From: Pseudomonadota bacterium
GTDB taxonomy: Bacteria > Pseudomonadota > Alphaproteobacteria > Rhizobiales > JAKPQE01
Direction of reading: 5' to 3'
Assembly (NCBI GenBank): GCA_029572955.1
Contig: JAKPQE010000113.1
Coordinates: 1 to 64,000, forward strand
Length of the DNA stretch: 64,000 bases
The position numbers and the translations under genes are program-made. Under the pieces are notes generated by a model. That model was not told the origin of the DNA, made no database searches, and saw only the letters and a program-made list of their open reading frames with translations. Each line of letters starts with the position of its first letter. Position 1 is the first letter of the stretch. Of this stretch, positions 1-64,000 are shown piece after piece.

Positions 1-86
1 CGGCGCAACAGGTGATCGCGCGGAACAAGCTGATCGAGCGTCACCATCTCGATCGCCAGTTGTTCAGGTCCAGGTTCCTTCAGCAT
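1..86 (-). mobile_element. IS1182-family transposase, N-terminal fragment running off the window
   Basis: The minus strand from base 86 to the left edge reads 28 codons from an ATG (MLKEPGPEQLAIEMVTLDQL and onward). This is the typical start of IS1182/ISL-type DDE transposases. The rest of the gene lies outside the window, so it cannot be said whether the copy is intact. The end of the element probably lies between base 87 and about 165, where two GC-rich hairpins and a run of inverted sequence occur. It borders the exopolysaccharide locus and may mark one edge of it. Family assignment rests on the recognised N-terminal motif only. Confidence 0.75.
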
Positions 87-140
87 GACCCACTGAATCA
101 AAAACCCCCGGCCAACACCAGGGGTTTGTCAGCAGTCTGA

Positions 141-163
141 CCCCGCCGTTTCGGCGGGGTTTT
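141..163 (+). terminator. Rho-independent terminator-like hairpin
   Basis: An 8-bp perfect stem CCCCGCCG/CGGCGGGG with a TTT loop is followed by TTTT. It lies between the IS1182 fragment and the 3' end of the co-polymerase gene. It works as an intrinsic terminator in the plus direction only, although both flanking genes read on the minus strand. It may therefore be part of the insertion-sequence end. Confidence 0.5.
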
Positions 164-189
164 GGCGTCGAAGGCGGCGCGGGCGAGGT

Positions 190-2358
190 TCAGGCGGCGC
201 GGCGGCTCGCCGGCGTCCTGCGGCTGCGCACGGCGGCGGCATCCTCGGTGCGGATCACCGACACCTCGCCGCGGCTCGCGGTCTTCAGCTCGATATAGGC
301 CCGCAGGGTCGCCGGATCGCTCGCGGTCCCGCGCGCCGCAAGGACCGAGAAACCGGCCAGCCCGGCGACGTAGCTCGCCACACCGCCCGCGTCGATCTCG
401 CCGACGTCGATCACGACGCGGTCGTAGGTCTGGGCAAGCGCCTCGAGGACATCGTGGAAGCGATCGGAATCGACGTCCTCGAGAGAGAGGTCGCGACCCT
501 CGCCGACGCCGATGAAATGGACGCGCGAGGCACGATCGCGGAACAGCACCTGGGCAAAGGAAACCTCGCCGTCGAGCAGATCGACGAGGCCGGGCATCGC
601 GCGCGCGGCCATCAGGCGGCTCAGTTCGCCGCCGCGCGCGGCGACGTCGATGAGAACGATGCTGGCGCCGCCCGCCGACATGTTGCGGGCAAGGCCGATG
701 GCGGTCTCGGCGCCGCCGGCGGCGGGCCCCGCCCCGGCGACGACGACGATGCGCGAGTGGTTCAGCGTGTCGGCACCGGCGATGCGGGCGTCGAGATCGG
801 CGACATTGCGGATCGGCGAGCGCGGCGTCGCGGCGGCCATCGGCTCGTCGGCGAGCGGCGGCGGCAGCTGCGGCTCGGCCAGGACCACGCCGTCGACCGG
901 CACCTCGCCGGGCACCACCGGCACGGCGATGCCGTCGAGGTCGTCGCGGCGCTTCAGGCCGGAGCCGGCGAGGAGTTCGCGCACCAGCACGAACAGCACC
1001 GAGAGGATCAGCACGGCGACCGTCGCGGCGACGATGGTCACCAGCTTCTTCGGATAGGCCGGCTCGTTGGACGGGCTGGCGCGGGAAATGATGCGGGCGT
1101 CGGCCGGCAGGTCGGCGGCGTCCTGGCGCGCGGCAGCCTCGCGATAGCGCGCAAGGAAGCTCTCGAGAAGATCGCGCTGGGCCTTGGCCTCGCGTTCGAG
1201 CGCCCTGAGGTCGACTTCCTGCTCGCCGGCGCGCGAGGCTTCGGCCTTCAGCGTCGCCAGTTCCTCGGTCAGCGACTGCTCGCGGGCGGCGGCGAGCGTG
1301 GCGTCGTTGGCATAGCCGCGCACGATGCGGTTCGCCTCGCGGCGGATCTGCGCCTCGAGGTCGGTGAGCTGGGCGTTCAGTTCGCGGATCCGCGGGTGGC
1401 CCGGAAGCAGCGTGATCGACTGCTGGGCGATCGCCGCCTTCTGCGTCACGACCTGTTCCTGGAGCCGCTGGATCAGCGGCGAGCTCATGATCTCGTTGAT
1501 GTTCTCGACGTCGCGGCCGGACGCCAGCATCTCGCCGAGCTGCTTCGCCTTGGCCTCGGCCTCGCTCTTCTCGGCGCGCACGCGGGCAAGCTGGGCGTTG
1601 ATGTCGGCAAGCTGCGAAGAGCCGAGCGTCATGTTGTTCTGGCCGACGAGGAGGTCGGAGCCGGAGCGGAACGCGGCGACCTTGCCCTCGGCCTCGGCGA
1701 CGCGCTTCCTCAGGTCGGCGATCTGGTTCTCGAGCCAGACGGTCGCGCCGCGCGTGTTCTCCGCCTTGGCGGACTGCTGCCAGGCGAGGTATTCCTCGGC
1801 AACCGCATTGGCGACGTCGGCGGCGAGCTTCGGATCGGCGGCCGAGAATTCGATGACGATGACCCGCGAGGTGGTGGCGCGGTAGACGGTGAGCCGCTCG
1901 TAGTATTTGGTGAGCACCCGCTCCTCGGCCGACATCTGCATCGGATCGCGGGCGATGCCGAGAGTGACGAGCACGCCCTTCAGCGCCGACATGCCTTCGA
2001 GCAGCGGGTCGAATTCGGCGAGCTTGCCGAGTTCGTAGCGCTTGACGACCTTACGGGCGAGATCGCGCGAGGTGATGATCTGGATCTGGCTGGCGACCGC
2101 CTCCTCCGACATCATCGAGGAGCTGTCGCTCGCCTGCGTCTCGCCGGAGGGCCGCGTGAAGGTCGTCTCCTGGCTCTCGACGAGCACCTGCGTCTCGGAC
2201 TGGTAGAGCGGCGTCTGGGTGTTGACCCAGAGATAGGCGAGGCCCGCGGCGATCATGGCGAGGGCGAGGATCTTGACGACGGACGCGCGCAAGGCCTTCA
2301 GCAACCCGCTGAAGTTGACCTCGACCTCATCCGCATCGTGAAAATCGAAACTGCCCAT
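190..2358 (-). CDS. Exopolysaccharide co-polymerase, ExoP/GumC/Wzz-type with degenerate kinase domain
   Basis: 722 aa. It should set chain length and couple polymerisation to export of an exopolysaccharide at the inner membrane. The N-terminus carries a Wzz-type transmembrane segment (about residues 28-48), followed by a long periplasmic part rich in coiled coil and a second transmembrane helix (about 440-462). The C-terminal third looks like a BY-kinase/ParA-like domain, but the expected P-loop is replaced by a G/A-rich stretch without the GKT residues, and there is no C-terminal tyrosine cluster. Autophosphorylation is therefore unlikely. It is divergent from the export lipoprotein gene, with a 182-bp shared control region. 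Recognition is by architecture and motifs. Confidence 0.85.
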   Translation of the reverse strand: MGSFDFHDADEVEVNFSGLLKALRASVVKILALAMIAAGLAYLWVNTQTPLYQSETQVLVESQETTFTRPSGETQASDSSSMMSEEAVASQIQIITSRDLARKVVKRYELGKLAEFDPLLEGMSALKGVLVTLGIARDPMQMSAEERVLTKYYERLTVYRATTSRVIVIEFSAADPKLAADVANAVAEEYLAWQQSAKAENTRGATVWLENQIADLRKRVAEAEGKVAAFRSGSDLLVGQNNMTLGSSQLADINAQLARVRAEKSEAEAKAKQLGEMLASGRDVENINEIMSSPLIQRLQEQVVTQKAAIAQQSITLLPGHPRIRELNAQLTDLEAQIRREANRIVRGYANDATLAAAREQSLTEELATLKAEASRAGEQEVDLRALEREAKAQRDLLESFLARYREAAARQDAADLPADARIISRASPSNEPAYPKKLVTIVAATVAVLILSVLFVLVRELLAGSGLKRRDDLDGIAVPVVPGEVPVDGVVLAEPQLPPPLADEPMAAATPRSPIRNVADLDARIAGADTLNHSRIVVVAGAGPAAGGAETAIGLARNMSAGGASIVLIDVAARGGELSRLMAARAMPGLVDLLDGEVSFAQVLFRDRASRVHFIGVGEGRDLSLEDVDSDRFHDVLEALAQTYDRVVIDVGEIDAGGVASYVAGLAGFSVLAARGTASDPATLRAYIELKTASRGEVSVIRTEDAAAVRSRRTPASRRAA

Positions 2359-2540
2359 ACTCGTCCCCGCAACGCCGGTCCGTACTTGCCGGCATTACAG
2401 ACGCTCATGGTAACCATGGGGTTAACCCTCGCCGCCCGTCGCCTCCCAACCTGCAAAAGCGGCAGCGGCCGGTCAGGATTTGTTAACCATGACGGCCGAA
2501 GAGTAGACGCAGCCAAGTTCGAACCATCGGCCGGAACTTC
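2359..2540. promoter_or_regulatory. Divergent control region of the exopolysaccharide locus with palindromes
   Basis: This spacer separates two divergent exopolysaccharide genes and must hold both promoters. It contains a 13-bp perfect palindrome CATGGTAACCATG (2406-2418), directly followed by the 10-bp palindrome GGGTTAACCC (2419-2428), and a third related site GTTAACCATG at 2482-2491. TTAACCAT matches the half-site described for the cell-cycle regulator CtrA in alphaproteobacteria, but binding is an inference. Confidence 0.5.
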
Positions 2541-3116
2541 ATGGTCTTGCGTGTCGCCGTGCAAAAGCTCGTCATGAGCCTCCTCGCGCTCGGCCTCCTT
2601 CTCGGAGGCTGTGCGAGCTATCAGCCGCGCCACACGGTCTTCGACGAATCCCTGACGGCTCCCTATCGGCTGGACAGCGGCGACAAGCTGCGCGTCAGCG
2701 TTTTCGGCCAGCAGGAACTCTCCAACACCTATGCGGTCGACAGCTCGGGCTATGTCGCGATGCCGCTGATCGGCGCGGTGCCGGCGCGCGGGCTCACGAC
2801 CCAGGAACTCGAGGCCTCGGTCGCGGCGCGGCTGCGCACCAACTACATCCGCGACCCGGACGTGACCGTCGAGGTCGCCAGCTACCGGCCCTTCTTCATC
2901 ATGGGCGAGGTCAAGACCGCCGGTCAGTACCCTTACGTCGCCGGCATGACCATGCAGACCGCGATCGCCATCGCCGGCGGCTACAGCCCGCGCGCCAACA
3001 AGCGCGAAGTCGTCGTGACGCGCCAGTTCAACGGCGAGGTCGTGCACGGCGTGGTGCCGATCACCTATCCGCTGCGCCCCGGCGACACGCTGTTCGTGCG
3101 CGAACGCTTCTTCTGA
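2541..3116 (+). CDS. Polysaccharide export lipoprotein, Wza/KpsD/GumB-type
   Basis: 191 aa. It would form the outer-membrane/periplasmic part of the export channel for exopolysaccharide. A signal peptide ends in the lipobox LLGGC (Cys about residue 25). The Poly_export domain follows with the typical YRLDSGDKLRVSVFGQ opening, and then a SLBB-type beta-grasp region (GEVKTAGQYPY). The length fits short alphaproteobacterial members that lack extra SLBB repeats. The glycosyltransferase gene starts within 20 bases, so they are probably co-transcribed. Confidence 0.9.
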   Translation: MVLRVAVQKLVMSLLALGLLLGGCASYQPRHTVFDESLTAPYRLDSGDKLRVSVFGQQELSNTYAVDSSGYVAMPLIGAVPARGLTTQELEASVAARLRTNYIRDPDVTVEVASYRPFFIMGEVKTAGQYPYVAGMTMQTAIAIAGGYSPRANKREVVVTRQFNGEVVHGVVPITYPLRPGDTLFVRERFF

Positions 3117-3133
3117 TCTTGCGGACCGACGCG

Positions 3134-4282
3134 ATGACCGACAGCGCAGGTGAAACCCTCGACATCCTGCAGGTACTGCGCGCGCCGGTCGGCGGCCTCT
3201 TCCGCCATGTCGCGGACCTGACGCGCGGCCTTGCGGCACGCGGCCACCGGATCGGCGTCGTCGCCGACGCCTCGACCGGCGATGCCATCGCCGAGGATGT
3301 CTTTGCCGAACTCGAAACCCTCTGCGCCCACGGCGTGACGCGGGTGCCGATGAGCCGCCAGATCGGCCTTTCCGACATCTCGGCAACGACCCATGTGCGC
3401 GACCGCATCGGCGCGACGGGAGCCCGGATCGTCCACGGCCACGGCGCCAAGGGCGGCGCCTATGCCCGCCTCGGGGCCCGCCTCGTCGGCGCCGGCGCGC
3501 GGCCCGCCGTCGTCTACACGACCCATGGCGGCAGCCTCCACTACAAGCGCTCGACGCCGGCCGGCTTCGTGTTCCTCACCCTCGAACAGCTGCTCGCGCC
3601 GCTCACCGACGCGGTCATCTTCGAGAGCGCCTATGGCGAGGGTGTCTTCGGCGAGAAGGTCGGCGCGCCGCCGGGCATCGCCCGGGTCATCCACAACGGC
3701 CTCCAGCCGGCCGAGTTCGAGCCGGTCGCGGGCGACCGGCGTTTCGATTTCCTCTATGTCGGCGAGCTGCGCACCCTCAAGGGTGTCGACGTGCTGATCT
3801 CGGCGCTTGCCCGCGTCGCCGGCCCCGACGGGCGGCCGGCAACGCTCAACATCGTCGGCGGCGGTCCCGACGAGGCCGCCTTCCGCGCCCAGGTCGCGGC
3901 GGCCGGTCTTGCCGATCGCGTCGTCTTTTCCGGCGTGCAGCGGGCCCGCCTCGCTTTCGGCACGGCCGGCGCCATCATCGTGCCGTCGCGCGCCGAATCC
4001 CTGCCCTACATCGTGCTCGAGGCCTCGGCGGCCGGCCTGCCGACGATCGCCACCCGGGTCGGCGGCATCGGCGAGATCTACGGCCCGACGGCCGACCGCC
4101 TGATTGCGGCCGACGACGTCGCGGCGCTCGCCGCCGCCATGAACGCCGTCCTTGCCGACCCGGCCGCGGCGGCAGCCGAGGCGGCCGAGCGGCGCGCCTT
4201 CGTCGAGCGGACCTTCGGTCTCGACCTGATGGTCGACACCATCGTCTCGCTCTACCGCGAGACGCTGGCAAGGCGGCCCTGA
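3134..4282 (+). CDS. Glycosyltransferase family 4
   Basis: 382 aa from ATG 3134 (a TTG at 3119 would add five residues). It is a GT-B fold retaining glycosyltransferase that adds a sugar to the lipid-linked repeat unit at the cytoplasmic membrane. Visible features are the N-terminal donor-side start LRAPVGGLFRHVADLTRG, a central VIHNGL motif, FLYVGELRTLKGVDVLI at the start of the C-terminal Rossmann domain, and the donor-binding segment PSRAESLPYIVLEASAAGLP, where the conserved E-x7-E pattern is present. It follows the export lipoprotein gene closely. The donor sugar cannot be told. Confidence 0.88.
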   Translation: MTDSAGETLDILQVLRAPVGGLFRHVADLTRGLAARGHRIGVVADASTGDAIAEDVFAELETLCAHGVTRVPMSRQIGLSDISATTHVRDRIGATGARIVHGHGAKGGAYARLGARLVGAGARPAVVYTTHGGSLHYKRSTPAGFVFLTLEQLLAPLTDAVIFESAYGEGVFGEKVGAPPGIARVIHNGLQPAEFEPVAGDRRFDFLYVGELRTLKGVDVLISALARVAGPDGRPATLNIVGGGPDEAAFRAQVAAAGLADRVVFSGVQRARLAFGTAGAIIVPSRAESLPYIVLEASAAGLPTIATRVGGIGEIYGPTADRLIAADDVAALAAAMNAVLADPAAAAAEAAERRAFVERTFGLDLMVDTIVSLYRETLARRP

Positions 4283-4367
4283 CGCCGCGCGCCGTCCGCT
4301 CGGCAAGTCGGCCCGGGCGGCCGTTTCCAGGCACCGCTTAGCCGCTTAAGTCTTCCTGAAGCTTTTT

Positions 4368-4414
4368 CTGATACCGGTCGTTCAACAAACAACAGAACGA
4401 ACAGCAGGTATCAG
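4368..4414. promoter_or_regulatory. Inverted repeat directly upstream of the sugar-phosphate transferase start
   Basis: The 8-bp arms CTGATACC (4368-4375) and GGTATCAG (4407-4414) are perfect inverted repeats separated by 31 bases. A shorter nested pair (GTCGTT and AACGA) lies inside. The right arm ends one base before the GTG start at 4416. The position suits either an operator or an mRNA leader hairpin covering the ribosome-binding site. No regulator is known for it here. Confidence 0.4.
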
Positions 4415-4415
4415 G

Positions 4416-5888
4416 GTGACAGGGATGCTGATCGATACGAAGGAAGCTTTCCGCAACGAATTGCGGTCCGGAACGGCTGCGACGCCGCAGGAAGAAGTCC
4501 GGCGACGCGAGCGGACCCGACCGCTCGGCCCGAAAGCCCTCGAAATCATCCGCGAACCGGTCGGCGAGCCGGTTTCCCGCGTCGTCCTGACCGGCATGGT
4601 GCGGATCGGCGATTTCGTGCTGACCGCGCTCGTCGGCGCCCTCGTCTACGGCGTCTACCTCTATGGCAGCCTCGGTTTCGACGGCCTCTACATGGCTCTG
4701 CTGCTCGCCGCGCCGGCGACGACCGTCCTGCTCCTGCAGGCGCTGAACGCCTATCGCGTCAACCAGTTCCGCAGCATCGCCCGGCAGTCGGCCCGCATCG
4801 CGGCGGCCTGGACCGGCGTCTTCGGCCTCGTGCTCACGACCCTGTTCTTCCTGAAAGCCGGTGCCGAGGTCTCCCGCCTCTGGCTCGGCGTCTGGTATGT
4901 CGCCGGCCTTGCCGCCCTCGTCGGCGCCCGCGTCGGCCTCTACGGACTGGTGCGCGGCTGGACCCAGGCCGGCCGGTTGCAGCAGCGCGCCGCGATCGTC
5001 GGCGGCGGCGAGGCGGCCGAGAAGCTGATCGCCGACCTCGAGGCCTCCAACGAGCACGACATCCGCATCTGCGGCGTCTTCGACGACCGCGGCGACGAGC
5101 GCTCCTCGGACATGATCGGCGGCTATCCCAAGCTCGGCAATGTCGACGATCTCGTCGAATTCGCCCGCCATACGCGCATCGACCTGCTGATCGTCACCAT
5201 TCCGATGACCGCCGAGGCGCGCGTCCTGCAGATGCTCAAGAAGCTCTGGGTGCTGCCGGCCGACATCCGCATGAGCGCCCATACCAACAAGCTGCGCCTG
5301 CACCGGCGCGCCTATTCCTATATCGGCAACGTGCCGTTCCTCGACGTCTTCGACCGGCCGATCGCCGACTGGGACGTCATCGTCAAGGCGGTGTTCGACC
5401 GCGTCGTCGGCGCGGCGATGCTCGTCGCCTTCGCGCCGGTGATGGCCGCCGTCGCGCTCGCCGTGAAGCTCGAATCGAAAGGCCCGGTGTTCTTCAAGCA
5501 GCGCCGCCACGGCTTCAACAACGAGCTGATCGCGGTCTACAAGTTCCGCTCGATGTACACCGACCGCTGCGACACCAACGCGGCCAAGCTCGTCACCAAG
5601 GACGATCCGCGCGTCACCAGGGTCGGCAAGTTCATCCGCAAGACGAGCCTCGACGAGCTGCCGCAGCTCTTCAACGTCGTCAAGGGCGAGCTCTCGCTCG
5701 TCGGCCCGCGCCCGCACGCCACCCAGGCCAAGGCCGACAACCAGCTCTACAAGGACGTCGTCGACGGCTACTACGCCCGCCACAAGGTCAAGCCCGGCAT
5801 CACCGGCTGGGCCCAGATCAACGGCTGGCGCGGCGAAACCGACACCGCCGACAAGATCCAGGGCCGCGTCGAGCACGACCTCTATTAG
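4416..5888 (+). CDS. Undecaprenyl-phosphate sugar phosphotransferase (ExoY/WcaJ-type), interrupted by an amber codon
   Basis: 490 aa up to a TAG at 5886-5888. The same frame then continues for 28 more codons to a TGA at 5973-5975, and those codons restore the conserved family tail (IENWSILFDLYILVMTP). The TAG stands where homologues have a tyrosine in the DLYYIENWS stretch, so it looks like a one-base Tyr-to-stop change. The protein has about four N-terminal membrane helices, a CoA-binding-like Rossmann part ([13 protein letters not shown]) and the C-terminal bacterial sugar transferase domain ([33 protein letters not shown]). It would start the exopolysaccharide repeat unit on undecaprenyl phosphate. 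The start is GTG 4416, or ATG 4425. Confidence 0.85.
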
Positions 5889-5971
5889 ATCGAGAACTGG
5901 TCGATCCTCTTCGATCTCTACATCCTGGTGATGACGCCGGTCTCGCTCATGTCGAAATCGGAGAACGCCTA

Positions 5972-7222
5972 TTGAGCGAGGCCAGCGCGACCGCATCGAT
6001 CCGGGCAGACGGTGCCGCCCGCCCACGGGCGGCACCGCACGTCTCGCTCGGGCTCGTCGGACGCGTCCTCGTCTCGATCACCGTCTTTTCGAGCGCCATC
6101 GTCTATCGCGAGCCGGCGCCCTACGAGATTCTGGCGGTCGCGACGGTCGCCTTCTTCTTCGCGGTCGCCGGCCTCGCCTTCGCGCGCGAGACGCTGCCGG
6201 CGGTGATCCTGCTGCTCCTTTTCGTCGTCGGCGGCCTCGGCGGGCCTATCGTGGCGATCGATACCGGCGGCGCGGTGATGTATCTCGCCGTCACGGCCTT
6301 CCTCGCGGCGACGACGATCTTCTTTGCAAGCTATGTCGCGGCCAATGCCGAACGGCGGATGGAGGCGATCCTCGCGGCCTATCTCGCCGGCGCGCTGGTC
6401 GCCGCGCTCGCCGGCATCATCGGCTATTTCCACCTCCTGCCCGGCTCGGAGATGTTCACGCTCTACGGCCGGGCGCGCGGCACGTTCCAGGATCCGAACC
6501 CTTACGGCGCGTTTCTGATCCTGCCGGCACTCTTTGCCCTGCAGCGGGTGCTGGTCGGCCGGATCGAGCGGGCGGTCCTGCCGACGATCGCCTTCTGCGT
6601 CATCACCATCGCGATCTTCCTGTCGTTCTCGCGCGCCGCCTGGGGCATGCTCGCCGTCGCCACGCTGCTCGTCGTCGCCCTCACCTTCCTCCTGGCGCCG
6701 TCGAACCGGGTGCGCGGGCGCATCGTCGTTCTCGCGGTCATCGGCGCGGTCCTCGTCGTCGCGGCGATCGCCGTCGCCCTTTCGATCGAGGAAATCCGCA
6801 GCCTGCTCCTGCAGCGCGCGAGCCTCGTGCAGGACTACGATTCCGGTCCGCAGGGCCGCTTCGGGCGTTACCTGCCCGGCCTGCTCCTGTCGCTGGAACA
6901 TCCGTTCGGCCTCGGTCCCGGCGGCTTCGCCCGTGTTTTCCCGGAAGACCCGCACAACACGTTCCTCAAAGCATTCGTCGAGTATTCCTGGCTCTCCGGC
7001 GTCGCTTATCTTCTGCTCGTCCTCGTCACTCTCTACGAGACCGGCAAGCGCGTCTTCGAGGCCGGCCCCTATCGCTGGTACCTCATACCGGTTTTCGTCG
7101 CCTTCCTCGTCAATGCGCTCGAGAGCGTGATCATCGACGTCGATCATTGGCGGCATTTCTATCTGCTCGTCGGCCTCAGCTGGGGCCTCGTTGCGGCGCA
7201 CGACCGCGCACGAACCAGGTAG
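5972..7222 (+). CDS. O-antigen ligase/polymerase-like membrane protein
   Basis: 416 aa polytopic membrane protein with about ten hydrophobic helices and a periplasmic loop containing GTFQDPNPYGAFL and GLGPGGFARVFPEDPHNTFL, which are hallmarks of the Wzy_C/O-antigen ligase family (conserved R and H in the large loop). It probably polymerises the exopolysaccharide repeat. The TTG start at 5972 overlaps the TGA that ends the full-length sugar transferase frame (TTGA), which argues that the upstream amber codon is a recent change in a formerly coupled pair. Confidence 0.82.
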   Translation: MSEASATASIRADGAARPRAAPHVSLGLVGRVLVSITVFSSAIVYREPAPYEILAVATVAFFFAVAGLAFARETLPAVILLLLFVVGGLGGPIVAIDTGGAVMYLAVTAFLAATTIFFASYVAANAERRMEAILAAYLAGALVAALAGIIGYFHLLPGSEMFTLYGRARGTFQDPNPYGAFLILPALFALQRVLVGRIERAVLPTIAFCVITIAIFLSFSRAAWGMLAVATLLVVALTFLLAPSNRVRGRIVVLAVIGAVLVVAAIAVALSIEEIRSLLLQRASLVQDYDSGPQGRFGRYLPGLLLSLEHPFGLGPGGFARVFPEDPHNTFLKAFVEYSWLSGVAYLLLVLVTLYETGKRVFEAGPYRWYLIPVFVAFLVNALESVIIDVDHWRHFYLLVGLSWGLVAAHDRARTR

Positions 7223-7684
7223 ACGCTCTCGATCTGCAATTTTCGATTGCTTCAATATTTATATTTTTCTTTTTAATTGTATTCAGCAACCAAACCGCGC
7301 ATCAAAGCTAGAACCGATACCCATTCCTTCGTGCAAACTCGATGCAAGGCATCGGCATGTCCTTTTGCCGACTATTTCCAAACCGACCGCACGATCTAAA
7401 AAAAACCGGTGCGGTATTTCTCTCAACGACGCACCAAGTGCATAGCTTTTCATCACATAAGAAAACTCTAATCAACAAATACTGGATCATTTCGGCAGGT
7501 ATTAACGATCCATTAGCTCCCGAGCTGCACATTCGAGGCAATATGATCGAGTCCCGAGGTCGGTGCAGAGCGGCGGGATCCACCTTCACGGGCCGATGCC
7601 GCTTCTGCAAACAGATCGACTCCGTCTTCCGTCATCGGTCGCGGATGCACGGGCTTCGGTTCTTGGCCTAACGAGGATCAGCCA
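7223..7684. other. AT-rich intergenic region upstream of the chemotaxis receptor
   Basis: These 460 bases are clearly poorer in G+C than the flanking genes, especially 7235-7300 with long runs of A and T. Short open frames exist on both strands but have no recognisable family or convincing ribosome-binding site. The right end must contain the promoter of the chemotaxis gene, whose start is preceded by AACGAGGATCAGCC. It may be a remnant of transferred DNA, as it ends the exopolysaccharide locus. Confidence 0.5.
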
Positions 7685-9697
7685 ATGTCCTTTCTGAAGA
7701 ACGTTCGCATCTCGACGAAGGTTTATGGCGGCTTCGGCATCGTTTTGCTGCTGCTGCTCGCCATCGCCCTGACGGCGACGATCAATCTCGGCAACGGAAA
7801 CGACCAGTTCCAGCGCTATCGCAAGATCGCGCGGCAGGCCAATCAGGCCGGGCGCGTGCAGGCAAACCTCCTCGAAGCGCGGCTTGCGGTGAAGAACTTC
7901 ATCATCAACGCAACGCCGGAGAGCATCGCCAAGGTCAAGGAACGGGCCGCCAAGACCCTCGAGCTCAACAACGAACTCGAGGAAATGGTCTCGTCCGCCG
8001 AGAAGAAGGCGCTGATCGAAAAGGCCGACGAGGAACTGCGTCAGTACATCGAGGCCTTCGACAAGGTGACCGAGCTGCAGGCGACCCGCGAGGACCTCGT
8101 CGCGAACACCCTCGACCAGATCGGCCCGGAAATGGAAAAGAAGCTCACGACGATCATGGAAAGCGCCAATGCCGACCTGGATGCGACGGCCACCCATCGC
8201 GCCGGCATGGTTCTGCGCAACCTCCTTCTGATGCGCCTCTATGCGACGAAATTCCTCGTTACCAACGACGACGCGGCATACGAGCGCGTGCTCGCCGAAT
8301 CGGCGGCAATGTCGAAGAATCACGACCGGCTGATGTCCGAGCTGCAGAACCCGACCCGGCGCGGGCTCGCCACCGAGATCGGCAAGCTGCACGAGAGCTA
8401 CGAGACGACCTTCAAGGCGGTGCACGACGCGATCGACGCGCGCAACACCCTCATCGCCGAGAAGCTCGACGTGATCGGCCCGACCATTGCCAACGAGATG
8501 GAAGACCTGAAGCTTTCGATCAAGGAAGAGCAGGACAAGCTCGGCCCGGTGGCAAGCGCGGCGATGGAGAACGCCGTCTATGTCGCCACGGTCGTTTCGG
8601 CGCTCAGCATCATCTTCGGCCTCTTCGCCGCCTGGTCGATCGGACGCGGCATCTCGCGGCCGATCCAGACGATCACCGCGGCGATGAAGACGCTCGCCGG
8701 CGGCGACAAGTCCCAGATGATCCCCGGCCAGGACCACAAGGACGAGATCGGCGACATGGCGGCGGCCGTCCAGGTGTTCAAGGAAAACATGATCAAGGCC
8801 GACGAAGCCGCCGAGCGCGAGGCCGCCGAGGCCGAGGCGCGGCAGATCCGGACCCGCCGCATCGAGAAGCTCGCGCACGACTTCGACGTCGGGGTCTCGG
8901 CGCTGCTCGCCGCCGTCTCGGGCGCCTCCTCCGAGATGGAGGACAACGCCTCGATGATGTCCGGCATCGCCAACGACACCAGCCACCGCGCGACCACCGT
9001 GGCAAGCGCGGCCGAGGAAGCATCGACCAACGTCCAGACGGTCGCGGCGGCAACCGAGGAACTGACCGGCTCGATCCACGAGATCAGCCGCCAGGTCTCC
9101 AAGTCGGCCGAGATCGCCGGGCGCGCCGTCGCCCAGGCCGAGAAGACCGACGGTCAGGTGCGCGGCCTCGCCGAGGCGGCCCAGCAGATCGGCGAAGTCG
9201 TCAGCCTCATTTCGGCGATCGCCGAGCAGACCAACCTCCTGGCGCTCAACGCCACCATCGAGGCGGCGCGGGCCGGCGAGATGGGCAAGGGCTTCGCCGT
9301 CGTCGCGGCCGAGGTCAAGGGCCTGGCCAACCAGACCGCCAAGGCGACCGACGAGATCGGCAAGCAGATCGCCGATATCCAGTCGGAAACCCTCGAGGCG
9401 GTTTCGGCGATCCAGACGATCGGCACCATCATCAAGGAAGTGAACAGCATCGCCGCCGGCATCGCCTCGGCCGTCGAGGAACAGAGCGCGGCGACCGGCG
9501 AGATCGCCCGCAATGTCGAGCAGGCCTCGATCGGCACCCAGGAAGTCAGCGCCAACATCGTCGAGGTGACGCGCGCCGCGGCCTCCACGGGCGATGCCGC
9601 TTCCAAGGTGACCGCGGTCGCCGGCGACCTCAGCTCCAAGGCCGAACAGCTGAAGGGGCAGGTCGAGCGGTTCCTCAACGACGTGCGCGCAGCCTGA
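7685..9697 (+). CDS. Methyl-accepting chemotaxis protein with helical periplasmic sensor
   Basis: 670 aa transmembrane chemoreceptor. One helix at about residues 13-33 and a second at about 297-318 flank a ~260-residue all-helical sensor resembling the HBM (helical bimodular) domain. Then come HAMP (GRGISRPIQTITAAMKTLAGGD) and a cytoplasmic signalling domain whose hairpin tip reads EQTNLLALNATIEAARAGE, the conserved CheA/CheW contact site. No C-terminal NWETF-type pentapeptide for CheR is present. It is a single gene flanked by an AT-rich spacer and a terminator. The ligand is unknown. Confidence 0.93.
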   Translation: MSFLKNVRISTKVYGGFGIVLLLLLAIALTATINLGNGNDQFQRYRKIARQANQAGRVQANLLEARLAVKNFIINATPESIAKVKERAAKTLELNNELEEMVSSAEKKALIEKADEELRQYIEAFDKVTELQATREDLVANTLDQIGPEMEKKLTTIMESANADLDATATHRAGMVLRNLLLMRLYATKFLVTNDDAAYERVLAESAAMSKNHDRLMSELQNPTRRGLATEIGKLHESYETTFKAVHDAIDARNTLIAEKLDVIGPTIANEMEDLKLSIKEEQDKLGPVASAAMENAVYVATVVSALSIIFGLFAAWSIGRGISRPIQTITAAMKTLAGGDKSQMIPGQDHKDEIGDMAAAVQVFKENMIKADEAAEREAAEAEARQIRTRRIEKLAHDFDVGVSALLAAVSGASSEMEDNASMMSGIANDTSHRATTVASAAEEASTNVQTVAAATEELTGSIHEISRQVSKSAEIAGRAVAQAEKTDGQVRGLAEAAQQIGEVVSLISAIAEQTNLLALNATIEAARAGEMGKGFAVVAAEVKGLANQTAKATDEIGKQIADIQSETLEAVSAIQTIGTIIKEVNSIAAGIASAVEEQSAATGEIARNVEQASIGTQEVSANIVEVTRAAASTGDAASKVTAVAGDLSSKAEQLKGQVERFLNDVRAA

Positions 9698-9700
9698 GGC

Positions 9701-9746
9701 GCACCGCCCGAGGCACATCGCCCGAGGCACACCGCCCGAGGCACAC
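9701..9746. repeat. Short tandem repeat, 14-bp unit
   Basis: About three copies of a GC-rich 14-bp unit (GCACACCGCCCGAG) follow the stop codon of the chemotaxis gene; the second copy differs by one base. It is non-coding and lies before the terminator. Length variation between strains is expected from slippage. Confidence 0.7.
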
Positions 9747-9760
9747 TGCAAACACATCGA

Positions 9761-9795
9761 CGGCGCTCGCGGGAACCCCCGCGGGCGCCGTTTCC
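9761..9795 (+). terminator. Rho-independent terminator of the chemotaxis receptor gene
   Basis: A strong stem formed by CGGCGCTCGCGGG and CCCGCGGGCGCCG is followed by TTT. It lies 64 bases downstream of the chemotaxis gene and ahead of the toxin-antitoxin pair. Confidence 0.75.
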
Positions 9796-9933
9796 ATTTG
9801 TCGGACCAAGCCACGCCCCGGGGCCCGGCGCGCCTTGCGATCAGTCATCAAATCGCCTTGAAAGGCAGGCTTTCAATCCAGATTAAGGAACCCTACGATA
9901 ATCTCGTCACGTCGCGTCTCGAGAGGCCAACCG

Positions 9934-10161
9934 ATGCCCGAACTCGTCATCATCATCAAGGCCGTGTGGGACGACGAGGCCAAGGTGTGGGTCGCGACCA
10001 GCGAGAACCTGCCCGGTCTCGTCACCGAAGCCGACACGATCGAACAGCTTTACGACAAGCTCGCAGCGATGATTCCCGACCTCATCGACGGGGAGGGAAT
10101 GACCGACATTCCGATCCACCTGATGGCCGAACAGTCCAGAAAGCTCCGCATCGCCTGCTAG
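9934..10161 (+). CDS. DUF1902/HicB-like antitoxin
   Basis: 75 aa. The sequence KAVWDDEAKVWVATSENLPGLVTEA is the signature of the DUF1902 family, which has the partial RNase-H-like fold of HicB antitoxins. It lacks the C-terminal ribbon-helix-helix or HTH DNA-binding domain of full-length HicB. It would bind and neutralise HicA. The toxin gene begins directly after its stop codon. A dyad GATTA-N13-TAATC at 9881-9903 upstream may be the operator. Confidence 0.85.
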   Translation: MPELVIIIKAVWDDEAKVWVATSENLPGLVTEADTIEQLYDKLAAMIPDLIDGEGMTDIPIHLMAEQSRKLRIAC

Positions 10162-10356
10162 ATGGATCATTTCAGCAAGGACTTGAAAAAGCTGCTGCTG
10201 GAGGCCGGCTGCACATTCGTGCGGGACGGACGCGGCGATCACGAGATCTGGTACAGCCCGATCTCCATGCGCAAACTGATCGTCGACAACAAGATCAAGT
10301 CCCGCCATACCGCGAACGCGGTGCTCAAGGACGCCGGACTGCCGAAGGCGTTCTGA
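10162..10356 (+). CDS. hicA: HicA-type mRNA interferase toxin
   Basis: 64 aa, the usual size. It has the double-stranded-RNA-binding-like fold with the catalytic His in GRGDHEIW (about residue 27) and the KSRHTANAVLKDAGL C-terminus typical of HicA. It cleaves mRNA when free of its partner. The ATG follows the antitoxin stop with no gap (TAGATG), so translation is probably coupled. It sits just outside the prophage, 76 bases before the tRNA-Pro gene. Confidence 0.88.
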   Translation: MDHFSKDLKKLLLEAGCTFVRDGRGDHEIWYSPISMRKLIVDNKIKSRHTANAVLKDAGLPKAF

Positions 10357-10431
10357 GCCGATCCCGAGGACCGAGGATGAGACCCAGCGGTGGAGCCCGA
10401 TCGGCTCATTCGGGAAGGCGCGGGAAATGCA

Positions 10432-10510
<79 letters not shown>

Positions 10511-10531
10511 GCCCCATAAGGGGCAGTTTTT
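10511..10531 (+). terminator. Terminator at the phage side of attL
   Basis: A GCCCC-ATAA-GGGGC hairpin is followed by AGTTTTT. In the prophage it stops rightward transcripts that run through hicBA and the antisense of the tRNA. In the circular phage it lies just beyond attP, downstream of the integrase gene, so it would end the int transcript only in the excised form. On the other strand the same hairpin sits in the leader of tRNA-Pro. Confidence 0.7.
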
Positions 10532-10559
10532 CCTAGTCTTTGGCGGCATGGAAGGCAAG
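10531..10559 (-). promoter_or_regulatory. Candidate phage-borne promoter for tRNA-Pro
   Basis: On the minus strand CTTGCC (plus 10554-10559) and CTAGGA (plus 10531-10536) are separated by 17 bases, and the tRNA starts 21 bases beyond. The spacing and -35 match the alphaproteobacterial housekeeping pattern, but the -10 is weak. Because the prophage has displaced the native upstream DNA, some sequence here must drive the tRNA. Confidence 0.4.
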
Positions 10560-10922
10560 CGGAAAAAGCCGGCGACAGAACGCAACGGGAAAATATCGGC
10601 ATCTAAATGCACGGAGTGGTGCAAAAGTCCCACCAAAATTCCCACCGGTTTGACGCCACCTTGCCGCAAAGCTATCGCCTCGTTCACCCGCCGCGACTAT
10701 GTGACCGATGGCACGTTCATCGACTATCACCGCGCGTTCCAACCGGTCAAAAGGAACGGGGAAAACGCGAAGCGTCAGCCTCGGGTTATCAACACGCTGC
10801 TGCGCGTCTACGACGACGGAAGCCGGCGCTTCTACAAAAACGGCGTGCTTGCCTACGAGCGTCTGACGGATGCTCGCCGCGATGCCGAGCTCGACCACGC
10901 TGAAGCGATCGGAACCCGCTGA
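10548..10922 (+). CDS. Hypothetical protein at the left prophage end
   Basis: 124 aa, basic N-terminus, no family recognised. The middle (FTRRDYVTDGTFIDYHRAFQ, VINTLLRVYDDGSRRFYKNG) looks like a genuine folded protein with aromatic residues, unlike antisense frames nearby. It directly precedes the HTH protein gene, which begins right after its TGA, so they form a two-gene unit read toward the lysis genes on the opposite strand. The ATG at 10548 overlaps the candidate tRNA promoter; a later internal start is possible. Confidence 0.55.
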   Translation: MEGKRKKPATERNGKISASKCTEWCKSPTKIPTGLTPPCRKAIASFTRRDYVTDGTFIDYHRAFQPVKRNGENAKRQPRVINTLLRVYDDGSRRFYKNGVLAYERLTDARRDAELDHAEAIGTR

Positions 10923-11330
10923 ATGGCCACCACCTTTTCTCTGCTCTGCCAACGCTGCGGCCTCTCAAATCGGGAGGCCGCGGACTATCTCTCCGTTCGG
11001 CTGGATACCGCAAAGTCATGGTCCGCCGGACGGAATCCGGCGCCAGTGGGCGCCATCGGCGAATTGCGGCAACTCTACGCCAGGATCGAGCGCGCGGCGG
11101 CGGGCGCGGTTGTCGAGATCGATTGTCAGACCATCAAGCACGGCGCGCCGGATTCCGTCGAACTCGGGCTCTCCTCCGACGACCACGAGGCGCAATCGAT
11201 CGGCTGGCCTTGTGTCGGCGCCCACGCCGCCGTGCTTGGCTTGGTCGCGGCGCGAGTCGATGTTCCGCTCGCCATCGTTCCGCGCGGATCCACTATCGCC
11301 ACGGCTGGTGCGTCCGACGCCAACGACTAG
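10923..11330 (+). CDS. Small HTH DNA-binding protein
   Basis: 135 aa. The N-terminal 60 residues (LCQRCGLSNREAADYLSVRLDTAKSWSAGRNPAP) form a helix-turn-helix of the Cro/YdiL-like type, in which the second helix recognises DNA. The C-terminal half (GAHAAVLGLVAARVDVPLAIVPRG) has no assignment. The gene converges on the phosphoesterase gene with a 4-bp overlap of the 3' ends. It lies next to attL, opposite in direction to the late operon, a typical place for lysogenic-state genes. Confidence 0.65.
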   Translation: MATTFSLLCQRCGLSNREAADYLSVRLDTAKSWSAGRNPAPVGAIGELRQLYARIERAAAGAVVEIDCQTIKHGAPDSVELGLSSDDHEAQSIGWPCVGAHAAVLGLVAARVDVPLAIVPRGSTIATAGASDAND

Positions 11331-12556
11331 CCTAACCCCTCCGGGCTGATCATGTGGCGGAATACCTCGCCCTTGTCGCGGTGGTAGGTAACCGCCTTCA
11401 TCGAGCGGTTGGACGAGTAGCCCATGGCGTGGTGCCATGCATCTTTCGGCGCCAGGGTCTGGTGCACCTCCCATTGCATCCCATTGCGCTCCCCGCCACC
11501 GGATGCAGCATGGTGGCGGTGGCCGCAATGAGCATAACGCCAGACCGTCTCGCCCCACTCCTTCGGCCAGAGCCCGGCGGCAACGCCAGGCATATCGGCC
11601 GGCTTGATCCGGTCTGTATGGTTGGCGAAAAGCAGCACCTTTCCGTGGCGGTGCACGAAATAGGGGTGCGGCGCGAGGTCGACCTCGACCCGCGGCTCGG
11701 ACGCGTAGAAACAGTCGAGCGCGATCGCCAGCATGTGCGCCGATTCCGGGTCGTGGTTGCCCGGCAACAGGCGGACGATGACGCGGGCGTGGCTCTGCCG
11801 CGCCTGGTCGATCATGGCGATGAGCAGCTCGACCGCGGCCCGCTTGACCTTTGGCATGCGCGTGTCGACGTCGAGCGGGTGGCCACTCTGCGGCGTCCGG
11901 TTGTCGGCCGTGTCGGAATGGAGGAAATCACCGAGGCCGAGGAGGACGGCCGACTCGGACGGCGGCGACATGGCGACGAGCTCGGCCATGGCGCGGCGGT
12001 GCAGGTCGGTGGCGATGTCGGTATCGTAAGCCGCGCCGGTCTCGGCGCCCCATGCATACATTCCAAAATGCGGGTCGCCGAGGATGTAGGCCGTCAGCAG
12101 GTCGGCATCGACGTCGGCGCGAGGCGCGACCGTCGCGGTGAGGCCGGCATAGCCGGTAAAAGCCTCGCGGATCGCGGCGGCGCGGGCAAGGTCGGTCTTG
12201 ACCCATTTGCCACGCACTCGCCCCTCGGCGTCGACGAAGGCCGACTCGCCCTTGACGAGATGGCCGGCGAGCGGGGTGAACGTCTCCCCCGGCTCGCGGG
12301 TGAACCTGATGGTCTGGCCGCGGATGCCGCCGGCGGCATCGAACCGCACCGACTGCTCGCCGACGACGAATCCTGCCGGGGCCGCCATCGGCGACGGCGG
12401 CGCGAGGCCATATTCGGCGGCCCGGCGCAACCTGTTGTGCAGTGCCGAACGTGAAATCTTGAGGGAGCGCGCCGCCGCGGAGATGTTCCCGCCGGCAGCC
12501 GCGAGCGCAGCCAGCGCGGCCGCGGCCTGGTCCCGGGTGAGCGGAGGTGTCGCCAT
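11327..12556 (-). CDS. HTH plus calcineurin-like metallophosphoesterase
   Basis: 409 aa from ATG 12556. Residues about 8-50 form a Fis-type helix-turn-helix (GGNISAAARSLKISRSALHNRL). The second half is a metallophosphoesterase with the metal ligands in GDPHFG, GLGDFLHSD, PGNHDPES, a His in FANHTD and the HCGHRHH motif. It is the last gene of the leftward late unit, behind the spanins. The combination suggests a DNA-associated phosphodiesterase or phosphatase; the substrate is unknown. An upstream in-frame extension to 12730 has shadow-like composition and is not used. Confidence 0.82.
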   Translation of the reverse strand: MATPPLTRDQAAAALAALAAAGGNISAAARSLKISRSALHNRLRRAAEYGLAPPSPMAAPAGFVVGEQSVRFDAAGGIRGQTIRFTREPGETFTPLAGHLVKGESAFVDAEGRVRGKWVKTDLARAAAIREAFTGYAGLTATVAPRADVDADLLTAYILGDPHFGMYAWGAETGAAYDTDIATDLHRRAMAELVAMSPPSESAVLLGLGDFLHSDTADNRTPQSGHPLDVDTRMPKVKRAAVELLIAMIDQARQSHARVIVRLLPGNHDPESAHMLAIALDCFYASEPRVEVDLAPHPYFVHRHGKVLLFANHTDRIKPADMPGVAAGLWPKEWGETVWRYAHCGHRHHAASGGGERNGMQWEVHQTLAPKDAWHHAMGYSSNRSMKAVTYHRDKGEVFRHMISPEGLG

Positions 12557-12560
12557 CGCC

Positions 12561-12863
12561 TCAGTCCCCGCCCGCGCGGCGAAGCGCGGCTTCGATCTTC
12601 TCCAGCGTCTCGGCGATGTGACCGAGTTTCTCTTCGAGGCGGATAATTTTCTCGTTCTGACCCTCGAGCTTGTCGAGCCGCCTTTCCGTGGCCGCGATCT
12701 TGTCGGTGTTGCCGACAACGGCGGCGTCAAGCTTCGCCGCCCACCAGATCATGGTCGCCGACTGAATGAGCAGCATGGCGATCAGGGCGATGGGCACGTG
12801 CTTGTCGATCCGCCACCGACGCCCGTCGTCCGCTCCGGCGTCGCTATCTCGTCTCGCGATCAT
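12561..12863 (-). CDS. Small single-pass membrane protein with coiled coil
   Basis: 100 aa from ATG 12863. A basic N-terminus leads to one transmembrane helix (HVPIALIAMLLIQSATMIWW, about residues 24-43), then a predicted coiled coil with heptads of K, E and L to the C-terminus. It follows the outer spanin gene with a 4-bp overlap and precedes the phosphoesterase gene. Position and form suit a holin, antiholin or other lysis-accessory role, but no family was recognised. Confidence 0.7.
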   Translation of the reverse strand: MIARRDSDAGADDGRRWRIDKHVPIALIAMLLIQSATMIWWAAKLDAAVVGNTDKIAATERRLDKLEGQNEKIIRLEEKLGHIAETLEKIEAALRRAGGD

Positions 12864-13201
12864 CGGCTTCTCCGCATCAAATCGTACCAGTCGGCGCAGT
12901 TGGTGAGCCGCCGGTTTACCGTGGTCAGCGCCGCGTCGTAGCGCAGGACGAGGGCGTCGAGCCGATCTCCTGCCTTGACCGCGACACGCTCTGTCTTGCG
13001 GCACTCGGCCGGGTGCGACGGCAGGTCGGCCTTGGCCGCCAGCGCCGCCTCGAGCGCATGGTCGACGAGCGCCGCATCGGCCTTCGACGCGCCGGCCGTT
13101 GCCAGCCGGTCAGCGGGCGTTGCGCAGCCGGCCAAGAAGATCAGCATCAGCGCGGCAGCCGGCAGGAGCAGGCCGCGCCAGAAGTTCGGCAATCTGGTCA
13201 T
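12860..13201 (-). CDS. Outer spanin-like lipoprotein (Rz1-type)
   Basis: 113 aa from ATG 13201. A lipoprotein signal ends in the lipobox LAGC (Cys about 26). The remainder is helical, with a pair of cysteines near the end (CRKTER and NCADWYDL). The gene starts 92 bases inside the 3' end of the inner spanin gene in another frame, the overlapping Rz/Rz1 arrangement. The two would fuse inner and outer membranes at the last step of lysis. It lacks the proline-rich character of lambda Rz1, as do many o-spanins. Confidence 0.72.
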   Translation of the reverse strand: MTRLPNFWRGLLLPAAALMLIFLAGCATPADRLATAGASKADAALVDHALEAALAAKADLPSHPAECRKTERVAVKAGDRLDALVLRYDAALTTVNRRLTNCADWYDLMRRSR

Positions 13202-13559
13202 TGGCATTCTCCAGTTCGGCGGCCGTCTCGGCCTCCTTGCGGGCGAGGTCTTCGCGGGCGGCATATTCGGCGGCGGCAGCCTCACGGGCCGCGCGGGCGC
13301 GCTCCTCGGCAAATTCCCGCAGCTTCTGCTCGCCCTCGGCCAGTGCCTTCGCCGCGGCCAATTCCTCCCCGGCGACGAGCTCGGTCACCGCCTTGTCGAC
13401 GGCATGGCGGACGGCTGAGGTCCGGTCGATCCACCACCAGCCGGCAACGACGACGACGGCGGCGAGCGGGACGGGGATCGAGACGCGCAGCACGCGCCAG
13501 AGCCACGCAAGGATTGGGCTCAGGAAGTGCCCGATGATGGCGAGGATGGCGGTCGTCAC
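13110..13559 (-). CDS. Inner spanin-like protein (Rz-type)
   Basis: 149 aa from GTG 13559. A signal-anchor helix (VPLAAVVVVAGWWWIDR) is followed by a long charged alpha-helix with E/A/R heptads typical of i-spanins. The GTG overlaps the stop of the upstream 41-aa gene (GTGA). The o-spanin gene is partly embedded in its 3' end. The assignment comes from architecture and gene order in the lysis cassette. Confidence 0.75.
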   Translation of the reverse strand: MTTAILAIIGHFLSPILAWLWRVLRVSIPVPLAAVVVVAGWWWIDRTSAVRHAVDKAVTELVAGEELAAAKALAEGEQKLREFAEERARAAREAAAAEYAAREDLARKEAETAAELENANDQIAELLARPAPAGCRADADLLGRLRNAR

Positions 13560-13681
13560 GGGTGCACCATGAAGAGCGCAGCGAGCCCACCGAGCGCCAG
13601 CAGGAGGATAAAGGCGGCGGCGAAGGCCTCACCAATGGTGACGCCGCTCTCGCGCGGGTCCGGTGTCGGACGGTCAAGCAT
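13556..13681 (-). CDS. 41-aa single-pass membrane protein, holin candidate
   Basis: The start ATG 13681 overlaps the endolysin stop by 8 bases and its own stop overlaps the i-spanin start, so the gene is tightly fitted in the lysis unit. After a short proline-rich N-terminus there is one membrane helix (AFAAAFILLLALGGLAALFM) and a three-residue tail. It is smaller than classical holins; a pinholin-like or antiholin role is possible but unproven. Confidence 0.65.
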   Translation of the reverse strand: MLDRPTPDPRESGVTIGEAFAAAFILLLALGGLAALFMVHP

Positions 13682-14360
13682 CACCGGCGCTCCACGGCAG
13701 CGGACGGCCGGCATCGTCCCAGCGAGCATACATCGCCCAAAGTGCCCCGGCGACGATGAGCCCGCCGACGACGAGGCCAAGCCAAGTGCCGGCCGAGACA
13801 TATCCATTGGCTTGATCGAGCGTGTCGGCGAGGTTGGTTGCCGCGTCGGCAAGAACAGCGACACCTCCCGCTCCGGCGCTACCGGCACCCCACAGCGTCC
13901 GCGACCCGACGAAATCGGACTCCATGTCGTCCGTCATCGGCTCGTCGGTCGAAAGGAGGCCGGCAACCCGGGCGGCGGGATAGGCCTTCCAAGGCAACTG
14001 CCAGTGCGGGCCGTCCTTGAACCGCTTCCAATCCCCGCCCCATTCGATGGAGATCCCCTCAGCCTTTGCCGCGGCCTTCATGATCTTGGCGAGGCGGTAG
14101 TAGAGCGGCCAAGCCCACGAGACGTGGCCTGACCCATCAACCGGTGCAATGTCAACAGCGTGCCCGGTGATGTGCCGAGAGTTCATCGTCTTCGATGCGC
14201 CCTTGGCGACAAGCTGCTTCTGGCGGGCGATGGAGCGCACCCCCTCAAGGATGGTAAATGGCATGTCGGACATTGCCGCAGCGCGTTTTACGACGCGGAT
14301 CAAATCTGCGTGCACCCCGTCAAGCCTATTCAGGCTGTGGGCGTCGAGTTCAAAGCCCAT
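13674..14360 (-). CDS. Endolysin, M15-type peptidase with C-terminal membrane anchor
   Basis: 228 aa from ATG 14360. It is a zinc L-alanyl-D-glutamate or D-Ala-D-Ala peptidase that cleaves peptidoglycan cross-links. The M15 metal motif is seen as SRHITGHAVDIAP (His63, Asp70), with a second His in GPHWQLP (about 119). Residues about 195-215 form a clear transmembrane helix (LGLVVGGLIVAGALWAMY), so the enzyme is probably held in the inner membrane with the catalytic part N-terminal. It is the first gene of the lysis cassette, downstream of the ClpP-like gene. Confidence 0.9.
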   Translation of the reverse strand: MGFELDAHSLNRLDGVHADLIRVVKRAAAMSDMPFTILEGVRSIARQKQLVAKGASKTMNSRHITGHAVDIAPVDGSGHVSWAWPLYYRLAKIMKAAAKAEGISIEWGGDWKRFKDGPHWQLPWKAYPAARVAGLLSTDEPMTDDMESDFVGSRTLWGAGSAGAGGVAVLADAATNLADTLDQANGYVSAGTWLGLVVGGLIVAGALWAMYARWDDAGRPLPWSAGDA

Positions 14361-14386
14361 GGCTTCTCTCCAATGAAAAAGCCGCC

Positions 14387-14812
14387 TCAGTGGGCGGCGG
14401 ACGGCCGGCAGGAACGAAAAAGGCGCCGGAGATCGGCGCCTTCGAGGAAGAGCGGTCGGCCGGTGAGGCCGCCGCGATCGCTGAGCCATCGTCGGATGGC
14501 GGGCGGATACCAGGCAAAGACCCAGCGCGTTGCCCGCTCGTCGCGCGGGGCGACGGCATAGGCAGCGCCGGCATCGTCGGCGACAAACTGCCGGGCCGGC
14601 AGCGAGCGCGCCTCGTGGAAGCCGAGCACGGCCCGCGGGGTGACGCAGACTTGCCTCGGCGGCAGGTGCAGGAAGAGCGTGCAGGCCGACAGGCACGGCC
14701 CATCGATCCTCACCTCGGCGCCGCTGCGCAGCGCCTCTACCGTGCGGCGGATATAGTCGGCCGCAGCGCCTCCTCGGTCGTCGACGATGACGATGGCGGG
14801 TGGTTGATCCAT
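14387..14812 (-). CDS. ClpP/crotonase-fold-like protein in the lysis region
   Basis: 141 aa. The segment RIDGPCLSACTLFLHLP followed by VLGFHEAR resembles the Ser and His regions of ClpP-fold periplasmic proteins (COG3904-like), with a central serine in LSAC and a histidine in FHEA. There is no signal peptide at the chosen start. It lies between the last tail-fibre gene and the endolysin. A peptidase role is only suggested; an acyl-CoA-type hydrolase fold without activity is equally possible. Confidence 0.6.
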   Translation of the reverse strand: MDQPPAIVIVDDRGGAAADYIRRTVEALRSGAEVRIDGPCLSACTLFLHLPPRQVCVTPRAVLGFHEARSLPARQFVADDAGAAYAVAPRDERATRWVFAWYPPAIRRWLSDRGGLTGRPLFLEGADLRRLFRSCRPSAAH

Positions 14813-14824
14813 TGGAAGAACCGG

Positions 14825-15607
14825 TCAGGACAGAGCAAACAAGACCCTGGTATAGGTCTCATGGCCCGACCAGCTCGTGGCGGTACCCAAACCAGTCGTG
14901 GCAAAGGAATAAGTGCACCGATACTCGATGCGGTAGGTGTGACCAGCAACAACGCGCGCAAAGCAGCTTAACTCGGTTGCAATGGCAGATGGCCAAATCG
15001 GCACGGAGTCACCAGCAGATGCACTAGCAGTGACATCATACACCCTCATCGCCGTCCCTTTGGTCTGGTTGAATGTCGAGGTCACCGTCACAATGCCGTC
15101 GACAGAAGGCGTAAAAGCATTGGAGGCCAAGGAGGCGATCACGCTGTCCTGGTTCATGACCAGTGTGTTGAGGTCGCGGGTATACCATGCACCAGTGGTG
15201 GCGCTGCCCCCATTGGTGCCTGATGACTTTTGATCCTCGATGATGGCGCGGAGGCCACTACCCCCGCCGCCACCTCCCAAAGCAGCAATCGCCTGAGCTA
15301 CACGCTGCGGAGTCATGAGCTTGGTCGAGACAGTTCCGGCCTCAGCCTCTGCCTGCGTAGCGATGTTGGCGGAGAGGGTGCGGTTGGCAGCCAGACTTCC
15401 TCCGCCAGTCAACCCTGTGCCTGCTGATACGGTGGTGGCAGCCAGCGCAAGAAGCGCCTGATCCAGCGTCATGGACCGGATGGTTCCACCACTGTCTTTG
15501 TAATAGAGCTTCTTGTCCGCCGTGTTTATGGCGATCTCGCCATCCAGCAGCGTGGCCGGCGCTGAACCTGCCGACGAAGATCGCTTCAGCTGCCAGGTGT
15601 TGGTCAT
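14825..15607 (-). CDS. Tail fibre/receptor-binding protein with C-terminal tip module (copy 3)
   Basis: 260 aa. The N-terminus (QLKRSSSAGSAPATLLDGEI) is the short phage-fibre attachment motif with the GEIAIN start. Glycine-rich linker follows at about residue 112. The last 140 residues (EDQKSSG, TRDLNTL, AFTPSVDG, YRIEY) match the ends of the two other fibre genes of this prophage and suggest a C1q-like beta-sandwich tip. The ATG touches the stop of the preceding fibre gene. Confidence 0.8.
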   Translation of the reverse strand: MTNTWQLKRSSSAGSAPATLLDGEIAINTADKKLYYKDSGGTIRSMTLDQALLALAATTVSAGTGLTGGGSLAANRTLSANIATQAEAEAGTVSTKLMTPQRVAQAIAALGGGGGGSGLRAIIEDQKSSGTNGGSATTGAWYTRDLNTLVMNQDSVIASLASNAFTPSVDGIVTVTSTFNQTKGTAMRVYDVTASASAGDSVPIWPSAIATELSCFARVVAGHTYRIEYRCTYSFATTGLGTATSWSGHETYTRVLFALS

Positions 15608-16473
15608 CAGTAGGTTCCACCGTCAAACGCAATGCCGTTGATGGTGCCGCCGGTGATCGCAACTGCTCCTGCACTCTGAGTTGCCATTGATCCCAGCCCA
15701 AGGTTGGTGCGGGCGGTGCTCGCCGACTGCAGATCACTCAGGTTCGAGGTCTTGGTGAGCTTAGTGGCGATGCTGGTGGAGATGGTCGTGGCAAAGTTCG
15801 GATCATCGCCAAGAGCAGCAGCAATCTCATTGAGGCTGTCAAGAGTGCCGGGAGCCGCATCGATGAGCGCAGCGATGGCCTGCGCCACAAACTGGGTGGT
15901 GGCGATCTTGGTGGTGCTGTCTCCCGCCGTCTGGGTGGGGGCGGTAGGAAGGCCCGTCAGTGCAGGCGAGGCCAGGGGGGCCTTGGCGGCGAGAGCCGTG
16001 TCGAGCCCCGTCACCTCGGAGGTCGCATGGGTGTGCGCCGTTGGCGCGAATGTGGTCGGCTTTCCAGTGATCCCGGTCCAAGCCACCGCGTCGGCGCTTT
16101 CAGCGCTATCGACCTTACCGTTGTTGTTCGTGTCGTAGACTGACTTCAGCATGTCTCCGGAGGCTAGACCGGAGATAGCCGCATCCATTTGAGATTTGCG
16201 CACAAGGTCGGTGCTGGCAGAGGCATCCTGACTGGATGATGGAACTGTGGAGAAAGTCTTCTTCCCCCCAACGGTCTGAGCCGTAGAGCGATCTGTGAAT
16301 GCACCAGTGCCGCCCAGAGGGACAATGGACGTGGCATTACCACCACCATCATCGCCTTTGCCAATGTAAAGAGTGTCGTCCACTGCGTTGTGAGCGAGCT
16401 CTCCCGTTGCCAGGGCAGATGGGGCGCCAGCCAGCCCGGAAGTGCGGCGCTTGATGCGCAAAACATTCGCCAT
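15607..16473 (-). CDS. Tail fibre protein with repeated shaft motif
   Basis: 288 aa. The start NVLRIKRRTSGLAGAPSALA with GELAHN is the same fibre N-terminal motif as in the next gene. The middle contains IDAAPGTLDSLNEIAAALGD followed by PNFATT, the widespread phage-fibre repeat that forms the trimeric shaft. It ends TMATQ-like into a GTINGIAFDGGTY tail that often anchors the distal tip. It lacks the tip module of its neighbour, so the two genes may together form one fibre. Confidence 0.8.
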   Translation of the reverse strand: MANVLRIKRRTSGLAGAPSALATGELAHNAVDDTLYIGKGDDGGGNATSIVPLGGTGAFTDRSTAQTVGGKKTFSTVPSSSQDASASTDLVRKSQMDAAISGLASGDMLKSVYDTNNNGKVDSAESADAVAWTGITGKPTTFAPTAHTHATSEVTGLDTALAAKAPLASPALTGLPTAPTQTAGDSTTKIATTQFVAQAIAALIDAAPGTLDSLNEIAAALGDDPNFATTISTSIATKLTKTSNLSDLQSASTARTNLGLGSMATQSAGAVAITGGTINGIAFDGGTY

Positions 16474-16487
16474 GGTCTAGGTCTCCT

Positions 16488-16691
16488 TCAGAAATTCCCG
16501 CCGTCCACAGGCGTGCCATTCTCGATTGATCCGGGAGCGCCAGGAGGCCCTTGCTCGCCCGTTTCCCCCTTTTCGCCAGGGCGGCCCTGCGGCCCCGGCG
16601 CAACCACATCAAGGCGCACAGGTGCAGCCTGCGTCATGGTCACTATCGTTGATGGGGGTGGGAAGACGACGATACCGTCCAGATCAGCCAT
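16488..16691 (-). CDS. Small collagen-like tail protein
   Basis: 67 aa. After 30 ordinary residues there are about eight Gly-X-Y triplets (GPQGRPGEKGETGEQGPPG), then ENGTPVDGGNF. Such short collagen-like segments trimerise fibre shafts or collars. Its start overlaps the end of the upstream gene by 8 bases in a run of fibre genes. Confidence 0.7.
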   Translation of the reverse strand: MADLDGIVVFPPPSTIVTMTQAAPVRLDVVAPGPQGRPGEKGETGEQGPPGAPGSIENGTPVDGGNF

Positions 16692-17040
16692 CGCGACGCC
16701 TCGTTACCGGCAAAATAACTGGGACTTGTAACCTGAACCCTAGATGAGCATCTGGATCGAGATCGACCCGAACAAAATCCAGTGTCACTGTCCCGATCGG
16801 CCAGTTTACCGTCGTTGCTCCGTCGAAAACCAGGGTAACGGTGTTTGATTCAGCAACATCAACACCATTGCCAGTAGACAACGTCACGAGTGGAGTAGCG
16901 TCACTCACCGACCGCTTAACATCTACTTCGTAAAGACCATCTGTTGCAAAGTAGATGTCTTCCGACTCGACGATCAACCGAATTCTCGTAGTGTATCCTA
17001 CGACAATTGGCTGCCCTGCATGGGACGTGCGACATGCCAT
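16684..17040 (-). CDS. Hypothetical tail-associated beta-rich protein
   Basis: 118 aa, no family recognised. The sequence alternates hydrophobic and polar residues (TRIRLIVESEDIYFATDGLYEVDV, NTVTLVFDGATTVNWPIGTVTLDFV), as expected of a beta-sandwich. It is placed between the DUF4376 gene and the collagen-like gene, so a role in fibre structure or attachment is inferred from position only. Confidence 0.65.
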   Translation of the reverse strand: MACRTSHAGQPIVVGYTTRIRLIVESEDIYFATDGLYEVDVKRSVSDATPLVTLSTGNGVDVAESNTVTLVFDGATTVNWPIGTVTLDFVRVDLDPDAHLGFRLQVPVILPVTRRRDG

Positions 17041-17096
17041 CGATCATGCTCCATCAACGACTCCACCGTCGAGGCCGACGGTGGAAAAGGCTCACG

Positions 17097-17594
17097 TCAT
17101 TGCCAATAGCCGTCGTCGGCAAAGCTGTCCGGGATGGGCACCATCGCCTGCATCGCGAAGCTCGCTGCGAATATCGCCTGGCGAAATGCCGCCGCAGCAA
17201 TCACCACCATCTGCCACTCATCGGCCGTCACCGTGACAGGTCCGGTATCGGTAACGATATTGATGCCAGTCTGGCCCTGGCCAGCAGCGATGAGCGCCGA
17301 GGCATACTTCGTCACCTCGTCCCAACCTGCCATATCGACGTCCGTAGTACCGATGCGGTGCACGCCGCGCGGGTCTCCAAAATCGTAATCGAAACCAGCC
17401 GCTAGACGGCGCCGGCGCTCGGCAATGATGTCGTCCTCGGTCTTGGCCCGCGGCGGCGGCGGAGAGAACGCACCACTCGCATAGCGATGACCAGCGAACA
17501 CATCGTCCGGCACCTCCATCCATCCATCCATGTTGGCCGGCTCGACGAGCGACACAACGACGACCTCGCTATCGATAATCTGCACGTATTTCAT
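17097..17594 (-). CDS. DUF4376-type tail fibre accessory protein
   Basis: 165 aa. The EDDIIAERRRRLAAGFDYDF segment and the following GVHRIGTTDVDMAGWDEVTK match the DUF4376 domain found beside phage tail fibres, often as a chaperone or fibre-associated part. The N-terminal 50 residues include a PPPPRAK linker. It sits directly after the second tip-bearing fibre gene. Confidence 0.75.
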   Translation of the reverse strand: MKYVQIIDSEVVVVSLVEPANMDGWMEVPDDVFAGHRYASGAFSPPPPRAKTEDDIIAERRRRLAAGFDYDFGDPRGVHRIGTTDVDMAGWDEVTKYASALIAAGQGQTGINIVTDTGPVTVTADEWQMVVIAAAAFRQAIFAASFAMQAMVPIPDSFADDGYWQ

Positions 17595-17597
17595 GGC

Positions 17598-18479
17598 TTA
17601 TGATCTCCAGAAGAGCACTTGCGTATATTGTTCAGTTCCGCCACCCGCCACAGACGACGTAATACCGAGGCCATTCGTTGCCTGCGATGTTTGCGTGTAG
17701 TATTCAATTCTATATGCAGTATTCGCGCTAACGCTAGTGCATCCAACCGAATAACATCCACCAGCGTATGCATACGACGCCGATGCTGAAATGCTTTTTA
17801 CAATTTCTGCGGCGGCAGTCACATTATACAGTCTCGTTCGAACTGCATCAGACTTGAAAAACGGCGAGCGCCAAACAATGAATCCGTCTACCGATGGCGT
17901 AAACTCATTGGAAGACAAGGAAATAACGCTATCGTCGTTACGCGCCAGCGTATTGAGGTCACGGGTGTGCCAAGCGCCAGAGGAACTTGACCCACCGGCT
18001 GTCCCGGCCGTCTTTTGGTCCTCAATGATCGCTGCCGGAATCCCGCCTCCACCAGTCGCTGCGACGGCCAGCAACTCCGTCACGGTGACCTTTTTCGCAT
18101 CTACCCCATCATGCACAGCGACAAGCTCTGTGCCGTCAAGGGTAGCGGCAGCCGTCAGCGCGGCGAAATTCTTGCCGAGGCGGGCAGTCAATGCGGTCGC
18201 CATCGTACCGGCGAAGTTGGCATCGTCACCGATGGATGCGGCCAACTCGTTGAGCGTGTCGAGAGTGGCTGGCGCGCTGTCGATCAAGGCCGACACGGCG
18301 TTAGAAACTGCGGCATCTATATCGTCACCGGTCACCAGCCCTTGGCTTTGCAGCCATGCCAGCAAGACCGCCGCCGAAATCGGCGATGGCACCGATGCGT
18401 CGCCATCCGCCGCGCCAAGCAACACCGCATTACCCCCAATAGATGGGAGCGGCGCAGCTCCTTTCAGATTAATCGACAT
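17598..18479 (-). CDS. Tail fibre protein with C-terminal tip module (copy 2)
   Basis: 293 aa. The shaft contains ALIDSAPATLDTLNELAASI with DDANFAGT, the same repeat as in the 15607-16473 gene. The C-terminal 140 residues share EDQKTAG, TRDLNTL, EFTPSVDGF, RLYNVT and AYRIEY with copy 3, so the two tips are close relatives, while shaft and N-terminus differ. The G+C content is lower than in the structural genes, which is usual for fibre genes that move between phages. Confidence 0.82.
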   Translation of the reverse strand: MSINLKGAAPLPSIGGNAVLLGAADGDASVPSPISAAVLLAWLQSQGLVTGDDIDAAVSNAVSALIDSAPATLDTLNELAASIGDDANFAGTMATALTARLGKNFAALTAAATLDGTELVAVHDGVDAKKVTVTELLAVAATGGGGIPAAIIEDQKTAGTAGGSSSSGAWHTRDLNTLARNDDSVISLSSNEFTPSVDGFIVWRSPFFKSDAVRTRLYNVTAAAEIVKSISASASYAYAGGCYSVGCTSVSANTAYRIEYYTQTSQATNGLGITSSVAGGGTEQYTQVLFWRS

Positions 18480-18489
18480 CGGCTATGCC

Positions 18490-19497
18490 TCACAGCGGCT
18501 TCTCTAGCGTCAGTTCCAGATAGGCGTCGACATGGTTGCCAGGGATAGAGTTGTCCTCGCCGGAAAGGCGAGAGCCTGACAGCTCTGCGTAGTGGTCGAG
18601 CCGAATTGTGCTCGGCGATGACAAAGTAAAACGTCCGATCAACTCTGAACTGGCCGAGCTGTCGGAACTGGCGTCCGGATGCGTATCCTGCGACGTGCCT
18701 GACGCGATCTCGGTCGCGCCGGTGACATTGTAGAGCCGGATATGATGGTGCCCGGCGTCGACGCAGACAGCCGCAGCGCGCGCGCGATAGATACCGGCCG
18801 GCAAGGAGATCTCGTAAGTCGAACCGTTGAGGCTGGCGCCAATCTGGTTAACGAGGATCGTGTTGAGATGCCGAGACGTGTACGCTTGGTCCGGTAGGAA
18901 ATAGGGCGACGACGAGCCGCCGCGCGATTCCTGCACCATAAGCACTGGTGCGGTAACGCCTAGGTCGAGGGCAGCCGCCGCAAGCCATGGCTCAAACCCA
19001 GATGCCGTCCGCCGCCAATCATCACCCGTATCGGAGGCTGTAATCAGCGTACTGAGCGGCACTGGGAAATCGAGCCAAGCATCGCCATCCCACACGACGA
19101 AACGATCTTCAAGACCCGCCCAATCCCCAGTCGCCGGAGCGCCAACCACATAGGCATCACCTTGGGCAGGCGTACCAGGCGGCGAGGTTTCGTCGATCGA
19201 CAACACCGCATATGCCGGCAGGCGGTACCACGCAGGCAGACCGCCCGTGGCCGCGAGAATAGCCTCCCACAACATGCGATCATTGGCGTTGTCGACTGCA
19301 ATACCGGCCTCCTTGATGACGGTGCGAACCTGCGCCAAAAGCCCATTGAGCCAATTAGCCGTGATTGGAGTCCCTGTGCCGGGCTGGTTGCCCTGGCACG
19401 CCTTGAACCACGTATCGTCAATCCCAAACGTCCGAGTGTCCGTGGGTCGAACAGTTACCGCATTGGCAATGACGCCAACGCCGAGGAGATCAGTCAT
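18490..19497 (-). CDS. Tail fibre protein with C-terminal tip module (copy 1)
   Basis: 335 aa, the most baseplate-proximal of the fibre genes. The N-terminal part (TWFKACQGNQPGTGTPITANWLN, AGIAVDNANDRMLWEAI) is a phage fibre attachment domain, followed by a stretch with AQGDAYVVG and WAGLEDRFVVWDGDAW reminiscent of DUF2793-type fibres. The C-terminus has the same tip plan as copies 2 and 3 (SRHLNTIL, LPAGIYRARA, RLYNVTGAT), but is more diverged. It follows the Mu gp48-like gene. Confidence 0.82.
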   Translation of the reverse strand: MTDLLGVGVIANAVTVRPTDTRTFGIDDTWFKACQGNQPGTGTPITANWLNGLLAQVRTVIKEAGIAVDNANDRMLWEAILAATGGLPAWYRLPAYAVLSIDETSPPGTPAQGDAYVVGAPATGDWAGLEDRFVVWDGDAWLDFPVPLSTLITASDTGDDWRRTASGFEPWLAAAALDLGVTAPVLMVQESRGGSSSPYFLPDQAYTSRHLNTILVNQIGASLNGSTYEISLPAGIYRARAAAVCVDAGHHHIRLYNVTGATEIASGTSQDTHPDASSDSSASSELIGRFTLSSPSTIRLDHYAELSGSRLSGEDNSIPGNHVDAYLELTLEKPL

Positions 19498-19515
19498 CGC
19501 AAACCTCGTTATTGC

Positions 19516-20226
19516 CTATTGCCAGACGAGCAATTCGGCGGCCCACATCAGTTTGTCCTCGCCCCACATCAACACGTTGGGTGCGGCATATGGCTCAATC
19601 ACCAGATCGAGATGGGCCTGCACGACGCGCCGCATGACGCATTCGAGACTGGAAAAATCAGGCGCGCAGCGCACCCGGTAACCGGCCTCGATGAGACCCG
19701 CTTCGGCCTGGATTTCCGACGGCGCGACATAGGCCGAGCTCGCCTCGAGATCGACGAGGATGACGAGCGTCCCCGCGATAAACGTCTCCCCCGCCACAGC
19801 GCAATCAGCCTCGGCGAGCCCCGCCTCGGCCCCACAGCCGCTATCAATACAGGTCACAGACCAGCCATGACGGGCCGCCACCTCGACGTAATATTCGCAA
19901 CGCGCCGAGCCGACGGCTCGGACCTTGTCGCAAAGGTCGGCATAGGGGTCGCAAGGGTCCGGCAGTCCGTAGTCGGAGGCCCAGAGATCGACCGTCTCGA
20001 CGGCCGTGCCGCAGTTGAATTCGGCCATCAGCGCGCAGATGCGCTCGTTGACGTATTCCGCCATCTCGGCGAGCGCCGACCAGAAGCCGTGCAGCACCGA
20101 GCCCGGCCAAGGGCCGCCATCATGGTTGCCCCAGGCCCGACCGCGCGGCAGCAGCATCAGAAGCCGTGGCAGGATCTCCGTCTTGGTCGGACAGCGGTCG
20201 AGGTCTTCGCCGGTCTCGCAGGTCAT
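19516..20226 (-). CDS. Tail protein, Mu gp48/YmfQ-like (DUF2313)
   Basis: 236 aa from ATG 20226 (an earlier in-frame ATG at 20238 is possible). The LLMLLPRGRAWGN start, VLHGFWSALAEMAEYVNERI and DLWASDYGLPDPCDP are hallmarks of the DUF2313 family, which forms the baseplate wedge tip in Mu-like myophages. It follows the baseplate J gene as in Mu. Its several cysteines (CIDSGCGAEAGLAEADC) are unusual for the family. Confidence 0.88.
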   Translation of the reverse strand: MTCETGEDLDRCPTKTEILPRLLMLLPRGRAWGNHDGGPWPGSVLHGFWSALAEMAEYVNERICALMAEFNCGTAVETVDLWASDYGLPDPCDPYADLCDKVRAVGSARCEYYVEVAARHGWSVTCIDSGCGAEAGLAEADCAVAGETFIAGTLVILVDLEASSAYVAPSEIQAEAGLIEAGYRVRCAPDFSSLECVMRRVVQAHLDLVIEPYAAPNVLMWGEDKLMWAAELLVWQ

Positions 20227-20230
20227 CGCG

Positions 20231-21340
20231 TCACGCAAAGGTCACGGTGCCGAGCACGGCGATCTCACCGGTTGCCAGCGGCACGTCCAATTCGGGCGCG
20301 ACGATGCCGTGACGCTCCTCGCCGGCCGCATTGGCCACCGCTTGCCAAAGCCACGACCGCGAGAATGTCTCGGGCGTCGCCAGAAAATCCATGCCGGCAT
20401 GCGGCGTAGCAATGCCCGCGACACGGCCAAGACGGTCGAAAGCATCGCGCAGCGAGGCAATGACCTCTTCCTCCACCGCCGTCGTCAACGGCTCGAGGCC
20501 AGAAATCGTCACGTCAATGACGTGCGCCACGGGAAACTCGACGGCGACATTGGCCCCCGACGGTTGCTTCGTGGCGATGTATGAGGCCACGCGCTGCGCC
20601 TCGGCCGGTGGCCCGAGCCCGTCGTCGTAGCGCTCGTCCATCAGCACAAACACCCGCACCGAGGCGAGCCCGAGCCCCATCGGCTCGACGAAAACGCGAG
20701 TGACCCCTGAAACCTCACGCGCCCAGCGCCAATAATCGGACGCTGCCCCAGCTTCCGGCGGAAACCGCTTGCGGAAGAGGATACGCGCGCGATAGCTCTC
20801 GACGTCCTCGACGTCCATGCCGGCCGCCATGCCGTCACTGCCGACCGCCACCGTCGCGCCCGTGCCGGAGACGCCGGAAACGAGGACGAGCGGCGTCCCG
20901 GCAAGAGCGTTGCCTCCGGCGCCGTCGCTGGTTGCAATCGCTGCGACCGTGACATCGCCGGCGCTCGCGCGGCTCGCGGCGGCAAGCGCCCGGTATTCGA
21001 CGCCATCCGCCCGCCGGAACAGGGCGCCGGAGGTGATCGACGCGCCGGCATCGCCGGCCGTCACGGTCACCGTGCCGATCGCCGGCTCGGCCGGCAGGCG
21101 CGGCATGCCATAGTCGGCACCCTGCAGCAAGAGGCCGTCGAGATCGGCGGTCACGGCGAACTGGCGCCGGGCAACGATGTCGAGCCGATCGAACAGCTCC
21201 TTCATCATGCCGCCAATGACCTTCGCCGTCGGGCCGATATTGTTCGGCCACAGCCAGGCATCGGCGCCGGGCAGATTGGCGCGGAAGGCCCGGCGGACCC
21301 GCTCGACGAGGCCGGAAAGCGTCTCGGAAAATGTCGTCAT
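20231..21340 (-). CDS. Baseplate protein J-like (Mu gp47)
   Basis: 369 aa from ATG 21340. It has the Baseplate_J layout: helical N-terminus (RVRRAFRANLPGADAW, LDGLLLQGADYGMPRLPA), a central beta domain (TVTVTAGDAGASITSGALFRR) and the C-terminal SYRARIL, ASDYWRWAREVSGVTRVFVEP segment. It builds the baseplate wedge. Overlapping ends with the gp46-like gene indicate translational coupling. Confidence 0.92.
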   Translation of the reverse strand: MTTFSETLSGLVERVRRAFRANLPGADAWLWPNNIGPTAKVIGGMMKELFDRLDIVARRQFAVTADLDGLLLQGADYGMPRLPAEPAIGTVTVTAGDAGASITSGALFRRADGVEYRALAAASRASAGDVTVAAIATSDGAGGNALAGTPLVLVSGVSGTGATVAVGSDGMAAGMDVEDVESYRARILFRKRFPPEAGAASDYWRWAREVSGVTRVFVEPMGLGLASVRVFVLMDERYDDGLGPPAEAQRVASYIATKQPSGANVAVEFPVAHVIDVTISGLEPLTTAVEEEVIASLRDAFDRLGRVAGIATPHAGMDFLATPETFSRSWLWQAVANAAGEERHGIVAPELDVPLATGEIAVLGTVTFA

Positions 21341-21882
21341 CGACCGACCTGTGCCCAAATGTTGTCAAACTTGCGGTCATAGACCAGCGACCCGTCGCGG
21401 CCGTAGAGCCGGACGACGAGATCGAGCCGGTCTTCTTCCGGTCGGGCCGTCGCGACCGCCTCGATTTTCGAGACCGCCTTCTGGTCGACGAGCGGCTGCA
21501 GCGCCTCGATCGCGAAGGCCTCGGCCCACATCGCCGTCTCTCCGTCGAGCGGCGCACGCTCGAGGAGCCACAGCAACGAGCCCAGCGGCGCCTCGCCGAG
21601 GTCGGCCCGCACGTCGACGGCATCGCCCCACCAGCCGCGCCGATCGCCATCGGCAAGCCAGGCGAGCGGATGGTCGGCCGGACAGCGCCGGTCGGTGAAA
21701 AGACAAAGGACAACCGCCGTTTCAAGCGCCGCCGTGGCCCGAAGCCCGCCGATATTGTCGGCCTCGTCGGCACCGGCCATCGCCCAGTCGCCGCGGCCTT
21801 CCTCGGTCGACCACACCGTATCCCAGAGGCCGACCCGTTCCGGATCGCATCCTTCCGTCTGGCGCAGGCGGATATCCGGCAT
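21337..21882 (-). CDS. Baseplate protein, Mu gp46-like
   Basis: 181 aa from ATG 21882. Features of the GP46 family are LETAVVLCLFTDRRCPADHPLAW and DRRGWWGDAVDVRADLGE, where the WWGD motif is diagnostic, and a C-terminal beta region. It is the wedge component homologous to gp25 in other contractile tails. Its start abuts the stop of the baseplate V gene. Confidence 0.9.
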   Translation of the reverse strand: MPDIRLRQTEGCDPERVGLWDTVWSTEEGRGDWAMAGADEADNIGGLRATAALETAVVLCLFTDRRCPADHPLAWLADGDRRGWWGDAVDVRADLGEAPLGSLLWLLERAPLDGETAMWAEAFAIEALQPLVDQKAVSKIEAVATARPEEDRLDLVVRLYGRDGSLVYDRKFDNIWAQVGR

Positions 21883-22418
21883 CAGTCGACCCTCGCCCAC
21901 ACCACGTTGCTGAGACCGCCCTCGGTCATCACCCGATAAGGCGCCTCCTCATCCGGCGACAGTACGCCGAGATCGATGCGATGCGGGCGCACGCGAGTAA
22001 AGCGCGCGTCAGCGGCGGACGACACCACCTCGGCGTTGCCCTTGACCGTCACCTTCGGCGCGTTCGAGATCGTGACAGGCTTGCCGCCGGCATCCCATTC
22101 GGTGCCGTCCGGGAAGAATTTCAGCGCCTTGCCGTGCGCGTCATAGAGCACCGTGCCCCCCGGCGGCGTCTGCCGCGGCCGGTGGTCGGCATGCTCGAGT
22201 CCGAGGAGCACCGCCCGATCCGACCGCCCGCCGAGATCGGCGATGATCCCGTGCGCACCAGCCGGCGGCACGGCCGAGAGGCCGAACGACTGGATACGGT
22301 GCACGCCGCGCGGCTTGTCGCCGACGAGACCACGCAGGTCGACGAGTTGATGCGCGCCATCGTCGGCAAGCGCCTCGAGCGTCGCGCGGCGCAGCATCGC
22401 ATCGAACCTACTCGGCAT
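21882..22418 (-). CDS. Baseplate assembly protein V (Mu gp45-like spike)
   Basis: 178 aa from ATG 22418. The core VQSFG-like segment (HRIQSFGLSAVPPAGA) followed by ALVLGLEH-like LLGLEHADHRP and TVLYDAHGKALKF is typical of gp45, which forms the membrane-piercing trimeric spike. The family's C-terminal His cluster that binds iron is not obvious here: HRPRQ occurs only in the body. It lies between the hub and gp46-like genes. Confidence 0.88.
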   Translation of the reverse strand: MPSRFDAMLRRATLEALADDGAHQLVDLRGLVGDKPRGVHRIQSFGLSAVPPAGAHGIIADLGGRSDRAVLLGLEHADHRPRQTPPGGTVLYDAHGKALKFFPDGTEWDAGGKPVTISNAPKVTVKGNAEVVSSAADARFTRVRPHRIDLGVLSPDEEAPYRVMTEGGLSNVVWARVD

Positions 22419-23472
22419 CGCTCGCGTCCATTTCCCAGGCCTCGCCAGACTTGTCGGCCCGCCCGGACTTGCCGCCATGGGCGCGCGGGTCGACAAGCGA
22501 CAGCGCCGAGGTCGAGCCGGTCGCCTGCGGCCCTTGGCGCCAGGCGACGGACGAAATCCGCATTTTTTGCTCGAGCATCAGGAACGGCGAATAGACCGGC
22601 ACCAGCGCGCCGGGGCGCCACAGCGCGCCGGAAGAATCGCGGAACCCCTGCAGCGTAACCGAAGCGGTCAACCCCGCGCCGGCCGAACGGTCGCGCTCTT
22701 GGCGAGCCCGCTTCCTCGCCCGTGGCCGGCTGGTGTCGTCCTCGTTGACGATGAGACGCGGCCGGTGGCGCTTGACGAACCGGTCGCGCGCCACCGCCTC
22801 GATCTGCAGATCCTCGTCGGTCACCCCGACCGGGCGCTGGCCGCGCACCCGCGTCTCGGAATACCGTTTCGACCAGTCGTGCGTCGCGGTGCCGATCTTG
22901 AAGTCGCGACCCTCGACGATCTCGCCGGCCATCTCGTCATCGTCGGCGCCGACGATCTCGAGGCCGCCATCGGCGGCGCCGCGCATCGTCGCGCCCTGCG
23001 AGCGCAGCATCTTGTCGGCCGCCGCGAATATCGTCTCGCCCGGCGTGATCTGGTAGTCGACCGGATCGAGCTTGACCTTGACCCGGATATCGACGTCGAA
23101 CTTCTCGGCGAGCTTCTTGATGATCGCATCCGGCGGCATCTGCTTGAAACAGCCGGTCTCGTCGAGCGCCGAACAGTCGACGAGGTCGGCCGACTTCGAC
23201 CGACCGGATATTGTGATATCGGCGGCTTTCTCGCCGAGCCGCGGCACGAACTTGTCGGTATATCCGGCGCAAAGCAGGTCGCCGTTCGATTTCACCTCGA
23301 CGAGCTTGCCCGGTGCAAACACCCAAGCGAGCGCCTTGGTGCCGATTTCGGCAGCGCAGGCCAGCGTGAACGAGCGCGCCGCCTCGTCTTCCCCGGCGGT
23401 CGCCGCCATCGAATCCCAGGCCGAGAAAATCTGCCCGTCCGTCGTGACCGTCACCACCTCGATCGATGTCAT
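22408..23472 (-). CDS. Baseplate hub protein (Mu gp44/P-like)
   Basis: 354 aa. The LVEVKSNGDLLCAGYTDK and ITISGRSKSADLVDCSA stretches mark the phage late control D/gp44 hub family. These form the trimeric hub below the tail tube. A basic internal loop (RPRARKRARQERDR) lies about residue 245. The C-terminus overlaps the next gene by 11 bases. Confidence 0.88.
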   Translation of the reverse strand: MTSIEVVTVTTDGQIFSAWDSMAATAGEDEAARSFTLACAAEIGTKALAWVFAPGKLVEVKSNGDLLCAGYTDKFVPRLGEKAADITISGRSKSADLVDCSALDETGCFKQMPPDAIIKKLAEKFDVDIRVKVKLDPVDYQITPGETIFAAADKMLRSQGATMRGAADGGLEIVGADDDEMAGEIVEGRDFKIGTATHDWSKRYSETRVRGQRPVGVTDEDLQIEAVARDRFVKRHRPRLIVNEDDTSRPRARKRARQERDRSAGAGLTASVTLQGFRDSSGALWRPGALVPVYSPFLMLEQKMRISSVAWRQGPQATGSTSALSLVDPRAHGGKSGRADKSGEAWEMDASDAE

Positions 23473-24683
23473 GTGGCGAGGGCCTCGAAGGTGAGCGGCA
23501 TGAACTGCGGATGCTTGACCCGGTTGCGGGTGACGAGCTCGTCGGCCCGCGTCGGATCCTCATAGAGTTGCCAGGCCATGACGATCGCCGGCATTTCGGT
23601 CGCGGCCTCGACGGTCATCACCGGGGCCGCATCGATGACGACCCGCGACAGATGGTCGATCACCCGGCCGCGCGCCTCGTCGAGCGCCCGATAAAGGGCG
23701 GCATCGAGCGCCCCGTCGCAGCGGCCCATCTCGGCTTCGAAACGCTCGGCCGCGGCAGCGCGGGCAGCGATCGCCTCGCGCCGGCTCGGATAGTCGGCAA
23801 GGACCAGCGCTTCCGCATAGGCCGTCAGGGCCGCAAGCCGCGCAAGCCGCGCCATCTCGGCAACGTTGCCATCGGCGAGATGGGCGAGAACCGTGCGCCG
23901 CGCCGGGAACGTCGGGACGTCGGCATCGGCCAGCGCCGCGAACACCACGACCGCCGCCGCCGGCACCATGCCCTCGCCGAGCGCACGGGCGATCGACACG
24001 ACCCGCTCCGGCAGGCTCGCGGCAAGTCCGGCTCCTGCCGTGACAAGCGCGGGGATATCGGCGACCGCAAGGTCGAGCGCCGTCCTCGCCGCGGCCGAGG
24101 CCTCGACCGCCACCGCCTCGCTGGAGCGAACGGCCTCGAGCCCGGCAAAGGCGTTGGTGACACCGTCGCGGACACTTGCGGCGACGAAATCGGCCATGCC
24201 CTTGACGCGGGTCGAGGCGAGCACCGTCGTCACGATCGTTGCGGCAAGGCTCTCGGCCGCATCGAGGGCGCGCGACGCGAACGCCGTCGAGGAAACGAGC
24301 GCCGCCGGGGCGCCCTCGCGCACGAAGACGATATCGATGACGACGCGGCCGAGTTCATCCTTTTGGAACTTTCGATCGAACTCTTCGCAGCGGACCGTGA
24401 GCGAACCCTTGTCGGGAAGCACCAGCACCCCGGCGCCGCGCTGGTCGAGGGCGGCAACGAGCGCTGCGGCCTCGGCATCGGCCGTATCGCCGCCGAGATA
24501 GGCGGTGACACTGTAGCGCCGCGCCGACGATCCGAGGTCTTCGACGAACGGCGCGTCACGCATCGGGAATTCGTGGACGTCGAGGCGCCGGCCGCCCTTT
24601 TCCGAATCCTCACTGACCCAGAACGGCCGGCCCCGAAACGAGGCCCGCCACAGCGTCGCCATCCAGTTGCGGCAATCGCTCAT
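23469..24683 (-). CDS. DNA circularisation protein N-terminal domain family (Mu gp43-like tail protein)
   Basis: 404 aa. WMATLWRASFRGRPFWVSEDSEKGGRRLDVHEFP is a clear start of the DNA_circ_N family, and VTAYLGGDTADAEAAALVAALDQ continues it. Despite its name, the Mu homologue is a tail or baseplate component. The last 250 residues are alanine-rich helices. It overlaps the tape-measure gene end by 4 bases. Confidence 0.9.
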   Translation of the reverse strand: MSDCRNWMATLWRASFRGRPFWVSEDSEKGGRRLDVHEFPMRDAPFVEDLGSSARRYSVTAYLGGDTADAEAAALVAALDQRGAGVLVLPDKGSLTVRCEEFDRKFQKDELGRVVIDIVFVREGAPAALVSSTAFASRALDAAESLAATIVTTVLASTRVKGMADFVAASVRDGVTNAFAGLEAVRSSEAVAVEASAAARTALDLAVADIPALVTAGAGLAASLPERVVSIARALGEGMVPAAAVVVFAALADADVPTFPARRTVLAHLADGNVAEMARLARLAALTAYAEALVLADYPSRREAIAARAAAAERFEAEMGRCDGALDAALYRALDEARGRVIDHLSRVVIDAAPVMTVEAATEMPAIVMAWQLYEDPTRADELVTRNRVKHPQFMPLTFEALAT

Positions 24684-26809
24684 GGTTCAACGTCCGCCAT
24701 GGTTTTTCCGGTCGAGCCGGGACCGGCCGACCCACCGACCGCAACATGCGGAATCGCATTGCGCACCCGCTGGTCGATCTTGGCCAGGAAGTCCGGCGAC
24801 GGACTGACGACGATCGAGGTCGAGATCGATGCCTGCCCGGTCAACTCGGCCGTGATCGGCCCCTCGACAACCGCCTTGAGGTTCTCGAGCCCTTGCAACT
24901 CGGACGCGGCGCGAGCCCCGCCGGCCGGCGACGACGCCATCGGGGCGGCTGACTGCGCCGCGCTGTAGATCACGGCCCGCCCCTCGACGCTCTGGTTCAG
25001 TCGGGCAAGGGTCTCGGCGGCCTCGGCCTGATACCGCTCCCCAATGCGCCGGCGGCGGTCAATCGCCGCCGCCGTTGGCATCGTCGCCCGCTCCGCCGGC
25101 GACAGTGCTTTCAGTTTTTCCAGATCGGCCGCAGCCTTGGCAATCATGTCCCGCCCGCGAACAATCTTGTCCGCGGCAGACTCAAACGCCGCGCCCGCCG
25201 CATCTGTCGCTGAAACAAGAGTGCGGGCCGCTTTTTCCGCGCGCAAGCGCTCGACCTCTGCGTTACCTGCCGCGACACCCGACATATCACGAGCGGCCAT
25301 CGGGCCAAGCGTCTGGCGGCGGCGGCGCGCCACCTCGGCGGCGGCGGCAGAACGGCGGGACAAGTCCGCCGCCGTCTCGCCACTTGTTGCCAGAGATGCA
25401 ATCGCGAGCGTCTCCGCCATCTTGTCGGCACGCTCCATCTCTTTGACAAGCCGATCCCGGCGCGCCTTGTCCGGCGTCTTGCCGAAGAGCAGGTCGTCGA
25501 AATTGACGATCTCTTGGCCACCGGCGGAGATGTTGCCGAGAATTCCACCCTTGTCCCCGCTCGCCACATTGCCGGAAGCCTTCAGCAATTCGGACAGCAG
25601 ACCACCGTCACGAGACTCGATATCATCAACCATGGCACGGAGTTCATCGGCCACCTTACCGATCGCCGGAGCCAGGGCCCCACCAATCGCCGTCGCCGCG
25701 CGATCGAGGCTCGCGGTCATCTGGTCGATTTTACCCTGCGCCGTTGCCAAACGCCGCGCGAGATCCCGGTCGATGACCCCGGATGTCGACCGGATCTCGC
25801 TGACCATCTCCGCATAGACGTCGCGGAAATCGATCATGGCATTCACCGCAGCGCGAGCCTGTTTGTCCGGGAACAACTGCGAGATGAGCTGCGCCCGGGC
25901 CGTGTCGTTCAGCCCCTTGGTCATCTCCTTGACGGTATCGATGACCGCAACGAACCCATTCTCGCCGCGCTTCGCCGCGTTCTCCAGCACCTTGCCGATC
26001 TTCACGCCCTTCTTGGCAAAGTTCCGTTCGGTCTGCGGCGCGAAAACTTTTTGCATCGCATCGTTGAGATTGTTCGCCGCCTCTTCACTCGTACCAGACG
26101 TCTTGCGCACCACCTGCAGCATGGCCGCGAGCTCGGCAACGCCCTCGATCCCATGAAATTTGAGCTTGGCCGCGGATGCCGCCAACGACGGGAACTCGCG
26201 GGCCATGTCCTTGACTTCGAACCGGCCGAGCTTGCCGGCGACGGCCATCTCTTCAAGAGCCTTGCCGAGATCGTCGACGCTGATGCCGAGTTGTTCCATC
26301 GCCGCGTAGCCGGCCGTCGCCATGTCGTTAAGAGCCGCGCCAGTCGCCACTGCCGCCTTGGCAATCGTTGGCGTCGCCGCCACCGCCTCGTTGAATTCCA
26401 TGCCGGCTGCGGCCAGCAGCCGCGTAACCTCGACGGTCTCCTCGCCGGTCTTGCCGATTTCCGGGGCAAAACGCTGCAGCGTCTTTTGCGCCCGCGCGAT
26501 TTGCTCGTCCGTCGCATCGGTCGTAATTCCGAGATCGGTAATCGCTGCCTCGAGCGTCATGTAGCGCTTTGCCGAGACCGCAAGCGCCCCGCCGAGTGCT
26601 GCTGGCCCGGCATAGCGCGCGGCGATGGCCAGGGCCGAGGCCTGAGCCGACATCGACGCTTTCGAGATGGCACCGCCGAGCGCCGTCGTCCGATTGATCT
26701 GCTTCTGCGCCCTGTTGATCGCCGCCATTTTTCCGGCGATCTGGGCGAAGGTCCGCCCAGTCTTGTCACGCGCGGAAATGACCGCAGCCGCTTCGATCGT
26801 GCGCATCAC
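24680..26809 (-). CDS. Tail tape measure protein (TP901/Mu gp42-like)
   Basis: 709 aa, mostly helical, with the TP901 core (LEAAITDLGITTDATDEQI, FAPEIGKTGEETVEVTRLLAAAGMEFNEA) and hydrophobic helices near residues 55-80 and 355-380. The protein sets tail length; at roughly 1.5 angstrom per residue it predicts a tail near 100 nm. It follows the two-part chaperone gene, the expected place. The start may be the second ATG at 26806. Confidence 0.92.
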   Translation of the reverse strand: MMRTIEAAAVISARDKTGRTFAQIAGKMAAINRAQKQINRTTALGGAISKASMSAQASALAIAARYAGPAALGGALAVSAKRYMTLEAAITDLGITTDATDEQIARAQKTLQRFAPEIGKTGEETVEVTRLLAAAGMEFNEAVAATPTIAKAAVATGAALNDMATAGYAAMEQLGISVDDLGKALEEMAVAGKLGRFEVKDMAREFPSLAASAAKLKFHGIEGVAELAAMLQVVRKTSGTSEEAANNLNDAMQKVFAPQTERNFAKKGVKIGKVLENAAKRGENGFVAVIDTVKEMTKGLNDTARAQLISQLFPDKQARAAVNAMIDFRDVYAEMVSEIRSTSGVIDRDLARRLATAQGKIDQMTASLDRAATAIGGALAPAIGKVADELRAMVDDIESRDGGLLSELLKASGNVASGDKGGILGNISAGGQEIVNFDDLLFGKTPDKARRDRLVKEMERADKMAETLAIASLATSGETAADLSRRSAAAAEVARRRRQTLGPMAARDMSGVAAGNAEVERLRAEKAARTLVSATDAAGAAFESAADKIVRGRDMIAKAAADLEKLKALSPAERATMPTAAAIDRRRRIGERYQAEAAETLARLNQSVEGRAVIYSAAQSAAPMASSPAGGARAASELQGLENLKAVVEGPITAELTGQASISTSIVVSPSPDFLAKIDQRVRNAIPHVAVGGSAGPGSTGKTMADVEP

Positions 26810-26941
26810 TCAACTTTTCTTTTTCATGGCTTCGCCGACTTCGGCGACGTAGCGCATCAGTCTCGTGATGGGCAGCGCGGCAACGACCGCGATCTCACTC
26901 GGCCGGCCCTGTCCAAGGCGGATGAGCAACCGCGCTGCCAT
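26810..26941 (-). CDS. Frameshift extension of the tail assembly chaperone (GpE'-like)
   Basis: 43 codons from ATG 26941 with basic ends, no independent family recognised. The frame is open back into the upstream chaperone gene and is reached by a -1 slip at GGGAAAC (plus 26947-26953). It therefore most likely encodes the C-terminal part of a fusion of about 155 residues rather than a separate protein. The tape-measure ATG follows immediately after its TGA. Confidence 0.75.
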   Translation of the reverse strand: MAARLLIRLGQGRPSEIAVVAALPITRLMRYVAEVGEAMKKKS

Positions 26942-26943
26942 AG

Positions 26944-27276
26944 TCAGTTTCCCGGCGTAATGTCCCGAAAAAACATCTTGACGCCAGCCACCATGTTGCG
27001 GGCATCAGGCAGGCTGCCTTGGGCACGTAGCGCCTCCGGTGAAACATCGCTGAGGCGCTCGACATAGGCCTTGATCGTCACCATGTCGTCGGACGGAACG
27101 AGGGCATTACCGCCCGATCCGAAGACCAGTGTCGTCGGGTCGCCCAGATCCATGAAGTCGCCATAGGTCGGGACTTTCAGAATCACAGCATCACGGGCGC
27201 CATCCGCCGTCTGCACCGGCTTATCGAGGGTGACCCGCACACGGCCGTCGTCGAGACGTTCGACTCTTCCGCTCAC
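26944..27276 (-). CDS. Tail assembly chaperone (Mu gp41-like)
   Basis: 110 aa from a GTG at 27276 that overlaps the tail-tube stop (GTGA). VRVTLDKPVQTADGARDAVILKVPTYGDFMDLGDP is typical of the Mu gp41 chaperone family that coats the tape measure during assembly. The gene ends G GGA AAC TGA, so the last two sense codons form a canonical -1 slippery heptamer directly before the stop. A small share of ribosomes would then read on into the 26810-26941 frame. Confidence 0.85.
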   Translation of the reverse strand: MSGRVERLDDGRVRVTLDKPVQTADGARDAVILKVPTYGDFMDLGDPTTLVFGSGGNALVPSDDMVTIKAYVERLSDVSPEALRAQGSLPDARNMVAGVKMFFRDITPGN

Positions 27277-27647
27277 AGCCCGACGCTCCGATACTGCGAC
27301 GTCTCGATCGACATGCCGGAGACCTCGCCCGTCGAGGCGTTGACCGAGACGGTGCCGACAACGAGCGCGTTGGTCCAGAAATGCTGCTTGCCGACATCGA
27401 CCTCGGTAGCGGTGACGTTGATGCGGCAACCCTTCAGCGCCGCGACCCAGTCGACGTCGCAGGGCGCGCGGAACGAGAACGAGGCCCGATAAGGCTTCGG
27501 CTTCTTGATGCCGGAGACCGTGCCGTCGTGGTTCGACTCGGCACTGGTCTCGAAGTTGAACGGCTCGTAGGTGAAATCGCCGGTGACGCTCAGGCGGATG
27601 CCGTTCGCCTCGAGTTCGATCACGCCGCCATAGCAGCACTCGGTCAT
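27273..27647 (-). CDS. Tail tube protein (Mu gpM-like)
   Basis: 124 aa, the usual length. GGVIELEANGIRLSVTGDFTYEPF and the C-terminal MSIETSQYRSVGL are typical of the Mu-type tail tube family. It polymerises into the inner tube beneath the sheath. A palindromic repeat separates it from the sheath gene upstream. Confidence 0.9.
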   Translation of the reverse strand: MTECCYGGVIELEANGIRLSVTGDFTYEPFNFETSAESNHDGTVSGIKKPKPYRASFSFRAPCDVDWVAALKGCRINVTATEVDVGKQHFWTNALVVGTVSVNASTGEVSGMSIETSQYRSVGL

Positions 27648-27671
27648 GGGTCTGTCTCCTCAGAGGGCGCG

Positions 27672-27710
27672 CTCCCCTCCCCGCCGAGGGGAGGGGTTGG
27701 GGGTAAGGGG
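27672..27710. repeat. GC-rich palindromic repeat, family B
   Basis: CTCCCCTCCCCGCCGAGGGG followed by AGGGGTTGGGGGTAAGGGG. It fills the short gap between the sheath and tube genes. Similar units lie at 29481-29513, 43461-43500, 50265-50302, 50522-50560, 57050-57070 and 57094-57131. Confidence 0.8.
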
Positions 27711-27718
27711 AATACTGG

Positions 27719-29197
27719 TCACACTTCGCGATATTCGAGGAACGCCGTGACGTTCGCGGCAAAGACGCGGAGCTGGTTGACGACGTCGACCGGCAGATAG
27801 GCGTTGACCCGGTCGGCATTGTTCGGGTCGCGCACCACTGTGACGAACCTGGCGAAGAGGTCCGCCTTCTCGACGACGCCGAGGCCGACGAGCTCCTCGT
27901 AGAGGTGAATGAGCGTCGCCTTGATATCGCGCGGCGTCGTGATCTGGGCAACGCCGGCCGGGTTCTCGTCGGCGAGCGCCTGGCGGCCGTGCTTGGCCGA
28001 AACACCGGCCCGCACATAGCGGGTGAAAAAGACGAGCTGCGCCATCGTCTCGACATTGCGGAACGTCGCATCCGGCGAGCCAAGGGCACCTTCCTGATAG
28101 GTCGTCACCACCCGGTCGATCTGCACCTGCCCGTCGACAGTGACCGTGTAGCCAGAGATACCGTCCTGGTAGAGTGCCTGGCGGTCCGGCTTGTCCCACC
28201 ACAGCGCCCGGTCGGCAGGCGGCCGAACGCCGAGCAGTTTCAGCGTCTGCAGCGGGCGCGAGAGCTCCGGCGCATCGGTGAGGTGCGCCTGCGCCACCGC
28301 GCCAAGCGCCGCAGCCCATTCCCATGGCGGCGTCGGCGAGGCCTGCGAACCCATGATCGACACGTGCTGGTCGTTGCGGCCGTCGCCGAGGGCAACCAAG
28401 GCCGACAGCGTGCCGAAGCCCGCCGAGAAATAATGGCCGTAGAGCTGCTGGTACGGCGACCAGCGGCCGGCCGCATCGTCGAGAAAGCCACGAACCGTAT
28501 TGAGCGAGGTCGCATCGGTATAGGGCGCGGCGAGGAAGTCCGCTTCGTCATCGCCGAGATTGGCGAGAGCCGCGGCAAGATCGGGGATACCAGTGCCGCC
28601 GGCCATGGCAACCACCGTGACATGGCCGACAAGGCCATTCGGCTCGTCAGCGGGCACGCGGATGAGGATGGCATTGCCGATCTCGCCGACATGACGCGCC
28701 GTGATGGTGACGACCGCCGTCGCCGCGGCCGCAGTCACCGGGACCTCGGCCGCATTGACCGTCGCCGCGATCTTGGTCGCGATGTCAGCCACAGCGTCGG
28801 ACGCACCGATCTGGAAGGTCATCCGCTTGCCACAGATGTCGAGCACGCCGACATTGGCCGCGCCAGGCGCCGTGTTGACCGTGATCGTGCCATGCGCCGC
28901 GTTGCCGGCCGGATCGGCCAGCGGCAGCATCCAGATGGGCGCCAGGCCGGCGTTGCGGCGGGCGATCTTGTAGGCGGCCACCGCCATTGAGCCAACGCCG
29001 AAAAGCGCGCGCGCCTCGCGCTCCGACTGGATCGGGCCGGCCAGCGTGCCCGCCGGCGCCGTGCCGGCGCTCGTCCTCTGCATCGCAAGCACCAGCTTCG
29101 ACTGCCCCTCATAGGGAGAGCCACCGGAATTGATCTCGGCCCAGAAGAACGGAACGAGGGTGTTTTCGGGGATCGCATTGAAGGCGACGGTATTCAT
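27719..29197 (-). CDS. Tail sheath protein (Mu gpL-like)
   Basis: 492 aa. It is the contractile sheath subunit. The N-terminal domain (PFFWAEINSGGSPYEGQSKLVL, GPIQSEREARALFGVGSM) and the conserved C-terminal KATLIHLYEELVGLGVVEKADLFARFVTVVRDPNNADRVNAYLP part that builds the helical mesh are both complete. It shows that the phage is a myovirus. Confidence 0.94.
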   Translation of the reverse strand: MNTVAFNAIPENTLVPFFWAEINSGGSPYEGQSKLVLAMQRTSAGTAPAGTLAGPIQSEREARALFGVGSMAVAAYKIARRNAGLAPIWMLPLADPAGNAAHGTITVNTAPGAANVGVLDICGKRMTFQIGASDAVADIATKIAATVNAAEVPVTAAAATAVVTITARHVGEIGNAILIRVPADEPNGLVGHVTVVAMAGGTGIPDLAAALANLGDDEADFLAAPYTDATSLNTVRGFLDDAAGRWSPYQQLYGHYFSAGFGTLSALVALGDGRNDQHVSIMGSQASPTPPWEWAAALGAVAQAHLTDAPELSRPLQTLKLLGVRPPADRALWWDKPDRQALYQDGISGYTVTVDGQVQIDRVVTTYQEGALGSPDATFRNVETMAQLVFFTRYVRAGVSAKHGRQALADENPAGVAQITTPRDIKATLIHLYEELVGLGVVEKADLFARFVTVVRDPNNADRVNAYLPVDVVNQLRVFAANVTAFLEYREV

Positions 29198-29200
29198 CGG

Positions 29201-29461
29201 TCACTCCTCCGAGGGGGTGGCGTTGGCGACGGCTTCCGCCGCTGTTTCGGTTTTCGCCGCGCGGCGGCTCAAGGTCTTTGCTTTCGGCGCCTCGGTGGCG
29301 ATTTCGACCTCGCCGTCCCGCGCGCGGCGACGCCAATAGGCAGCGTCGGCGACCCACTTGCCCGTCTCGGGCAATTTCTGGCGGAATCCCTCTTCGACGT
29401 CGGGCACGCGAAGAGGCTCACCCGCGGCATCGCGCACGGGCGTCACGTAGATTTGCGGCAT
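29201..29461 (-). CDS. DUF2635-type tail protein
   Basis: 86 aa. QIYVTPVRDAAGEPLRVPD and WRRRARDGEVEI match the DUF2635 family, which stands directly before the sheath gene in Mu-like phages. Its exact role is not known. An alanine/lysine-rich C-terminal tail of about 30 residues is predicted to be disordered. Confidence 0.85.
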   Translation of the reverse strand: MPQIYVTPVRDAAGEPLRVPDVEEGFRQKLPETGKWVADAAYWRRRARDGEVEIATEAPKAKTLSRRAAKTETAAEAVANATPSEE

Positions 29462-29476
29462 CGCATCAGTCCTCGG

Positions 29477-30265
29477 TTAGCCCTCTCCCGCCGGGGGAGG
29501 GTCGGGAGGGGGGAAAGCCACATCCGCCACGACGGCGGGCTCGTCACCCTCCCCGGCATAGGCCGCCGGCGGACTCTTGGCATGAATGGCGAGGCCGACG
29601 CCGGCAAGCGGCACACCGAACATCGGCGACGGAGCGAGTCCGGCCAGTTGTGCGGCGATGAGCCGGCCATGCGAGCCTTCCGGCAGGGCCTCGGCCACGG
29701 CACGCAGCGGCTGCGGCAAACGATCGAAGCCGGTCGCGCCCGCCGCCACGCTGGCATAGCAATCGGCCCTCGCCCTGATGGAATAGGTCAGCGACCGGCT
29801 GGCGAGCCGCGTCGCTTCTTCCGCCGACCGATAGGGCTCGGACGTGATGCTCATCACGCCGAGGCCTCCGGCGTTTCGGAAAATCGCCCCACTCTCACCC
29901 TCGGCGAGGGCATGGCGCACTTGCGCCTCCAAGAGGTCGAGATGCGCCTCGATGGCCGGGTCGGTGTCGAGCGTCAGCACACCCTGGCCGGCACGACGCA
30001 CCACCGACAGTTCGAACGCCAGTTCGACGGTGCCCGGTGTCAGGTCGCCGCCGGCGCCGCTGCGCGTCTCCGCCGCGCTTTTTTCCGTGTAGACAGCCAC
30101 AATCGGCCGCCCTTCCTTGTCTGAGAGGTCATCGAACGCGGCAAACGCCGTGTCATAGACCCGGCCATCAGCGAGCGTCGGCCAGACCGGTTCGTCCGCG
30201 CCATACTGCGCGAACGGCGCCAGCGCCTCGAACGCAGCGAGACGAAGGGCAAGACGCGAGAGCAT
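29477..30265 (-). CDS. Tail terminator/completion protein (Mu gp37-like region)
   Basis: 262 aa. It starts LRLAAFEALAPFAQYGADEPVWPTLA and contains a beta-rich core (ELSVVRRAGQGVLTLDTDPAIEAHLDLLEAQV) like Mu-type conserved tail proteins. Its last twelve residues (PPPDPPPAGEG) are encoded by a family-B palindromic repeat that overlaps the stop codon at 29477-29513. The protein end has thus been replaced or extended by a repeat. Confidence 0.75.
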   Translation of the reverse strand: MLSRLALRLAAFEALAPFAQYGADEPVWPTLADGRVYDTAFAAFDDLSDKEGRPIVAVYTEKSAAETRSGAGGDLTPGTVELAFELSVVRRAGQGVLTLDTDPAIEAHLDLLEAQVRHALAEGESGAIFRNAGGLGVMSITSEPYRSAEEATRLASRSLTYSIRARADCYASVAAGATGFDRLPQPLRAVAEALPEGSHGRLIAAQLAGLAPSPMFGVPLAGVGLAIHAKSPPAAYAGEGDEPAVVADVAFPPPDPPPAGEG

Positions 30266-30663
30266 CAGACCGCCTCTAGATGCAATATGGTCCGCGTCGT
30301 GCCGCGTCCGGCCGGGCCGGCGATGCGATAGGTTGTTCCGTCCGGCACCGTCAGCCTGTCTCCTGCACGAACGTCCTTGCCGTCAAGGACAGCGGTCGCA
30401 ACGAAGGCAACCGTTCGGACGCTGCGATGTCCGGCATGCCGGGCATCAGCTTCTCGCCAGTTCGCCGCGCCGCGGCCGCTCTCCACCGCCGCCGTTCGGA
30501 TGATCAACGGTAAAAAGACAGACCAGCGATCAGGGTCTGGCTCATCCGGGCTATTCGGCGTCGGCGCGCGGTAGGGCAGGATTTCGACGTCGAGCGTCGC
30601 AAACACACCGTCTACGGCATCGGTGACCTGTCGGCGGATAGCATCGGCGGGGGCGGTTTGCAT
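30265..30663 (-). CDS. Head-tail joining/neck protein, hypothetical
   Basis: 132 aa. The sequence has an N-terminal helix (IRRQVTDAVDGVFATL) and a beta-rich rest with RTVAFVATAVLDGKDVRAGDRLTV. No family is certain. The position between the capsid group and the tail group, and size, suit a neck or tail-completion protein. One base is shared with the downstream gene start. Confidence 0.65.
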   Translation of the reverse strand: MQTAPADAIRRQVTDAVDGVFATLDVEILPYRAPTPNSPDEPDPDRWSVFLPLIIRTAAVESGRGAANWREADARHAGHRSVRTVAFVATAVLDGKDVRAGDRLTVPDGTTYRIAGPAGRGTTRTILHLEAV

Positions 30664-30933
30664 TTAGGAGGAGCCCTCCGAGGGCTGGTCGCCGAGGGGC
30701 AGCGAGGTTTCCGGCGGCGAGGCAACGAGGGCAACATCCACAGCCTTCTCCTCGACCGGTTCACTGCGGGTGACAACCGCTTCCGCGAGACGTTCGACGA
30801 TCAGGTGCTCGCCGTAATCCGCCGGCAGACGCACCGTCTCGCCGCGCGATCCGACAGCCTGCCGCGCCACGCGCACCACGTCATCCGGAAAGATGACAGT
30901 GGTACGCAACACAAACTTGCCAGTCTTGGCCAT
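30664..30933 (-). CDS. Hypothetical head-tail region protein
   Basis: 89 aa from ATG 30933, chosen because AGGAGAATCGC precedes it as a good ribosome-binding site (an earlier ATG adds six residues). TTVIFPDDVVRVARQAVGSRGETVRLPADYGEHLI looks like a small conserved phage head protein. The acidic, proline-containing tail is probably flexible. It stands directly after the capsid gene. Confidence 0.65.
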   Translation of the reverse strand: MAKTGKFVLRTTVIFPDDVVRVARQAVGSRGETVRLPADYGEHLIVERLAEAVVTRSEPVEEKAVDVALVASPPETSLPLGDQPSEGSS

Positions 30934-30994
30934 GCGATTCTCCTGTTGCAATCCCGAGGCCGCTGGCCTCGGGACGACCTATTGAACGCGGCGG

Positions 30995-32005
30995 TCAGGT
31001 CAGCGTCAGCTTGCGGAGCGTGCTCGGCCTAGTACAGAGAGAAATCGCATTCATCTGCACCTGCAAGTCCCGCCCCTTGTTGAACGGCTTCTGCTCCTGC
31101 TTGACGTAGAACGGAAGGCCGATCGTATTGACGGTCTCCTCGTAGTCGGCCGGCGCGAAGCGGGTGATGAACAGGCCCGGAACGCCCTTGACGATGACGC
31201 GCGCTTCGTCGGCGGCAATGTACGGCGCACCGAGGGCGGTCGTGGCCGCCGAACCGGTGCGATAGCGCTCGAAGGTCATACTGCCGAACTCGAACACATC
31301 CGGCGTCGCCATGCGCAACTCGACCGCACCGGCATGCGACAGCAGCGTCTCCTTGACGCTCTTGTGCCGCCACAGCGCGGTGTGGAAATCGCGGCCCGTA
31401 TAGACGTGAAGGCCGTCATAGTTCGCATCGAGCGAATCCTCGATGGAATAGCGCACCGAGTCGACGAGCTTGCCGACATCGGTCGCATCGACATCGAGTT
31501 CGAGCGAAACGGCCGCCGGGATCGCGATGCCGAAGCGGGTATAGAGGTTTTCGAGGATCGCGCCCGACTTCGTCGCCACGATACCCTTGATCGCACCGAC
31601 CCGCTGATGCTCCAGCGTCATCGTCAGATCCTGGGCATGACGGCGGGCCTTGCTGTTCACCCGGTCGAGAACCGTCTCGAGGTCACCCTCACTGCCAAAG
31701 GCGCGCACGTTCTGCACCTCGTCGGCGAGAACGCTGTCGTCGCGCTGGTAGTGTGGCACCGCGAACGGGATGGCCGTCCGACCATGGTCGCCGGTGGTTT
31801 CACCGGTCGCGCCGCGCTGGCTTGGCTCGACGAGGCCGAGTTTGCCATCGCGCTCCTCGATCCAGACGGACGTCGTCGCAACGCCCTCTTCCTCGAAGAC
31901 GCCGCCTTCCGAAATCTGGCCGGGACGGTAGTGCTCATGGTTGACGGCAGCCGTCAGAGAGACGACGGAAAAGGCGTCGTCGTTGAAGATGTTCATGCCG
32001 GGCAT
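30995..32005 (-). CDS. Major capsid protein, lambda E-type
   Basis: 336 aa. The start ATG 32005 is preceded by GGAG at 8 bases; an in-frame extension to 32260 is a shadow of the decoration gene. MNIFNDDAFSVVSLTAAVNHEHYRPG and the later YRTGSAATTALGAPYIAADEARVI with FITRFAPADYEETVNT are typical of Phage_cap_E. It forms the icosahedral shell together with the decoration protein encoded upstream. Confidence 0.93.
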   Translation of the reverse strand: MPGMNIFNDDAFSVVSLTAAVNHEHYRPGQISEGGVFEEEGVATTSVWIEERDGKLGLVEPSQRGATGETTGDHGRTAIPFAVPHYQRDDSVLADEVQNVRAFGSEGDLETVLDRVNSKARRHAQDLTMTLEHQRVGAIKGIVATKSGAILENLYTRFGIAIPAAVSLELDVDATDVGKLVDSVRYSIEDSLDANYDGLHVYTGRDFHTALWRHKSVKETLLSHAGAVELRMATPDVFEFGSMTFERYRTGSAATTALGAPYIAADEARVIVKGVPGLFITRFAPADYEETVNTIGLPFYVKQEQKPFNKGRDLQVQMNAISLCTRPSTLRKLTLT

Positions 32006-32069
32006 GTCAGTCACTCCAATGCAAAAAGCCCGCACGCAGGCGGGCTGGAAGGTTGCGAGATACCCGGCG

Positions 32070-32462
32070 TTACCGGACGATAGTACCGACGGCGGCGAGC
32101 TGCGTCGTCTTGGCGGAGATCTTGGTCGCGTCGTCGACGCTGGCGTCGTAGACCAGCATAGCGGCCTTGACCTCGGCATCGCGCGCGATGACGACGGCCT
32201 CGACATCGGCGGACGTTGCATCGACGCCGTGGCCCAGAACGGCGGTAGCAGTCTCAGCACCTTCCTTGCCCGCCACCTGCGCCGCAGGCGAGGGAATGTA
32301 CTTGGCGCTGGCCGTGATCTTGCCGAGGACCATGCCAGCGGCGAGAACGCCGGCGCCGCTGGCGATCGTCACGGTCTCGCGCGAGCGGTGGCCGTTCGCC
32401 TCCGAAAGGAGGGCGGCCATATTGCGGAGAGATTCGGTCTTGTTGTCCATGTCCATGTCCAT
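32070..32462 (-). CDS. Head decoration protein D
   Basis: 130 aa. ETVTIASGAGVLAAGMVLGKITASAKYIPSPA is the typical N-terminal core of lambda gpD-like proteins, followed by GAETATAVLGHGVDATSADVEAVVIARDAEVKAAML. It caps the capsid threefold sites. The start is ambiguous because the protein begins with three Met-Asp repeats (ATG at 32462, 32456 and 32450). Confidence 0.92.
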   Translation of the reverse strand: MDMDMDNKTESLRNMAALLSEANGHRSRETVTIASGAGVLAAGMVLGKITASAKYIPSPAAQVAGKEGAETATAVLGHGVDATSADVEAVVIARDAEVKAAMLVYDASVDDATKISAKTTQLAAVGTIVR

Positions 32463-32482
32463 ATCCTCGGTGCTTGCCGCGC

Positions 32483-33538
32483 TCAGACGGTCTTGCCGAC
32501 CCGGCGGGCGGCGTAGATGTCAGTGGGATTGATCGTCGCCTTCTGGCGCTCGCTGCCGCGCGCCAGCCCGGCACCGGCCGCGCGGGTCCGGTCATAATCG
32601 GCGACGGTCTGAGTCTCACCGCTGCGGTCTGGCGCGGCCGCAAGAACCGCCTTCACCTGGTCAACGGTAAGATCGGTCTCGATGAGCGCCTCGGCCTGGG
32701 CCTCGCGGCCCTTGGCATCGTCGAGACCCATGATCTCGGTCCGACGGGCACGCGTTGCCTTCACGCCTTCGGCGAAGCCCTGGGCACGGGCGGCAGCGAT
32801 CTCGGCGCCGACATCCGGTGCGGGAGTCTCGGCGGACGGCTGGTCCGCCTTGGTTTTCTCCGTCATGACAATCTCCTTCTGACGGGTGGAGGCGGCGGAC
32901 GCCGCCGGAGAAGTGGCCGCGAACGACCAGTCGTTCTGCTTGGCCAGCGCGACGAGCCGCGACGGCGCATGCGCATAGAGGCGATAATCGTAGGCGGCGG
33001 CGGCCTTGGCCTTCTCGCCGTCGACCGATGTCGCATAGCCGGCAGCGACCGCCTTGTCGGCGGTCAGCCACGTCTCGGCCGCCATGGCGGCCAGAACCTT
33101 GTCGACAGGATTGCCGCTGCGATCGGCATAGATGCCGGCGAAGCTGGCGAGGTAGGCATTGAGCGATTCGATCGCCACCTCGTGGTCGCTGATCGTGCCG
33201 CGGCCGGATGTGAACGGATTGGCCGGCTCGTGAATCATCATCACGGTGCCGGGCTTCATCACGATCTCGGACCCGGCCATGGCAATGAGCGAAGCTGACG
33301 ATGCGGCAACGCCGTCGATCTCGACCCGAACCTTGCCCTTGTGGGTAGCGAGCGCGTTGTAAATGGCGACACCGTCGTCGACATAGCCGCCGCCGGAATT
33401 GAGCCGCACGACAAGGTCGTTGTCGCGGCCATGCTGCGCCAGGGCGGCCAACACCTCACCCGCTGTGAATCCCTCGTCCCAATAGCTGCTGCCGACGAAC
33501 CCGTAGAGCACGAGCTCGCCGTCGATATAGACGGTCAT
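32483..33538 (-). CDS. Head maturation protease, S14/ClpP-like, with scaffold-like C-terminus
   Basis: 351 aa from ATG 33538. Catalytic features are LNSGGGYVDDG, GVAASSAS (Ser about 80) and MMIHEPAN (His about 103). After about residue 215 comes a helical, charged region (EIAAARAQGFAEGVKATRARRTEIM) like the internal scaffold domain of lambda gpC/Nu3. An internal ATG at 32868 with an upstream AAGGAGATTGTC could start a separate scaffold protein, as with Nu3. It is located between portal and decoration genes. Confidence 0.92.
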   Translation of the reverse strand: MTVYIDGELVLYGFVGSSYWDEGFTAGEVLAALAQHGRDNDLVVRLNSGGGYVDDGVAIYNALATHKGKVRVEIDGVAASSASLIAMAGSEIVMKPGTVMMIHEPANPFTSGRGTISDHEVAIESLNAYLASFAGIYADRSGNPVDKVLAAMAAETWLTADKAVAAGYATSVDGEKAKAAAAYDYRLYAHAPSRLVALAKQNDWSFAATSPAASAASTRQKEIVMTEKTKADQPSAETPAPDVGAEIAAARAQGFAEGVKATRARRTEIMGLDDAKGREAQAEALIETDLTVDQVKAVLAAAPDRSGETQTVADYDRTRAAGAGLARGSERQKATINPTDIYAARRVGKTV

Positions 33539-33549
33539 GTCGTTGGTCC

Positions 33550-33792
33550 TTAGTAGGGCCGAAACCGGCCGAATTTGGCAAAGCGCCGGCGGGTCACGGG
33601 CTGCCCGGACTGCTCGGCGCAAAGCCGCTCCGCTTCGCGCATGTCGCGCTCAACGCGGTCGAGATCTGGCCGGGTGAAAGCCGTCCGGTCGGTGCCCTCG
33701 AATCCGGCCTCGCTGACTGCAATGCCGTCACGCAGCGCTTCGTAACGAGCGCGCAGGGCTGACGCCTTGGCGCACCAGTCGATGTCAGCCAT
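33550..33792 (-). CDS. gpW-like head-tail joining protein
   Basis: 80 aa from ATG 33792. The pattern of an N-terminal helical hairpin with short beta strand and basic C-terminus (TRRRFAKFGRFRPY) fits lambda gpW. The start overlaps the portal stop by 8 bases. An odd placement is that it follows the portal gene; in lambda, gpW precedes it. Confidence 0.72.
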   Translation of the reverse strand: MADIDWCAKASALRARYEALRDGIAVSEAGFEGTDRTAFTRPDLDRVERDMREAERLCAEQSGQPVTRRRFAKFGRFRPY

Positions 33793-35386
33793 TTGCCGAA
33801 AGCCCCAATCCATCAGCGGCACCGCCGAGCGGGCCGCCATCGCCGCCGCGCGAGCGTCCAAACGGAATTGGCAATTCGAGATCGGTCAGCTTGCGGGCTT
33901 CGCGGGCCTGCTGCTCGAGCGCCTCTTCCCAGTCCTCGCCCTTCTCGGCATAGATCGCCTGCAGCGTCGTTGCCCCGGTCTCGAGTTCGACTTTGTTGGC
34001 AAGCGCATCCTTGTATGGATCAGCCGACGGCCGCTTCGGCCCGCGCCATTCGGTGTCGACAATCTTGTCGAAATTTGCCCGGAACGCCCGATAACCGCCC
34101 TTGAACGGTACCGCACCCGTTGCCACCATCTCGTCGAGCCAGGACTCGTAGATTGCTTGCAAATAGGGTCCGACGATCCGCTCGCGCCGACGAACGGCGA
34201 TCGGCCAAACTGTGGCGTTACCCATCCTCACTGACGAATAGTTCGCCTGACTGAAGTCGAGCGTGAACGTCTCGAAGAGAATGCCGAGACGGCGCGCCAT
34301 CTCGCGCCTGAGATCCTGCGCGAACGGCACATATTGCGAGCCCGGCGTCTGCGGGGTGTGCATCTCGAATTCCTCCCCGGGACCGAGATGAGCGATCCCG
34401 GCCGGATCGGAAAGACTGATGCTGCCATTCTTCAGTGCATCGAGACGCTGACCCCAGACCTCCCAGAGATCGGCGGCGAGATCCTCCTGCCCCTCGGCCA
34501 GCGACTCAATCGCGTTGAACGCATCGATACTGGCCTCCGGCGACTTGATGATCGCCGCATAGATGCTCTGCATCAGCGCCTGCGCCAGCGTGTAGTCGGC
34601 CAACTGGTCGGCCTGGGCGATCACCTTGAGGATCGGCGCCATCACCGAAATGCCACGCGGGCTGTCCGGCACGTCGCCACGATCCATGACGTGGATAACC
34701 CGCCGCAGCCCGGCGGTATCACGCGCCGCAATATCGACATCGCGGTCATATCCGCCTTCGCGCTTGACGAAGCGATAGGCAATCGGACGGCCGTTTTCGT
34801 CGACAAAGATGCCCTGATGCAGCCGACTGAATTCGTCGGTCTCGCGCTTCAACCTGTGCGGCGATGCCAGCGTGACCTTGGTTCCTGTTTCGATGCCGTA
34901 GCGCTGCCGCTGCTCGGCCGGCAGATAGTCGATGACACCAAGCCCCTCGCCATGGGCGAGATAGTAACGCATCACCCCATCGCTCATCTCGGCAAGCGTC
35001 GACACCCCGGCAAGGTCGCACTCGGCAGGCGTCCATGCCCAGACCCGCCACTTGCGCTCGACGAGCCGGCACCAGTCGGCGCGCTCCTTGTCGCTATAGC
35101 CGAGCCCCGAAAAATCTGGACGCGCATTGAGCTTCAACTCGCTGCCGACCGTATCGGTAATGACCTGGTCGGCAGCACCGGCAATCCAGCCGGAATTTTG
35201 CATGAAGTCCCAGGCAAGGGCCGATGCCCGCGCCGCCGCCTCACGCACATTGACCCATCCGTCTCGAGTCACTGCCCGCCGCGCCTGCAGGATGCCGGTC
35301 CGCTCGCCGCGCAGATATTGGCCGCGCGGGCGTGGCGACACAGCGCCCACCCTGCCGCGGCCGATCAGGCGGTCGAACAGACCCAT
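33785..35386 (-). CDS. Portal protein, lambda family
   Basis: 533 aa. RDGWVNVREAAARASALAWDFMQNSGW, ITDTVGSELKLNARPDF, and GPYLQAIYESWLDEMVATGAVPF are typical of lambda gpB-like portals. It forms the dodecameric DNA gate at the capsid vertex. It begins one base after the large terminase stop. Homologues are often cleaved at the N-terminus by the neighbouring S14 protease. Confidence 0.94.
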   Translation of the reverse strand: MGLFDRLIGRGRVGAVSPRPRGQYLRGERTGILQARRAVTRDGWVNVREAAARASALAWDFMQNSGWIAGAADQVITDTVGSELKLNARPDFSGLGYSDKERADWCRLVERKWRVWAWTPAECDLAGVSTLAEMSDGVMRYYLAHGEGLGVIDYLPAEQRQRYGIETGTKVTLASPHRLKRETDEFSRLHQGIFVDENGRPIAYRFVKREGGYDRDVDIAARDTAGLRRVIHVMDRGDVPDSPRGISVMAPILKVIAQADQLADYTLAQALMQSIYAAIIKSPEASIDAFNAIESLAEGQEDLAADLWEVWGQRLDALKNGSISLSDPAGIAHLGPGEEFEMHTPQTPGSQYVPFAQDLRREMARRLGILFETFTLDFSQANYSSVRMGNATVWPIAVRRRERIVGPYLQAIYESWLDEMVATGAVPFKGGYRAFRANFDKIVDTEWRGPKRPSADPYKDALANKVELETGATTLQAIYAEKGEDWEEALEQQAREARKLTDLELPIPFGRSRGGDGGPLGGAADGLGLSANG

Positions 35387-35387
35387 C

Positions 35388-37481
35388 TCAAGTCCTCTTG
35401 TAGGCGCCCCATGGCCGCCTCTCGCGCTTCGTCGGTGCAGTTGTCTTTGCCGGCGTCATGACGTCCGGCGCGTCGAAAAGATCTGGCGTGTTCTGCCGTC
35501 CATGCACCTCGACGAGGAGGTCTGCCCATTTCTCGGCCGTCAGGTGGCGCTTGGTCTCGAGATACCATCCGAGCGCAAAGGCATAGACCGTGACATCGAA
35601 CCAGTCGTTCTGGCGGCCACCAACCTTCTTCCACTCGCGCTTTGCCTTCGGGCTGACGAGATTGCGGGCGCGGCGATTGACTGAGGACCGCACCTCCTCG
35701 TCAGGGTCGACCAGCCGCTCGGCCGTCAGTTCTTTTGCAAAATCTTCGTCGACGAGATCGCCCGACAGGTGCAGCACATTGCGCGGCCATCCATTGGCCG
35801 CTGGACCGTCGACGAAGTTGGCCAGCGACGCCACGACCTCGGTTTTCACGTCGTAGAGATGGACTGGATAGAGCGCCGTCTTGGCGATGACCCGACCGAA
35901 CTGGTCCTTGATCTTCTGAACCGTCGGCGTACCAATCCACGAAGTCTTTTGGACATGACGACCGTCGAGAGCCATGACCTGCGGCCGGGCGGCGCAGAAC
36001 CTATAGGCACGCTGCGTTGCAAATCCAGTATCGACACCGGACAGGTCGAGCCCCTTGAGAGTGCCGCCGGCCGCCGGATACTTGCGTTCAAGCGCATCGG
36101 CGAGGGCAATCCACGCATCGTCGACCTTATCAGGCGGTCCCTCAAATATCTCCCTGTCGATCAGCCAACGCTGCGACCGCGGCCCGATTGCATAGACCGC
36201 CCACTTGATTCCGTAACCCTGCACGTCTGCGGCCGAGACCAGCAGGCCCGCTTCGCGCGGAACTTCCCGCACCGGACCCGCGAAGCCGCGGGCCATGTCG
36301 ACGATCTTCTCCCAGTCGACCGCATCGACACCGGGATCGTAGGGCTCAGCCAGCGTCTGTTGCGAGAAGGTTCGAATCTTGCTGGTATCCCCTTGGGCAT
36401 CCATCCAGCCCTTCCAGATGTCGTCGAACCGCTCGTTCTTTGAATAAGCCGCCCACAGATGGTAGCTCGGCTGCCAGTCCCTACATCGTCCTTCGCATGG
36501 CGGGCATTCGAACTTTGCGATTTCCTCAGCCTTCAAGAATAAGCCCGGCGCTGTTTCGCCGTCGTCAACGCGCCTAGCGATCCATTTCCCACCAGCCAGC
36601 ATATCGGTCTTGTGCCCATCGACGATCGCCCCGTCGCAGGAAAGGCATCGGAGATGTGCATCAAGCCCGATCGCATGGGCCGGGCCGCGCATCTGTTCGA
36701 AGGTCAGAACCTGAAAGACGCTACAATGCGGGCACGGAACATAGTAGTACCGCTGATCTCCTGCCAAAAAGTCCGCCGTCACCACACAATACCCGACATC
36801 GCCTGGTGTCGAACACTGGAATTCCTTGGCCATATCGCCATATTGCTTTTGACGGGCGCGGGCCTGATCGCGCGGACTGCCGCGACCATCGACGTCGTTG
36901 GCATAACCGGTCACCTCGTCCATCGCGAGGTATTTGATTGACAGCATCTGCAGGCCTTTTGACGAGCCTGCGTTGACGATCTGACAAAAGCCGCCGGCAA
37001 AACGCTTGAAGGAGATTGTGGACCCACTCTCATCCCGGCTACTGACCGGCTTCACCTTGTGTTTCAGCCGCTTCGACGCATCGATCATCGTTTGCAGCTT
37101 GACCCGATTGAATTTGGTCGCCTCATCGAGGGTCGGAAACACCACCATCATCGGCCCCGGCGCCTGGTCGACGACGAAGGCAAACCAGTTCTCCATCGCT
37201 GTCGTTTTGCCCAACTGCGCCGCCCATCTTGCGACCACGCGCCGCGACGGATGGTCCGGGTGCAAGCAATCCTGCACCTCACGCAGGTACGGCATCCGAT
37301 CGGTTCGGAACGGCCCCGGCCACGGCGAGCCACTCTCTGGCGACACCACCCGATAGCGATCTGCATACTCGCTGATTGTCAGGTCTTCCGCTGGTCGACT
37401 AGCGGCGGCCAACGCCGAAAACATGACCTTAGCCCCAGATGGCAACTCCGGAAAAGCCGAACGCATGGCACAAGCAGTCAT
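35388..37481 (-). CDS. Terminase large subunit, lambda GpA-type
   Basis: 697 aa. The ATPase has a Walker A in RWAAQLGKTTAMENW (about residues 88-98) and a Walker B in IKYLAMDEV (about 190). Two CxxC pairs (CPHCSVF, CLSCDG) give the zinc finger usual in this family. The C-terminal nuclease shows AADVQGYGIKWAVYA and KGLDLSGVDTG. It cuts cos sites and pumps DNA. It overlaps the small subunit stop (ATGA). Confidence 0.95.
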   Translation of the reverse strand: MTACAMRSAFPELPSGAKVMFSALAAASRPAEDLTISEYADRYRVVSPESGSPWPGPFRTDRMPYLREVQDCLHPDHPSRRVVARWAAQLGKTTAMENWFAFVVDQAPGPMMVVFPTLDEATKFNRVKLQTMIDASKRLKHKVKPVSSRDESGSTISFKRFAGGFCQIVNAGSSKGLQMLSIKYLAMDEVTGYANDVDGRGSPRDQARARQKQYGDMAKEFQCSTPGDVGYCVVTADFLAGDQRYYYVPCPHCSVFQVLTFEQMRGPAHAIGLDAHLRCLSCDGAIVDGHKTDMLAGGKWIARRVDDGETAPGLFLKAEEIAKFECPPCEGRCRDWQPSYHLWAAYSKNERFDDIWKGWMDAQGDTSKIRTFSQQTLAEPYDPGVDAVDWEKIVDMARGFAGPVREVPREAGLLVSAADVQGYGIKWAVYAIGPRSQRWLIDREIFEGPPDKVDDAWIALADALERKYPAAGGTLKGLDLSGVDTGFATQRAYRFCAARPQVMALDGRHVQKTSWIGTPTVQKIKDQFGRVIAKTALYPVHLYDVKTEVVASLANFVDGPAANGWPRNVLHLSGDLVDEDFAKELTAERLVDPDEEVRSSVNRRARNLVSPKAKREWKKVGGRQNDWFDVTVYAFALGWYLETKRHLTAEKWADLLVEVHGRQNTPDLFDAPDVMTPAKTTAPTKRERRPWGAYKRT

Positions 37482-38098
37482 GACGTCACAGCCAAAGCAC
37501 CGTCTTCGACAAGATCATCCTGAACGAGTTCGGCTTCTGACGCCATGGCATCGAGATGCTGCAACATCACGCGATGAAACATGTCAAGACCTATGCGCGC
37601 ATATGACTTAAGCACGAGGCGAACCTGACGCTCGTTCCATCCGTACTTGATGGCACATTCCGATGCCATCGGCTCGATCGCCCGATCGAAGGCACTTTGC
37701 ATCAGCACCACGGATCCACGACCCGACTCGTCCACCTCCCTGGTCGGTGTCAGTTCGCGCCGGCGCTCGGCGAGATCCATCTCCCTGAGCTCGGCATCAG
37801 CCAGCGCCTTGCGAGCCGCGCCGACACTCTGCGTCTTGGCCGTCGCATCAGCCACCGCGTTAGCCCCGGCGCTCGCTGGCGCCGTCAGTAACGGTGCAGG
37901 CTTCTGCTCGACGCGGATATTTTCGCGCCGATGTACGACCAGCGCTTCGAATTCAACGAGACCGCTGCGCCCCTCCCGCCTGACCGGCAACGCCTCGGCA
38001 TGTTGCTTCAAGTATCGCGACAACGTCGAGCGATCGATCGAGTCGCCGAGCGCCGTCAGCCGCGCCGCAGCGTCCGTGATCGACAGCCAGTCCGCCAT
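37478..38098 (-). CDS. Terminase small subunit, Nu1-like
   Basis: 206 aa from ATG 38098. The N-terminus is a winged HTH-like DNA-binding part (WLSITDAAARLTALGDSIDRSTLSRYLKQH), followed by a linker and a helical segment (AELREMDLAERRRELTPTREV) that binds the large subunit. It would recognise the cos region, which in lambda-like phages is close to this gene. The earlier in-frame ATG at 38239 gives shadow-like residues. Confidence 0.88.
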   Translation of the reverse strand: MADWLSITDAAARLTALGDSIDRSTLSRYLKQHAEALPVRREGRSGLVEFEALVVHRRENIRVEQKPAPLLTAPASAGANAVADATAKTQSVGAARKALADAELREMDLAERRRELTPTREVDESGRGSVVLMQSAFDRAIEPMASECAIKYGWNERQVRLVLKSYARIGLDMFHRVMLQHLDAMASEAELVQDDLVEDGALAVTS

Positions 38099-38246
38099 TC
38101 GTTCCGTTCCGTGCAGCACACGTGCACCCGTGCGGCGCGTGTACCGCTTGCGATGTGCCCTACTAGCGAAATTTCGGGCCGCAGCGCCGCCGTGGGGGGT
38201 CGGTTTCGGGGTACGGTCCCTGACCTGGGGGGCGCACATAGTGCTA
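38099..38246. promoter_or_regulatory. Non-coding gap before the small terminase, cos candidate region
   Basis: This 148-bp gap is the only long gap in the packaging block. It holds a dyad GTGCAGCACACGTGCAC (38114-38130) next to GTGCGGCGCGTGTACC, and two G-runs (TGGGGGGTCGGTTTCGGGG at about 38192-38210 and TGGGGGGCGCAC at about 38226-38237). In lambda-type phages the cos site and terminase binding sites lie just ahead of nu1. The exact nick sites cannot be read from sequence. Confidence 0.35.
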
Positions 38247-38801
38247 CTATCTGGGGACCGCCCCGATCAGAATCGCCTCGAGTTCATGCAGGATGGCGGC
38301 AGGCACTTCGACGAAAACAGACGCATAGAACGCTGCTTCAGTCTCGCCCTTCACCAACTCTTTCGGGATCGCCGGCCCCCACAGTTTCTCGAGCGGACGG
38401 CGATCCTTTGTCGTCCGCACGAATACGTGGCCGCCGAGCTTGCCGATCCGCGGCCCGAAGGTATGCGGGAAGATGCGCCGCTGATTCCAAGGTGCGGCGG
38501 AAACGCCCTTCTTCGTCTGTCGAGCGCCGAATTCCTTCAACGAGATATGCTGGCCACTCGCCTCGATCCGATATTCGAGTCTGTTGTAGCTGGCCTTCTT
38601 GGTCCTCAGGGCCTTCTTGACCGCGCCGTATTTTGCGCCGGTCTGATCACGCAGCGCCCGGATGACTTTTGTCCTCACCTTGCCACCGGCTCTGTTGAGG
38701 CCACGACGGATGACGTGCGGTGCCTGGTTCCCGGCGCCCCGCAGCACATCCTCAAGCGCGATGATCTCGCTGATATCGGCATGCAGGAGTTCACCTGCCA
38801 C
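38247..38801 (-). CDS. Minor tail protein Z-like (tail completion)
   Basis: 184 aa. GLNRAGGKVRTKVIRALRDQTGAKYGAVKKAL is typical of the prophage minor tail protein Z family, and GHVFVRTTKDRRPLEKLWGPAIPKEL is its conserved C-terminal part. In lambda, gpZ connects tail and head. Its place ahead of the terminase genes, far from the tail block, is unusual for lambda but seen in mosaic prophages. It overlaps the 61-aa gene by 11 bases. Confidence 0.82.
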   Translation of the reverse strand: MAGELLHADISEIIALEDVLRGAGNQAPHVIRRGLNRAGGKVRTKVIRALRDQTGAKYGAVKKALRTKKASYNRLEYRIEASGQHISLKEFGARQTKKGVSAAPWNQRRIFPHTFGPRIGKLGGHVFVRTTKDRRPLEKLWGPAIPKELVKGETEAAFYASVFVEVPAAILHELEAILIGAVPR

Positions 38802-38976
38802 GCCAGGCCCTCGCCATCAGCCTTTCCCGCGCCGCCTTCAGTGCTGCGGCGGCGTCTTCGCGCGCCGAGGTAACGACGAACCGCGCCGCCTTCGTGGCAC
38901 CGACACGGTTTCCGGCCAGCGCCTGGCGCGCGCCGAACACGATCGCCCGCGCCCGCTCGCCACAGCGACAGCCCAT
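38791..38976 (-). CDS. Small conserved phage protein with CxC motif
   Basis: 61 aa from ATG 38976. The start GCRCGERARAIVFGARQALAGNR has a CxC and is followed by a basic helix. No function is known. It directly precedes the gpZ-like gene. A long in-frame upstream extension exists, but its composition is that of untranslated GC-rich DNA, so the short form is preferred. Confidence 0.6.
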   Translation of the reverse strand: MGCRCGERARAIVFGARQALAGNRVGATKAARFVVTSAREDAAAALKAARERLMARAWRGR

Positions 38977-39326
38977 GCCGTCTCGCCTCTCTTGTTCGAT
39001 TGTCCCGGAAGCCCCGCCGCGCTCGCCGAGCGCCGGCACGTCACGACAGTGCACGACACCGCCGCTTCCGGATGCCCTCCCGGTCCATCGCGCGCTGGCG
39101 GCCGGGGCGTTACCCGCTTCTCGACCGTCGGCTGAATGCCGAGCGCCCCGCCCGACGGTGCAGATGCGCTCCAACCTGTTGCCCATCGAGGGCGACAACG
39201 CCTCACGCAGGGCTCGCGCTACATCACCCACTCCCCAGAAACGCCGAAAGCCCCGCGCGTCTCCGCCGGGGCTTCCCTGAAGTTCTTTTGAACCGTGGCA
39301 ATCCTGTGTCAAATCACACGCGCATG
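38977..39326. other. Non-coding gap, probable promoter area of the packaging/structural unit
   Basis: These 350 bases contain no frame with recognisable content. The right end holds a terminator for the upstream gene (39249-39275). The rest, read on the minus strand, should contain the start of the late transcript that covers packaging, head and tail genes. I see no clear sigma-70 match. Confidence 0.45.
39249..39275 (-). terminator. Terminator after the 276-aa early gene
   Basis: On the minus strand a GCCCCGG/CCGGGGC-like stem (AAGCCCCGGCGGAGACGCG then GGGGCTTT) ends in TTT. It lies about 50 bases downstream of the 39327-40157 gene and separates the replication genes from the packaging genes. 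Confidence 0.6.
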
Positions 39327-40157
39327 TCAAGCGGTTTTCTTCGGCGGCCATGATGCCGGGCGCGGATCGTAGAGAATGGCGCCGCCCATCACGAGGTCGT
39401 CGGCCGCTTGCCACGGCTCGAGGCGCCGCGCCGAGCCGTCCACCTCGTATGCACTCAGCCGTCCTGCCAGGTCATCGCAGAGAAGGCCGAGCGCCGAGTG
39501 CCAGACGCAATATTCGACCCGCGCGATGAGAATCGGTGCCGGGTCCGGACGGAACACCGTCTTGGTGTAGGCGCCGGGACGGGCGCGCTTCGCCGTGTGG
39601 TTCCAGCCTTCGATCTCTCGCTCGATGGCGACGCCGTCGACAACGACGCGCTCGCGCAGAAACCACCGCGGCTTGCCGTTCTGGTGCCGCTCGACGTCCC
39701 GCTCGCACGGCCCGCCGCGCCAGTCCGGGGCCGACCCCATGATCGCGTGATGCTCGACGAGCCGCCGCGCCGAGCGCCGCGTCGTCACGTCGCCGGCCCG
39801 GTCGATCACAGTGCCCGCCGCCATCGCCCGGGCAAAGAGCGCCGGCCCGTCCGCCCCGAGCCCGAGCCCGGCGTCCGGGCACCAGCCGTCCGGCATGTCG
39901 ATGACGAGCCCGTCGAGCCCGGCCACCGCCTCGGCGATGATCAGCGCGTCCGGATGCGGCGCCTCGGTCGCGCCCCTGTCGGCAACGACGCCATAGCGGT
40001 TGACGTCGACATCGGCGGAAAGCTCGCCGAAGGCGATCACCGCGTCCCATCCGCAGCGAAATCCGATGCCATAGCCGCCCGCCTTCGGCGCCGCCTTCGG
40101 CAGCTCTTGCCCATAGGCCCAGGAGAGCAGCTTCTCGATATCGACGCGCTTTTTCAT
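39327..40157 (-). CDS. Hypothetical phage protein, C-terminal part of replication block
   Basis: 276 aa, no family assigned. It begins KKRVDIEKLLSWAYGQELPKA, a helical motif repeatedly seen in rhizobial phage proteins, and contains GYGIGFRCGWDAVIAFGELSADVDVNRYG and a region with ARVEYCVWHSALGLLCDDLAG. The gene stands between the replication intergenic region and the packaging genes, with a terminator behind it. A regulatory role in late expression is possible but unsupported. Confidence 0.75.
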   Translation of the reverse strand: MKKRVDIEKLLSWAYGQELPKAAPKAGGYGIGFRCGWDAVIAFGELSADVDVNRYGVVADRGATEAPHPDALIIAEAVAGLDGLVIDMPDGWCPDAGLGLGADGPALFARAMAAGTVIDRAGDVTTRRSARRLVEHHAIMGSAPDWRGGPCERDVERHQNGKPRWFLRERVVVDGVAIEREIEGWNHTAKRARPGAYTKTVFRPDPAPILIARVEYCVWHSALGLLCDDLAGRLSAYEVDGSARRLEPWQAADDLVMGGAILYDPRPASWPPKKTA

Positions 40158-40493
40158 CTGACGATCTCCTATCGGTAATGATTGCTGTCTCTTTGTCGAT
40201 AGTGGCGGGGGTCTGTAGGTAGTCGTGTAGATAGACGATATAGCTGTTTTTTACACTGTTCTCATGTACTTGAGAGTATTTGGCGGGGATGGCGAAGGTT
40301 CTTCGCGCATTACGTATGAGTTTTGTTTCTTGTCTCCGCTTCCCCCGAACCCCGTTTTTACACATAGGCGCGCGGCGACCCCCGCCATCCCCGCCAATCG
40401 GCCACAACCATTTGATCGATCGTTCCTTTTTGCCGGCGACAATCGTCATTCGACTGTCGACACATCCCCGCCATCCCCGCCGTTTGGCGTGGG
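40158..40493. promoter_or_regulatory. Repeat-rich intergenic region beside the primase-helicase gene, origin candidate
   Basis: The 13-bp motif CGCCATCCCCGCC occurs at 40383-40395 and 40469-40481 and inverted at 40282-40294. A related inverted pair GGCGGGGGTC (40204-40213) and GACCCCCGCC (40377-40386) is also present. Between them lie AT-rich stretches (40230-40280, 40318-40370). This mix of iterons and AT-rich DNA next to a D5-type helicase gene is what a replication origin would look like. Confidence 0.45.
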
Positions 40494-43304
40494 TCACACA
40501 TAATCGTCAGGCCCTGACGGGGGTTGCGGGGCGTCGTCGACCACCGGCACATGGACGAGGATGCCGAAATAGTAGTTGCGGCCGGCGATCTCGCGCTTCT
40601 CGAAGCGACCGCTCGCGGCAAGACCGAAGCGCTTCATCGAGGGCGGCTTGTTGAACTTGGCGTTGGCCTCGCCCCAGACGCAGAAGGCCCGATAGAACTC
40701 GTCGGCGCCGACGCGCCCCTCGGCATCCGGCTTGACGCATTTGTCGAAGAACTCGCCGATCGGGTCCTGGCTGACGCGATAGGCCTCCGTATCGTTGCGC
40801 ACCTCGTCGGCGATGTAGAGCCCGCCATTGTCGAGATAGTCCATCAGGCCGTCGACGAGCCAGGCGAGGATACCCGGCCCTTCCTCGGCGACGAATTCGG
40901 AAACGACCTCCTCGAAGTCGCGGCGCTTCTCCTCCGGGATTGTCTGGTCCCAGTGCATCACGAGCAGGCGCCGCGCAGTGCCATAGTCGGCGCCGTCGAT
41001 GGTCGGAAAGCCGTTGCCGCTCATGTGCGCCGTGGCCCGGTTCTGGAATTCCATGAACCCCTTGAAGAGGTCACGCGCCGGAAACTTCTCGCCGCCGGTC
41101 AGCCGCTTGACGAGATCCTCCTGCAGCGGCGCGTCCTTCTTGACCTCGAGGATGCGCACCATGCGCTTGCCGTAGAGGCGGATGATGTCCGGGGAGGCGC
41201 TTCCGGCGCCGCGCTCGGCCGCCCCGACGATCGATTCGCGCGGCAGGCCGACGGCGAGCGCCTCGCCGAGCACCCGCACGATGACCTCGAGGAAGACGCT
41301 CTTGCCGTTGGCGCCGGCGCCATAGTGGAACATGAGGTACTGCACGGCGACGCCGACAAGGCCGAGCCCGGCGAACTGCTGCAGGCTGCGGCGCTTCGAG
41401 GGCTGCACGATCATCCTCTCGATGAAGGCGCGCCATTTCGGCGCCGGCGCGTCGTGCCCGGCCCAGGGCAGCGGGACAAGCGCGGTGATGAGATCGTCGC
41501 GGTCGTGCCCCTCGATCGCCCGCATGCGCGGCTCGCCATCGGGGAGATCGTGGCGCGGGTCGAAGACCAGCGTGTGGGTCATGGTCGCGACGCGCCAGAT
41601 CCGGCCGTTGAAATCGTCCGGCGGGCGACGGCGGCGCGGGTCGACGAGCTCGAGGCAGGATTTGATCCGCCCGGCATTCTTGCAGGTGACGCCGAAGGAC
41701 CGGCGCTTGGCCCTCCTCTTGTCGATCGCGCCGGCGGCGGCGAGGGCGGCCTTGGCGACCCGCTCGCTCGGCTTGTCGAGATCGCCGCTGTCGACCATCC
41801 GCTCGAGATCGTCGAACGAGGCCGACGGAAACATCTCCCGCGCGGTCGTGACGGCGGCCTCCTCACGCGGCGTGTAGAGCAGGAACTCCGCCTCCATCAT
41901 GATGCGGTTGCCGAGCCGGCTCGCCAGCGTCAGCGCCATCGCCGTGCCGTTGGAAATGTCCCAGTGCCGGCCGGACCAGACCGCCCGCATGCCGCCGGCC
42001 GTGCCCTCGGCGGCGACGACGAGATAGTCGCGGCCGAAATGACGGATGAAGCGCTCGGCGTTGTCGGTGTCGGAGGCGTCGAGCGCCGCGCAAGCCGCAA
42101 CAATCGTCTCGTCGACGTCGGGCTCCGGAGCGCGGGGTTGCGGGGCGTCGCAAAGCTCGTCGTTGTCTTCGTCATTCCCGCGAAAGCGGGAATCCAGAAC
42201 GGGGTCAGACTGCCCCCCATGCCCCTCGTCCGGCCATACCGGCGGCGGTTCCGGCGCGCGGGCGCCACCACGCCCCGCCCGCGTTGCGACATCAGAGAGA
42301 TCGCGGGGATGGGCGACGCCGAAGGACAAGCCGCTGTCGATCGTCTTCCTGACCGCCGGCCAGCCGTCGTCATGGGCAAGGCCGGATGCGGCGGTTTCGA
42401 GACCTGCGCGCACCGTCGCCTCGGAGAGCGCGCCGGCCCCGACGAGCGTGCCGAGCCGAACCGCCGCCTTGTGCAGCGTCTCGTTGCGGGTGCCATGGCC
42501 GGCCTGCTCGACGGTTCGCAGCTCCGCATCGAGCGCAGTCAGGGCATATTTCCGCAACGCCTCCTCGGCGCCACCGCCAGAACCGGCCACCGCCCCGGCG
42601 TTCCGGCCCGGCGATGGGCGCGGCGCCCGGTCTGGCGCAAACTCGCCACGCTTGAGGATGACATCGAGCAGCCGCGCCGGCGCGCCGGCGAGGCGCTCTC
42701 CCGGTGCCGCCAGCCAGCGATAGGCATTACCATTCGCCATGACCGATGGCGGCACGATGACATAGCCGCCGGTGCCGCGAATATCGACATGGGCGGCGAT
42801 GGCCGGGAAGGCATCGACGAACCCGTCGATATCCTTGGCCGCGTTGACGAAAAGCCCGGACCGGTTGCCGATATCCTCGACAGGCAGCGCGAACCACAGA
42901 TGCAGCCCGCCCGATTGTGTCTCGGCGATTGCCGGCATCAGGATTTCGCCGGTTTCGCCGTCGATCGAGCCGAGATCCCCGCCGCAGAAGCGTTCGAGGT
43001 CGGAGAGCATCGCGCCGGCCGCGTCGACCCGCGGGTCTAGGTCGACGACGAAGGCGCCGACACGCACGCCGGTCGGAACGCCGATCAACGCCTTCGGCCA
43101 GCGCCGCCACCAGGCGTTGATCTGCGCCTCGTCGGTCGTCGCGAGATGAAACCCGCCATCCTTGGCACCCGGTGCCGATTCTCCGGGCACGAGCGGGCGC
43201 TTGCCGCCCTTGCCGGCAGAAGGCGAGCAGGGGAACACCGGCCAGCCACGGCGGGCGATCGCCAGCGCCTCGGCAAGAAAAGGATTTTCGACCCGGGCGT
43301 TCAT
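40494..43304 (-). CDS. Prim-pol/D5-type primase-helicase (phage P4-like)
   Basis: 936 aa from ATG 43304. The N-terminal bifunctional primase-polymerase domain shows VVDLDPRVDAAG and SGGLHLWFALP. The middle holds D5_N (KNAGRIKSCLELV), and the C-terminal superfamily-3 helicase has Walker A GAGANGKSVFLEV (about residue 665) and LVKRLTGGEKFPARDLFKG. It would prime and unwind phage DNA. A palindromic repeat at 42171-42197 inserts SRFRGNDE in frame between domains, apparently without breaking the protein. Confidence 0.93.
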   Translation of the reverse strand: MNARVENPFLAEALAIARRGWPVFPCSPSAGKGGKRPLVPGESAPGAKDGGFHLATTDEAQINAWWRRWPKALIGVPTGVRVGAFVVDLDPRVDAAGAMLSDLERFCGGDLGSIDGETGEILMPAIAETQSGGLHLWFALPVEDIGNRSGLFVNAAKDIDGFVDAFPAIAAHVDIRGTGGYVIVPPSVMANGNAYRWLAAPGERLAGAPARLLDVILKRGEFAPDRAPRPSPGRNAGAVAGSGGGAEEALRKYALTALDAELRTVEQAGHGTRNETLHKAAVRLGTLVGAGALSEATVRAGLETAASGLAHDDGWPAVRKTIDSGLSFGVAHPRDLSDVATRAGRGGARAPEPPPVWPDEGHGGQSDPVLDSRFRGNDEDNDELCDAPQPRAPEPDVDETIVAACAALDASDTDNAERFIRHFGRDYLVVAAEGTAGGMRAVWSGRHWDISNGTAMALTLASRLGNRIMMEAEFLLYTPREEAAVTTAREMFPSASFDDLERMVDSGDLDKPSERVAKAALAAAGAIDKRRAKRRSFGVTCKNAGRIKSCLELVDPRRRRPPDDFNGRIWRVATMTHTLVFDPRHDLPDGEPRMRAIEGHDRDDLITALVPLPWAGHDAPAPKWRAFIERMIVQPSKRRSLQQFAGLGLVGVAVQYLMFHYGAGANGKSVFLEVIVRVLGEALAVGLPRESIVGAAERGAGSASPDIIRLYGKRMVRILEVKKDAPLQEDLVKRLTGGEKFPARDLFKGFMEFQNRATAHMSGNGFPTIDGADYGTARRLLVMHWDQTIPEEKRRDFEEVVSEFVAEEGPGILAWLVDGLMDYLDNGGLYIADEVRNDTEAYRVSQDPIGEFFDKCVKPDAEGRVGADEFYRAFCVWGEANAKFNKPPSMKRFGLAASGRFEKREIAGRNYYFGILVHVPVVDDAPQPPSGPDDYV
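42171..42197. repeat. Palindromic repeat family A, inside the primase gene
   Basis: The unit GTCATTCCCGCG-AAAGCGGGAATCCAG is a perfect hairpin known from many proteobacterial genomes. Two identical copies lie at 44193-44219 and 54319-54345. Here it is read in frame on the minus strand as LDSRFRGND, placing it in a linker of the primase. Confidence 0.9.
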
Positions 43305-43373
43305 CTTATCCCCGACCCCGTTCTTCTGGTGTGGTTGTTCTTTTTGCTGCGCGCCCATCCGGGCTTGCTCTTG

Positions 43374-43500
43374 TTCGGCCTGACCGGCCGGCGCGCGGTC
43401 GCGCTTGCGGCGCTTCGCGCCGGAGTGCCTCGATCGAATGTCCCGCGCGACGCCTCTTGCGTCCCCTCGCCCCAGCGGGGAGAGGGACAGGGTGAGTGGG
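43374..43500. repeat. Composite repeat block between primase and SSB genes
   Basis: It contains a stretch beginning GCCTGACCGGCCGGCGCGC and a stretch GGTCGCGCTTGCGGCGCTTC followed by GCGCCGG, both of which recur at 44053-44175 after the SSB gene, and a family-B unit at 43461-43500. The SSB gene is thus bracketed by direct repeats of about 40-45 bp in two pieces. Confidence 0.7.
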
Positions 43501-43501
43501 A

Positions 43502-44014
43502 TCAGAACGGAATCTCGTCGTCCATCTCTGCCCCAACCCCGCCACCAGGCGCGCCGCGGCCGAGCTCATAGGCCCGGTCGGCCTCGGCCTCGAGGCTGCC
43601 GCGCCCGCCGCCCCCAGCCGGCCGGCCATAGTCGTCCGGCGAGGCCGCCGGCGGCACGCCCTCGCGCTTGTCGAGGAGGACGAGCGTCGCGGCAAAGCCG
43701 TTGAGCACGACCTCGGTCGTGTAGCGCTCGCCGCCGGCCTGGTCGGTCCACTTGCGGGTCTGCAGCTTGCCCTCGAGATAGACCTTCGAGCCCTTCTTCA
43801 AATAGCTCTCGGCGACCCCGACGAGGCCCTCGTTGAAGATGACGACGCGGTGCCACTCGGTCTTCTCGCGCTGCTCGCCGGTGTTGCGGTCCTTCCAGCG
43901 CTCCGAGGTCGCGACCGAAAAGCTCGCCACCTTCGCCCCACTCTGGCCGGTCCGAACCTCCGGGGCCTGCCCGAGATTGCCGACGAGGATCACCTTGTTG
44001 ACACTTCCGCTCAT
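43502..44014 (-). CDS. ssb: Single-stranded DNA-binding protein
   Basis: 170 aa. The OB fold is complete (MSGSVNKVILVGNLGQAPEV, FSVATSERWKD, TEWHRVVIF, KVYLEGKLQTRKW), followed by a short Gly-rich linker and the acidic tip DDEIPF, which recruits replication partners. It is likely used with the prim-pol helicase. The ATG is preceded by AAAGGAGACTC. Direct repeats flank the gene on both sides. Confidence 0.95.
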   Translation of the reverse strand: MSGSVNKVILVGNLGQAPEVRTGQSGAKVASFSVATSERWKDRNTGEQREKTEWHRVVIFNEGLVGVAESYLKKGSKVYLEGKLQTRKWTDQAGGERYTTEVVLNGFAATLVLLDKREGVPPAASPDDYGRPAGGGGRGSLEAEADRAYELGRGAPGGGVGAEMDDEIPF

Positions 44015-44052
44015 GATGAGTCTCCTTTCTTGCCGGTCCTATCGGCCCGGCG

Positions 44053-44219
44053 GTTCGGCCTGACCGGCCGGCGCGCCACCTGACATCGCTGGCGCGAATG
44101 TCAGGCCTTCTTGGATCGTCTGCCGGCAAAGCCGGCGGTCGCGCTTGCGGCGCTTCGCGCCGGGGTGCCTCGATCTAGGCTTCTCCGTGTTCGTCATTCC
44201 CGCGAAAGCGGGAATCCAG
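44053..44219. repeat. Repeat block downstream direction of SSB start, with a family-A palindrome
   Basis: Second copies of the GCCTGACCGGCCGGCGCGC and GGTCGCGCTTGCGGCGCTTC units seen at 43374-43440, then a family-A palindrome at 44193-44219. There is no gene in this 228-bp gap between ssb and the cytosine methyltransferase. Confidence 0.75.
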
Positions 44220-44242
44220 TGGTCGAGCGCGTCTCCGGCGCA

Positions 44243-45442
44243 TCAAATGTCCTCCATCAGGCGAACAAGCTCGCCTGCAACGGCATTGCCTGCACCGGCG
44301 GCGCGAGTTGCGAGAGTTCGGAACGCATGGCCTGCGACCAGCGGCACAACCCCGTTGCCGAGCATGCGAAGCCGGTCGACCCGGGCAGCGCCATGAGGGT
44401 CCAGCCCGCCGGCCAGCCCATCAGCCACTCGACGAACAGCGGGTTCAAGCGCGGGGACGCGCTCGAGGACGGCACACCATCCGTCAAAGTCTCCGGGTCC
44501 TGGCGGCCATGTCGGCAGGCCATCGCCGGCAGCGGTTCCCCGCCCGCCGAGAAGGCCTGGTTCGGACCGCCCTTCTCGCCGTCGCTCGCTCGCGGCGTCG
44601 ACCACAGTCTCGCCTGCCCCTCGAGCGTCGGCCGTTCGCTCCCCTTCGCCCCGCCATCGCGGGTATAGGCCCCCGTCGCCACGCGCGGGGTCATCCAGCC
44701 CCGTTCGGCGACGAAGCCCAACATGTCCATCCGGCTCCTGCCATCGGTCCGCACCGTCGCCGGGCCGCTGCCCTTGTGATCGCGCACCGTTGCCGTCGGC
44801 CATAGCGCTGCCGCACCAATCAGTCCCGACTGCTTGCTTGCCATCGTCACCTTGTGACCATCGTCCGCCGCCATCGGCGTCGGCCAAGACCCCGAGGATA
44901 AAGAGCCGTTGCCGCTCGTGCGGCGCGCCGACTTCCGCCGCGCTGAATAGTCCGCCCTCAACGCGATAACCCAGTCGCTGTAGGTCGCGCCAAACCCGCT
45001 CGGCCCCGGCGACGAGGCCATTGCCGGCCGAGAGCATGCCGGTGACGTTCTCGACGAGGCACCAGCGGGCGCCGGACTGGACGAGGATGCGCCGGAAGTC
45101 GGCCCAGAGGTCGCGCGGGTCGTCGTGCCCGCGCCGACGTCCGGCGAGGGAATGGGGCTGGCAGGGGATGCCGCCAACGACGCCAGAAACGTGCCCGCGA
45201 AACTGCCGGCCGTCGAAGGTCTTGGCATCGTCCCAAACAGGTGCCGGAGCCAGGAGACCCGCTTGCATCGCCGCGACCAGATGGGCGACGGCGAAGGCTT
45301 CCCTCTCCACCATAGCGACGGCGCGGCTTCCCGGCATTGCAAGGTGCAGTCCGAGGTCGAGCCCGGCCCCGCCGGTGCAGATGGAAAGATACCGGCCGGA
45401 GTCGGGTCCGTTGCCGAGGTCGGGACGTAGAGCCACATTCAT
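44243..45442 (-). CDS. DNA cytosine-5 methyltransferase, with a possible frameshift or second reading frame
   Basis: 399 aa from ATG 45442. SAM-binding motif I (SICTGGAGLDLGL), catalytic PCQ (Cys about 94), ENV (131-133) and QRLFIL are in order, and RLRMLGNGVVPL is the conserved motif X. From about residue 186 the frame becomes Gly/Arg-rich, while the +1 frame carries a coherent sequence with WPTP, WSTPRASDG and LNPLFVEWLMGWPAGW, also known in phage methylases. Removing one G from the GGGG at plus 44890-44893 would join the halves (FILGSWPTP). No restriction enzyme is seen, so it is an orphan enzyme, probably for evasion of host restriction. Confidence 0.85.
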   Translation of the reverse strand: MNVALRPDLGNGPDSGRYLSICTGGAGLDLGLHLAMPGSRAVAMVEREAFAVAHLVAAMQAGLLAPAPVWDDAKTFDGRQFRGHVSGVVGGIPCQPHSLAGRRRGHDDPRDLWADFRRILVQSGARWCLVENVTGMLSAGNGLVAGAERVWRDLQRLGYRVEGGLFSAAEVGAPHERQRLFILGVLADADGGGRWSQGDDGKQAVGTDWCGSAMADGNGARSQGQRPGDGADRWQEPDGHVGLRRRTGLDDPARGDGGLYPRWRGEGERTADARGAGETVVDAASERRREGRSEPGLLGGRGTAAGDGLPTWPPGPGDFDGWCAVLERVPALEPAVRRVADGLAGGLDPHGAARVDRLRMLGNGVVPLVAGHAFRTLATRAAGAGNAVAGELVRLMEDI

Positions 45443-45703
45443 GCCCCCTCCCCGCCGATCGTCGGCCCCGCGCCCTGAAGCGCCTCGATACCACCATTCG
45501 TCTCGGCCTTGCGCGCCCGGCGGGCGGCGAGAAAGCGGCGCACCGAGGCCATCGCGGTGCTCGCCTTGCGCGCCTGCAGCGCCGCCGCGGCCATCCAGAA
45601 ATCGCGCTCGGCCTCGGCGAGCGTCAACCGCTCGGCAAGAGACCCCGTCTCGCTGCAGCGCCGCCGCGTCCCGCTCGGCCACAAGGGTGTCGAGGGTCTT
45701 CAT
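45439..45703 (-). pseudogene. Small phage protein, apparently frameshifted
   Basis: The ATG at 45703 overlaps the stop of the adenine/N4 methyltransferase gene (ATGA) and reads KTLDTLVAERDAAALQRD, then runs out of frame. A second frame continues with SLAERLTLAEAERDFWMAAAALQA and ends in a TGA that overlaps the cytosine methyltransferase start (ATGA). Deleting one G from GGGG at plus 45643-45646 joins them into one protein of about 87 residues. It may be a genuine mutation or a base-calling error. Confidence 0.6.
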
Positions 45704-47046
45704 GGCCGCTCCTCCCGGAACAACGGCCCGGCATCGCCCGGCTTGTCGCCATGCCGCGCCTTGGCGCTTGCCGCCCGGCGCGTCGCGGGGCCGTTGGTGA
45801 AGCAGGATTCGATCCGCCGCCGCGCCATCGCGGCATAGTCCGGGTTGATCTCGATCAGCGTTGCCTCGTAGCCGTGGATCGCCGCAACCATCCCCGTCGT
45901 GCCGGCGCCGCCGAACGGATCAAGCACATGGCCGCCTTTCGGGCAGCCCCCACGCAAGCACCGCTCGACGAGAGATGGCGGGAAGGTCGCGAAATGGGCA
46001 TCGCGGAACGCCGCCGTCGCCAGTTCCCAGACCGGGACCGGCCCGGCCGGCTCGTAATTGCGCAGTAGCCGGCCGGCGTCTCGACCGCCACCGACAGCTT
46101 TCATCGGTCCGTTCGTCTTGCCGACCGCACGATCTGAACCGTCCTGAGACGCAATGTCCTGGGACCATCTCTGAATCGACGCCGGTGTCGCAGGCAATCG
46201 AACGGCCTCGGCGTCGTAGTAGTGGCCGAGGGCGATCCAGCGCGGCCCGAGCCGGCCTTCCGGGCATTTGTCGGTGATGGTCGAAACCATCACGACCTGC
46301 TCTGAAAAGTCCGGGTCCTGCGAAATCTCACCGGTGTCGCGCGCCACCCAGAATTCCGGCGCGTCCGACTTGGTGAACAGGAAAATCTTCTCGTGCGCCG
46401 TCGCCGGGCGAAACCGGCCGGATGAATCCGGCATGCCATTCGGCTTGCCCCAGACGATCTCGGACCGAACCCACCAGCCCGCATCCTGCATCGCTATGGC
46501 GAAACGGTTCGGCATCATCACCAGGTCTTTTGGCTTGAGGTAGCCGGCGGCCTCAACGCGCAGGGCCGGGTAGCCTTCGCCATCATCCCCGCCATTCCGG
46601 AGATTCTTTGAGGCGCCATGCCGCCCGCCGCCCCCTTTGCCGAGGCCAAGCCCACCGACAGGCCCCACCGTCGAAAACGGCTTGTCGCGGAATGTCCTGT
46701 CGTCACCGCCGCTGGCCTTCGTCTCTGCCGCGCTGCGCCCGTTCGGGGTGGTGGCGTAGCAGTCGCCATAGTTCACCCAACAGGTGCCGGAGGGCTTCAG
46801 GACCCGGCGCACCTCCTCGAAAACCTCCATCATGGCGTCGAGATGTGCGCCAACGCTCGGCTCCATGCCGAGCTGGCCCTCGACGCCATAATCGCGAAGG
46901 CCCCAATAGGGCGGGCTGGTGACGACGCAGTCGAAATGATCATCCGGCAGCTCGCGCAGCCTTGCGCGAACGTCACCGACGAGGATCGAACAGCGCCCGT
47001 CGAGGAAGGTCTCGGCCGCCGCCGTGATGTCGCGTTCATGACGCAT
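45700..47046 (-). CDS. Site-specific DNA methyltransferase, N4/N6 beta-class
   Basis: 448 aa. The catalytic motif IV is TSPPYWGLRDY (about residues 43-53) and the SAM-binding motif I is LDPFGGAGTTG (about 376-386), so the order is that of the beta class. GDCYATTPNG and KPKDLVMMPNRFAIAMQDAGWWVRSEIVW are typical of ParB-type phage methylases. It modifies adenine N6 or cytosine N4 in an unknown site. It stands at the head of a three-gene overlapping set with the small gene and the cytosine methyltransferase. Confidence 0.92.
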   Translation of the reverse strand: MRHERDITAAAETFLDGRCSILVGDVRARLRELPDDHFDCVVTSPPYWGLRDYGVEGQLGMEPSVGAHLDAMMEVFEEVRRVLKPSGTCWVNYGDCYATTPNGRSAAETKASGGDDRTFRDKPFSTVGPVGGLGLGKGGGGRHGASKNLRNGGDDGEGYPALRVEAAGYLKPKDLVMMPNRFAIAMQDAGWWVRSEIVWGKPNGMPDSSGRFRPATAHEKIFLFTKSDAPEFWVARDTGEISQDPDFSEQVVMVSTITDKCPEGRLGPRWIALGHYYDAEAVRLPATPASIQRWSQDIASQDGSDRAVGKTNGPMKAVGGGRDAGRLLRNYEPAGPVPVWELATAAFRDAHFATFPPSLVERCLRGGCPKGGHVLDPFGGAGTTGMVAAIHGYEATLIEINPDYAAMARRRIESCFTNGPATRRAASAKARHGDKPGDAGPLFREERP

Positions 47047-47145
47047 GGCACGCCGTCCCCTACCCGCTCGATACCCTCGCGGGCGCTCGTTCCTTCGCTC
47101 GATTCACTGGATCGAGCGATCGGCTTTGCCGACCGGTTCTCGCTC

Positions 47146-48231
47146 TCATCGCCGGCCCCCCCGGCGCGGATGCGGCAGGTCGTGGCGCGCGCAATGCGCT
47201 GCAATGCCGTGCAACACGGTTGCACAATCGCGGCCACCGAGCGCCGCGCCGATTCTGGAAAACGGGGCGCGCGTCAGCGCCGCGCAGAGCCACATCACCC
47301 TTTGGCGCAGGAGCGAAGTCGCGGCGCAGCGCCGCCGACCCGCGAACCCCTCGACGTCTACCCCGTGCGCCGCTGCGACGGCCGCGATGATGTCTCCGAT
47401 CTCCGCCCCCGGTGCAAGGCCGTATGTCTCGGCACCGGCGGCGCCGACCACCGAAGGATCCAGCGGCCGGAGCGAGCGCCGATATTCGGCCGGCGTCGGC
47501 ACGCCGCTGGCACCGGCAAAATCACTGGACGCGGCCTCGACCGCACCGACAGAGGCATAGCCGATCGATGCGGCGATGGCGGGCCATGGCTCGCCCGTCA
47601 CCATCCTGGCGAGCCATGCGGCATGTGCCCGGATCGGCCGGACGCGCCCGCCTTTGTTGCCGAGGATGGCCACCTCACGGGTGACACCGTAGGTCTCGGC
47701 CACCGCGGCAATGACATCGGCGATCGATGCGCCGGGGCCGAGGCCGAGCATCGCCTCCTCGATGGCCTCGGCCTCTGTCGCGGCGGCCATCTTCGCGGCC
47801 GGCAAAGGGGCGACGACCGGTGCCGGGTTCGGCAAGGCCGGCACCGAAAGCGCCCGGTCATGCACCGCGCGGCGCGCGGCGCGGGTCGCGGCGGCCAGGT
47901 CCGGCGCATCGAGGCGGGTCGGGATGGCCCGCCGCCGGGTCATCACCTCGTCCTCGGCGAGCGGATCCGTCACCCCGGCGCCGGAAAGATCGCGGTAGAA
48001 CGCGCCGGTATCGACAAAGACGGCAAAGAGCCGCAGCGTCTCGACCATGGTCTCGGCGCGCAGCGCCGCGGCTTCCTTGCGCGCCCTTGCGCGCAGCCCG
48101 GCATCGAGGCCGTCGTCGCCCCGCTCCGGCGCGGCATTCGCCGCCTCGATATCCGAAGCGAGCCGGCGCGGGAACAGCGCCGCAAGGCGCGGCTCGCTCG
48201 CCGCGGCGAGGATGTGCCCGGCCGGGGTCAT
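47146..48231 (-). CDS. Protein with DnaA domain-IV-like HTH modules
   Basis: 361 aa. The C-terminus (AAHGVDVEGFAGRRRCAATSLLRQRVMWL, then IGAALGGRDCATVLHGI) matches the DnaA box-binding domain IV, including the GGRDxxTVLH signature with Cys-Ala in place of His-Thr. A second, more degenerate copy lies at about residues 160-225 (AETYGVTREV, RAHAAWLARMV). There is no AAA+ domain. It may bind DnaA-box-like sites at the phage or host origin. Overlapping ATGA with the upstream gene. Confidence 0.75.
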   Translation of the reverse strand: MTPAGHILAAASEPRLAALFPRRLASDIEAANAAPERGDDGLDAGLRARARKEAAALRAETMVETLRLFAVFVDTGAFYRDLSGAGVTDPLAEDEVMTRRRAIPTRLDAPDLAAATRAARRAVHDRALSVPALPNPAPVVAPLPAAKMAAATEAEAIEEAMLGLGPGASIADVIAAVAETYGVTREVAILGNKGGRVRPIRAHAAWLARMVTGEPWPAIAASIGYASVGAVEAASSDFAGASGVPTPAEYRRSLRPLDPSVVGAAGAETYGLAPGAEIGDIIAAVAAAHGVDVEGFAGRRRCAATSLLRQRVMWLCAALTRAPFSRIGAALGGRDCATVLHGIAAHCARHDLPHPRRGGRR

Positions 48232-49016
48232 GACGAGGACTCCTGGTCACCGCCCACCCCATAGGCTCGCCAGAAATCCCGAACGGCCCTCCTGAATTCC
48301 TCATCCTCACGTGTGAATTCCTCATCCTCACGTGCCGGCTTCGCGAGGCGGTCATCGACGGCCCGCTTCACCGGATCGCCGGAATGCGCCCGGCAATGCT
48401 TGTCGCCCGGCAGGCTGACCTTGAACGGACCGCGCGCGCCGGGCGGGCGCTTCATCAACTCCGCCCGGGCGCCGGCTATGACATCCGCCAGCCCCGGGTC
48501 CAGAACTGGGTCTGCCACGATATCGAATTGTCCCGCGTTCGCCCGGACGGCGCCGTCGGCCGCATGTTTCGACAGCCCGGCCAGCGCCTCCGCCACGCCG
48601 CGCGGATAGGGTGCCGGCGCGGGCTCCCCGATTGTAGTCTCACCCTCACGCCCCGCCACCGCGCCCATGATCTTCGCGGCGTCGGCCTTGAGGTGCAGCG
48701 GCGGCAGGGTCTCGGCGGCGAACTCGGCGTCGGGCCGGTTCGCCGGGTCCATCAGCGCCCCGGCGAGGGCCGCATAGCCGGCCATGTCGCGGAAATCGTC
48801 GAGATTGAACTGGCCGTTGAGGGCGCGGGCGATCTTCAGCAAGACCATCATCTGGGCGACGTCGCCGGGCGTCAAATCTGCATGGTGGATCGTCTCGAGA
48901 TAGGCGTTCCAGAGACGGGCAATGTCGGCGTGGGTCACCTCCGAACGCCCATGCGCCTCTTCCCGCCCGCCTTCGACGAGCCGCGCCGTCTCGCGCAGGA
49001 TATCCCCAGGTCTCAT
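48228..49016 (-). CDS. DUF6378-domain phage protein
   Basis: 262 aa from ATG 49016. The N-terminal 85 residues (GDILRETARLVEGGREEAHGRSEVTHADIARLWNAYL, then TPGDVAQMMVLLKIARALNGQFNLDDFRDMAGYAALAG) belong to the DUF6378 family found in phage early regions. The C-terminal part is unknown; it contains PGDKHCRAHSGDPV and a seven-codon tandem repeat near the end, caused by a 20-bp direct repeat at 48294-48313 and 48315-48334. Confidence 0.82.
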   Translation of the reverse strand: MRPGDILRETARLVEGGREEAHGRSEVTHADIARLWNAYLETIHHADLTPGDVAQMMVLLKIARALNGQFNLDDFRDMAGYAALAGALMDPANRPDAEFAAETLPPLHLKADAAKIMGAVAGREGETTIGEPAPAPYPRGVAEALAGLSKHAADGAVRANAGQFDIVADPVLDPGLADVIAGARAELMKRPPGARGPFKVSLPGDKHCRAHSGDPVKRAVDDRLAKPAREDEEFTREDEEFRRAVRDFWRAYGVGGDQESSS

Positions 49017-49213
49017 TCCACCCTCCCCCAGCTCGCCAGCCGGCAGGCGCTGCGGTCGAGCGCGTCGACCAGCCAGCCGGCGCTCGCCTCGACGAGCTCG
49101 GCGATGTCCATCACCCCGAGCGCGATCCAGATCACGCCATAGGCGAGGACCCACTGCACCGTCGCGAGACCCCGCGCCAGCCGTCGCCGCGCACTGTCGA
49201 GATCAGGCTTCAT
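49013..49213 (-). CDS. Small membrane protein of the early region
   Basis: 66 aa with one transmembrane helix (WVLAYGVIWIALGVMDIAELV). Its stop overlaps the DUF6378 start and its ATG overlaps the stop of the next upstream gene, both as ATGA, which supports it as a real gene in a translationally coupled chain. No family recognised. Confidence 0.7.
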   Translation of the reverse strand: MKPDLDSARRRLARGLATVQWVLAYGVIWIALGVMDIAELVEASAGWLVDALDRSACRLASWGRVE

Positions 49214-49377
49214 CGTCCCAGCCCCCAGTCGCCCACGCGGGTTATCGCTTCACCCAGCCATCCGTTCACGCGGATACGCCACCCGATCCAGTCCAACAGG
49301 ACCCCGTTGACGCGGCTGCGCCCCTCGGCCCAGGTCCTCAGCGCTACGATGACGAGCCAAGCGATTTTGCGCCGCAT
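49210..49377 (-). CDS. 55-aa early protein
   Basis: ATG 49377 to TGA 49210: MRRKIAWLVIVALRTWAEGR and 35 more residues rich in Trp, Arg and Gly, with several GW/DW pairs. It is too short for family recognition. It is supported by exact overlaps on both sides (TGATG with the CII-like gene and ATGA with the membrane protein gene). Confidence 0.6.
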   Translation of the reverse strand: MRRKIAWLVIVALRTWAEGRSRVNGVLLDWIGWRIRVNGWLGEAITRVGDWGLGR

Positions 49378-49877
49378 CACACCCCCTCCTCGCCCCGCGC
49401 CACGCGGCGGGCGTCGCGCTTGAACCGCACCAGCGCCTCGATAACCTCGTCGGCCTCGCGGTCGAGCCGCTGCGCCTCGTCCGGCGTCACCCGGCCATCG
49501 GCAAGGGCGGCGACGAGCGCGGTCTCGACATCTCCGGCCTCGGCAATGAGCCGTCCGAGATGCGCCATCCAGGCGGCCGGCGAGGTCTCCCCCGCCGGCG
49601 GCAGCGCCACCACCTCGTGGCCGGTGAGCCGCGCCAGCGCCTGGGTGACAATCGGCCGGCCCGTGTCCATCTCGAGGTCGGCGATGACATCGAGCGCCGG
49701 CAGCGTCTCCATCTCGTTCGTCGACCCGGCCCGCGAAATCTGCGACTGCGACACCCGCGTGATCGATGCCGCCGACTCCTGCCCGCCGGCAGCGATCACG
49801 AGTTGCCGGAACGCGCCCTTGAGCGCCAGGATGTCGCGCTCGTGCGTCGGCCGCGGTGATTGGAAATCCTTGCGCAT
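49377..49877 (-). CDS. Phage regulatory protein CII-like (CP76 family)
   Basis: 166 aa from ATG 49877. The segment FRQLVIAAGGQESAASITRVSQSQISRAGSTNEMETLPALDVIADLE is typical of the Phage_CP76 family, an HTH-containing CII-type regulator. It would bind operator DNA early after infection and bias the lysis/lysogeny decision. The upstream in-frame extension to 50336 is a shadow through repeat DNA. It is the second or third gene behind cro. Confidence 0.82.
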   Translation of the reverse strand: MRKDFQSPRPTHERDILALKGAFRQLVIAAGGQESAASITRVSQSQISRAGSTNEMETLPALDVIADLEMDTGRPIVTQALARLTGHEVVALPPAGETSPAAWMAHLGRLIAEAGDVETALVAALADGRVTPDEAQRLDREADEVIEALVRFKRDARRVARGEEGV

Positions 49878-49890
49878 ATTCCCGTTGCTC

Positions 49891-50493
49891 CTACCCGGTG
49901 ACGCGGCTCCCCGGCCCTGCCACCCTGTTGATCGATCCCCGCCATCGGCCGCCGGCGGGCGAGGGACACCGTCGGCGGCCATCTCTTCCGGCTCCGCGAC
50001 GGGGGGCGACGAGGCCGGAAGGTTCGCCGGACCGCAGGGACGGACCCCGCTCCGGCGCTGGAACTTCGGGGGCGGACGCCGCGTCACTGGTCCGCCCGCC
50101 CCCTTGCCACCGGCCACGAGGGCCGGCGGCAAACTCACCCGAACCGGCCCGAGAAGGACCGCGCCGGATGCTCGATGGAGCCGCAAAGATCGAGCCCGCC
50201 GCCCGGCCCGCAGTCGCGGGTCTCCCGCCGCGCGCCCGCCGAGCTTGCGGCACCACCGGTGCCACTCCCCTCCCCCTCGCGGGGAGGGGTCGGGGGTGGG
50301 GGGAACCGAACATCGGGAACACCCGCGGCAACACATGCGGCCTGACGTCGGCCGACCATTCGGCGAGCGAGGCGGAAAGCGCCGCCTGCCGCCGCCGGGC
50401 GATGTCCGCCCCGGTCATGAGGCACCCCACCGCCCCCTCGTCGCAGTCGGCGAGCGGACAGACCAGACACCAGTCGATCGTGCGATAGCTCAT
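49891..50493 (-). CDS. Hypothetical early protein expanded by palindromic repeat
   Basis: 200 aa. The ATG overlaps the cro-like stop (ATGA). The first 60 residues (YRTIDWCLVCPLADCDEGAVGCLMTG with a CPLADCD motif) look like a short zinc-binding phage protein. Then a family-B repeat contributes PHPRPLPARGRG, and the remaining ~120 residues are Arg/Gly/Ala/Pro-rich and low in information. The original gene was probably short and has lost its natural end through repeat insertion. Confidence 0.55.
   Translation of the reverse strand: MSYRTIDWCLVCPLADCDEGAVGCLMTGADIARRRQAALSASLAEWSADVRPHVLPRVFPMFGSPHPRPLPARGRGVAPVVPQARRARGGRPATAGRAAGSIFAAPSSIRRGPSRAGSGEFAAGPRGRWQGGGRTSDAASAPEVPAPERGPSLRSGEPSGLVAPRRGAGRDGRRRCPSPAGGRWRGSINRVAGPGSRVTG
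50265..50302. repeat. GC-rich palindromic repeat, family B
   Basis: CTCCCCTCCCCCTCGCGGGG with AGGGGTCGGGGGTGGGGGG, almost identical to the copy at 50522-50560. It is read in frame inside the 49891-50493 gene as PHPRPLPARGRG. Confidence 0.85.
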
Positions 50494-50888
50494 TCCGCGG
50501 CCTCCTGCGTCTCGGCGCCATCTCCCCTCCCCCTGGCGGGGAGGGGTCGGGGGCGGGGGGTACCATCCCCGGAAAAAGACACCGGCGAGCCCGTCGTCGC
50601 GGACGACACGGACCCGCCGGCAGTCGGTCCTGGGGAGGAAATCGAATGCGAGGCCTCGCCCTCGCCGGCGGCGCCCCGCGCCGCCCAGGCGACGAGGTCA
50701 TCGGCGCTGACGTCGAGCCCAGCCTCGGTAGCGGCGCGCAAGAGGCGCGACCAGTGCAACGGATGCACACTGTCGCGGCGGCGCGCGTTCGAAACGTTCT
50801 GCGGCGACATCGAGCCAATGGACCGCGCCGCATCGGTTGGAGTCCCGAGTGCCGTCAATAGATCCGCGAAGGAGGAAGGTTTGCTCAC
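50490..50888 (-). CDS. Cro-like repressor with repeat-encoded C-terminus
   Basis: 132 aa. The N-terminal 70 residues (FADLLTALGTPTDAARSIGSMSPQNVSNARRRD) form a Cro/YdaS-type helix-turn-helix. The C-terminus is Ser/Gly-rich and includes PRPRPLPARGRGDG, encoded by the family-B repeat at 50522-50560. The gene is divergent from the cI-like gene and stands first in the leftward early operon, so it should repress cI transcription upon induction. Confidence 0.8.
   Translation of the reverse strand: MSKPSSFADLLTALGTPTDAARSIGSMSPQNVSNARRRDSVHPLHWSRLLRAATEAGLDVSADDLVAWAARGAAGEGEASHSISSPGPTAGGSVSSATTGSPVSFSGDGTPRPRPLPARGRGDGAETQEAAE
50522..50560. repeat. GC-rich palindromic repeat, family B, inside the cro-like gene
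   Basis: CTCCCCTCCCCCTGGCGGGG with AGGGGTCGGGGGCGGGGGG. It codes for the last part of the Cro-like protein. The copies here and at 50265-50302 are 220 bp apart in direct orientation. Confidence 0.85.
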
Positions 50889-50988
50889 CGCTACGGTCTC
50901 GCTTGCTTCGCAACATCGAAACAGTTCGTTTCGTTTGCGTCAAGCAAAATCCACACGTTGTGTCTCGGAAGGCGGCAACGATGTGCCC
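50889..50988. promoter_or_regulatory. cI/cro operator-promoter region
   Basis: The 100-bp divergent spacer has a perfect dyad GAAAC-AGTTC-GTTTC (50918-50932), an ACAC-GTT-GTGT dyad (50953-50963), and an outer imperfect inverted pair TTGCTTCGCAA (50903-50913) and TTGCGTCAAGCAA (50935-50947). These are the likely binding sites of CI and Cro. The region is more AT-rich than its surroundings. Confidence 0.7.
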
Positions 50989-51687
50989 ATGAGTGAAAAA
51001 GAAGCCAATGCCGCGACGCAGAATGGCCGCTTGCGCATGGCCCGCGAGCTTGCCGACATGTCCGTCGCCGAAGCCGCCAAACGCCTGGACCTGACGCCTC
51101 AAGCCCTGTCGCAGATCGAGCGTGGCGATCGGCGCCGCGAGCGCGTCCCGAAAGACCTGCTCGACCAGGCCGCCACCCTCTATGACGTCGATCGCGTCTG
51201 GCTCGGCATGGGACTCGGCGCGCCGCGCGAGGATACCGCCGGCAACGCCAAGCCCGCCACGGCGGGCCTGGCGCCGACAGCCGGCATCACGGTGCCGATC
51301 CGCGGTCGCGCCGCCGGCGCCATCCTGAACGGCTTCGCCTTCGACGGCCAGCCAATCGGCCTATGCCCCTGCCCGCCTGGCCTGCGCTCGGCCCGCGGCA
51401 TCTATGCCTTTTATGTCTCCGGCGATTCCATGAACCCGACCCACCCCTCGGGGGCGCTGCGCTTTGCCAGCGAGAACCTGCCGCTGCGCGTCGGGGACAC
51501 GGTCGTTGCCATCTACGCCGCTCCGGGCAAGTCCGTGCGCCCGGCCCGCATCAAGATTTTTCGCGGGCGGCGCAACGGCAAGGTCATCCTCGAACAGTTG
51601 AGCCCGGCTGGTACCATCGAGGAACCCGGCGACAGCATCGACGAGATGCATCGCGTTCTGACAACGAACGAGTTGTTCGGCGTCTGA
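50989..51687 (+). CDS. CI-like phage repressor, HTH plus S24 (LexA-type) peptidase
   Basis: 232 aa from ATG 50989. HTH at about residues 15-65 (RMARELADMSVAEAAKRLDLTPQALSQIERG). The C-terminal S24 domain has the catalytic Ser in YVSGDSMNPTHPSG and a Lys in ARIKIFRG, so RecA-stimulated self-cleavage is likely, giving SOS induction. The long open frame upstream is antisense shadow. There is no clear ribosome-binding site directly ahead, so translation may be leaderless as for lambda cI. Confidence 0.92.
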   Translation: MSEKEANAATQNGRLRMARELADMSVAEAAKRLDLTPQALSQIERGDRRRERVPKDLLDQAATLYDVDRVWLGMGLGAPREDTAGNAKPATAGLAPTAGITVPIRGRAAGAILNGFAFDGQPIGLCPCPPGLRSARGIYAFYVSGDSMNPTHPSGALRFASENLPLRVGDTVVAIYAAPGKSVRPARIKIFRGRRNGKVILEQLSPAGTIEEPGDSIDEMHRVLTTNELFGV

Positions 51688-51866
51688 GTGCCCCCCAATA
51701 TTTCGGGGATTTCGCCGCCTAAGACTTTCGTATTTTCCTATATGAGAGGGCACCAGCCCGACCTTTGCCGCGGTTTTGCAGTCCAGACGGCAAGCAGACA
51801 CCTATCTAGCGTTCGGTCAGATCGGGCTGGCGCTGGGAAAAGTGCGCGCGTCTGGACGCAAAATCA

Positions 51867-52094
51867 ATGAAAAGTCACCGCAAAGGCAAATCAAAATCTA
51901 ATAATTACAATGCTAACGATTCCATTCATTCTGCTCTAAGCAACATAGTACTTGCCGAGTCTATCGCCCGGGCATTGCGAGCAATGACCACCGGCCGACA
52001 AACCATCGACGCCGGCATGGTCGCCGCCGCCGCCACCGCGATTGAAGCCGCCACATTCCGCTCCGGGTCCATCCTGTCGCAAAACGAAACGTGA
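51867..52094 (+). CDS. Hypothetical 75-aa protein downstream of cI
   Basis: It begins KSHRKGKSKSNNYNANDSIH, a basic hydrophilic stretch, followed by an alanine-rich helix (LSNIVLAESIARALRAM, MVAAAATAIEAATFRSG). No family recognised. The surrounding 51690-52160 is AT-richer than the rest of the phage. It could be a lysogenic-conversion gene expressed with cI or a spurious frame. Confidence 0.4.
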   Translation: MKSHRKGKSKSNNYNANDSIHSALSNIVLAESIARALRAMTTGRQTIDAGMVAAAATAIEAATFRSGSILSQNET

Positions 52095-52184
52095 GTCGAT
52101 TGACGCAGGTCGCCACATTTTGTTGTTGACACCATGTAAACATTCTGTTTCGCTGGGCGCCATCACACCCGGAGATGGGCCATG

Positions 52185-52646
52185 TCACTTCCGCACCAGC
52201 GCCACGAACCACACCTCGGCGCCACGCCATTCGAGGCGATAGGTGCCCCCATCTCCGACAACCTCGGCGAGATGCTGTTCGTCGAAGAAGTGGCGCAAGG
52301 TGAGTACGACCTCCCTGCCGCGAAGCGCATCTTTGAAATCGCCGATGGCCGCCGACGCAATGAAGAGGACGCCGAGCGCATTGCTCGAAGGATCGACACG
52401 GGCCGCCATCTGCAGCCCACCGTTGGCGTCCATGATGAAGAATTTCGTCGTGGCGCCGTCGACGTCGAACGTATAGGCGCAGCTCGACGGCCGGAACGGC
52501 GCGCAGCCGGCGGCAAAGACCGTCGGCAGTCCGCCAATGGCCGAGAATATTCGGTTGATGTCCACATCGAGACCGTCGACCGTTCCGGCGGAGGCCGGGC
52601 CGACGAGCGCAAGCATCGCCAGAGCGGCGTGAAGCACCGCTTTCAT
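52185..52646 (-). CDS. Exported protein next to cI, moron candidate
   Basis: 153 aa. A cleavable signal peptide is clear (KAVLHAALAMLALVGPASAG, cut after ASA). The mature part has two cysteines (GCAPFRPSSCAYTFDV) that could form a disulphide, and a beta-rich core (KFFIMDANGGLQMAARVD, TYRLEWRGAEVWFVALVRK). It is transcribed against cI, together with the 65-aa gene upstream. Periplasmic proteins expressed from a prophage commonly alter the host surface or block superinfection; this role is inferred only. Confidence 0.75.
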   Translation of the reverse strand: MKAVLHAALAMLALVGPASAGTVDGLDVDINRIFSAIGGLPTVFAAGCAPFRPSSCAYTFDVDGATTKFFIMDANGGLQMAARVDPSSNALGVLFIASAAIGDFKDALRGREVVLTLRHFFDEQHLAEVVGDGGTYRLEWRGAEVWFVALVRK

Positions 52647-52844
52647 CTACTTCCTCCTGACCAGCCCTTTCACGCCCTTGCTGGCGCGGCCGGCGCCGAG
52701 CGCATCGGAAACAGCTTTCTCGAGCGCCGTATCCGCGCCCCGCACCGGCGCGACGTCGAGCCGCTCGCCAAGCGCCGCCTGCACCCCTTGGGCGCGGATC
52801 GCGTCCCGAATTTCGCTGAGGAGCCGCGCAATACCGCCGAGCAC
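52647..52844 (-). CDS. 65-aa hypothetical protein coupled to the exported protein gene
   Basis: It reads LGGIARLLSEIRDAIRAQGV and onward with a basic end GLVRRK. The stop is immediately followed by the ATG of the exported-protein gene (TAGATG), suggesting one operon. No family recognised. The promoter lies in the 103-bp spacer shared with the rightward accessory genes. Confidence 0.55.
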   Translation of the reverse strand: MLGGIARLLSEIRDAIRAQGVQAALGERLDVAPVRGADTALEKAVSDALGAGRASKGVKGLVRRK

Positions 52845-52947
52845 GACTTCACCGGATCGGGCGCTCGGCTGCGCCGACCGGCTCTCACCCCATCATTCAA
52901 CCGCGCCGCGCGGCAACGCGCAAGCGCAAGCTGACGGAGATCGCGCC

Positions 52948-53154
52948 ATGACTGACCCCATCCTCCAGTTCTTTGCCTTTCGCCATCTGCCCCCGCATTT
53001 GCAGGCTGTGAGCCAGCCCTTCGCTGCCCTCGCGGGCGAGATCGTGGACACCGTACCCATCTGCATCGAGCGCACCACCTGCCTGCGCAAGTTGCTCGAG
53101 GCCAAGGACTGCGCCGTCCGCGCTCACCTTTTCGACGAGGAGTGGGACGGATGA
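52948..53154 (+). CDS. Conserved small phage protein (DPILQFF type)
   Basis: 68 aa. The sequence DPILQFFAFRHLPPHLQAVSQPF followed by ERTTCLRKLLEAKDCAVRAHL is a recurrent small protein of phage early regions in many proteobacteria, with unknown function. It has a good upstream GGAG. It opens the rightward accessory operon; its stop overlaps the next start (ATGA). Confidence 0.8.
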   Translation: MTDPILQFFAFRHLPPHLQAVSQPFAALAGEIVDTVPICIERTTCLRKLLEAKDCAVRAHLFDEEWDG

Positions 53155-53441
53155 CCGCCAACGTCGAAAAGCCAGACTTCGATGCCTTGCGGGCGGCGCG
53201 GAACGAGTCCGTCGCCAAGGTGGTGGCAAGGCTTTGCGACGAGCACGGATGGGACCCGAATTTCGCCGGCACGACGTTCGATCCGAACGCCTGCTACTGC
53301 GCCTGCGCCGAAGGCGGACCGTGCGAGCACGACTTCAGCGGCTGGCGCGATTTCGATGACGGCCGCGGCGGCGAGAAGGTCTGTTCTCGCTGCGGCATGG
53401 GCGCCATGAGCCACACACTCCACACTTGTTGGGACATCTGA
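53151..53441 (+). CDS. Cysteine-rich phage protein, zinc-binding candidate
   Basis: 96 aa. It contains CYCACAEGGPCEHDFSGWRDF and CSRCGMGAMSHTLHTC, which give two clusters of Cys/His suitable for zinc. The C-terminal motif CSRCGM-AMSHTL is known in small phage proteins without assigned function. ATGA overlap with the upstream gene. Confidence 0.72.
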   Translation: MTANVEKPDFDALRAARNESVAKVVARLCDEHGWDPNFAGTTFDPNACYCACAEGGPCEHDFSGWRDFDDGRGGEKVCSRCGMGAMSHTLHTCWDI

Positions 53442-53442
53442 C

Positions 53443-53937
53443 ATGACCTTCCACGACCGCGTCGTTCGCATCGACTGGTCCGCCCCGCCCCGCCGCGCCG
53501 TGAGGCGCGAGAAGCTCGAGGCTGCCGTCCGCGCCTGGCTCGACCTTCCCGGCGACCACCTTCTGACCATTCGCCCCGCCGGTGTCGACTGGCTGTGGGG
53601 CGCCGAGGTCGAACGCATCCTCGCCGTCATGACCGACGACGAGCTCGCGCAGTGCCTCGCCGAGCCCGCGCCCCTCGCCGCCCGGAACCTCGAGGACGTG
53701 CTCGAGGAAGAAGCGGGGCGGCCGACCGATGGCACCATCCGCCGTGGCCGCGTCGGCCTTGCGGTCACCGGCCGCCGGATCGACTGCCCGGCGCCGGGGA
53801 AGCGCGGCGAACGCCCCGCCTTCGGCTTCGGGCCTGTCGTCGAACCCCTCATTGCCGATACCGCCAGCCTCGTCGCTATCGGCCTTTTCCTCGCCAACGC
53901 CGCCGTCTGGGGCGGCCTTCTCGCCGGAGCGCTGTGA
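53443..53937 (+). CDS. Hypothetical protein, first gene of duplicated cassette (copy 1)
   Basis: 164 aa. The section EKLEAAVRAWL, LAVMTDDELAQCLAEPAPLAARNLEDVL is related to the gene at 56135-56500, so they are paralogues. The C-terminus has a hydrophobic segment (TASLVAIGLFLANAAVWGGLL) that may be a membrane anchor and is missing in the other copy. The stop overlaps the next start (TGATG). Confidence 0.7.
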   Translation: MTFHDRVVRIDWSAPPRRAVRREKLEAAVRAWLDLPGDHLLTIRPAGVDWLWGAEVERILAVMTDDELAQCLAEPAPLAARNLEDVLEEEAGRPTDGTIRRGRVGLAVTGRRIDCPAPGKRGERPAFGFGPVVEPLIADTASLVAIGLFLANAAVWGGLLAGAL

Positions 53938-54170
53938 TGACATCTTCGACCACCACGCGCTGGATTTGCGACATGCCCGAATGCGGCGAGACCGTCTCGG
54001 CCCCGGGCGCAGGGCTACCGGACGGCTGGTCCCGCCTCGAGATCGCCGTTGCCGACGGCATCGGCGAGGACTTTTCCGGCAAGGCAGATTTCTGCCGCGC
54101 CTGCGGGCAAAAGATCCTCCTCGCCTTCGGCCTCGAACGCGAGCCCACGCCAATCGAGAGGGCGTCGTGA
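53937..54170 (+). CDS. Zinc-ribbon-like protein, second gene of duplicated cassette (copy 1)
   Basis: 77 aa. A CDMPEC and a CRAC pair flank a 40-residue insert, giving a treble-clef or ribbon-like zinc site. It ends PTPIERAS, nearly the same as the paralogue at 56497-56730 (PSPIERAS). The overlapping start and stop (TGATG on both sides) place it in a coupled chain. Confidence 0.72.
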   Translation: MTSSTTTRWICDMPECGETVSAPGAGLPDGWSRLEIAVADGIGEDFSGKADFCRACGQKILLAFGLEREPTPIERAS

Positions 54171-54280
54171 TGCGTCAGCGACGCCGCATCCTCATATTTT
54201 CCCCGCTCCTCGTCCTCGCCTTTTGCCTCGGCTTCATCGTCGTCGCGGTGCTGACCGCGCTTTTCTCGGCGGCGCCGTGA
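54170..54280 (+). CDS. 36-aa single-pass membrane peptide
   Basis: RQRRRILIFSPLLVLAFCLG and on: a basic N-terminus and one strongly hydrophobic helix. It is joined by TGATG overlaps to both neighbours. No counterpart exists in the second copy of the cassette. Confidence 0.55.
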   Translation: MRQRRRILIFSPLLVLAFCLGFIVVAVLTALFSAAP

Positions 54281-54363
54281 TGGACCGCGCCAGCCTCTTC
54301 GTCATTCCCGCCCTCCCCGTCATTCCCGCGAAAGCGGGAATCCAGAAAGGCGCCGGCCGATGA
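54280..54363 (+). CDS. 27-aa frame made almost entirely of palindromic repeat DNA
   Basis: The codons MDRASLFVIPALPVIPAKAG and seven more are encoded by one partial and one full family-A repeat (54301-54345). It has overlapping start and stop with its neighbours. It is probably a gene remnant into which the repeat has been inserted; function is unlikely. Confidence 0.35.
   Translation: MDRASLFVIPALPVIPAKAGIQKGAGR
54319..54345. repeat. Palindromic repeat family A
   Basis: Identical to the copies at 42171-42197 and 44193-44219. A partial unit (GTCATTCCCGCC) precedes it at 54301. Confidence 0.9.
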
Positions 54364-54683
54364 CCGCCCGCCCGAACCATTGGTACTTCCGGAACGGCAA
54401 GCCGGTGCCGGCCGATGCCCTCGCCGGCTTCAGCAAGACGGACCGGCAGATCCTCGTCGCGATGTTGCTCGGCGCCGCCCGTCTCGACGAGGGCCGCTAC
54501 CGGGCCGCCGACGGCACCGATTTCTCGACCAGCGCCGCCGACGGGCTCATCGCCAGGCGGGCGCTCTACACCATGGCCGACGGCCGCCTCGCCCTCACCA
54601 ATTTCGGCCGCGCCAAAACCGCGCCAACGAAAACGCCGGGGCCGAGGGACGGGTCGAAAATCGCCGCGGCCATGCCGACATAG
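54360..54683 (+). CDS. Hypothetical protein, third gene of duplicated cassette (copy 1), recombinant 3' end
   Basis: 107 aa. The first 85 residues ([63 protein letters not shown]) are nearly the same as in the 56730-57038 gene; the DNA at 54481-54600 and 56851-56970 differs in one base of 120. After this the two diverge. The tail of this copy is antisense to a membrane-protein frame, so a recombination joint lies near 54610. Confidence 0.75.
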   Translation: MTARPNHWYFRNGKPVPADALAGFSKTDRQILVAMLLGAARLDEGRYRAADGTDFSTSAADGLIARRALYTMADGRLALTNFGRAKTAPTKTPGPRDGSKIAAAMPT

Positions 54684-54814
54684 CCGACCGCAAGGCCAAC
54701 CCAAAGCAGCGCGCCGGCCGGGTATTGCGCGACGATCAGACCAACCACGATCGGCAGCGCGCCGAAGACGAGGCCGAATATGGCGAGCAGGCCGCCATCG
54801 ATCCCACCACCCAT
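54566..54814 (-). CDS. Putative small membrane protein on the opposite strand, possibly truncated
   Basis: About 82 aa from ATG 54814 with two strong hydrophobic helices (GLLAIFGLVFGALPIVVGLIV and ALLWVGLAVGYVGMAAAIF). It fills a gap with no credible plus-strand gene. The last 25 residues are antisense to the duplicated cassette gene, so the natural end was probably lost. The alternative is that it is a chance frame. Confidence 0.4.
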   Translation of the reverse strand: MGGGIDGGLLAIFGLVFGALPIVVGLIVAQYPAGALLWVGLAVGYVGMAAAIFDPSLGPGVFVGAVLARPKLVRARRPSAMV

Positions 54815-54924
54815 TCTCCCCTTCCCCCCAACCACTCGGCGCCGGTCTGCCGCATCTCCCGGCGGCCCAGCCTAGCCGGCGCGACCCCGCCCCGGCGACC
54901 CGTGCTTTTTCAAGGAGCAACCCG

Positions 54925-55170
54925 ATGGGCATCGTGATCACACGCACCATCATCTGCGACGGCTGCGGCAAGACCGGCGAGCCGGCACCAAGCCTCATCT
55001 TCCAAGACTGCCCCGGCGATTGGTACTCAATCACCAGGCGTCACGATGGCACCATCACCAGTCGTCACTACTGCCCGCGCTGCGCCGGCAAGCAATTGGC
55101 CGCCGAGGGAAGATACGCCGACGCGAAAGACAGGCTGCAGCAGATGCATGGCGGCGAGATCGAGGCCTGA
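54925..55170 (+). CDS. Small zinc-ribbon phage protein
   Basis: 81 aa from ATG 54925, preceded by CAAGGAGCAACCCG. Two CxxC pairs (CDGCGKTG and CPRCAGKQ) enclose about 40 residues, the layout of a zinc ribbon. It is not closely related in the middle to the two cassette proteins. It leads into the 321-aa gene two bases further on. Confidence 0.7.
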   Translation: MGIVITRTIICDGCGKTGEPAPSLIFQDCPGDWYSITRRHDGTITSRHYCPRCAGKQLAAEGRYADAKDRLQQMHGGEIEA

Positions 55171-55172
55171 TC

Positions 55173-56138
55173 ATGCACCTCCTCGCCGACCGCATCCTTG
55201 CCATGCCGAAAACGCGCGACCCGGACCTCGAGCGGGCCCGCGACATGCTGCGCCTGCCAGCGCCGAACCACGCCGGCAGCCTTCTCGACCGCGACCGCCC
55301 AATGGTCGACCGGTACGTTTTAGATGAGGATGCAGTCGAACAAATTTCCAAGATTACTTTTGCAACAAAAGACGAGCTGCGTACTTGCCTTGTTCAAGCG
55401 CCGCCGCCACAAGCACCATGTTGGATCGAAGCTACAAGCATGAGAAGCGGGTGGCTGATTTTGGATAGCGGAGAAGAGTATACTGCATCCTGTCTTTTAT
55501 TTCGAAATAGCGGGGAAGTCTTACCGGTTGGAAAGTGTCTTTTTGCTAAAAATGACAGGACTTTCTCAAGAAAAGCAATGTGCCAACAAGTAATGATATC
55601 TCTTTCTGGTGCATCGTTGATATCTGGAGAAGTAACGGAATATATGGTTGCCACATTTATTTCACAAGTGCGCATGTACTGCGCCGTTCTCGCCTCGTCT
55701 CACTTCGTCGTTGTCCGACAAGCCTTGACCCGCGACACAGGCGAGGCCCGTCTGCTGCGACGACGCAAAGCGCTCGGTCGGGTGCCCTTCTTTTCCTACA
55801 ACTACGTCACCCTGCCCGTCCCCGGCGATCCGTGCTTCCGCGGCGAAGTGCTGCCCGGCGACGGCACCGGCTCCCACCAGCGCCGCCATTGGCGACACGG
55901 CTATTGGCGCCTGCAGGATGCCCGTGCCGTCGACGGTGAACTCGTTCCCTTCTGGGTCTGGGTCGAAGGCTACGAAGCCGGCAACGAAGACCTCGGCCGC
56001 ATCGTCAAGGAACGCCACGTCACGGTTGATGTCGCGGGTGTCATCGACGGCCCCGTCTTCCGCCGCGGCTACCGCATGCCTGACTTCGAGGGCCGCAAAG
56101 GCCAACGCATCAAAGCCACCAAGGAGTCTGTTGTATGA
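55173..56138 (+). CDS. Hypothetical protein with an AT-rich central block
   Basis: 321 aa from ATG 55173. No family recognised. The N-terminal 48 and C-terminal ~150 codons have the GC-rich usage of the phage, but 55318-55680 is much richer in A+T and uses codons such as TTA, AAA and ATA. The C-terminal part (RVPFFSYNYVTLPVPGDPCFRGEVLPG, WRHGYWRLQDARAVDGELVPFWVWVEGYEAGNEDLG) looks conserved and well folded. The mosaic suggests replacement of the middle by recombination. Confidence 0.7.
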   Translation: MHLLADRILAMPKTRDPDLERARDMLRLPAPNHAGSLLDRDRPMVDRYVLDEDAVEQISKITFATKDELRTCLVQAPPPQAPCWIEATSMRSGWLILDSGEEYTASCLLFRNSGEVLPVGKCLFAKNDRTFSRKAMCQQVMISLSGASLISGEVTEYMVATFISQVRMYCAVLASSHFVVVRQALTRDTGEARLLRRRKALGRVPFFSYNYVTLPVPGDPCFRGEVLPGDGTGSHQRRHWRHGYWRLQDARAVDGELVPFWVWVEGYEAGNEDLGRIVKERHVTVDVAGVIDGPVFRRGYRMPDFEGRKGQRIKATKESVV

Positions 56139-56500
56139 CCGTTCACCCCCGCGACTTCTGCCTTTGCGCCGGACGGCGGCAGCGCGCCGCTGCAATCTTC
56201 CCGGCCCGTACCAAGATCGAGGCTGCCGTCCGCGCCCATGTCGGCCGCGCCGCCGACGAGCGCCTCGCCTATCTCGACGGCGACGGCCGGCGCACCGAGG
56301 CAACCGTCGGCGACATCCTCGAAGCGATGACAATCGCCGAGCTCGAGCAGTGCTTGCGCGAGCCCGGCCCCCTCGCCGTGCGCAACCTCTTCGACGTTCT
56401 CGCCGAGGCCGCCGACCCGGGCACGGGCTGCCGGGGTCGGCGCGCCCTCCCTGTCACACACCACGCCAACGGCGCCGCCACCATGGGAGCGGGCGAATGA
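56135..56500 (+). CDS. Hypothetical protein, first gene of duplicated cassette (copy 2)
   Basis: 121 aa. It shares KIEAAVRAHV, DILEAMTIAELEQCLREPGPLAVRNLFDVLAEA with the protein from 53443-53937 but ends earlier without the hydrophobic anchor. ATGA overlaps on both sides. Function unknown. Confidence 0.7.
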   Translation: MTVHPRDFCLCAGRRQRAAAIFPARTKIEAAVRAHVGRAADERLAYLDGDGRRTEATVGDILEAMTIAELEQCLREPGPLAVRNLFDVLAEAADPGTGCRGRRALPVTHHANGAATMGAGE

Positions 56501-56730
56501 CCTCTCTCACCACCACCCTTTGGGCCTGCGACATCTGCGGCCAGCGCGCCGAAGCCGACGGCGAGGCGATGCCCGCCGGCTGGATGTCCTTCAACGGCGC
56601 CATCAGCCGCGGCCGCGGCGCCGGCTTCCGGGGCGAGGTCGACCTTTGCGAGGCCTGCGCCACGCCGCTGCTCGAGGCCATCGAGGCGCCGGCGAAACGC
56701 CAGCCGAGCCCGATCGAGAGGGCATCGTGA
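56497..56730 (+). CDS. Zinc-ribbon-like protein, second gene of duplicated cassette (copy 2)
   Basis: 77 aa. It has a CDIC and a CEAC pair with a similar spacing and the same ends (MTSLTTT and PIERAS) as the 53937-54170 protein, so the copies are paralogues that have diverged in the middle. TGATG overlap with the third cassette gene. Confidence 0.72.
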
Positions 56731-57038
56731 TGACCGCCCGCCCGAACCATTGGCACTTCCGCGGCGGCAATCCGGTGCCGGCCGATGCCCTCGCCGGATT
56801 CTCGGAGGCCGAGCGGGTCGTGCTCGTCGCGCTGCTACTCGGTGCCGCCCGTCTCGACGAGGGCCGCTACCGGGCCGCCGACGGCACCGATTTCTCGACC
56901 AGCGCCGCCGACGGGCTCATCGCCAGGCGGGCGCTCTACACCATGGCCGACGGCGGCCTCGCCCTCACCAACTACGGCCGCGCCAAGGCCGCCGAAGTCA
57001 ACCGCCGCAAGGCGGCGCTGAGAAAGGCAATGAGATAG
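56730..57038 (+). CDS. Hypothetical protein, third gene of duplicated cassette (copy 2)
   Basis: 102 aa. It is the complete version of the protein from 54360-54683; after ALTNYGRAK it ends in a basic helix ([12 protein letters not shown]). The near-identity over 120 bp with copy 1 against clear divergence elsewhere points to recent gene conversion. Function unknown. Confidence 0.75.
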
Positions 57039-57131
57039 CCCCCTCCCAATCCTCCCCCAGAGGGGGAGGGCTTACTCTGCGCCGGCGGGCGGCGTCCCCT
57101 CCCCCTGGCGGGGAGGGACAGGGTGGGGGGA
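57039..57131. repeat. Two family-B palindromic repeats in the spacer before the GapR gene
   Basis: One unit with CCTCCCCCAGAGGGGGAGGG lies at about 57050-57070 and a second with TCCCCTCCCCCTGGCGGGGA, followed by GGGACAGGGTGGGGGG, at 57094-57131. They are in a true intergenic gap and may act as transcription attenuators. Confidence 0.8.
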
Positions 57132-57157
57132 GTGCCAAAACCGAAAGGACAATCCAA

Positions 57158-57442
57158 ATGACCAATCCCGGACACAACAGCGGCGTTGCCGGCGCGCAGC
57201 TTCGCGCGTTCATCGAGCGCATCGAGCGGCTCGAGGAAGAAAAGAAGGCGCTCGCCGACGACATCAAGGACGTCTTCAGCGAAGCGAAGAGCCAAGGCTT
57301 CGACACCCGGACCATGCGCCAGGTGCTCAAGATCCGCCGTCAGGACGCCGACGAGCGCCAGGAGCAGGAAGCCCTGCTCGATCTCTACCTCCACGCCTTG
57401 GGGATGACGCCGCTCGAGGCGGCAATCGCGGAGGCCGAGTGA
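57158..57442 (+). CDS. GapR-like nucleoid protein (DUF2312)
   Basis: 94 aa from ATG 57158 with AAAGGACAA upstream. [35 protein letters not shown] and [19 protein letters not shown] are diagnostic of DUF2312, the family of Caulobacter GapR, which forms a tetrameric clamp on overtwisted DNA ahead of moving polymerases. The length is that of the chromosomal protein. A phage copy could aid its own replication or transcription, or interfere with host GapR. The next ATG overlaps its TGA. Confidence 0.9.
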
Positions 57443-58179
57443 TGACCGATCGTCCTATCCTTTTCTCGGGGCCGATGGTCCGGGCCATCATCGAAGGACG
57501 CAAGACGCAGACGCGGAGGCCGGTCACGACGCGCAACACGATGGTCAACGGTCACGCATGGTCGCGGCTCACGCGCGAACAGCAGTGGGATTGGGCCGCC
57601 GCGTCGGTTGATGGCGGACCATCGCCGGCGGGAAACCCCGGTCCATACCTGCATCTGCCGTGGCTGGCCGGAGCGTCAGACCCGTTTGAAAGCACGGTCC
57701 AGCGCATCTATCCGAAGGTTCAGCCCGGCGATCGCCTTTGGGTGCGGGAGACGTGGTGTCCGGTCGATGACCGGCACTTTGGCAGCGGTCAATGGATCGA
57801 CTACCGCGCGACACCGCGCTACGAGGCCAGCTATCCGGCGGGGTGGGAGAACGACCCAGACAGTCCCGAATGGCTCAAATGGCGCCCTTCCATCTTCATG
57901 CCGCGCGCGGCGTCGCGCCTGACGCTCGTCGTCACCGATGTTCGCCTCCAGCGGCTGCGGGACATCAGCGAGGATGATGCACAGGCAGAGGGAGTATTTG
58001 TGCCGGAAGCGCAATTTGCCAACCAAGGCTCATGTGCGCCAATCCTTGCCTTCTTCGGATTGTGGGAATCCATCAACGGCAAGCGCCATGGCTGCACATG
58101 GAACGATAACCCGTGGGTCGTGGCGATCACCTTCAAGCCGCACCAGTGCAACATCGACAAGATGCCGGAGGCCTCGTGA
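57442..58179 (+). CDS. ASCH-like phage protein
   Basis: 245 aa from ATG 57442 (a GTG one codon earlier is possible). The start RPILFSGPMVRAIIEGRKTQTRRPV, the middle PKVQPGDRLWVRETW, and the end GLWESINGKRHGCTWNDNPWVVAITF mark the widespread phage family with an ASCH (PUA-like) fold, thought to bind RNA or modified nucleic acid. It is commonly followed by a DUF5131 gene, of which only a fragment is present here. Confidence 0.85.
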   Translation: MTDRPILFSGPMVRAIIEGRKTQTRRPVTTRNTMVNGHAWSRLTREQQWDWAAASVDGGPSPAGNPGPYLHLPWLAGASDPFESTVQRIYPKVQPGDRLWVRETWCPVDDRHFGSGQWIDYRATPRYEASYPAGWENDPDSPEWLKWRPSIFMPRAASRLTLVVTDVRLQRLRDISEDDAQAEGVFVPEAQFANQGSCAPILAFFGLWESINGKRHGCTWNDNPWVVAITFKPHQCNIDKMPEAS

Positions 58180-58262
58180 TGGCAAAGACCAGCGTATACT
58201 GGGCCGAGATGGTCTGGAATCCGATCGTCGGCCGAGAGCACAACGATTTGCCTTGGGGATGA
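58179..58262 (+). pseudogene. DUF5131 (Gp37/Gp68-like) gene, truncated to the N-terminus
   Basis: The 27 codons AKTSVYWAEMVWNPIVGREH and on match the conserved start of DUF5131 proteins (usually about 250 aa, with CxxCY cysteines next). The frame ends at TGA 58260-58262 before any of the cysteine motif. The start overlaps the ASCH gene stop, as in intact pairs. A deletion probably joined it to the following gene. Confidence 0.7.
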
Positions 58263-58266
58263 AGAG

Positions 58267-58560
58267 ATGAGCGAGCGTAAGCATATCACTGAGGATGAGA
58301 TCGAGGCGCTTGAGAAGGCGCTGGATGGCGTGACCCTAGGGCCGTGGGAATACGACAACGCAATCGGCAACATCTATTGCGACACCGAGATCGGAGAGTT
58401 CGTTGCCGCCGATATGACTGAATCTATCGGCAGCTTCATCGCCGCCTTCGACCCGCCGACAGTCCGGCGCCTTCTTGACGAGATCAAGGCGCTGCGGATG
58501 GAGCGTAATGCGCCTCCGGCCTATGGCGAGATCGTAGCCATATTAGATTGGGATGAATGA
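58267..58560 (+). CDS. Ead/Ea22-like phage protein
   Basis: 97 aa. EIEALEKALDGVTLGPWEYDN, FIAAFDPPTVRRLLDEIKALR is the layout of the Ead/Ea22-like family of dispensable phage early proteins. ATGA-type overlap with the next gene. Confidence 0.75.
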   Translation: MSERKHITEDEIEALEKALDGVTLGPWEYDNAIGNIYCDTEIGEFVAADMTESIGSFIAAFDPPTVRRLLDEIKALRMERNAPPAYGEIVAILDWDE

Positions 58561-58817
58561 TGGCAGCCAAATTCACAGATGCACAACTCGCAGACATCGA
58601 GATCCTTGCCGATATGGGATGCGGCGTGGACGACCTGGCTGCCCGTCATCTTGTCGAGGAAATACGAGCGCTGCGGGAAGCGCTGGCGCCGTTCGCCGAC
58701 ATGAACGCTGATTTTCCTCTGTCAATTCATGATGATGAATTTCTGCCATGGGGTGGAGGTCTGCGGGTATGGAATGTTCGCCGCGCCGCCAAGGCGCTTG
58801 GAATGGAGGAGGACTGA
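58557..58817 (+). CDS. Hypothetical accessory protein
   Basis: 86 aa. It starts with two Met codons (58557 and 58560). The HLVEEIRALREALAPFADMNADFPLSI segment and the end VRRAAKALGM recall the C-terminal part of Ead/Ea22-like proteins. Function unknown. Confidence 0.65.
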   Translation: MMAAKFTDAQLADIEILADMGCGVDDLAARHLVEEIRALREALAPFADMNADFPLSIHDDEFLPWGGGLRVWNVRRAAKALGMEED

Positions 58818-58820
58818 TCG

Positions 58821-59147
58821 ATGATCACTGACAAGATGCTTCGGGCGGCTGTCGCTGCATACGGGCGCCGCCCGGCCCCCCTATTCGGCGTGGATGTGAG
58901 GAGATTGAAGGCTACTCTTGAGGCCGCCGAGGCAGCGGCGTGGCAGCCCAGAGAGACGGCGCCGAAGGATGGTACGTTCCTTATTCTCCATTACGAATCG
59001 GGGGTTCCTATCGAGATCCGGCAATGGGGTTTGGGCATCCGGATTGGCGATGAAGAGCGCCTCGGGTGGCTCTGCCAGCGCGGCCACCTTCGTGTTGATC
59101 AGCCAGTTCACTGGCGCCCTCTCCCCGCCGGGCCGAAGGCGGCTTGA
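58821..59147 (+). CDS. DUF551-like phage protein
   Basis: 108 aa. The WQPRETAPKDGTFLILHY motif and a later W (VHWRPLP) are the marks of the DUF551-type family of small phage proteins. The N-terminal 40 residues (DKMLRAAVAAYG) resemble other early proteins. It precedes the excisionase gene by one base. Confidence 0.72.
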   Translation: MITDKMLRAAVAAYGRRPAPLFGVDVRRLKATLEAAEAAAWQPRETAPKDGTFLILHYESGVPIEIRQWGLGIRIGDEERLGWLCQRGHLRVDQPVHWRPLPAGPKAA

Positions 59148-59148
59148 C

Positions 59149-59445
59149 ATGCGCCTATTGACGCCCGCCGAGGTTGCCGAAATGCTCAGCGTCTCGGACA
59201 AGACGCTGAAGGGGCTCGATATCAAGTATGTCGACCTCGGGCGGGGCAAGCGCGTCATCCGCCGCTATGACATGGCCGACGTCGAGGCATGGGTGAGGGA
59301 GGCGAAATGTCTGTCTACCGAAAAGAAAATCGCCAGACCTACACCTATGATTTCCGCCACGCCGGTCACAGATATTGTGGAAATACGGGCGCGACGTCGC
59401 GCCGCGAAGCAGAGCGCGTCGAGCGCGACCTCAAAGCGAGGGTAA
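59149..59445 (+). CDS. xis: Excisionase-like HTH protein
   Basis: 98 aa from ATG 59149. RLLTPAEVAEMLSVSDKTLKG and VIRRYDMADVEAWVRE form a MerR/AlpA-type winged HTH as in excisionases. The last 46 codons overlap the start of the integrase gene in another frame, as in lambda xis-int. It would bend attR/attL DNA and direct the integrase to excision. Confidence 0.82.
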   Translation: MRLLTPAEVAEMLSVSDKTLKGLDIKYVDLGRGKRVIRRYDMADVEAWVREAKCLSTEKKIARPTPMISATPVTDIVEIRARRRAAKQSASSATSKRG

Positions 59446-60374
59446 AACTCGCCGCCAGGCCTCCTTCCACGTCCATGACAGTGCAAGCGGCATTTGCCCG
59501 CTACTTCACGGAGGTCGGCAGCCACCACGTCAACATCGACACGACGCTTGCCGACCTCGAGCGCCTGCAGCGCCTCATAGGCGCCGGCACGCCGCTCGCC
59601 GATATCGACGATGTGCGCCTCGCCGCCATAATCGCCCGGCGCCGCGGCGATGGCGTCAAGCCGGCAACTGTCAACCGATCCGTGACAGTTCGCCTCCGCG
59701 CCGTCATGACCCACGCCCGCGTGGTCTGGCGCCTCGACCTGCCGCGCATCGCCTGGAAGCGTCACATACTGAAGGAGCCGCAGGAGAGGGTGCGCGAACT
59801 CACCGTCGACGAAGAGGCGGCGCTCTTCGCCGCCCTGCCGGACGGCTACGCCGAGCTCGTGCGCTTCGCGCTCCTCTCCGGCTGCCGCATGCAGGAATGC
59901 CTCGATCTCACATGGCGCGCCATCGACTGGCACGGCGGCTTTTTCACGGTCGTCGGCAAGGGACGCAAGCGCCGCGAGATCCCCCTGTCATCGGCGATCG
60001 AAGCGCTGCTCTGGCCGCTGCCGCGCGCCCACGAGCGCGTCTTCACCCACGTCCTGCGCCGGCCGGCGGCGGGCGGGGCCCGGCGCGGCGAACGCGCGCC
60101 GATCGAGCGCGAGGGGTTGAAGAGCCTCTTCGACCGCGCGGCGCGCCGAGCCGGGCTCGTCGACTTCCGGTTCCACGACTTGCGCCATACATTCGCGACG
60201 CGCCTCTTGCGCGCCACCGGCGACCTCCGGACGGCGGCAGACATCCTCGGTCACGCCGACCTCGAGACGACGAAGAAATATGCCCACGCCACCCGCGCCG
60301 ACATGCGCCGCCGCATGGAGGCGATGGAAAGTCACACCGCAACTACCACCACACGCCGCCGCGACGTGTCATAA
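59307..60374 (+). CDS. int: Tyrosine recombinase, phage integrase
   Basis: 355 aa from ATG 59307. A short N-terminal arm-binding part (VYRKENRQTYTYDFRHAGHRY), a SAM-like core-binding domain (about 57-145) and the catalytic domain with Arg194 (SGCRMQE), Lys219, His290-x-x-Arg293 (HDLRHTFATR), His316 (LGHADLE) and Tyr325 (KKYAHA) are all present. It recombines attP with the tRNA-Pro gene. The stop is 41 bases before attR. No terminator lies between int and attR; it is found beyond attL instead. Confidence 0.95.
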   Translation: MSVYRKENRQTYTYDFRHAGHRYCGNTGATSRREAERVERDLKARVKLAARPPSTSMTVQAAFARYFTEVGSHHVNIDTTLADLERLQRLIGAGTPLADIDDVRLAAIIARRRGDGVKPATVNRSVTVRLRAVMTHARVVWRLDLPRIAWKRHILKEPQERVRELTVDEEAALFAALPDGYAELVRFALLSGCRMQECLDLTWRAIDWHGGFFTVVGKGRKRREIPLSSAIEALLWPLPRAHERVFTHVLRRPAAGGARRGERAPIEREGLKSLFDRAARRAGLVDFRFHDLRHTFATRLLRATGDLRTAADILGHADLETTKKYAHATRADMRRRMEAMESHTATTTTRRRDVS

Positions 60375-60415
60375 CAGATTGTTTTCATTAGGAAAACACG
60401 TCGAGCGGCGCCATT

Positions 60416-60457
60416 ACCCCCAGTCAAGTGCGCTACCAGGCTGCGCTACGCTCCGAC
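60416..60457. repeat. attR: 42-bp core, 5' half of tRNA-Pro
   Basis: Identical to 10469-10510. Only the tRNA 5' half is present, so no tRNA is made here. A short inverted repeat GTTTTC-ATTAG-GAAAAC at 60381-60397 lies just inside the phage and may be an integrase or excisionase arm site. Confidence 0.95.
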
Positions 60458-60466
60458 AGGGCGACT

Positions 60467-60495
60467 AGGTAGCGCCTCCCCGGCGGCGGCGCAAG
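60467..60495 (-). promoter_or_regulatory. Stranded native promoter of tRNA-Pro
   Basis: On the minus strand CTTGCG (plus 60490-60495) and CTACCT (plus 60467-60472) have a 17-bp spacer, and the tRNA 5' end would start 10 bases later. This is the ancestral upstream region of tRNA-Pro, now separated from the tRNA body by the prophage. Transcripts from it enter attR and run antisense to int. Confidence 0.55.
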
Positions 60496-60516
60496 GCTTA
60501 TTCGGCGGGCCGAACC

Positions 60517-61368
60517 TCAGCGCGACTGGTCGAGCAGACGCTTGCATTCGAGCAGCTCGAAAAGCGTCGCCTGCAGGCGGCGCACGTCGTCGCGCGAGAG
60601 GCCGCCATGGCTGTCGGCGGCGCGGTCGTGGCCACGCAGGCGGTCGATCAGGCCGACGCGCTGGGCATTGCCGGCAGCCACCTCGGCGACCGAACGGGCG
60701 ACGACCGGCTTTTCGTGGCTCTCGACGCGATGCTCGCCATAGCCGGGAACCGGCCGCTCCTGCGGCGACGCGACGAGCGCCGGGGCTTCCTCGGCCGGCG
60801 CGGGCGGATGCGGCACGGCGCGCGCGGCGAGCGGATGGTGATGGGCGGCCGGCGCAGGTGCGGCCGGCTTTGCGGCCGGCTGAACCTCGGGCGGCGCGGG
60901 ATGGCCTTCAGGCTCGGTCTCGGCAGCGGCGGGCTCGACCGGCCATGTCAGGTCGGCGACGGCCTCCGGCGCGGCGGCGCGGCGCGGCGCACCTTCGAAG
61001 GGCAGATGCGGCTCGCCGGCGCGCTCGACGCGCGGCGGCATCGGCGCCGCGGGAATCACCGCCTCGGCCTCGCCGGCAGCCGCGATCTCGGCGCCATCCT
61101 CGTGCCAGATGGTCATCACATGGCGCACGCCCTGCTCGCGCAGGATCTTCTGCACGCCGCGAATGGTGAAGCCCTGACCGTAGAGAAGGTGACGGATGCC
61201 GCGCAGAAGGTCGACATCGTCGGGCCGGTAGTAGCGGCGGCCGCCGCCACGCTTCATCGGCCGGATCTGGGTGAACCGCGTTTCCCAGAAACGCAGAACG
61301 TGCTGCGGGAGGTCGAGATACTCGGCCACCTCGCTGATGGTGCGGAAAGCTTCGGGGCTCTTGTCCAC
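60517..61368 (-). CDS. MerR-family transcriptional regulator
   Basis: 283 aa. The N-terminal MerR HTH is clear ([48 protein letters not shown]). The middle is a long Pro/Ala/Glu linker, and the end has a conserved helical segment ([24 protein letters not shown]). This is the alphaproteobacterial MerR protein encoded after ihfA; it lacks the ligand-binding cysteines of metal sensors, and its targets are unknown. Confidence 0.92.
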
Positions 61369-61401
61369 GTTGCTCTACCGACGCGCCGCCTTTTCGACCG
61401 A

Positions 61402-61713
61402 CTACTTCTGGTCCTCGGCCAGGCCTTCATTGATCTTCTGCTTGAGCACGTTGCTCGGCTTGAAGACCATGACCCGGCGCGGCGAAATCGGCACTTCCTC
61501 GCCGGTCTTCGGGTTGCGACCGATACGCTCGCCCTTCGACCGGACCACGAAAGAACCGAAAGACGACAGCTTGACCGTCTCACCCTTGACGAGGCTGTCG
61601 GAAATCTCCTTCAGCACCATCTCGACCAGCTCGGCAGATTCGGTACGCGACAGGCCAACCTTCTGGTAGACCGCCTCGCACAAATCGGCACGTGTTACCG
61701 TCTTGCCCCCCAT
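61402..61713 (-). CDS. ihfA: Integration host factor subunit alpha
   Basis: 103 aa from ATG 61713. The HU/IHF fold is complete: [26 protein letters not shown] dimerisation helices and the DNA-bending arm with [19 protein letters not shown], whose proline intercalates in the minor groove. It bends DNA in replication, transcription and phage recombination, and could serve the neighbouring prophage's integrase. The start is chosen for agreement with the family; an extension to 61800 lacks similarity. Confidence 0.95.
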
Positions 61714-61867
61714 CAGCTCACCCCGACGACCGCATCCTGATGAAATCTGTTTAACTTCAGCGCCTTCCACGCCGATTTGCAACGGTATTGCCTCCCGCAC
61801 CCATGGTCAACATGGCGGCAGGCGATTCGCGGTCAAAATCAAAAATTCGTAAAGCGGGTCGTTCCGG

Positions 61868-62845
61868 CTACCAGCGCAGCAGCACCGAACCCCAGGTGAA
61901 GCCCCCGCCCATCGCCTCGAGGAGGACGAGATCGCCCTCCTTGATTCGGCCGTCGGCGACGGCGACCGAAAGGGCGAGCGGGATCGAGGCGGCCGAGGTG
62001 TTGCCGTGACGGTCGACCGTGGTCACCGTCTTTTCCAGCGGAATGCCGAGCTTTTTGGCCGATCCGTCGATGATGCGCCGGTTCGCCTGGTGCGGCACGA
62101 ACCAGTCGACGTCGCCGGCCGAGGTGCCGGTCGCGGCGAACGCATCCTCGATCACGTCGGTGATCATGCCGACGGCATGGCGGAAGACTTCCTTTCCTTC
62201 CATGCGCAGATGGCCGACCGTGCGGGTCGAGGACGGGCCGCCGTCGACGAAGAGCTTTTCCTTGTGGCGGCCGTCGGAGCGCAGATGGCAGGTGAGGATG
62301 CCGCGGTCGGCGGTGGTGCCCTCGCCTTCGGCGGCCTCGAGCACGATGGCGCCGGCGCCGTCGCCGAAGAGCACGCAGGTCGTGCGGTCGTCCCAGTCGA
62401 GGATGCGCGAGAAGGTCTCGGCGCCGATGACGAGGACCCGGCGGGCCTGGCCGGCGCGGATGAAATTGTCCGCCGTCGTCAGCGCGAAGACGAAGCCCGA
62501 GCAGACCGCCTGCAGGTCGAAGGCGGCGCCAGTGGTGATGCCGAGGCCGGCCTGCACGGCGCAGGCCGTCGCCGGGAAGGTGTTGTCCGGCGTCGAGGTA
62601 CCGACGATGATGAGGTCGATGCTCTCCGGCTCGATGCCGGCGGCGGCGATCGCCTTCTTCGCGGCGGCGAGCGCGAGATCGGAGGTGCACTCCTTCTCGG
62701 CCGCGATGTGGCGCTCCTTGATGCCGGTGCGCTGCTGGATCCACTCGTCGGTGGTGTCCACCATGGCGGCGAGATCGTGATTGGTGAGGGTTCGAGCCGG
62801 CAGGTAGCTGCCGATGCCACGCACGACGGATCTGATGACGGTCAC
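61868..62845 (-). CDS. fabH: 3-oxoacyl-ACP synthase III
   Basis: 325 aa from GTG 62845, which overlaps the plsX stop (GTGA). It condenses acetyl-CoA with malonyl-ACP to start fatty acid synthesis. The catalytic triad is Cys115 (LQAVCSGF), His252 (VPHQANRRI) and Asn282 (HGNTSAAS). Length and order match the usual plsX-fabH-ihfA locus of Hyphomicrobiales. Confidence 0.96.
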
Positions 62846-63909
62846 TGGTTCCCCGCTTGGGCAGCCGCGGCATCGGGATGGAACCCGGCGCGATGATAGA
62901 GGCTGAGATCGGCCGCGATCTTGGCGAGGAGATCGTTGCGGACCATGTCGTAGCCGACGTCGACGGCCGCCGCGAAGCCTTCCGCGTCGGTGCCGCCATG
63001 GCTCTTGATGACGATGCCGTTGAGGCCGAGGAAGACGCCGCCGTTGGAACGGCGCGGATCGAGCTTTTCCTTCAGGGCGTTGAAGGCGGAACGGGCAAAG
63101 AGATAGCCGATCCGGGCCATCAGCGTGCGCTGCATCGCGCTGCGCAGGAGGGCGGCGAACTGCTTGGCGGTGCCCTCGGCGGTCTTCAGCGCGATGTTGC
63201 CGGAAAAGCCCTCGGTCACCACCACGTCGACGACGCCCTTGCCGATGTCGTCGCCCTCGACGAAGCCGTGATAGTCGATGCTCGGCAGGTTCGCTTCGCG
63301 CAGGATGCGGCCGGCGGTGCGCACTTCCTCGAGGCCCTTGACCTCCTCGACGCCGATATTGAGCAGGCCGACGGTCGGCCGCTCGACGTCGAACAGGGCG
63401 CGCGCCATGGCGCCGCCCATCATGGCGAAATCGATGAGCTGCTGGGCGTCGGCGCCGATCGTGGCGCCCATGTCGAGCACGACGCTCTCGCCGCGCATCG
63501 TCGGCCAGATCGCGGCGATCGCCGGGCGCTCGATATTGGCCATCGTGCGCAGGCAGAATTTCGACATCGCCATCAGCGCGCCGGTGTTGCCGGCCGAGAC
63601 GCAGACGTCGGCCTCGCCGGTCTTCGTCGCCTCGATCGCCCGCCACATGCTCGAGCGCCAGCGGCCATGGCGCAGCGCCTGGCTCGGCTTGTCGTCCATG
63701 CGCACGGTGACGTCGCAGTGGCGGAATTCGGAGGCGGCGGCAAGGCGCGGATATTTCTCGAGGACCGGCAGGACCTCCGCCTCGTCGCCGAAGAGCACGA
63801 AGCGGACGCCGGGATGGCGGGTCAGCGCGATATCGCAGCCGGGCAGAACCATCGCCGGTCCGGCGTCACCGCCCATCGCGTCGATGGATATCGTTACCCG
63901 ATCCGCCAT
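62842..63909 (-). CDS. plsX: Phosphate acyltransferase PlsX
   Basis: 355 aa. It turns acyl-ACP into acyl-phosphate for phospholipid synthesis. [42 protein letters not shown] and [14 protein letters not shown] are conserved PlsX motifs. The GTGA overlap with fabH shows translational coupling. The upstream gene, usually a DUF177/rpmF pair, is not in the window; 63910-64000 has no gene. Confidence 0.96.
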
Positions 63910-64000
63910 GGCCCCTTTCCGATCGACCCGTCTTCGTCGGAGCCTGCACGCAGCCGTCGAGACGGCTCGCAGACCTTCCGAAATCGCGTGGAAGATACCC

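Follow-up and report, generated by a model that had tools for sequence, protein, structure and literature searches.

The cytosine methyltransferase gene of a prophage in the Rhizobiales contig studied here probably encodes two polypeptides of a single C5-cytosine DNA methyltransferase, read from two overlapping frames of one stretch of DNA. The gene lies on the minus strand of the window (the whole 64,000-nucleotide stretch of DNA that was analysed), in prophage surroundings that include terminase, portal, major head protein, tail sheath, primase, SSB and a second DNA methyltransferase. Its catalytic frame, hereafter f0, is open from 45703 to 44243 with a likely start at ATG 45442, and the +1 frame, hereafter f1, is open from 45438 to 44257, over 393 amino acids (Table 1). 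Close to the methylase genes, an ORF at 48231-49154 (minus strand) matches PHROG families labelled phosphofructokinase.

In the mechanism that we propose, ribosomes would start at two overlapping codons (the alpha ATG at 45442 and the beta ATG at 45438) behind a single ribosome-binding site. The alpha polypeptide, from f0, would be the large domain that binds AdoMet and performs catalysis, a disordered linker standing in for the small domain, while beta, from f1, would be the small DNA-recognising domain, with MWLYVP conserved at its N-terminus and a long filler in between. Alpha and beta would assemble into one enzyme, which would methylate phage (or host) DNA at a sequence set by beta. Translation from both starts, assembly and DNA methylation are what we infer from the sequence.

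Table 1. Features of the candidate two-frame methyltransferase gene, in window coordinates.
Feature	Coordinates	Strand	Evidence
Alpha polypeptide (predicted), f0, 399 aa; C5-MTase large domain, motifs I-VIII then X	44243..45442	-	PF00145, AlphaFold, Foldseek
Beta polypeptide (predicted), f1, 393 aa; N-terminal MWLYVP, filler, TRD repeats, motif IX, tail	44257..45438	-	phrog_27243, phrog_1008, f1 purifying selection
Common Shine-Dalgarno-like GGAGGGGG, then overlapping starts ATGAATG	45436..45457	-	sequence
Start codons	alpha ATG 45442-45440; beta ATG 45438-45436	-	sequence
Beta N-terminal signature MWLYVP	45421..45438	-	conserved W[LI][YFHI][VIL]P in relatives
Motif I LSICTGGAGLDLGL, f0	45347..45388	-	sequence
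Motif IV VGGIPCQPHS with catalytic Cys, f0	45149..45178	-	PCQ invariant in alignment of relatives
Motif VIII QRLFILG, f0; final f0-selected segment ahead of the frame change	44891..44911	-	position profile
GGGG tract; no demonstrated slip site	44890..44893	-	not shared by relatives read
TRD, WPTP/WPTA/WMTP/WSTP modules, f1	44452..44889	-	f1-selected; resembles in-frame LPTP modules of DLane gp65
Motif IX RLNPLFVEWLMGWPAGWT, f1	44398..44451	-	sequence, alignment
Motif X RLRMLGNGVVPL, f0	44339..44374	-	sequence; f0-selected again
Alpha disordered filler, residues 191-305 (DNA of beta's TRD)	44528..44872	-	pLDDT about 33-50
Beta filler, residues 7-182 (DNA of alpha's motifs I-VIII), stop-free	44893..45420	-	f1 stop counts

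A preliminary description of this DNA had noticed that the second half of the gene can be read in two frames, and both are indeed open as described, and f0 holds motif X. The WPTP/WSTP repeats and the methylase C-terminal motif that it placed in the +1 frame are also there, as WPTP, WPTA, WMTP and WSTP modules and motif IX. The database search of both frames that it called for matched each of them to real families. f0 matches PF00145 (E=2.6e-25) and phrog_363 (E=5.9e-43), and carries motifs I, IV (PCQ), VI (ENV) and VIII in the order expected of PF00145; f1 matches phrog_27243 (E=2.9e-29), listed with unknown function, and phrog_1008, a DNA methyltransferase family (E=1.5e-20). phrog_1008 is matched in order by f1, across the repeats and motif IX, and by f0, at motif X, a first sign that parts of one enzyme are present in both frames. 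Motifs IX and X are thus both found at the locus, but split, IX in f1 and X in f0. What the data do not bear out is the suggestion that the other frame holds a second methylase family: the two C-termini are complementary parts of one enzyme, following one another in phrog_1008 and both present in the protein of phage DLane. By family and motifs, the locus is a C5-cytosine DNA methyltransferase, C5 methylation itself being predicted.

The frame that selection protects changes twice along the gene. In eight relatives of equal length that align without gaps (85-98% identical), most of the variable sites between the start and motif VIII are f0 third positions. Across the repeats and motif IX the variation moves abruptly to f0 first positions (the third positions of f1), and at motif X it is back at f0 third positions; the boundaries lie close to motif VIII and past motif IX. 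Over the middle of the gene, the rate of amino-acid differences in these relatives is 0.23-0.31 in f0 versus 0.03-0.13 in f1. The same alternation is found in 49 independent pairs, where substitutions at f0 positions 1/2/3 number 1027/627/2312 over motifs I-VIII (with the f0-third pattern in 49/49 pairs), 1482/606/702 over the target-recognition domain (TRD) and motif IX (f1-third pattern in 45/49), and 104/37/316 over motif X (f0 third positions favoured in 44 pairs versus 3). Comparing the window with 14 relatives gives 328/227/587, 100/50/58 and 33/36/106 for these three segments. GC content by codon position, with an f1-like periodicity in the second half and noise in the first, was not relied on. 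The positions of the substitutions show that selection acts on f0 where motifs I-VIII and X lie, and on f1 across the TRD and motif IX.

Long open second frames are common in high-GC DNA, and for this reason openness in a single sequence proves little. We counted stop codons across the two-frame loci of the non-redundant set described below, and obtained the expected numbers by shuffling synonymous codons while keeping fixed the protein and the codon usage of the selected frame. With f0 fixed, f1 has 4 stops over motifs I-VIII versus 86.4 expected; with f1 fixed, f0 has 9 stops over the TRD and motif IX versus 131 expected, all 9 of them in two loci with an early-ending alpha. The Poisson tails (7e-32 and 4e-44) overstate the certainty, the loci being related, but such deficits across relatives mean that the openness is more than chance. 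A high-GC artefact, which we also considered, is ruled out by three controls: the third frame is near expectation (213 stops versus 235 expected, and 267 versus 247), one-frame enzymes in the same table have 46 f1 stops versus about 43 expected, and 46 neighbouring genes have 190 versus 207 expected. The stop counts show that each frame is kept open where the other one is selected. Because both types of stop are avoided, something that would be irrelevant to a simple shift from f0 to f1 and back to f0, they point to two translated frames of full length.

The start of beta tells a similar story. The start codons of the two frames are at most 12 nt apart in 63/66 non-redundant relatives, a proximity that is partly automatic, since the f1 ATG TGG contains a GTG in f0. 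The f1 N-terminus M(T)W[LI][YFHI][VIL]P is conserved (W[LI][YFHI][VIL]P in 54 non-redundant loci), f1 third positions vary most per codon in the part of it that follows the Trp, and the f0 reading of the same bases is unconserved (ALHP, ALRS, DNTQ and others). This conservation in f1 and not in f0 argues for a separate f1 start where the gene begins. One relative (L005) has, on the minus strand just after ATGTGGCTCTACGTCCCGA, a C8 tract that puts MWLYVP in frame with the catalytic part, so that f1 lacks a start; slippage, phase variation and an assembly error are all conceivable explanations. At the other end of the protein, beta C-termini often read Q-L-x-L-F or similar, like a sliding-clamp-binding motif (44260-44277 in the window, and 16 relatives). 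In the window the C-terminus is QASLFA, and f0 is conserved there too (RLV), which makes selection on f1 inseparable from that on f0.

Structural modelling gives unequal results for the two chains. In the AlphaFold model of alpha, pLDDT is high across motifs I-VIII and X (mostly about 90 in residues 11-190, 77-97 in residues 361-399), and the chain is disordered at residues 198-305 and 335-362, where f1 encodes the TRD and motif IX. The best Foldseek matches of this model are M.HaeIII (1dct) and M.HhaI. The model shows a large domain predicted with confidence, and disorder at the place of the small domain. The TRD of beta is modelled poorly (mean pLDDT 61, pTM 0.25) and a search of the PDB with the beta sequence gave no match, so that the small-domain role of beta rests on motif IX, on its position and repeats, and on one-frame homologues. 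The filler of roughly 175 residues at the N-terminus of beta is an odd feature that counts against the two-chain reading.

Relatives were sought in genomes of the same order and class, in phages and in viral contigs, which yielded at least 202 loci; near-copies are among them, and the non-redundant set comprises 73 loci (<80% identity). We looked for the homologues that the preliminary description had named as evidence against its reading, in which just one frame is open and conserved while the other has stops at random. We found instead that, of the loci whose catalytic half could be recognised, at least 146 share the layout of the window, motif IX being in f1 and motif X in f0. About a dozen further two-frame loci, missed by the motif scan, were recovered by eye. 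Ordinary f1 stops are confined to genuinely one-frame enzymes, such as L194-L202 and DLane. In a quick tree of the catalytic half, the two-frame form appears in several deep branches, with weak deep support that does not fix the direction of change. The W-x-T-P modules of two-frame TRDs differ widely in number and kind between relatives, and look as if they had been shuffled. In L038 and L040, f0 ends soon after motif VIII, many f0 stops lie across the TRD and motif X is stranded downstream, possibly a three-piece enzyme or a case of decay. In L206, L207, L208 and L210, which form a second phage methylase clade with the N-terminus MNYYNE or MTAYY[NS]E, the TRD and motif IX are in f1, motif X is in f0 and f1 has stops near the gene start; beta probably starts internally in these loci.

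Other relatives carry the same parts on one chain or on two separate genes. All motifs are in one frame in gp65 of mycobacteriophage DLane (L027) and in gp4 of Gordonia phage JKSyngboy, and DLane gp65 matches an f0-to-f1 chimera better (84 bits) than alpha (58) or beta (51). After motif VIII of DLane, f1 retains an LPTP module that f0 reads as filler, ahead of the LPTP modules that f0 itself encodes, which suggests that the one-frame form arose from a two-frame ancestor by frameshift. In AvatarAhPeg (gp79/gp78) and Float294 (gp62/gp61), separate annotated genes with short overlaps encode motifs I-VIII (first gene) and the TRD, IX and X (second gene), and in L059 and L108 alpha ends after motif VIII, with IX and X both in f1. 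The chain that carries motif X therefore differs between lineages, being alpha in some and beta in others, which fits the reassembly of one fold from the two chains.

The nearest known case, compared by motif layout as described, is M.EcoHK31I, a two-polypeptide C5-methyltransferase of YGGCCR. There the smaller gene lies inside the larger one in another frame and beta starts internally, whereas here the start of beta overlaps that of alpha and both frames run the full length of the gene. M.EcoHK31I carries motifs I-VIII and X on the larger polypeptide and motif IX on the smaller, with the predicted TRD assigned to the larger subunit (PMC3404938). The large chain with I-VIII and X and the placement of IX on the other chain are as we find them, but here it is beta that carries the TRD, in f1, and alpha is disordered there. 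Because the placement of the TRD and the start of beta differ, the locus is set apart from M.EcoHK31I; we have therefore filed it as working like that enzyme, yet not as a member of that exact system. A beta start of the M.EcoHK31I type may exist in L206-L208 and L210.

Other known systems share some of these features. M.AquI, a two-subunit C5-methyltransferase, splits the motifs between its chains, with I-VIII on one and part of the TRD together with motif IX on its partner (PMC3404938); motif X is there on the small chain with IX, whereas the window has X in f0 and IX in f1, and the M.AquI arrangement of motif X is found in relatives L029, L059, L108, L203 and L204. The monomeric PF00145 enzymes M.HhaI and M.HaeIII are alike in large-domain fold and motif order, but consist of one chain from one frame. 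DLane gp65 and JKSyngboy gp4 have like motifs (motif IX reads EWMMGWPAGW and EWMMGLPRGW), and the LPTP-type repeats of DLane gp65 are akin to the W-x-T-P modules of the window, but all motifs are in one frame and f1 is not kept open. In ShiLan, an out-of-frame HNH insertion lies in a phage methylase (PMC11855218), so that a second protein is encoded out of frame within the gene as here, but that protein is a mobile endonuclease, whereas in the window the second frame belongs to the methyltransferase itself. Reminiscent of that ShiLan element (PMC11855218), the third frame of L049 downstream of motif VIII holds a sequence that by eye looks like an HNH endonuclease. We found no description of the phage two-frame layout in the literature searched, which included few subscription papers, and this is weak evidence of novelty.

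The alternation of selection is exactly what a single chain would need if ribosomes shifted frame twice in a programmed way, by +1 past motif VIII and by -1 past motif IX, and so read I-VIII in f0, the TRD and IX in f1 and X in f0; one-frame fused relatives do exist (DLane, JKSyngboy). However, such frameshifting leaves unexplained why f1 is free of stops upstream of the first shift (4 versus 86 expected), why f0 is free of stops across the TRD, and why the f1 start and MWLYVP are conserved. The frame junctions, inspected by eye only, display no shared slippery sequence and, contrary to frameshifting, beta is annotated as a separate gene in the split relatives. We consider this explanation unlikely, while acknowledging that L005, without an f1 start, and L038 and L040, with an alpha that stops after motif VIII, are points against two chains. 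It is also conceivable that beta is translated but is something other than the small domain, such as a regulator or a clamp-bound factor, as the unknown function listed for phrog_27243, the clamp-binding-like QLxLF of some C-termini and the lack of a confident TRD model would allow. Yet beta carries motif IX and repeats of the kind found in frame in a fused methyltransferase, and alpha as modelled has no structured small domain, which makes another role for beta quite improbable.

The preliminary description had left a choice between a frame that is the fossil of an ancient frameshift and the use of both frames. Domain-wise selection and stop-free frames favour the latter, and the fossil is ruled out by the positions of the substitutions and by stop avoidance. 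The more general idea that f0 alone matters, f1 being fossil or a mere reflection of the conserved f0 DNA, draws on the frequency of long open second frames at high GC and on the resemblance that a conserved f0 confers to f1; with f1 conserved and f0 not over the TRD and motif IX (45/49 pairs), and with f1 stops avoided where chance predicts 86, we find it scarcely credible. The GGGG tract at 44890-44893 exists as described, and a one-base change in it would join f0 to f1, from which one could imagine two alternative complete methylases of different specificities, chosen by slippage. Switching by a single G holds as arithmetic only, though: the tract is not shared by the relatives read, and we rejected it as a frame switch. 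The f0 product would lack a structured TRD and the f0-to-f1 product would lack motif X, so that two such methylases are highly improbable.

Beyond this prophage, the two-polypeptide reading likely extends to a widespread class of phage genes, for the most part unannotated. In these genes, two proteins with overlapping starts, each of full length and under selection that alternates domain by domain, would form one heterodimeric enzyme. Each chain would be disordered filler where its partner works, and the DNA-recognition module would have a chain of its own. The annotation of some phage methyltransferases would then be half missing; in the records checked, just one of the two proteins is annotated: alpha only in Synechococcus phage Ssp-JY39 (L025, 3002-4117), and beta only in Acidovorax phage Alfacinha3 (L026, 1909-3075), where the CDS runs from the f1 ATG to the f1 stop. 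With M.EcoHK31I as the lone oddity known so far, the arrangement would turn out to be a common phage architecture, with at least 146 loci in a small sample. Overlapping genes usually encode two unrelated proteins, one overprinted on the other, whereas here the frames would encode complementary parts of the same enzyme. Such genes may provide a natural system for studying the evolution of overlapping genes, the assembly of split enzymes and the reasons for keeping a target-recognition domain on a separate chain.
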